From a virus, in IMG/VR virus record IMGVR_UViG_3300029319_000433, positions 1 to 26,065 of that record: DNA of 26,065 nt; one strand, given 5' to 3'. Shown here one piece after another: positions 1 to 26,065 of this stretch; position 1 is the stretch's first letter, and each line of letters begins with the position of its first letter. Made by a program: the position numbers and the translations under genes. Under the pieces are notes generated by a model, which was not told the DNA's origin, ran no database searches, and was given only the letters and a program-made list of their open reading frames with translations.

Positions 1-376
1 CATATGCAGTCTGTAATCTTCCTAATAATTCTCTTGCAGTTGCAGCTTTGTTTGCTAGTATACCAATATTTACACTATCATTAAACACAGCATAATGAAG
101 CAAATAAGATACCACAGTCGTTGACTTACCAGTCTGACGAGGCATCTTACAGATATTAAAACGATTCTTATGAAATCTTTTAATTAATTTTTCTTGAAAC
201 TTGTATGGTTTGAATGGTACAAGACCTTCATCAAGAGAAACAATCTTTACATACTTCTGTGCAAAATACACAGGATCATTTTTACACTTTAAAAACTCTT
301 CAATTTGCTTTGCAGAAAATTGAATTTGAGTATTTGCTTTTTTTAAATTAGGATTACCAAGATAGACTTCACTCAT
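1..376 (-). CDS. gp17: Large terminase subunit gp17, N-terminal part (cut by window edge)
   Basis: This is the start of the large terminase, the ATPase/nuclease motor that packages DNA into the prohead through the portal. I translated it by hand from the ATG at 376-374; 125 codons are present before the left edge. Residues 78-86 read MPRQTGKST, a terminase Walker A loop aligned with T4 gp17 SRQLGKTT. Just after it, HYAVFNDSVNIGILANKA (residues 94-111) matches T4 HFVCFNKDKAVGILAHKG. The segment FKPYKFQEKLI (55-65) lies where the adenine-recognising Q motif is expected. Walker B and the nuclease domain would lie beyond the window. The gene starts 6 bases after the stop of the preceding 236-residue gene, so the two are probably co-transcribed. 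The assignment is secure from the motif plus the upstream gp16. Confidence 0.95.
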   Translation of the reverse strand, partial: MSEVYLGNPNLKKANTQIQFSAKQIEEFLKCKNDPVYFAQKYVKIVSLDEGLVPFKPYKFQEKLIKRFHKNRFNICKMPRQTGKSTTVVSYLLHYAVFNDSVNIGILANKAATARELLGRLQTAY

Positions 377-382
377 GACAAT

Positions 383-1093
383 TTACGTTTCTTGTCCAGC
401 AAATAACATTGGTTTAGTTGGATCTACCACTGATGGACTGAAATACATTACTACAGCTGTTGGATATGCCTTTTGCACCTCTGCAGTCATTTCTGCTTTT
501 GTTGGTCTCTTGAATGATGCAATAAACATTTGAGTGGTAATTAATTTACCTCTCCAGTTAAGAACTATTGTATATGTTTTACCTCTCTCTTGAACACGAA
601 GATAAGATTCATAAGTAAATGTTTTACCTTTGATACGAGTGTCCATTTCACCAGTTCTACCTGGTCTCATCTTACCAATTTTAATATTTCTTTTTGGTAA
701 TGCACCCTTACGAGTTCTTTTGAGTGTAGCACCTCCACCACTTTTTGTTTGTGTGATGACTGCATCCTGATCATATTTTTTGCCAAGTGCTTTGACTGCT
801 TTCTTAAATTTTCTTTTACCCATCTTTCCAGAAGTTACAACGTGACTTCTTTCTTTTACCTTAGTGACCTCACCAGTTTTTTTATCTTTTTCATCATATC
901 TACCAGTTACTTTAGTTGCACCTGGCAAACCTTTACCACGAATATCTTTGTCTAATTGCTTTGCTCTTGCACGATTTTCCTTTGCAGACTTATCAGCACG
1001 ACTTCCAGAAAGAACTGCCATACCACCTTTATCCGACTTACTTTTCAGTCTTGTTAAACTACTTTCTTTTATAAATTCTTTGAATGACTTCAT
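383..1093 (-). CDS. Unrecognised basic 236-residue protein between the terminase genes
   Basis: I do not recognise a function. The protein begins MKSFKEFIKE, an opening that recurs in T4-like marine phage proteins. Residues 15-160 are strongly basic (many K and R). They include MAVLSGSRADKSAKENR (25-41), SHVVTSGKMGKRKFKKA (83-99), LGKKYDQDAV (103-112) and GKMRPGRTGEM (140-150), a conserved-looking arrangement that resembles a small phage domain of unknown function. From about residue 165 the composition changes to a compact beta-type segment (GKTYTIVLNWRGKLITTQMF, 171-190) ending DPTKPMLFAGQET, so this may be a fusion of two modules. Its ATG overlaps the gp16 stop as ATGA, with GGAAG just upstream, and gp17 follows after 6 bases. 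The position suggests a link to packaging or head completion, but that is inference. Confidence 0.8.
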   Translation of the reverse strand: MKSFKEFIKESSLTRLKSKSDKGGMAVLSGSRADKSAKENRARAKQLDKDIRGKGLPGATKVTGRYDEKDKKTGEVTKVKERSHVVTSGKMGKRKFKKAVKALGKKYDQDAVITQTKSGGGATLKRTRKGALPKRNIKIGKMRPGRTGEMDTRIKGKTFTYESYLRVQERGKTYTIVLNWRGKLITTQMFIASFKRPTKAEMTAEVQKAYPTAVVMYFSPSVVDPTKPMLFAGQET

Positions 1094-1509
1094 TCTTCTT
1101 CCTTTTCTACCTTATTATTTAGAACTCCATTCTTTAATAATTTTGAAAGTTCAGATGTTGACCCTACAAACAGTGCATTATTAACTGTTTTCGGTGAATC
1201 TGTTTCTTCTTTATTTAATTCTTTCATTTTAGATTGAAGATCAATTAATTTATCAGTCGTATCCCCAACACTTTTAATTAATTGTCCAGCTACTTCATAT
1301 GCTCTGGGATGATCACTTCCCTGTGCCACCTCAAGAATACCGTTAAGTGCTTCTTGTCCTTTTTCAATCAAAGAATATAAGTTACCTCTTGAATATTCAT
1401 AATCGAGAGTTGGGTCATCTTTTTTATTTACTTTTTCAATTTGATTATTTTTTGAATCATCAACTGCTTCTATATCCAAAAACTCATCTATTTCATCGAA
1501 CTTACTCAT
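1090..1509 (-). CDS. gp16: Small terminase subunit gp16
   Basis: The small terminase recognises phage DNA and stimulates the gp17 motor. The 139-residue protein has an acidic N-terminus (about 1-35). A helical core follows, with RGNLYSLIEKGQEALNGILE (41-60) and a second helix DHPRAYEVAGQLIKSVGDTT (66-85) continuing into DKLIDLQSKMKELNK (86-100), the pair expected of the central oligomerisation domain. The tail is low in complexity and ends VEKEEE. T4 gp16 is about 164 residues, so the length fits. The start is well supported: AGGAG at 1521-1517 lies 7 bases before the ATG. The start overlaps the gp15 stop as ATGA and the stop overlaps the next start the same way. Identity rests on position between gp15 and gp17 plus the helical pattern. 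Confidence 0.88.
   Translation of the reverse strand: MSKFDEIDEFLDIEAVDDSKNNQIEKVNKKDDPTLDYEYSRGNLYSLIEKGQEALNGILEVAQGSDHPRAYEVAGQLIKSVGDTTDKLIDLQSKMKELNKEETDSPKTVNNALFVGSTSELSKLLKNGVLNNKVEKEEE
1116..1123 (-). promoter_or_regulatory. Candidate late promoter (TCTAAATA) inside the 3' end of gp16
   Basis: The minus strand reads TCTAAATA, one base off the T4 late consensus TATAAATA. It lies 22 bases before the ATG of the 236-residue gene at 1093, a spacing like those of the better candidates here. It lies inside gp16 coding sequence, and the same octamer also occurs by chance inside gp8 (15197-15204), so the support is weak. Confidence 0.3.
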
Positions 1510-2558
1510 ACATCAACTCCTTTTGTAGGACTATATGTTCTAAAGTCAGGTAAATCAAACCTTTGTTCACTAAATCCAAAGTCATCACCAACTTCAACAA
1601 GTGCATCATCTTGAGCATTTACTGCGTCAATTACATCACCGTTTATATGAGTATCTATAGTTGTTCCATCTTCACCACGTTTTACTGTGATATTATTTCC
1701 ATCAATTTCTTTAATAAACATTAGTTCATTACCGATTGCAATATAAGTATCTACAACTAAACTTGATGTATTTTGAACTAAGAATTTAATCTGAGTTTTT
1801 GTTATATCCTCTGCAAGTCTTGTAACTCCATCATCGTTGTAATCCTTGAGTGCTCTAGGTGTAGCAACATATCTCTTAGATCTTGTTGCAGTTCGAGTGT
1901 TTGAATCGGTATTATAATCAACCTGAACTTTCTTAATGAGTCCTGAACCAGAATCTGATACTGGGCCAAATAAGTATGTTTTTGCAGTAAATGATAATGT
2001 ATGAGTTATAACCCTCTTTTGATCATATCCACTATCATAATTATCATCAAAGGTTACACTTTCTAATACCATTGGTATATCTCTCTTCTCTCCTATTGCC
2101 TTTACTAAGTCTACTGTCAAATTAAATGATGGTTGAAAGAATGGTAATATCTGTTCAATAATTTGTAAAGAATCTTCATTATACTGAGTCATCGCATATA
2201 ACTTAAAACTCAAATTATATGGAACTGGCATGAATACTTTTCTTGCACTCTTTGACCCATCTTTTGTAAATGCCTTAAAAGTTTGCATTGTAGAAACTTT
2301 TCTTGCTGGATCGTATGATATACCATCCATCTCAAATGCTAAACGAGGTAAAGTTATTGCGACTCTCTTTCTTAAATCTGGTTTCTGTTCTAATCTTGCC
2401 AAGAACTTCTCTGTTGGGCCATAAGCAATCGGAACTCTTACTGTGGAAAAATTTGCACCAGCAGCAGTCTGATGTTTTATGTCAATTTCATTGAAAAGAG
2501 TACCAAAGGCTATAATAGTCCTTCTGATTATTTCATGGTAATAATAGGTTCCTAACAT
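1506..2558 (-). CDS. gp15: Tail terminator / sheath stabiliser gp15, with an added C-terminal module
   Basis: T4 gp15 forms the hexameric ring that closes the tail tube and sheath and joins the tail to the neck. The core is recognisable. The N-terminus MLGTYYYHEIIRRTIIAFGT aligns with T4 MFGYFYNSSFRRYATLMGDL. LQIIEQILPFFQPSFNLTVD (131-150) matches T4 QIVEQILPYFQPHFNTTM, and RDIPMVLESVTFDD (159-172) matches its next strand. Length is 350 residues against 272 in T4. The extra length includes residues 262-312, a beta module reading IGNELMFIKEIDG...VKRGEDGTT...H, also present in the giant and DUF4815 proteins. The gene follows gp14 after a 27-base gap that carries a candidate late promoter, and its stop overlaps the gp16 start as ATGA. 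The ribosome-binding site is weak (AAGA). Confidence 0.93.
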   Translation of the reverse strand: MLGTYYYHEIIRRTIIAFGTLFNEIDIKHQTAAGANFSTVRVPIAYGPTEKFLARLEQKPDLRKRVAITLPRLAFEMDGISYDPARKVSTMQTFKAFTKDGSKSARKVFMPVPYNLSFKLYAMTQYNEDSLQIIEQILPFFQPSFNLTVDLVKAIGEKRDIPMVLESVTFDDNYDSGYDQKRVITHTLSFTAKTYLFGPVSDSGSGLIKKVQVDYNTDSNTRTATRSKRYVATPRALKDYNDDGVTRLAEDITKTQIKFLVQNTSSLVVDTYIAIGNELMFIKEIDGNNITVKRGEDGTTIDTHINGDVIDAVNAQDDALVEVGDDFGFSEQRFDLPDFRTYSPTKGVDV

Positions 2559-2582
2559 ATCTTAAACAGGACTTATCCAAAC

Positions 2583-2590
2583 TATTTAGA
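2583..2590 (-). promoter_or_regulatory. Candidate late promoter (TCTAAATA) before gp15
   Basis: TCTAAATA on the minus strand contains the gp14 stop codon (TAA) and begins one of the few real gaps in the window. It is one mismatch from the T4 late consensus and lies 24 bases before the gp15 ATG, matching the spacing at the two perfect elements. Initiation here would leave a short leader for a gp15-gp16-packaging transcript. Confidence 0.45.
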
Positions 2591-4031
2591 AATCACCGAA
2601 CGGATTGTCTTCAGTAAAGTCAATAATTGAGTCTGCTTCGGACTCAACAACTATATTTTCGTTGTAATTATCGTATTCATCTTGATCTGAAACACTTCTT
2701 ACAACGTACTCAGAATCTGATCCTAACATTGTTGTTCCGATACCTACAACTGATTCTCCAGGTGCAAATCCACTTCCAGCAACATTTGTAACTTTAAGTA
2801 TTCTATCATCACTATCCCAATCAGCAACAAACGCTGTCGTTCCAGTAGAAACACCTCTGACCATTTCCTTAAACATATAATTTCCAGTTGCTAATCCAGC
2901 TCTTGCTGGTGGATCTATGGTTATAGTTGGAGTTGCAGTATATCCAATACCAGCAAATGAATATCTAATTGAAGCAACTTGACCAAGAGTATTCACGATT
3001 GCAATTGCTTGTGCAGTTGATCCAATACCGATATTAGTATCTAATCCAACAGGATTAATCTTAACATTTGGAACAACACCGTAACTCGCACCAGGTTGGT
3101 TGATAGTTGGTGTTGCGAGTGTTCCATTTGCTATGATTGCAGTCGCAATACCACCAGTTCCAAATGCATTTTGACTTCTAATTGTGACAGTTGGTGTAAC
3201 TGTATAACCAAAACCAGGATTTGTTAGTTCAATACGATCTATTGATTGACCAGTTTGACCACTTCGACTAGTCATAATCGCAACAGCAGTCGCATTGATA
3301 CCATTAGTTGGAGCAGATGATATACCAACCAGTGGTGGTAGTGTATATCCAGTTCCATCATTAATTAAATCGATAAATGCGATTCCCTTACCAATATTGG
3401 TACTACCTGCATCTTTAGATAATTGAACTGTTGCAGCTGCAGTAGATGCAGCAATACTGACCATAGACAATCTTGTTGTATATCCAAACTCAACTGCTGC
3501 TCTATCTACTTCTTCAAGTCCAGTATCAATATCTTCATCAAGAGCATAATCCATTACCTCACAACTTAAAGTATAAACATATAAATTATTCAACTGATAA
3601 AATGGTTTCTTACCCTCAACATACTTGATTTCAAACATCGTATTGTCAAGAGGAAAATAGATTAAATCTCCTTCTTCAGGTCTTGTTGCTAATTCTACTT
3701 GACTATCTGAATTTAAAAATGGACTAATAAAATCTTCATATCTTTCTTTTGATATGACAAATGTTACCGCATCTGTAGTTTGAACTCCAAATTTCTGTAA
3801 AATATCTCCGTTACCTTCAAATCCTTGATAATTTAAAAGATATGCTTCCATTCGAAAGGCATCATCAAATGTAGAGGCCACGACCTCTTTCATAATTGTT
3901 TTCTTGTTTATAATTTTACGAGGAAGATAAACTACATCCTGACCATAAATCTTTAATTGTTCATTAATAAGATCTTGAACTAATCTTTGTTCACTCGAAG
4001 ACCCTTGTAAAAAATACGGAGAAAGTGGCAT
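2586..4031 (-). CDS. gp14: Neck protein gp14 with a large beta-repeat insertion
   Basis: gp14 joins gp13 in the neck that seals the filled head and receives the tail. Core matches to T4 gp14 are clear: [10 protein letters not shown] (31-40) with T4 [22 protein letters not shown] (62-73) with [32 protein letters not shown] (119-138) with [20 protein letters not shown]; and a C-terminus NPFGDF against T4 NPFDNDFMD. The protein is 481 residues against 256 in T4. The difference is mostly residues 186-440, a run of GxGY...P modules (at 226, 273, 314 and 361) followed by a [10 protein letters not shown] module. The core ends are intact on both sides of the insertion. The start follows gp13 by 4 bases, with AGGA about 9 bases upstream. 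Confidence 0.93.
   Translation of the reverse strand: [481 protein letters not shown]
2712..3476 (-). repeat. Degenerate beta-module array inserted in gp14
   Basis: Residues 186-440 of gp14 have no counterpart in T4 gp14. Four units centre on GTGYTLPP (226), GFGYTVTP (273), GASYGVVP (314) and GIGYTATP (361), spaced 47, 41 and 47 residues apart. Each is followed by a strand rich in T, V and I and then an A/V-rich strand. The last part (389-431) is a different unit, with [10 protein letters not shown] and a [10 protein letters not shown] end. The same two unit types occur in gp8, the DUF4815 protein and the giant protein. Confidence 0.8.
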
Positions 4032-4035
4032 GATA

Positions 4036-4851
4036 TCATCCTATGAAGTCAAGAGGTGGTAATTCGTATTCCGTTTTGAGTGTGTTTTCTAGTTCTTCTA
4101 ATTCACGAATAGCATCTTCATATATCTGTCTTCCATTTAACTGAACTCCACCTGGTAACATTACACCTTGGAATTTAATTAAGTTCATTCCCCACTGCTT
4201 CTTAATTAATGCTGTTGCATATTTCTTCAACCAAAAGTCATTATATATTTTACTTACATCTGCTGGATCTAAAAGACGATACCCATCTATAATTATAAAT
4301 GTATCATCTGACATTTGTTCGAAATCAATATCTAAATATAATCTTCCTTGCTTTTTATTAAATCTTATCTGGGTATCTGGGGTGATAATACGACTTAAAT
4401 CTTCAAGATAAGTCTTAGTCATTGTATAATTTAAAAGATCAAGTGCACCGTAATAATAAAGATCATTTAAAAATATTTGATATTTAATATTAAATAGACC
4501 ACTTGATATAGTGCTATTATCTATTTTAAGAACTCTTTCTACACCTAATACATGATCTGGTAATTGTATAAAATTCTGTGACTCTTCAAAAGAAGTTGAT
4601 GTTATACCAACTGTAGAAGTAGCAGTAGTGGTAGTAATTCCAGTTCTTAAAGTTGCTTTTTCTTCTTTTGTGACTTTATGCTTTAAAAGCATTCTTTCAA
4701 CACCATCAAAATGACGTTCTTGGAAATACTGAATCGCATCATCAATTAAGTCATCTATCTGATCATCATCTACGTTAACTTCCAGCACAGGATAACCTAA
4801 TTTTCTTAGGCAGTAATCAATTAATCCTTGTCTACTGGCTGGTTTACTCAT
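4036..4851 (-). CDS. gp13: Neck protein gp13
   Basis: gp13 is the head-completion neck protein that contacts the portal and gp14. The N-terminal helix pair LIDYCLRKLGYPVLEVNVDD (10-29) and DDAIQYFQERHFDGV (37-51) matches T4 ILRRLGAPIINVELTPDQ and ALELYGEYHFDGL. The C-terminus, with WLKKYATALIKKQWG, FQGVMLPGGVQLNG and ending PPLDFIG, matches T4 WVKDYATALAKELNG, HQGMMLPGGVTIDG and PPFGILVG. Length is 271 residues, slightly shorter than T4 (309). Residues 70-87 form a low-complexity loop (TGITTTTATSTVGITSTS) absent from T4. The start overlaps the preceding small gene as ATGA, with AGAGG about 9 bases upstream. The identification is secure. Confidence 0.95.
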   Translation of the reverse strand: MSKPASRQGLIDYCLRKLGYPVLEVNVDDDQIDDLIDDAIQYFQERHFDGVERMLLKHKVTKEEKATLRTGITTTTATSTVGITSTSFEESQNFIQLPDHVLGVERVLKIDNSTISSGLFNIKYQIFLNDLYYYGALDLLNYTMTKTYLEDLSRIITPDTQIRFNKKQGRLYLDIDFEQMSDDTFIIIDGYRLLDPADVSKIYNDFWLKKYATALIKKQWGMNLIKFQGVMLPGGVQLNGRQIYEDAIRELEELENTLKTEYELPPLDFIG

Positions 4852-5024
4852 TTTTTAATTCCTCTTTTAGGACTTTGTAATGCATCAAATTTTTGCTTTA
4901 AATCCATGTAATCTTTTGTCATGGATTCCATTTTTGCTTCTAATAAAATATTTTGATTAACTAGTGTTGCTAATTTTTTATGGTAATGATTAATCAAAAT
5001 GTTCACATCAACTTCACTATTCAT
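4848..5024 (-). CDS. Small coiled-coil protein upstream of gp13
   Basis: I do not recognise a function. From the ATG at 5024 it encodes 58 residues, beginning MNSEVDVNILINHYHKKLAT and continuing as a heptad-like helix (LVNQNILLEAKMESMTKDYM) before a basic tail PKRGIKK. The frame is open further upstream, with ATGs at 5045 and 5081, but those starts lie inside the end of the 481-residue gene (stop 5029-5031) and lack a ribosome-binding site. GGAGGT at 5043-5038 lies upstream of 5024, although 13 bases is a long spacing. The stop overlaps the gp13 start as ATGA, implying coupled translation. It could be a chaperone or scaffold-like accessory of the neck; this is inference from position only. 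Confidence 0.7.
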   Translation of the reverse strand: MNSEVDVNILINHYHKKLATLVNQNILLEAKMESMTKDYMDLKQKFDALQSPKRGIKK

Positions 5025-5028
5025 AGTA

Positions 5029-6474
5029 TCAGAATTGACCTCCATCAATTGTTGTTGTCCACTTCGGTACGCCACTGGCATCCGTTGTGAGTATAAAGTT
5101 AGAAGTAGTTATACCTGCAGTTGTACCAGCAGAAACAAGTGATCTACCAGTGCTATCAGCGTAAACAATTCCATTTCCAGATGCTGCAAAATCATGATTC
5201 TGGAAATATATTCCTTTTATATCTAGGAAACCTTTTGTACCACTTAAAACGTTACCAGTAATTGTAGCATCTGGAATATATGTAAATGATCTTTCTGGTG
5301 CATTACTACTTTCACCAGTACTATCATTATAACCAAAAAATCCAGTTTTATTATTTCCTACCCCAGTTCCAGTATTATAATTAAAGGAAATACCACGATC
5401 TGTATTTGTATCAAATCCATGAGTGATTGTTAACTGTGATGTTGTTGATATACCAGCAGTTGTTTGCCCATCAATAAAGATAGTTCCAATACCAGTTCCG
5501 CCTGGTTGTGTAGTATAAGAATTAATTGTAGTAGTTCCAGCACCTGGTAATCCAGCACCACTTATTGTGTCTCCAGTATTAATACCTACAACGGAATCTA
5601 ATGTAATTGCTGACACACCAGATCCAACAACTGACATGACAGTTCTCTTACTTGTCACATCTCCAATATTCATTATTGGATCATTTAATGATGTATTTGT
5701 TGAGTTAACAGTGGTTGTTGTACCATCAACTTGTAAACTACCCTTGATGATAACCATTCCATCACTATCCAAACCATCTGGATATGGGTCGATAAACAGT
5801 GTATTTCCACCACCAGACTTAGTGCTTATTACGTTAGATGAAATTCCTATGTTATCAACTACTAAACCATCACCAACACCAGGATTTACTATTTCAAGAG
5901 TAACTCCATTATATACCCAATTTGCACCAGTTACTTGAACTTTATCTGTACCATCTTCATCATATTCAATACTTGCATTTGAAGTTTCACCGAAACTTAA
6001 TTTAGTATCATCATTTATAATTACTTCTCCATCACCATTTGGAACAAACTTAATATGACCATCAGCATTATTCGAATATATTGTATTTCCGTCAATTGTA
6101 AGATTATCAACAGTCCAAGTATCTACTCTTGGTAGAACTTGAGATGCGTATGCTGGCCCAAATCCTGAAGCACCACCACCTGGATGACCAGTATAAGAAA
6201 CATCTAGAATTGGTATAAATCCATTAGATAGTGATGGAGCAAAAATATTAGCACCATCTTTCACAGAACCTGGTGTGTTCTGCATCATATCGGTGTAATA
6301 CTTACCACCAATAACTATCGGATCTGGATCTGGATCTGTATTATCTCCAACAAATAGTCTTCCACCCTTATTTCCTTGTGTTCCATTTGCAATCGTAACC
6401 GCAAGTTCACCGTAGTTTATAGTTGACGGAGCAGCGTTGCCAGTCGATCTTTTTACTCGTATTATGCTGGCCAT
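5029..6474 (-). CDS. Tail-fibre-like virion protein, 481 residues
   Basis: This is a glycine/threonine/asparagine-rich protein of the kind found in appendage proteins of marine T4-like phages. The N-terminus IIRVKRSTGNAAPSTINYGE followed by LAVT and GGRLFVGD (38-44 region) is a fibre attachment-type opening. Residues 244-272 carry KGSLQVDGTTTTVNST and LNDPIMNIGD, and residues 354-402 carry DTNTDRGISFNYN, KTGFFGYNDSTGE and SFTYIPDATI, which together form a repeated tail-fibre unit. Residues 274-352 interrupt that unit with a different module (SAITLDSVVGINTGDTISGA). The C-terminus ends TIDGGQF. The gene starts directly after the stop of the 75-residue gene, with GGGGGAAG upstream. Its place corresponds to T4 genes 11/12/wac, but no T4 homology was seen. 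Receptor or baseplate-fibre function is inference. Confidence 0.82.
   Translation of the reverse strand: MASIIRVKRSTGNAAPSTINYGELAVTIANGTQGNKGGRLFVGDNTDPDPDPIVIGGKYYTDMMQNTPGSVKDGANIFAPSLSNGFIPILDVSYTGHPGGGASGFGPAYASQVLPRVDTWTVDNLTIDGNTIYSNNADGHIKFVPNGDGEVIINDDTKLSFGETSNASIEYDEDGTDKVQVTGANWVYNGVTLEIVNPGVGDGLVVDNIGISSNVISTKSGGGNTLFIDPYPDGLDSDGMVIIKGSLQVDGTTTTVNSTNTSLNDPIMNIGDVTSKRTVMSVVGSGVSAITLDSVVGINTGDTISGAGLPGAGTTTINSYTTQPGGTGIGTIFIDGQTTAGISTTSQLTITHGFDTNTDRGISFNYNTGTGVGNNKTGFFGYNDSTGESSNAPERSFTYIPDATITGNVLSGTKGFLDIKGIYFQNHDFAASGNGIVYADSTGRSLVSAGTTAGITTSNFILTTDASGVPKWTTTIDGGQF
5038..5043 (-). promoter_or_regulatory. Ribosome-binding site GGAGGT for the small coiled-coil gene
   Basis: GGAGGT is the strongest Shine-Dalgarno-like match in this stretch and lies inside the last codons of the 481-residue gene. 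It supports the ATG at 5024 over those at 5045 and 5081, although the 13-base spacing is longer than usual. It also encodes the glycines of the fibre-like protein's C-terminal GGQF, so it could be a coincidence of coding. Confidence 0.35.
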
Positions 6475-6702
6475 TTAAAAACTTCCCCCATTAATGTTTA
6501 AATTTTGTGTTGCTCCTGGCGTTAGTTGATCAGTTGCTTCAAATTTACTCGTTGCTGCATTAAAAACTAATACCATTCCATCTGTTAGACCACCAGATAT
6601 GTCCACATCTGATAATCCACCTAGAGTTCCCCCACCACCAGATATAGTGGATATTACTTTATTTGCATTTTTAGATCCGACTCTAACTTTTATGTTAGCC
6701 AT
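6475..6702 (-). CDS. Small fibre-motif virion protein, 75 residues
   Basis: The protein opens MANIKVRVGSKNANKVISTI, then has a glycine run (SGGGGTLGGLSDVDIS, about 21-36) and the phrase LTDGMVLVFNAATSKFEAT, which recurs in appendage proteins of marine T4-like phages. It ends LNINGGSF, similar to the C-terminus of the next gene (TIDGGQF). It has no signal peptide or membrane segment. It sits 5 bases after the Ig-like gene and its stop abuts the ATG of the 481-residue gene, so it is the middle gene of a three-gene fibre cassette. A role as a short baseplate-fibre or adaptor protein is inferred; no T4 counterpart was recognised. Confidence 0.75.
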   Translation of the reverse strand: MANIKVRVGSKNANKVISTISGGGGTLGGLSDVDISGGLTDGMVLVFNAATSKFEATDQLTPGATQNLNINGGSF

Positions 6703-6707
6703 GTTAA

Positions 6708-7046
6708 TTAACCCGTAGTAACTCCAGCAGTAACAATTGCACTTCCACTAACAATTCTTGTTTTTTGAGAACCGTCATTTAATAATACATCATAACTGTA
6801 TCTACCTGCTTTTAAAGCAGATGTAATCGAAGATCCTAATGCAATTTTTAACTGTCCTTGTGTTCGGTTTGGAAATGAAACTGCAAATGATGCCTTATCA
6901 TTTAAAGAGGCAGGATGTTTTTTTATTTTAGAAGTGGCCGTAAAACCAGTCAAATCTAAAGGTGCATTTGATGAACTTTCTAAATTGAAAACTTGCTCAA
7001 AGTCAGCACCACCATCAATTACTATGTTACTAATATATGCTGCCAT
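6708..7046 (-). CDS. Ig-like virion protein, 112 residues
   Basis: The sequence follows the pattern of small Ig-like phage structural domains related to the N-terminal part of upper-baseplate (BppU-type) proteins. It has GGADFEQVFNLESSSNAPLD (12-31), LTGFTATSKIKKH (32-44), then QGQLKIALGSSITSALKAGR (63-82), YSYDVLLNDGSQKTRIVSGS (83-102) and a final strand AIVTAGVTTG. The alternating strand pattern fits a single beta sandwich filling the whole protein. It is the first gene after a 39-base gap containing a perfect TATAAATA element 29 bases before its ATG, so it probably heads a late transcript through the fibre genes. The ribosome-binding site is weak. The exact virion location is unknown. Confidence 0.78.
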   Translation of the reverse strand: MAAYISNIVIDGGADFEQVFNLESSSNAPLDLTGFTATSKIKKHPASLNDKASFAVSFPNRTQGQLKIALGSSITSALKAGRYSYDVLLNDGSQKTRIVSGSAIVTAGVTTG

Positions 7047-7075
7047 TATTTAACTAATTAGAATCTATCTTGGAA

Positions 7076-7083
7076 TATTTATA
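7076..7083 (-). promoter_or_regulatory. Late promoter (TATAAATA) before the Ig-like and fibre genes
   Basis: The minus strand reads TATAAATA, an exact match to the T4 late-promoter consensus recognised by the gp55-type sigma factor with the sliding clamp. It lies at the start of a 39-base intergenic gap, just after the stop of the 74-residue gene, and 29 bases before the ATG at 7046. It is one of only two perfect minus-strand copies I found in the window, both in gaps and both correctly oriented. Confidence 0.8.
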
Positions 7084-7085
7084 AA

Positions 7086-7310
7086 TCATTTATCCATAAT
7101 ATTTCGAAGAAGAGTTTTAATCTCATCCATATCCTGTTTTAGGGAGTCCAAATCACTACGCATATTATCAAATTTCTTTTTCTCGTCGTGTTTTTTTCGA
7201 GAAAGTTCCATAAATTTATCAAATTCACTTTGATTTTTATTAATAATAGCTTTTGAGTCTACATCTCTTACCAAAGATTTGTCAGATTCAACTTTTAGGT
7301 ACTTTTCCAT
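7086..7310 (-). CDS. Small coiled-coil protein, 74 residues
   Basis: No family was recognised. The N-terminal third (MEKYLKVESDKSLVRDVDSK) is mixed in composition. Residues 28-72 are highly charged and helical, with a heptad-like pattern from about 45 (KKFDNMRSDLDSLKQDMDEI, then KTLLRNIMDK), so a short parallel coiled coil is likely. The ATG overlaps the stop of the 2,465-residue gene by one base (TAATG), implying translational coupling and a role with that protein, for example as a clip or assembly helper. That role is inferred from position. The next gene follows a promoter-bearing gap, so this gene is probably the last one of its transcript. Confidence 0.75.
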   Translation of the reverse strand: MEKYLKVESDKSLVRDVDSKAIINKNQSEFDKFMELSRKKHDEKKKFDNMRSDLDSLKQDMDEIKTLLRNIMDK

Positions 7311-10300
7311 TATTCAATCTCAAATGATCTAAGTGCAATAGATCTAAAGTTTTTGATTCTAGGTGGTTTTGCCTGATTTGTTGAAGTCATTACAACTTTT
7401 ATCATGAAAGAGTTAAATTGTGGTGTATTTTCCGCAGTAAATTTATATTCACTGAAAATATCTCTTTCCGCATTTGGATTTACAGTTTTATCTGGAAGAC
7501 CATTTGTATTAAATGGTATGTATGTAGCATTAGAATCATCACCATCACTTCTCATTAACTTATAGAATACTCTAATATCTCCCTCTGCTTCTCTATGACC
7601 ATCAAATTGTACAAGTAATGAGTTAGATACGAATTCTAAATCAATCATTTTTGTTTCATATATTGCAGTGTTAGGGTCAGAACCAGGAATTTTTGGTCTA
7701 CTATCAGTTACAAAATTTGAAACCTTATCATCAACAAGATTACTTACAGCAATTATATTTGGGTTCTCTAGATTAATAACTGGAGAAACATCAGAATCAT
7801 CAGTTACAAGTGTAAGTTCAAGAGCAAATGATTTTTGATTACTGAGTATCTCATATTCATTTGTTTTTGATGCTATTATTCTAGGATTATCAAGATAATT
7901 TAACTTGTTTAATGATATTGGTTCATATCCTCTATCATCAAAGGATGCCTCATTACCACTTAAACTAGTTCCAGAAGTTGTTTTAATTCTTGCTGATATA
8001 TTTGTTCCTGTTGGTGTAATTGATGTAATCTGTGGATTAATTGCTTCAAATGGAATGTTTTGTGAAACATGAACAGCATCTCCACCTCCAAATTTAGTTG
8101 TATTAAATGCAGGTTCTGTTGATGCAGTAGAAACTTTTACTAGATAACTATCAAAAGTTTTTTCTCTAGGATCAATATCATGTACTTTGTTAATTTTTCT
8201 TAGAGATACCCCATTAAATTCATATTTAAATACCTGAACATCTGCAGCATGATTTGATATCAAACTAGAATCAATTCCTCTTACTATTCCTGTTAAATTA
8301 TTTCCAGAAACACCTGTATATGCTAGTATTTCCTTATCTATTAAAACAAAACCAGGGAATGAAGAACTAACTGTTTTTCCTTCAAATGTTGCAAAACTAG
8401 TTCCAGACACTACAGTTATTTGAGTACTATCACCATCAATTTTTTGTGATAGTGGTGATGGAGCTCCATCAGGATGAAAATTAGCAACTCTTAGTTTGTT
8501 AGTGCTAGAGTGCATTCCATGATTCTTATGATCAAATTTTAAAGTATAACCATCTCTTATTGAATCTGGTGTAACTGAAGTTATATTGGAATTAGGTATA
8601 TTTGTTGAAGTTCCACCTTGAGTAAAATGAACTATGTCTGCACTTGATTCAAATTTACTATCGACATTATCTACTATGATTACATCTGTTCCACCAATTC
8701 CAGCATGAGATGTTACTACAGCTTGAACACCAGATCCAGTTGCACCAAGTGAATTTACTAATAATAAATCACCAGGAGCATATCCAGAACCTCCAGTTGT
8801 AATGGTTACTCCAGTACCAGTAATCGTTTTATTTTCTACAAAAACATTTGCAACAGCACCACTACCATTACCTGTTAAACTTGTAAATGTAGTGCCATTA
8901 TACTGCCCATCTGTTAATCCAATACCAGTATTTGATACTATGGTTAATTTATTAGCTCCTGTTGCTAATGGGCCTCCAGTTTTAAATACTCTTCCTGTAT
9001 GTCCACCTGTTTGTTGCATTTCATCATTTGGTGTAATAACTGTTGTGATTGGAGTTCCTAATTTAACACTAACTCTTTTTGAAAATCCAACAACTGGGTT
9101 TGATTTTCTTATTCTACCAAGAGGTAATTCACTATTATAAAGTAGAACACTTGAAGGTGTATCAGTTATAAATTGTGCCCTGTTAAGAGTAAATTTTAAA
9201 TCTTCATATTGACTTGCAGTCCAAGTTCTATTATTTTGTGACTTGAATAGTGAACCAAGGAATGGTTGTTCAGCATTTAATCCTTGTGTGATTAAATCTG
9301 GTTCACCCATTCTGTTAATAAAGTGATTATATTTTTCTGTAAAGAATGCTATTAAAACTATACAATACTCAGTTCCAGCCTGTAAGAATACTGGAGTATC
9401 AAATCTAAATGGAGTTGGAACACTTCCATCATCAGATAAATTTATATCCTCTACATTTATTTTAGTTTCTCCAAAAGGAACAACTGTTAGAGTTGGTATT
9501 CCATCTCTCATGGTTCTTATTTGGATGGTAACAGGAATTGTATCATCTTTTGATTTGAAGAATAGTTCACCACTAGTGATGAATACACCTGTCTCATGAT
9601 TCGCCTCATCAACATAGAATGATTGTGCTAGTGGATCTCCACCTCCCCCTCTTCTACCTCTTCTGTTTCTTCTACCTCTCCTTCTTCTCGTTACTCGTGT
9701 TGCAACATCTCTTTCTGTTGTTGTTTCTGTTCTATCTCTAGTAAACTCTCTGGTTACAGCAGTGGTTGCAGTCTCTCGTCTCTCTACGATTGGTGCTTTA
9801 ATTGATAATGTTTGTTCTTGAGTATTTGTTTGATATCCACTTGCTAAATATTCAGATTCTGCAGAACTTCCGCCAGGATCTAAAATAGCATCATTAGTAG
9901 GACTTGTTGTTACTCTAACTGTATTATTGCCAGTTGAGAATAAAGGATTTCCTTGAATTTTTGGATCTGGAATATGAAGTGAGAAAATTAAATCTCCCAT
10001 ATCATCACTGAATAATTGTACTTGTCCAACGGTGCACTCAGCAGTTCCTGTAGAGTTTACAAGTTTTGTTCCTGTTCTGATCCATCCTATGTGATCTACA
10101 CTATTTTGCAATCCCAAATCTTTTGTATCAACATTTAAAATTTGACTTGTGCTTGAATATGCAGTTGTTGCTTCTATATTGGGGAATGGGAAAGTTGTAA
10201 AAACTTCGCTTGGATCACTATGAGGGCCTGTTTTATGATTAGGACTCGCTACTCTGAATTTGATACTTGCATCTCCAGAAACTTCTTCATTTGAACTCTC

Positions 10301-13300
10301 AACAACATCATTAACTGAGAAACTTCCTCTGTTCATTGTGATTGGAATAAACTTAGGAACTGCATACTTAGTTAAATCTGTATTTTCCATGAATACGTAG
10401 TATCTTGTATTTGGTTTTAGTCTTTTAGCAAATACTTCAACATTTCTAGATCTTACATTATAAACAACATTAACTCCTACAACTTTAGTTCCTAAATCAA
10501 CTACTTCTTCACCTACAGATAATTCTAAACCAAAATCTCTTCGTGTACCAGATTCACTAAATGTTTGTCTTATAGTATTTTGAACGTCGCTGACAGTCGT
10601 TGTTGTAGTTATAGTGTTTCCTCCTCTTCTGCTTGTAGTTGTTCCTCTTCTAGAACCTGTAACTTGCCTGCGAATATTTCTTTCACCTACTAAAGTTGCA
10701 CTATCTCTACCATTCCAAGTAGTTTCAGATGAATTCCAGAAACTAGATGCCATACCACCATTTTCACGATCTTCAACTCCTAGTAAATCAGCAATTCCGT
10801 TGAATACTGAGTCAATTTCTAAAGTTTGTGGAGTTAAAGGAATTTCTTCAATCCAATAATCTGAATTGGGAGTTAGTTCAATTGTTCCAACAAAAACATC
10901 AACCATGTATGGATTTAAATTCTCCACTCTAGTTGCATGCATTTGATCTACAAAAATTGTTTCAGTATAATCAAGAGTTAAAGCTGCTCCACCTCTGGTA
11001 ATATTAGAATCTGGAAAATCTTTAACAACACTATAATCAGATGTAGATGGACTTGCAAGTGTGCTTACTGTTTCAAATACTAATCCTACATTTCTTTCAG
11101 TTGATCTTGGTCTGCATTCACTATTTTCAATATCAATATCAAATTTAGACTCACCTTTTAAGTTATGAGATTCATGATTTCTAAAATTATCGACAAAGAA
11201 ACCTGATTTAAATTTATCTAATCCAGTATTTGGATCTTTTACTGATAAATTTTTAGTGTCAGTTTCAAGTAAAGATAAAGTAGTATAATTTTCTAAATTT
11301 TTAATTCTATCCTCAAGACTACCAATATCCCTCATCGTGTATCGTCTGTGAGGGGTTTTTTTAATTAAAACCTCAGATGAAGCATCTCGAATATAAGGTG
11401 GTAAACTTATTGTTGCAACTTGAAAAGCATCCTCATTTGGTAGTGGTGCAGTTGGAAGTCTAGATGGATTTCCTTCTTTTACAGAAAACAAACCTTCTTT
11501 AGTTAAATATAACCTATCAATTCTTCCTTCATAATAAGAATAATCAATAACTACTGTTTTACCAGAAACAACGTTATCAGAATTTGATGCACTAAAATTT
11601 CTAGATGCGTTTGAAAATGGTGAAATAGTAGAACCTGTTCTGTTATAATTTCCAACTCTTGGTCTAAAATCAAGATAATCTGAAGCCCAACTATCAAAGA
11701 CGTATGGTATGTCTTTAGAGTAATTTAAAGTATTATAACTATTAACTGTTTCAACATTTCCTGATACTTCATTATTAACAAGGTGATCATATATTATTCT
11801 TAATTGGCGAGTTGGTTTTTCTACATCAGGTTTTCTTATAAGTCTACCATAGTCTACAAATTCATCTCTCTGTCCACTATCTAAATCATAATTTTTAAGT
11901 ATGTTTCTATCTCCAGGTGCTATGCCAGTTATTGTAGCAGTTATCCCAGAGGTCTTCAGAGATATGCTTTCTCCAACTTGGAACTTATTCTCGTTTTCAT
12001 AAACAAAAGACAACTGAGTCGCTTGTACTACCACTACACGAGCAACTGCACCTGATATTGATCCAATAAATTGTTCTCCAACAACCACATTATTTGTAAA
12101 ACTTGAACTTTGGTTTGTTACTCCAATTAATGGTAAATCTGGAGCATTATTATCATTAGATTCAAATACAGCCAAAACACGAGTTACCTCTGGGACATCT
12201 AATGATAAATCTTTATCTTGAACTCTTGTTCCATAAATTGTGCTTGTGGTTAATCCATCTACAGTTGTTCCAGAACCAACTGATTCTGATCTATCTACAA
12301 TTAAATTACTGCATCTTGTGAGTGATTTTTCTTTTGATACTAATTTACTTCTTTTAATTGCTACTGTGAGTTTTGCAGTTCTATTAGAAGCTGTCCCAGA
12401 TAAACCAGTAATTACAACTTGTTTTAATCCAGTATCCACAGTTACCATTGGATCTAAAAGTCTTATTGGTTCTTTATCAACTTCTAGAACATAGTTTAAT
12501 GCGGTAAATGGTTCAAAGAAAAGATTAGAAGTGTCACCAGTTGTGATGTCACTAATATTAAATGTGACTGAATTGTTTTGAAAAGTTTTACTTATGTTTT
12601 TTCTAATAATATATGAACTGTCTAAGACATTAGCAGATGCGACATAATCATCTTTTAATCTAATTCTAAATCCAGGATCATCTGTTTCATTTAAAGTTGG
12701 AATTACAACATTCAAACCAGATATTGTAGAATTATTTACGCTACCATCACAAACATCAGTTACATCTGCAACTGCTGCAAGAGTTACAGTATCTTGAACT
12801 ACATTTGTTACTTTATTAAACGTAGGAACTTCTTGTCCTGATGTTCCATATGTAATAATATCACCAATTTTTACCTGACTTCTAAAATCAGCAACTTGAG
12901 GAGACTTTAATGTATTGCCACCACTTATAGTAAATTCAATACTTTCAGGAAATGCTTTTTTTGTGGTACTTAAAACTGTATTTGCAGCAAATGTTGTACT
13001 ACCAGTTCCCAACCCATCAAAACTATGAACTGCTTTTATATCTTCAAAAGTGTTATCTTCTATCTCAGTTATATTGTTACCTTCAGTTATACCATTAATT
13101 ATTAATGGTTCATTAAGTTGAAATTGTCCTGTAACATCAGAAAGAACGAGCACAGTTGTTCCTGTTACTGTAGATACTGAGTATCCGACTGCACCACTAT
13201 ATTTTCCTTCTACACGAGTATATGAACCATAAGTTAACCCAGCTGGAACATCAATAGTTTTTGTAATCGTAAGACGTGTATAAAGTTGAACATCGTAAAG

Positions 13301-14707
13301 TGATATACTATAAGTCGTTGCTGCTATTCCAGATGAAGATTTTTGTTTATAATCATATACTTTTGCAGTTCCTACTCTATCATCTACATCAAATGCTCCA
13401 ACACTAGCAGCTTTTAGATTGGTTAATCGATTACGTATAAAAGAAACTTGTTTAGTTGTATTACTTGAAAAGTCAATATTTGGTGAACCAACTACATTAG
13501 TAACATCTACGGTCTTACCCATTCTGATTGGAACACTTTGATTTTCGACTAATTTAGTTGTTCTTGGTTTTAGTAAGTCTATTGATGAAGTTGAAAGTTT
13601 ATCGATCTCATATCCTCTTACAAAAGCCTTTCCTGAAGATAATTGTAAACTAATTAAATCATCTGATGGTGTATTCCCGTTTTGGGTTACTTGTGTATCT
13701 AAATATATTCCTCTGTTACCAATCCTGTCATTTAGAGACTCTCTTGCATCTATTGAAAATGGTCTGACATAATAATCACCAGATTCATCATAAGTTCTTC
13801 TTGCCAACTCATCTGCAAGAATATTATAATCTGTTCTTGTTACAAATTCTTTAGTATCACCATCTTCAATCCTCATTAACTCAATAAAATCACTATCATC
13901 GGTGTCAGATAAAAGTTTTTTATGTAAACTTACTGATAATTTAAACCTATCTGCACCAGGTGCTGTTTCGTTAGCAAAACCTTTTGCATTATCATATAAA
14001 TCAGAGTTTACTGATGATGGCCCTATAGTTTCTTCACTTAATAAAAATCCGACCCTATAACTAGGAGCATTTGTATATTGATCTAATATTATTGTTGATG
14101 CTAAATTTTTTACAAAATAACCACGAATAAAATATATACCCTCACTTACAGAAAAAGCACACCCAGTCGCAGTTGAATCTGAAACTATACAACCAGCAAA
14201 AAGACTATCTGCTGCTATGCTTGTGTTTAGATAGTTTATGTTTGAACGAGTTATTAAATTTTCACCATCTAAAAAAGTACCAGTTGTACCGTCTGTTCCT
14301 GATTTTGTATACTTAACATAAAGTGTATCAAAACCATCAATTGATTCTGAAGATGTTAATCTATTAACTACTGTTGCCTCTACTCCTGATGTTTCTCCTT
14401 TAATTTTAATTTTATTATCTGCTAAAACTTTTGTATAGTTACTAACTGGAATATTTAAAAAACTAGGATTTATTTTTACTGAATTATACTCAGAGTCATA
14501 TGAAGTTCCACCAGGAATCACCATAGAACCTTCTTTAAAGAAATGTTGACCAAATTTTTCAATTTGATTCTGTAATATTGATTGTAATGTGGTTAATTCT
14601 CTTGCTTGTACTGGAAATCCTGGTTTGAATAAGACTTTTTGATAGTTTTTGCTATCTACAAAGTCATCAAAATAAGGAGAAACGTTTAGATTGGTATTTT
14701 GTGGCAT
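7310..14707 (-). CDS. Giant baseplate-associated structural protein (DUF4815 type), 2,465 residues
   Basis: The N-terminus, with LNVSPYFDDF (7-16), VLFKPGFPVQARELTTLQSI (25-44) and FGQHFFKEGSMVIPGG, is the opening of a large phage structural family labelled DUF4815. Later landmarks are SLEDRIKNLENYTTLSLLE (about residues 1127-1145), VEVFAKRLKPNTRYYVF, and DPLAQSFYVDEANHETGVF just after residue 1690. Two arginine/threonine-rich linkers lie near residues 1349-1363 and 1640-1690. The C-terminal third carries a GGSGYAPGD module, an IDKEILAYTGVSG...VRG module and an H-rich NHGMH segment shared in style with the giant upstream protein. The gene begins 4 bases after gp8 and ends overlapping a small coiled-coil gene. 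It occupies the position of T4 genes 9/10, so a baseplate-wedge or fibre-connector role is inferred. It is far larger than T4 gp10 (602). Confidence 0.87.
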   Translation of the reverse strand: MPQNTNLNVSPYFDDFVDSKNYQKVLFKPGFPVQARELTTLQSILQNQIEKFGQHFFKEGSMVIPGGTSYDSEYNSVKINPSFLNIPVSNYTKVLADNKIKIKGETSGVEATVVNRLTSSESIDGFDTLYVKYTKSGTDGTTGTFLDGENLITRSNINYLNTSIAADSLFAGCIVSDSTATGCAFSVSEGIYFIRGYFVKNLASTIILDQYTNAPSYRVGFLLSEETIGPSSVNSDLYDNAKGFANETAPGADRFKLSVSLHKKLLSDTDDSDFIELMRIEDGDTKEFVTRTDYNILADELARRTYDESGDYYVRPFSIDARESLNDRIGNRGIYLDTQVTQNGNTPSDDLISLQLSSGKAFVRGYEIDKLSTSSIDLLKPRTTKLVENQSVPIRMGKTVDVTNVVGSPNIDFSSNTTKQVSFIRNRLTNLKAASVGAFDVDDRVGTAKVYDYKQKSSSGIAATTYSISLYDVQLYTRLTITKTIDVPAGLTYGSYTRVEGKYSGAVGYSVSTVTGTTVLVLSDVTGQFQLNEPLIINGITEGNNITEIEDNTFEDIKAVHSFDGLGTGSTTFAANTVLSTTKKAFPESIEFTISGGNTLKSPQVADFRSQVKIGDIITYGTSGQEVPTFNKVTNVVQDTVTLAAVADVTDVCDGSVNNSTISGLNVVIPTLNETDDPGFRIRLKDDYVASANVLDSSYIIRKNISKTFQNNSVTFNISDITTGDTSNLFFEPFTALNYVLEVDKEPIRLLDPMVTVDTGLKQVVITGLSGTASNRTAKLTVAIKRSKLVSKEKSLTRCSNLIVDRSESVGSGTTVDGLTTSTIYGTRVQDKDLSLDVPEVTRVLAVFESNDNNAPDLPLIGVTNQSSSFTNNVVVGEQFIGSISGAVARVVVVQATQLSFVYENENKFQVGESISLKTSGITATITGIAPGDRNILKNYDLDSGQRDEFVDYGRLIRKPDVEKPTRQLRIIYDHLVNNEVSGNVETVNSYNTLNYSKDIPYVFDSWASDYLDFRPRVGNYNRTGSTISPFSNASRNFSASNSDNVVSGKTVVIDYSYYEGRIDRLYLTKEGLFSVKEGNPSRLPTAPLPNEDAFQVATISLPPYIRDASSEVLIKKTPHRRYTMRDIGSLEDRIKNLENYTTLSLLETDTKNLSVKDPNTGLDKFKSGFFVDNFRNHESHNLKGESKFDIDIENSECRPRSTERNVGLVFETVSTLASPSTSDYSVVKDFPDSNITRGGAALTLDYTETIFVDQMHATRVENLNPYMVDVFVGTIELTPNSDYWIEEIPLTPQTLEIDSVFNGIADLLGVEDRENGGMASSFWNSSETTWNGRDSATLVGERNIRRQVTGSRRGTTTSRRGGNTITTTTTVSDVQNTIRQTFSESGTRRDFGLELSVGEEVVDLGTKVVGVNVVYNVRSRNVEVFAKRLKPNTRYYVFMENTDLTKYAVPKFIPITMNRGSFSVNDVVESSNEEVSGDASIKFRVASPNHKTGPHSDPSEVFTTFPFPNIEATTAYSSTSQILNVDTKDLGLQNSVDHIGWIRTGTKLVNSTGTAECTVGQVQLFSDDMGDLIFSLHIPDPKIQGNPLFSTGNNTVRVTTSPTNDAILDPGGSSAESEYLASGYQTNTQEQTLSIKAPIVERRETATTAVTREFTRDRTETTTERDVATRVTRRRRGRRNRRGRRGGGGDPLAQSFYVDEANHETGVFITSGELFFKSKDDTIPVTIQIRTMRDGIPTLTVVPFGETKINVEDINLSDDGSVPTPFRFDTPVFLQAGTEYCIVLIAFFTEKYNHFINRMGEPDLITQGLNAEQPFLGSLFKSQNNRTWTASQYEDLKFTLNRAQFITDTPSSVLLYNSELPLGRIRKSNPVVGFSKRVSVKLGTPITTVITPNDEMQQTGGHTGRVFKTGGPLATGANKLTIVSNTGIGLTDGQYNGTTFTSLTGNGSGAVANVFVENKTITGTGVTITTGGSGYAPGDLLLVNSLGATGSGVQAVVTSHAGIGGTDVIIVDNVDSKFESSADIVHFTQGGTSTNIPNSNITSVTPDSIRDGYTLKFDHKNHGMHSSTNKLRVANFHPDGAPSPLSQKIDGDSTQITVVSGTSFATFEGKTVSSSFPGFVLIDKEILAYTGVSGNNLTGIVRGIDSSLISNHAADVQVFKYEFNGVSLRKINKVHDIDPREKTFDSYLVKVSTASTEPAFNTTKFGGGDAVHVSQNIPFEAINPQITSITPTGTNISARIKTTSGTSLSGNEASFDDRGYEPISLNKLNYLDNPRIIASKTNEYEILSNQKSFALELTLVTDDSDVSPVINLENPNIIAVSNLVDDKVSNFVTDSRPKIPGSDPNTAIYETKMIDLEFVSNSLLVQFDGHREAEGDIRVFYKLMRSDGDDSNATYIPFNTNGLPDKTVNPNAERDIFSEYKFTAENTPQFNSFMIKVVMTSTNQAKPPRIKNFRSIALRSFEIE
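9637..9700 (-). repeat. Purine-rich tract encoding an Arg/Gly segment
   Basis: On the coding strand this stretch is nearly all purine and encodes TRRRRGRRNRRGRRGGGG (about residues 1672-1689 of the DUF4815 protein), with every arginine written AGA or AGG. It follows a threonine/glutamate/arginine-rich linker and precedes the conserved DPLAQSFYV segment, so it marks a domain boundary. Confidence 0.75.
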
Positions 14708-14711
14708 CTTT

Positions 14712-16337
14712 TTAGAACTCTATAACTATTTTTACCTCTTCCTTTTGTGAGGCTGTTCTGGTCACTGGTGCTCGATTATCTATGTATATAATATCACCAG
14801 AGTATTTTTTTACATCTGGATTTGCTTTTCCAGAACTAAAAGTTTGACTTAGAGCAATATTTTGCCCACCATCACCTTGTATCGATTCACCGTTAAAATC
14901 ACTATTAACGATTAAATTACCAGGAGATCCACCAGTAATTGGATTAGTGTTTACTCCAACAAAATCAAGTTTTTTGTATGAGTATTGTCCAAGTGTTGAA
15001 AAACCAACTGGTTGATAATATTTTAAAACACCAGTATCTGGATTCCAAGAAGCGACATAAGCAACTGCAGTTGAACCAACTCCTACTGTTTGTGTAATCA
15101 AAGTATTTACTGGATATGTAACCGATGAAGTTGTAGAAACTCCAGAGGTAGGGCCTACTTTTAACTGTAATGCACTCAAATTAGTTGCAGTCGTACTATT
15201 TAGAAGGGTAGTTCCATTAAATTCTAAAGGATTTCTGACTATTCCTACACGAGAAAAATTATTACCAACAACATAATCTGGAAGATCATCTACATTATTA
15301 TCAAATTTTGCATACATCATTACTCTAAATCCACCTAATTCACGATATATGTCTGCACCATGTCCACCTTTAGGTGGTATTACAACTTCAAATTGTGGTA
15401 CATCTTCAGCACTTTGTGGGATTCCAAGTGTGACGGGTTGACCACTACCATCTACATAAGTATCAGTTATAAATTTTAGTGATCCATAGGTATATCCTGT
15501 TCCACCTGCACTTGGTGTAACTGAAGTTACTTTACCATTACTAATAACGACAGTTGCTTCTCCTCCAGTTCCATCTCCACTAATTCGTATTCCTGAAATT
15601 GTTCCAGAGTCTGTAGTACCAACACCAACTCCAGCACCCTCTTTTTTTAGAACTATTGTTTGAACTTCTCCATCAACAGCAGCATTTTTAATATTTTCGT
15701 TTGTAGCATCTCCCCATTTTTGAGGTAATGGTATGTATTTTGTTGTTACGAATTTTACAATATCTGATGGTGATATGGTGTATAGATATTTCCATATGTA
15801 TCCGTCAGTTCCACCAGATGGTTGAGGTGAAGTATTTGTATGAACTGGTTCAGTTGTTGATTTTTGCCCTTCTGGATTATCTGGGTTTACTCCATTGTTA
15901 ATACAAAGATAAACTCTAAATTCTGATGTTACTACGTAATAAGTTGATCCGTATAAAGTTGTAGATCTAGTTTGAGGTGTTAAATTTTTATTAACATATG
16001 AATTATCTCCTGAATAATTATTTCGATACATGTCATATATTGTTCCTGATTGCCAATTTATTCTTGGAACAACTCTTCGAACATCATCTGCAGTTACTTT
16101 TTTTAAAAATAACATACTATCATAGTAAAAATTCTCTTGAGCAAAGGAATCCACAGGATTTGGAATAGCAGCACCCCAACCAGAAAATCCGTAATTTTTA
16201 ACGTCTGTATTTCTAGGATTTGGATGTGCTAAAAAAGCATAATAGTTATTTTTTCCAGTTGTGCCAATACCTACAAAACTATCTACAAAAGTTTCTGCGT
16301 TTAATATACGATATTGGTCAGTGATTATTGCGGGCAT
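14712..16337 (-). CDS. gp8: Baseplate wedge protein gp8, enlarged
   Basis: gp8 is a dimeric baseplate wedge subunit. Conserved blocks align with T4 gp8: GGTDGYIWKYLYTISPSD (175-192) with GDGYVWEYLFEIPPDV; TTKYIPLP (198-205) with TNEYIVVP; GIVRNPLEF (365-373) with SIITNPLEA; and the C-terminus YSGDIIYIDNRAPV (512-525) plus EEVKIVIEF with T4 HSGEMIYMENRPPI and EEINILFTF. Length is 541 residues against 334 in T4. Extra sequence lies at about 225-320 (a GGTGYTYG module and GVGVGTT peptides) and 374-505 (a GSTAVAYVASWNPDTGVLKY module). The N-terminus also carries FVGIGTTGKN (21-30). The gene follows a 53-base gap with a perfect late promoter and runs into the DUF4815 gene after 4 bases. The ribosome-binding site is weak. 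Confidence 0.94.
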   Translation of the reverse strand: MPAIITDQYRILNAETFVDSFVGIGTTGKNNYYAFLAHPNPRNTDVKNYGFSGWGAAIPNPVDSFAQENFYYDSMLFLKKVTADDVRRVVPRINWQSGTIYDMYRNNYSGDNSYVNKNLTPQTRSTTLYGSTYYVVTSEFRVYLCINNGVNPDNPEGQKSTTEPVHTNTSPQPSGGTDGYIWKYLYTISPSDIVKFVTTKYIPLPQKWGDATNENIKNAAVDGEVQTIVLKKEGAGVGVGTTDSGTISGIRISGDGTGGEATVVISNGKVTSVTPSAGGTGYTYGSLKFITDTYVDGSGQPVTLGIPQSAEDVPQFEVVIPPKGGHGADIYRELGGFRVMMYAKFDNNVDDLPDYVVGNNFSRVGIVRNPLEFNGTTLLNSTTATNLSALQLKVGPTSGVSTTSSVTYPVNTLITQTVGVGSTAVAYVASWNPDTGVLKYYQPVGFSTLGQYSYKKLDFVGVNTNPITGGSPGNLIVNSDFNGESIQGDGGQNIALSQTFSSGKANPDVKKYSGDIIYIDNRAPVTRTASQKEEVKIVIEF

Positions 16338-16357
16338 TGATACTTACATTTTTTGAT

Positions 16358-16365
16358 TATTTATA
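16358..16365 (-). promoter_or_regulatory. Late promoter (TATAAATA) before gp8
   Basis: A perfect T4-type late promoter element lies on the minus strand in the widest intergenic gap of the window (16338-16390), 20 bases before the gp8 ATG. It would start a transcript covering gp8, the 2,465-residue protein and the 74-residue protein. The gap shows two AAAAACCA stretches but no GC-rich hairpin, so no terminator for the upstream gene is called. Confidence 0.82.
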
Positions 16366-16390
16366 CTGGTTTTTATGGTGGTTTTTTTCA

Positions 16391-19300
16391 TCATGTTTCT
16401 GTACCATTAGGTTGATCATAAAAAGTCCTTAATTCTTCAGTTCTTATTACTTGAGCCGAAGTTTCAATTCCAAGTAAACCATTTTGGTTATGGAAAGTAA
16501 ATGGTCTACCATTTTTTCTAGTACCCCTAACAGATCCCCAACTATAAGTTCCAAATTTAAAGTTATCACTTAGAGTTGTCGTATCGATACCTGCTATTGA
16601 ATCCACATTTGCAAAAACCCTTAAAACAGAAGAACCGACTGATACATAATGTTCAGCAAAATAGACACCATTTAAGAAACTATTTCCAACTCCAACTGTT
16701 TCAGGGCCAGATGATGTTGTTTTTATTCCAGTAACTCCATCTCCAATAAAGGTGTTATCAATTACAAAGTAATCACCAGTAGTAATTCCAGAAATTGATC
16801 TATAGAACTTTTTATCTCCAGCAGGTAATCCATCATCTTTGTATATTCCTAAATTTTTGTAAAAATAATCTTGTATGTCATCAGGGTTTGGTTTGATTTC
16901 AAAGAATAATGCAGGTTTAGTTGTGTTAATACCAACAGCACTTGTTCCAATTCCAACTATGATTCCATAATCTCCTTCATATGTGCAATCTTCAAGTGTG
17001 TCAACGACAGCTGTTTCTCCTAAACCAACTATGTTTACTTTCTGGAATGCATCACCTAAAGGATCAACCCTTTTAAACATCCATGAATCTTTAATATAAA
17101 TTTTATTGTCATTTGGTAAAATAGATTTTATAATTCCAGATGTTGGGAATATTTGTGGTTCTAGATAATTTCTTTCTTTTGACATCATCACGCCATCGAC
17201 AACCAAGTCATCTACTTGTTTTCTCCAAACTACTGGACGAATAAAATTCTCATCGGTTGATATTCCAACTCCAGCATAAGTTGTTGTTTCTACCGTATCT
17301 GACGCTATTAATTCATATATTACTCTGTTATCTTGTTCTGTTTTTCTGTCAAGTGGTACTACTATTTCAGTTCTAATTTTAGAATCTTTTTTGATGCTTA
17401 TATCTACAGTCAAGTCTGATCCATTACCACCAGCACATGTTTTAATTCCAGCTGAATAAAGAGATCCAGTTGATATAATTGAAAAAGATTTGACTTGACC
17501 TGAAATTTCATCTACATCCGTAGAAACTTCAGTTACTTTTAATTTAGCAAATTCATTTTCATTATTTGATCCACCTAATATGGTAATAGTATCACCAATA
17601 TCATATCCTTGGCCAGGATTTTGAATAGACACTGTATCAATTGTATAGTGTGCTGTAGTTACAATTCCAGAATTAACATTATTATTACTATAATATTGTA
17701 ATCTGAGTTCATCACCTGGTTTTATTGTTTCATCAACATCGACATTTTTAAAGTCTTGATTTGATCCAGTGTAAAGATATAGTTTAATAGAACTACCAAA
17801 TTTAGGAGCCTCAGTAAAGGTAATTCTTGTTCCACCATTGAATTCGTAATCAATACCTGGTCTTTGTAAGATATCATTAATGAATATTAAAAGGTTATTT
17901 TGTAAAATAACTCCTGATCCTTCTTGAGCAACTATACTGTAGTATTCTTTATTTCCTTCCGTACGAGTTATTAAGAAAGATTTTCTAAATCCATTGAATT
18001 GTGAATCAAAATTATCAAGTTCTTTCAGTTGTCCAAAACACCAACCTGCAAATTTATCTTGAAATTTATTTTTAACTATGATATTAAAAGCACTTGTTCC
18101 AATACCAACTTGGAAAGGTAAAGTTGTTAGTTCTAATTTGTCTCCTATTTCATAACCAATACCACGATTTGATATATCAAAAGATAAAATGCTACCACCA
18201 GTTCCCACTACAACATCCATAGCAGCACCAGAACCACTTCCTCCAGAAAGAGGTATGTCGTTATATGGACTTGGTGGTGCAACTGTTACGAAATTAATTC
18301 CAGTTGAAATTCCACCTTGAGCATAACCTGTTCCAGGATTTGTAACTACAACAGATGTAACCACACCAGCAGTAACAAATGCAGAAATTGCTGCACCTAC
18401 ACCAGTTGTCGAACTAATTGATACTAATGGATTAGATAAGTATCCTGCACCTCCACTTGATATACCGACAGACGCAATTGTTCCACCTGCAGATACAACC
18501 GCAGTAAATATTGCTTTTCTAGGAACTTGATATCCACTTCCAATTCCAACATCAAATTCATTAATAATTCCACCATTAGGAAGATTTCCAAGAGAAGCTG
18601 TTCCTGTAAAATCAATAGTTTGACCAGTTCCAACAAGCTCATAATCATTGTCACTAGATTGACCAATATCCCCAAAGTAAGGTTTTTGGAATACATTATT
18701 AATTAAAAATGCACCATGACTGCCATTTATATTAGATACATCAACACCATTTGATGTCATACTAAACTCACCCGTAGATCCATCAAATTTATCTGATATA
18801 TCGTCAATAATTCTATTAGTATCGTAACTTAATCTGTAAAATGCTCTACCTGAAAATGTAGAGTGGGTAGTTATACCAGCTGGATTACTTGGATTTTGTG
18901 GATCAGGAACTCCTCTTGGCCCATATGGTGCCTCTGAAAAATAAATTCTCCCTTCATTCAGTCTATAATCACCTCTAAGAACTGTTACTGCTGCTCCAAC
19001 TGCATGTGCAGATGCAACAGTTCCCATTTGACCTCTTACGACATTTAGAGTGGTAGTTCCAACACCAACAGTTGATACTTTAATTATTTCATCTTCTATT
19101 TTTAATAATGACTTACCAGATATTTCTGAAGTATCATTTAAAAATACAATGGTAGTTGATATTCCAACACTAGTTGATAGTCCAACAGATATTATTGTTG
19201 TAATACCTACAGGACTTTGAATTACATTATCTATTGTAATTAAAGATCTAACAGTAGCATCTTCTGATGGAACAGAAAGACTATTAGTATTTGCTATTCC

Positions 19301-22300
19301 TACTACATTAGTAAATGATACTGCAGCTCCAATAGATGCAAAAGTAGCAGAAATAGCAACTTTAATATTATCTCCATCTTCTCTAATTGCAAAGACAGTT
19401 GATGGAAGTAACGTTGTTGCAGCAACACCAGCATTAGTATCTGATGTATTAGCAATTCCAATAGACGACTGACCAGCATGTGGTTTGTATATTAATTCTT
19501 CACCAGTATTAAAATTATGTTTTGGTATATTCACTATGTGAGTTTCAGTTGATACTCCCGTAGATGGATTAAACTCTCTATGAAATAGTGAATTACCGTC
19601 GGCAAAAACATTAAAACTTGTTGTTCCAATAACACCTCCACCAGTAGTAGTTACTATTCCAGTAAATTGAGAACTTATATCATCTATTAAAAATACTTTA
19701 TTAGTTCTAGATTCATTATAATCTGTTATGATTTTAGATTTAAATACAATTAAATTAGATGAGTCTGGATCTTCAGTATCCTCATTAGCTAAATCATAAT
19801 AAAATCTATCATGAACTGATGCTTCTTCAGTAATATCGATTTCTAATTCAAGATCAGATTCAGATTTCAATACATGTTGTGCTGTAGATCCAATTCCTAA
19901 ATTGCAGAAATTTTTAAATCCTGCAATATGATCCAAACTACCAACAGATTCCTTCCACGTATCGTATGGAACATCACCCTTTACTGAGTATGAAAATCTT
20001 TGATAATAATCATTATCATGTACTCTTTGAATATCTAAATTTAATTTTCCTGTGTCTGTTTTCCAGCTATTGTTAAGTCTGGATGCACTATCAACATTTA
20101 AATCAAAATCAAATTTAAATTGTTCTCTTACTGTACCTTTATTATTACTTATGGTTCCTGTAATTTTATCTTCTTTTTCAAAATCACCCACGGTGCTAAA
20201 AACCTTTAAAGTCTCGGATATTGGATCCCAACCATTCTTAGCAACTATTCCAGAAACATTTTTACCATCTACCCTTACAATTTCATCATCAAAAAATCTC
20301 GTTTCTTTAAATATTGGTGAAAATCCTGCCAAGTCTCTTTTTCTTATGACTCTACCAAAATTGTTTTGAGTCTGATATGTTCCTGGATTTGTACTAAATC
20401 CGACGAATGAATAACTAATAGATTCTTGTCCACCAGTAACATCACGATCAGTAACAGTAAAGTATTGATAATTATAGTCACTCGAATTATATCCATCACC
20501 ATTACCAATAATTCTTACATTTTCTACAAATACTTCATCACCTATCTCAAATGGGAAACTTCCTCCTTGATTAAAGAAACCACTAGTATTTCCAGACTCT
20601 GGAAATGGAGCCCTTAATGATAGTTTGACAATTGAATTACTATCAATTTCAGCCTCAGTTACAAGAACCCCATTTGAATTTGTAACTGGCAAAATTCTAA
20701 TATCCTCAGATAATCCACTATCATTTGTTACTATTGAAACTGTGTCCACCGATGTTCCACTCAGTGTTGTTCTTGCAAGTATGTTTGGTTTACCAACAAC
20801 CAATACTCTTGGTGGACTTGTGTAATTGATACCTCCAGTTGTAATTCCTATACTGTCAAGGGTTAATACATTTTTTGTTTGAACTATTACGTTGCTGTTT
20901 GCTTTTGGTTTTAAAGTTTTATCTGGTGAAAATTCTAATCCTGGATTAATAACTTGAGTTCCTTCTATTCTTCCAATATCATCCGCATTTACAGTTAATA
21001 CTGAATTTACACCCTCACTAGTTCCTATCGATGTTATTATTGGTATTTCTCTAACTTGAGATCCTCGGTTTACAATTTCTATGGAATGTATTCCACCAAT
21101 CTCATTAATAGAAGATGTTGAGTAAAAAGACGATGATAATCCTGAAGATGTATATGAGGTTGTCTCAGCAAGTCTATCTGCATTAAATTTAAATGTGTTT
21201 GTTCCAACTCCTGTAACTCTAAATTCTTTATTAAACTTAGATTCAACTGTTACTATTTTTGAATAATTTGGAACTCTTTTATCTACAGCAAAAAATAGAG
21301 TTTTGGTTGAATTTCCATTTTTACCTTGAATTTTGTAGAAAAATTCAGACAGTAATGAATCATCTACTGATATTATAGTTTTGCCACTTGTTTTTGTAAT
21401 TAAACTACTACTATATTTTGATTTAAAGTTAATATCTTCATAAAATTCTAAATCAAAATCATTTAAACTTGAATCAGATGTTATGAGTTCAATTGTATTG
21501 TTTTTATAGAAAAATAATTTTGGATTTACCTTTGATATTTCATGATTTACTCCACCTGTAGTTCCTATTCCTATGTAATTATATGGAAATACTGATAAAT
21601 CATATGAATTTTCTGCTAGTCTTATAGTGTCTCTAGAATCTTTAATAACATGATAAACACCATTATCAACCAAAGGAGTGGCTGGAGTTGATGAATTATA
21701 AACAATTAAATCTCCCGTTTCAAAATCATGATCACCAATTGTTATTGTTGATTGAGTTGTTCCAATTCCAATTGCTGAATCTGTAAATGATACTGGATTG
21801 ACAACTAATTTCCTAATCGATTCGTTATATTTTAAGTTGAAAGTCTGAGTTTGATTGGATGTGATATTTAACTTAAATTTATCATTTACTGATAATGCAT
21901 GTTGATTTCCTGTTGTATTTGCAGTAGCAACAGTTACAGTCCCATTAACTCTTCTTAAAGATCCAGAAATATTATTTGTTATCAATTCAATCTTATGATC
22001 ATCCTCATTATTCGTACCTCTTAAAATCTCTTTAAAATATACGTTTTCAGAATCAGTACTAATTCCAACAGTTCCTATACCTGTTCTTTCAGTTGCTAAT
22101 CCAATATAATCTGAACTAAATTTAGTACAAAAAAGTTTATCAAAAGTTGATAAATCAAATGCACTTGTTAAATTATCATTTTTTGTTGCATTTATAGTTG
22201 ATGCGACAGATACAATTCGTACTTCGTCTCCATTTTGAAATTTATGGTTTGGTAAATATATTGCCTTTGCAGGAATTGATTTGTAAATGGATGTTATTCC

Positions 22301-25300
22301 TACTTGTCCAACAATAACATTTGACACTGTTGTCCCAATTCCAACTGATTTTACACCTTCAAAATATTCAATTTGTGGTAATGCGATATTAACATTTTCT
22401 ATTTTTTTAGATACTGGATATGTAAATTTTGTTTCCAATCTAGAAACTAATGTTCCTGCATTATGAGTTCCAACATTTGAATCATTATATCCTCTTCTAA
22501 CTCTATGTTTATTATTGACATCATCGTAACCAAGTATTAAAAGTTGTTCATTTCCAATCTGAACAACATCATCAATTTTAAATTTTCTAGAAAGTGTAGG
22601 AGCGTAAAAACTAACAAAAGTAGTAAATCCTGTACTGTTTCCAAGTGCTTCGGATAGTCCAGAGGTTACTGTTGATACGCCAATAGTTCTTACTCCTTCT
22701 ATATTCTTATAAAGAGTTGATGATATTCCAGATATATCAACAACATCTCCCTCGAAAAGTCCGTGAGGAATTGTAGAAATTCCTGTTACTTGTCCATCAA
22801 TAATCGAAAATGTTAAGTTATTTACAATTGTATTTGTAGTTCCAATTGATACAATTTTTTTACCAATAACTTCGCTAACTTTGGCTGATATACTCTGGTT
22901 GTTAAAGTTTATTTTATCATTAACTTTGTATAAATTTCCAGGTTCATCTATGATAACATTTGTAATTTTAGATGCCTTAGTTCCATCAACTTCAATTAAT
23001 GCTTTTGAATTTAAAGAATCTTGTAAAATTGGATATCTTCTGTTTTCCTCGTTTAATCCTAGATGTGATACGTTTCTCTTATATTTTCCACTATTTAAAA
23101 TATCATCTTTTTGTTTTTCTTTTCCAGTTGCATAATTGAATAAATCTGTGGCATTTCTATGAGAGAATGTTATATATGGGAAACTTGGACTCTTAGATGT
23201 CTTATCTAAAGTAGAAAAATACGCATAAGTTCCATTTGGAAAATCTGCATTTGTTAAAAATTTTCCATTATGTTCATCTAAATCACCACTTTTTTTATAA
23301 ACATAATCATTTACAAAATATCCATTTTGGAAACCTGCAGGTCTCAAACCAGCATCACTAATAGCATCTATTTCATAACTAGATTCCATAAATGTTGTGA
23401 TCCCAGTAGTGTTAATACCAACTGGGCCATAAATTGGATTGCCATCATATGCCCATCCAACTATTTTTGAGTGTTCTTCTGTTAATTCTGTTAAACTGGT
23501 ATCAAGATTATCTCTAAGTATACGACGATATTTTTTAGGAGGATAAAAAGAACATATTTTATTATTATACTCTAAAGATTCTGAGTTTAATTGAATAATT
23601 TGTGAATTGTTTTCTGTGAGAACATGACTATATCTTTCAACAGAATTTATATTCCATTCTTTAATTTTTGGTGTTATGATGGAATTAGATCCAGAGGGTG
23701 TGATCCTTATAGTAGTATTATTAGGATCATATCCAGATCCTTTATCAATTATACTAACTTGAGTTATTTTTCCATTAGAAACTTCTGCTTTTAGTTTTGC
23801 ATAAGACCCCACTGTTGCTATTGTTCCACTAATGTCGATAACTTCTAAATCTGGTGGAGTAGTGTATTCAGAACCACCATTTGCAATAGTAATCCCTTCA
23901 ATTCTTCCTTCTACTATAATTGGAACTAAAAATGCATTTTTTCCAGTTAAAAATGTTGTTGCTGGTTGCTTTTGGTAGTTGATTATATCTGTTACACCAT
24001 AACCAACTCCACCATTTTTAATAAAAATACTCTTTAATCCACCCTTTACGATAACTGTGGCAGATGCTTTATAATAATCAGGTATAGAAATTGTTGAACC
24101 AACAGAAACTTCACCGTCAATTTGAATTGATATGTCTGGATACTTAAATGTATGAATTCCTGAACCTAAACTACTTAGTTTTGTATATATTTTTCTATCA
24201 TAATTAGTGCTTGAGATAGTTGTTGCAGTTCCTGCATTACTTAATCTAAATTTATCTTTATCAAGTACAATTACTTTATATGATATTGATGAGTCTAATC
24301 CACCAATTTGACTAGAACTAGTTGAATATTCAACTACATCACCATTTTTAAAATTATGATTTTTTGCAAAAATGTAATCATTAAAAATGTTTATACCACT
24401 AAAAGTTTTAAATAAGTCTTTTTCATCAGTAGGAGGATATTGTTGAGATAATACTTCTATTCTATGATTATCATAAGATGTACCAGAGTTATTTACGTTA
24501 ATTTTATCAATTATCTTTCTTATCTTTTTAGATTTAAATCCATGAGTTTGAGTACCATTATCAAAAAATTCCAACAAATTACTTTTACTAAGTGCTCTTT
24601 CTTCTGTAGTAGCTAAAGAAAAAGAATTATTATCGTATTTTGCAATAAAATATGAAGTTCCCGAAGATAGTAAAGTAGTGGTAAAACCAACATTTGTTTC
24701 ACCGACACCAATAGGAGTTCCAGTAGCGATATATGTAACTTCTTCACCATCATCAAATCTATGACTTCCAATTATTTTATTATCACCCAAATTTATATCA
24801 AACTCTGTATATGATTTACTATAGATAAATCCCTTCATCTTTGCTTCACATATTGCTCCAAATCCATTACCACCAGTTACTTTTACTGAAGGTGTTTTAA
24901 CGTAATTAAATCCTGGTTTGTCTAAAATAACTTCACTTAAAGAACCCGAAAAATTTGAAATTACTTGACAACCACTTCCAGTATCATCTGTAATTGATAA
25001 AGTTGGTGGATTAATAACATTGTAATTTTTACCAGAATTAGTTGTTTGCAACTCTTCTATTTGTCCGTAATAAATTGAATCATCAGAAATTGGTGAATGA
25101 AATTCAAGTCCATTTAGTGAGACTCCTATTGCCCCATTAATATTTGAATCTTCTTTTGCTATTTGTGGTTTTTTATAAATTCTCTTAAAATTATTTTGGT
25201 TTGCTAATTTAGCACCATCATACAAACTAGCAGGAGTTACAATATGAGATCCAGCCCCAACTCCGTCATATTTTATATTTTCAAATGAATTGTTGAGTAA

Positions 25301-26065
25301 ATTTGCATAGTTTGTAGATATTTTTATATTATTACTATCTACTACTTTAACATAGTAATATCCACTAGATCCATTAACAACTCCAGTTTCTGAGGTAATT
25401 CCCAAATAAATTTTTTCTCCATTTAAAAAATTATGATTTGGTATATTAATTGAATTTGCATTTGTACTAATACCAGAAGAGTTAAATGTTTTTGATCTAT
25501 TAGTTGTCTGAGTGTCAAATGATGGGTATCCTGAAAAAGCAACATAAGTATTTTTTTCTGAGTCTACAAACGTATTTTGAATATTTGAAAGTAATGATGT
25601 AATTCCAAAATTAGATGAAGCGTAATTTATATTCTTTTTAATTACATAATCACCAGATACAATTAGACCTGTTCCACCACCATCGATTAAAAAACTTTTA
25701 GTATCAATTATTTCTTTTACATTAGCACCTTGTCTAATTGGTACACCAGTTTCTTTGAATATAATATCAACTTTATCACCTATTTTTAAAAAATGATCAA
25801 CTGAAGTTGTAAAGGTATTATCATTAGCTGAATGTTCAAATGAATCAATATAAGATATATTATTATAAAACCAAGTATTTGATTTTTTATCGTTTATGTC
25901 GTATTTTTCGCCTAAATGATTAACTCTAATTAAATCTTTTAAATCAAAATACTTGGTAGATGAAATATTATCAGATGTACCTGTAACAGTTCCAGTAACT
26001 CTCATCGTACAAATTTTAGTTAAATCATTATCTTCGTAACCATAGACAAAATTTGCATCAACTAT
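16391..26065 (-). CDS. Giant modular virion protein with YHYH-type domain (5' end outside window)
   Basis: The reading frame has no stop before the right edge: the 20 codons before the first ATG (26005) are open and end DNDLTKICT, so that ATG is probably internal and at least 3,224 residues are present. Residues here count from 26065. Residues about 860-955 form a YHYH-type domain: HSKIVGWAYDGNPIYGP (from about 863), then LDEHNGKF and PNGTYAYF (motif variant YAYF at 23216-23227). About thirteen GxGY...P units, eight HxFxxGD units, two IGNEQ/IEDEI...RG...H units and three DDISxxF units fill much of the rest. FINDILQRPGIDYEF and FTEAPKFGSSIKLYLY (near 2710-2765) are phrases common in marine phage tail proteins. 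It lies directly upstream of gp8, where T4 has gene 7 (1,032 residues); whether it replaces gp7 is inference. Confidence 0.88.
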   Translation of the reverse strand: MVDANFVYGYEDNDLTKICTMRVTGTVTGTSDNISSTKYFDLKDLIRVNHLGEKYDINDKKSNTWFYNNISYIDSFEHSANDNTFTTSVDHFLKIGDKVDIIFKETGVPIRQGANVKEIIDTKSFLIDGGGTGLIVSGDYVIKKNINYASSNFGITSLLSNIQNTFVDSEKNTYVAFSGYPSFDTQTTNRSKTFNSSGISTNANSINIPNHNFLNGEKIYLGITSETGVVNGSSGYYYVKVVDSNNIKISTNYANLLNNSFENIKYDGVGAGSHIVTPASLYDGAKLANQNNFKRIYKKPQIAKEDSNINGAIGVSLNGLEFHSPISDDSIYYGQIEELQTTNSGKNYNVINPPTLSITDDTGSGCQVISNFSGSLSEVILDKPGFNYVKTPSVKVTGGNGFGAICEAKMKGFIYSKSYTEFDINLGDNKIIGSHRFDDGEEVTYIATGTPIGVGETNVGFTTTLLSSGTSYFIAKYDNNSFSLATTEERALSKSNLLEFFDNGTQTHGFKSKKIRKIIDKINVNNSGTSYDNHRIEVLSQQYPPTDEKDLFKTFSGINIFNDYIFAKNHNFKNGDVVEYSTSSSQIGGLDSSISYKVIVLDKDKFRLSNAGTATTISSTNYDRKIYTKLSSLGSGIHTFKYPDISIQIDGEVSVGSTISIPDYYKASATVIVKGGLKSIFIKNGGVGYGVTDIINYQKQPATTFLTGKNAFLVPIIVEGRIEGITIANGGSEYTTPPDLEVIDISGTIATVGSYAKLKAEVSNGKITQVSIIDKGSGYDPNNTTIRITPSGSNSIITPKIKEWNINSVERYSHVLTENNSQIIQLNSESLEYNNKICSFYPPKKYRRILRDNLDTSLTELTEEHSKIVGWAYDGNPIYGPVGINTTGITTFMESSYEIDAISDAGLRPAGFQNGYFVNDYVYKKSGDLDEHNGKFLTNADFPNGTYAYFSTLDKTSKSPSFPYITFSHRNATDLFNYATGKEKQKDDILNSGKYKRNVSHLGLNEENRRYPILQDSLNSKALIEVDGTKASKITNVIIDEPGNLYKVNDKINFNNQSISAKVSEVIGKKIVSIGTTNTIVNNLTFSIIDGQVTGISTIPHGLFEGDVVDISGISSTLYKNIEGVRTIGVSTVTSGLSEALGNSTGFTTFVSFYAPTLSRKFKIDDVVQIGNEQLLILGYDDVNNKHRVRRGYNDSNVGTHNAGTLVSRLETKFTYPVSKKIENVNIALPQIEYFEGVKSVGIGTTVSNVIVGQVGITSIYKSIPAKAIYLPNHKFQNGDEVRIVSVASTINATKNDNLTSAFDLSTFDKLFCTKFSSDYIGLATERTGIGTVGISTDSENVYFKEILRGTNNEDDHKIELITNNISGSLRRVNGTVTVATANTTGNQHALSVNDKFKLNITSNQTQTFNLKYNESIRKLVVNPVSFTDSAIGIGTTQSTITIGDHDFETGDLIVYNSSTPATPLVDNGVYHVIKDSRDTIRLAENSYDLSVFPYNYIGIGTTGGVNHEISKVNPKLFFYKNNTIELITSDSSLNDFDLEFYEDINFKSKYSSSLITKTSGKTIISVDDSLLSEFFYKIQGKNGNSTKTLFFAVDKRVPNYSKIVTVESKFNKEFRVTGVGTNTFKFNADRLAETTSYTSSGLSSSFYSTSSINEIGGIHSIEIVNRGSQVREIPIITSIGTSEGVNSVLTVNADDIGRIEGTQVINPGLEFSPDKTLKPKANSNVIVQTKNVLTLDSIGITTGGINYTSPPRVLVVGKPNILARTTLSGTSVDTVSIVTNDSGLSEDIRILPVTNSNGVLVTEAEIDSNSIVKLSLRAPFPESGNTSGFFNQGGSFPFEIGDEVFVENVRIIGNGDGYNSSDYNYQYFTVTDRDVTGGQESISYSFVGFSTNPGTYQTQNNFGRVIRKRDLAGFSPIFKETRFFDDEIVRVDGKNVSGIVAKNGWDPISETLKVFSTVGDFEKEDKITGTISNNKGTVREQFKFDFDLNVDSASRLNNSWKTDTGKLNLDIQRVHDNDYYQRFSYSVKGDVPYDTWKESVGSLDHIAGFKNFCNLGIGSTAQHVLKSESDLELEIDITEEASVHDRFYYDLANEDTEDPDSSNLIVFKSKIITDYNESRTNKVFLIDDISSQFTGIVTTTGGGVIGTTSFNVFADGNSLFHREFNPSTGVSTETHIVNIPKHNFNTGEELIYKPHAGQSSIGIANTSDTNAGVAATTLLPSTVFAIREDGDNIKVAISATFASIGAAVSFTNVVGIANTNSLSVPSEDATVRSLITIDNVIQSPVGITTIISVGLSTSVGISTTIVFLNDTSEISGKSLLKIEDEIIKVSTVGVGTTTLNVVRGQMGTVASAHAVGAAVTVLRGDYRLNEGRIYFSEAPYGPRGVPDPQNPSNPAGITTHSTFSGRAFYRLSYDTNRIIDDISDKFDGSTGEFSMTSNGVDVSNINGSHGAFLINNVFQKPYFGDIGQSSDNDYELVGTGQTIDFTGTASLGNLPNGGIINEFDVGIGSGYQVPRKAIFTAVVSAGGTIASVGISSGGAGYLSNPLVSISSTTGVGAAISAFVTAGVVTSVVVTNPGTGYAQGGISTGINFVTVAPPSPYNDIPLSGGSGSGAAMDVVVGTGGSILSFDISNRGIGYEIGDKLELTTLPFQVGIGTSAFNIIVKNKFQDKFAGWCFGQLKELDNFDSQFNGFRKSFLITRTEGNKEYYSIVAQEGSGVILQNNLLIFINDILQRPGIDYEFNGGTRITFTEAPKFGSSIKLYLYTGSNQDFKNVDVDETIKPGDELRLQYYSNNNVNSGIVTTAHYTIDTVSIQNPGQGYDIGDTITILGGSNNENEFAKLKVTEVSTDVDEISGQVKSFSIISTGSLYSAGIKTCAGGNGSDLTVDISIKKDSKIRTEIVVPLDRKTEQDNRVIYELIASDTVETTTYAGVGISTDENFIRPVVWRKQVDDLVVDGVMMSKERNYLEPQIFPTSGIIKSILPNDNKIYIKDSWMFKRVDPLGDAFQKVNIVGLGETAVVDTLEDCTYEGDYGIIVGIGTSAVGINTTKPALFFEIKPNPDDIQDYFYKNLGIYKDDGLPAGDKKFYRSISGITTGDYFVIDNTFIGDGVTGIKTTSSGPETVGVGNSFLNGVYFAEHYVSVGSSVLRVFANVDSIAGIDTTTLSDNFKFGTYSWGSVRGTRKNGRPFTFHNQNGLLGIETSAQVIRTEELRTFYDQPNGTET
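17400..18470 (-). repeat. C-terminal array of GxGY beta modules in the giant protein
   Basis: Five units can be seen in one kilobase: GGAGYLSNP, NPGTGYAQGG, NRGIGYEIGD, NPGQGYDIGD and a degenerate STGSLYSAG. Each is preceded by a V/I-rich strand. Between the third and fourth lies a DxFDSQFNG unit with FINDILQRPG. Repeats are at protein level only; the DNA is diverged. Confidence 0.7.
18590..18812 (-). repeat. DDISxxF module, best of three copies in the giant protein
   Basis: The segment reads IIDDISDKFDGSTGEFSM, then HGAFLINNVFQKP and TGQTIDFTG. Related copies lie at about 19640-19705 (FLIDDISSQFTG) and 17770-18030 (LDNFDSQFNGFRKSF with LLIFINDILQRPG). The three copies mark a repeated beta domain, diverged at DNA level. 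Confidence 0.65.
23695..24030 (-). repeat. Tandem GxGY beta modules in the N-terminal third of the giant protein
   Basis: Three units follow each other: IKNGGVGYGVTD, IANGGSEYTTPPDLEV and IDKGSGYDPNNTTI. They share the pattern hydrophobic strand, N/K-G-x-G/S-Y, then P or N and a second strand, with about 50 and 44 residues between them. The spacing is close to that of the gp14 insertion, which supports a common module. Confidence 0.7.

Follow-up and report, generated by a model that had tools for sequence, protein, structure and literature searches.

A giant gene between gp6 and gp8 of an uncultivated T4-superfamily marine phage very probably encodes gp7 with its core in two pieces

What protein is encoded by a gene that lies in the gp7 position among baseplate genes, runs off the end of its contig and is more than three times as long as T4 gp7? 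The gene occupies positions 16391..26065 (minus strand) of the window, by which we mean the whole stretch of DNA analysed, a complete IMG/VR record of 26,065 bases, and its start lies outside the contig. The frame is open up to the record edge, with 3,224 aa shown and no stop, confirming the giant open gene at the edge that a first-pass annotation had observed. That annotation had also doubted the ATG at 26005 as the start, put the protein at more than 3,200 residues and more than three times T4 gp7 and, seeing no clear gp7 core, offered two alternatives: a gp7 inflated by modules, or a different protein in the slot.

Scanning viral contigs with the giant protein yielded 30 loci, mostly 63-79% identical in the best segment, and the gene is complete in 17 close relatives (3,455-3,597 aa). 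The giant protein of these complete relatives starts MSDKKVKI(S/A)NILGSQIPDFIQADNP, directly after gp6 (~625-642 aa) where the contig includes it; the true start and gp6, which lie to the right of the window, were thus found through the relatives. Alignments with four relatives along the entire gene (65-73% identity to the window gene) all place window residue 1 opposite residue 383 of the relative, so that ~382 residues precede the edge. The full-length window protein is therefore predicted from these alignments to have about 3,606 aa, of which residues 383 to ~3,606 are shown. The ATG at 26005 codes for the 21st of these residues and is internal to the relatives' reading frame. Both the doubt about this ATG and the size estimate were well placed, and the relatives have no stop just past the position of 26065, their frame continuing upstream. 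We annotate the gene as an orthologue of gp7 that has lost its 5' end at the contig edge, based on the open frame, the complete relatives and phrog_2885 (see below). Since the contig comes from a metagenome and breaks off within the giant gene, its length might be suspected to be an assembly artefact, or the frame to be open by chance, but the same long frame recurs in at least 17 other contigs and in hundreds of phage records, and changes fall mostly at the third codon position. Indeed, nucleotide differences between the window and its relatives amount to 0.14-0.18 at codon position 2 versus 0.36-0.41 at position 3. The gene is therefore a conserved coding sequence under purifying selection, and an artefactual length is hardly conceivable.

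Read from right to left, the window holds the giant gene, gp8 and a VrlC/DUF4815 protein. The baseplate wedge subunit gp8 (14712..16337, minus strand; PF09215, 2e-14; phrog_438, 1e-147) lies directly downstream of the giant gene, as had been noted at first reading, and is followed by a separate gene for a VrlC-type wedge protein with DUF4815 (7310..14707, minus strand; PF16075, 4e-52; phrog_358). The order gp25-gp6-giant-gp8-VrlC is identical in relatives, and a relative's gp6 belongs to the same family as T4 gp6 (phrog_219). The giant gene thus occupies the gp6-gp8 position, with gp8 downstream in the window and gp6 directly upstream in relatives. In Pfam searches the giant protein has no match to DUF4815, the neighbour at 7310-14707 being the only one in the window. 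The VrlC/DUF4815 protein varies in size (2,465 aa in the window versus 2,001 aa in HTVC008M), and gp14 of the window phage (2586-4031) has 481 aa versus 256 aa in T4. In the window the two terminase genes, small and large, flank a 236-aa frame (MKSFKEFIKESS...; 383-1093), and a hypothetical protein occupies the corresponding position in DSL-LC03. In locus L031 giant gp7 and gp8 are separated by two extra genes (15005-16237 and 16210-17892), of which the first opens with a motif that resembles the N-terminus of T4 gp10 (GTGDSLLSGG); genes with such gp10-like N-termini also follow gp7 in Syn33 and S-SZBM1.

Is the giant protein gp7, or does it only hold its place? It matches the profile of phrog_2885, 'baseplate wedge subunit', in six stretches (373-2546 of 4179; E 0, 1805 bits), and a relative's N-terminus matches it at 2.7e-120. 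Many cyanophages annotate members of this family 'gp7, baseplate wedge initiator'. Since annotation can be positional, homology to T4 gp7 was tested separately, with the N-terminal core taken from relatives, since the window lacks the gene start. With T4 gp7 as query, blastp matched 20 of 20 complete giants at one and the same N-terminal place, T4 residues 729-758 aligning with the giants' ~205-234 or the equivalent (E 1e-5 to 0.01), although phmmer with T4 gp7 against the giants left nothing after the bias filter. HHalign of a profile of giant N-termini against 11 T4-type gp7s paired giant residues 203-321 with T4 727-828 (probability 96.8, E 2e-10). T4 gp7 was the sole match of the giant N-terminus among all PDB sequences (E 0.027), and tblastn with this N-terminus across 50,697 phage records reached the gp7 of Schizotequatrovirus (Vibrio phage; 1,165 aa, E 5e-4). 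Giants and T4-type gp7s are also linked in both directions by PHROGs 964, 17744 and 26741, bridging families included. The gp7 of Sinorhizobium phage phiM12 (1,007 aa), where the gene order is likewise gp25-gp6-gp7-gp8-VrlC, aligns from its own N-terminus with T4 639-832 (3.7e-9).

Structure prediction points the same way. An AF2 model of residues 1-410 of the relative L005 (pLDDT 77, pTM 0.43) had as its best two PDB matches the gp7 of a Klebsiella KP1-type phage (9f4a; Foldseek 5e-5, Z 9.7) and T4 gp7 (5iv5; 9e-5, Z 9.5), covering T4 638-843. The rmsd to T4 gp7 is ~15 Å over the whole match and domain placement differs; the weight of this model lies in gp7 being ranked first and in the order of elements being kept, not in domain placement. 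Fold matches confined to L005 residues 316-386 (beta barrels of EF-Tu and F1-ATPase) reflect a common small barrel and were set aside. Together, alignments and model show the N-terminal ~300 residues as a predicted gp7 core composed of helical hairpins, the DFYxxKGTxxSxxxLFxxLYGE helices and a beta domain like domain V of T4 gp7. The helical region and the helices that follow it (T4 ~640-758) are present in relatives and lie outside the window; domain V (T4 766-861) is covered in relatives by HHalign up to T4 828 and by the structural alignment up to T4 843. The Pfam model of domain V (PF21427) has no match in the giant, nor do domain VI (T4 920-1012; PF21456) and fn3.

A second candidate piece of the core lies far downstream, within the window (19658..20188, minus strand; shown residues 1960-2136), and bears the motif YYQxFSYxxKxxxPxxxWKxxVxxxxHxAGF. 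It matches phrog_17744 (3e-8), phrog_26741 (4e-7) and phrog_3465 (8e-4), and a region with the motif YYQxFSYxI...W...HxAGF is common to the gp7-slot proteins of HTVC008M (1,016 aa) and S-PM2 (3,048 aa). Both pieces occur in the same order in the small gp7-like families phrog_26741 (497 aa), phrog_17744 (765 aa) and PF23786 (284 aa), and Pfam assigns no family to the second piece by itself. An HMM of this piece built without T4 sequences matched all 11 T4-type gp7s, which are not independent of one another, at E 1e-5 to 8e-4 and within residues 822-1030 (~838-925 in most). The best E among 2,200 shuffled sequences was 0.004, and across 64 frames of the T4 tail region gp7 ranked first (E 0.002). 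HHalign of the second piece against T4-type gp7 gave E 0.0013 at a probability of only 18%. We conclude from these matches that the second piece is well supported within the branch, while its counterpart in T4 gp7, at ~838-925, is less certain. Growth by a purely C-terminal extension was ruled out, as matches of S-PM2 and HTVC008M to PF23786 and phrog_26741 place a core part far downstream. The first-pass remark that no clear gp7 core was visible can be explained: the first, better conserved half lies in the 382 residues beyond the edge, and the second half is in the window but too diverged for the eye. Likewise, the terminal comparison with T4 gp7 proposed at that stage succeeds for the N-terminus of relatives, at E 2e-10, and yields a weak match for the piece inside the window.

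It has been stated that T4 gp7 is absent from pelagimyophages and cyanomyophages, with VrlC as a substitute (PMC7029224), in which case a different protein would fill the slot. Overall similarity to T4 gp7 is indeed tiny, and phmmer with the visible 3,224 aa gave no match among PDB sequences. However, profile and structure matches place a gp7 core in the giant protein, VrlC is a separate gene after gp8, and phrog_964, the T4 gp7 family, finds no gp7 outside the giant gene. Searched against seven complete giant-gp7 or HTVC008M-type genomes, this family recognised the giant gene in five of them, gave nothing at all in S-PM2 and HTVC008M, and in none returned the separate gp7 gene that the first-pass annotation had envisaged. 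In HTVC008M and the cyanophages VrlC is separate and follows gp8, and the protein of the gp6-gp8 interval has the gp7 core, which argues against PMC7029224 on the absence of gp7. A different protein in the slot is thus highly improbable, and we hold it very probable that the giant gene is the gp7 of a T4-superfamily marine phage, with its core in the N-terminus and a second piece, and with modules added inside and after. Of the two alternatives first offered, the inflated gp7 is supported by the core matches, and the different protein is not.

How has the protein grown? T4 gp7 (1,032 aa; PDB 5IV5, 5HX2) shares the core in the same order (640-758, domain V, then probably ~838-925), with ~640 residues ahead of it and ~95 between the pieces. 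In the giant the core comes first, its two pieces are ~2,100 residues apart, and ~1,090 follow the second. The gap between the pieces is 281 residues in the 528-aa protein of a Rhizobium phage, 461 in HTVC008M, 754 in phiM12, 1,528 in S-PM2, ~2,080-2,110 in the window's relatives and 2,666 in Syn33 (6,376 aa), and the tail after the second piece is absent at one extreme of the series and exceeds 1,600 residues at the other. Growth has occurred at different points in the T4 lineage and the giant lineage. Because the 528-aa Rhizobium form has nothing ahead of the core or beyond the second piece, domain VI and the N-terminal domains of T4 gp7 are probably T4-lineage additions. In Syn33 (L046:12213 onward) and S-SZBM1 (L133:6215-26074; 6,619 aa), ~500 extra residues lie between the N-terminal hairpin and the DFYxxKGT helices, and the core is thus interrupted at a further point.

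The stretch between the core pieces of the window protein holds five HxFxxGD modules, two GYxxPP modules and one YHYH domain, all on the minus strand. The HxFxxGD modules, found by iterated HMM, lie at 25238..25438 (residues 210-276, E 7e-22), 24536..24766 (434-510, 7e-20), 24146..24361 (569-640, 2e-20), 22034..22249 (1273-1344, 6e-14) and 21536..21733 (1445-1510, 3e-23). The two GYxxPP modules share 24842..25042 (residues 342-370 and 379-408, E 2e-11 and 6e-15), and the YHYH domain, also found in L031 and S-PM2, lies at 23201..23482 (residues 862-955; PF14240, E 2.7e-18). Beyond the second core piece follow a sixth HxFxxGD module (19289..19522, minus strand; residues 2182-2259, E 8e-15) and, in the C-terminal extension, one GYxxPP module (18380..18463, minus strand; residues 2535-2562, E 4e-11). 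Two GYxxPP modules of the same family occur in gp14 of the window phage (aa 220-251 and 267-296, E 1e-12 and 1e-15). An AF2 model of the C-terminal 620 aa of the window protein (pLDDT 51) is too poor for a fold search and silent on whether its folds are known, and the C-terminal alignment leaves out four sequences as unreliable at 16-18% identity. Rather than growing by accretion of duplicated small modules, gp7 might have fused with further genes that once encoded wedge proteins, gp10 or gp11 for instance, which would explain the loss of full-length gp10 and gp11 as separate genes: in the seven complete giant-gp7 or HTVC008M-type genomes T4 gp11 was not found, nor full-length gp10, a 40-residue gp10-like N-terminus occurring in two. 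Yet the window protein shows the module families and YHYH only, with no match to a gp10 or gp11 family, and the gp10 N-terminal motif, where present, belongs to a separate gene after gp7 (Syn33, S-SZBM1). We give fusion a small chance only.

What might such a gp7 do in the baseplate? T4 and its relatives have six gp7 per tail, one per wedge, a strictly ordered wedge assembly, and a gp7-type core bundle and trifurcation formed with two gp6-type chains (PMC3004832, PMC10457771). In the 242-aa XM1 orthologue the bundle part is N-terminal, at residues 1-48 (PMC10457771), the same placing as the core of the giant. By analogy with the T4, pyocin and XM1 structures, the giant's core would start wedge assembly and, present once per wedge, would join two gp6 chains to form the wedge bundle, (gp6)2-gp7, and the trifurcation. 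The small beta modules, strung together within the core and behind it, may project from the wedge and form the periphery of the baseplate. In a single chain they could supply part of the structure for which T4 uses gp10 and gp11, and they may link the wedge to fibres or host-binding parts. Mass spectrometry detected S-SZBM1_208 (6,619 aa), which carries both core pieces, in virions, with 71 peptides and 13.5% coverage under one 724-kDa entry (PMC9146016). From its presence in virions, and from full-length gp10 and gp11 not being found, we infer that the added modules may form baseplate periphery. The protein might instead be a polyprotein, cut so that the virion holds a normal-sized gp7 and separate fragments; the better conserved core part does lie at one end with the remainder modular, and the ~390-kDa product of the window phage is a prediction from its gene. 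The S-SZBM1 peptides fall under a single 724-kDa entry, though peptides alone are compatible with cleavage, and the second core piece deep in the chain argues for one chain that folds back to the wedge. Cleavage has a slim chance at best. As a tentative proposal, possible though short of probable, we suggest that in the cyanophage and pelagiphage branch gp7 is a split-core scaffold, whose chain would leave the wedge core, run through ~2,100 residues of peripheral modules, return to complete the core and leave again, thus encoding much of the periphery and replacing the gp10-gp11 pins of T4.

Giant gp7s as such are already known, being annotated in cyanophages, with one homologue from purified virions. 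Cyanophage members of phrog_2885, 'gp7' or 'baseplate wedge initiator', reach 4,156 aa in S-SM2, 3,891 aa in S-8S56 and 4,107 aa in DSL-LC03; they resemble the window protein in gene order, N-terminal core, second piece and modules, with ~30% identity over most of the length, but differ in length and in some modules, and the window phage represents an uncultivated lineage. S-SZBM1_208 likewise has both core pieces and directly follows gp6, but is almost twice as long, its first core piece lying ~500 residues further in. The near-minimal 528-aa structural protein of Rhizobium phage RHph_I1_18 directly follows gp25 and gp6 and has both pieces, whereas it ends at the second. Pelagibacter phage HTVC008M I899_gp055 (1,016 aa; L128:33435-36485) shares the slot, the N-terminal core and the second core piece but carries the label 'head closure Hc2', which is apparently an error and perhaps stems from modules common with gp14. 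The name 'baseplate wedge initiator' is given in HTVC008M to gp059, gp062 and gp063, after VrlC. Divergence among non-cyanophage genomes was reported to split large structural proteins, gp7 among them, into several clusters (PMC3037559). No paper on cyanomyovirus baseplate structure was found in the literature searched, nor a description of the split-core anatomy, which may be new.

The identity of the giant open frame is thereby settled, gp7 is argued to be present in two marine phage groups, both among the most abundant, that had been reported to lack it, and a corrected name is suggested for HTVC008M I899_gp055. With lengths that run from 528 to 6,619 aa about a single small core, these proteins open baseplate growth to testing and, as the core fixes the contact of gp7 with gp6, the inserted stretch would be locatable by cryo-EM in any cultured cyanophage with a giant gp7.
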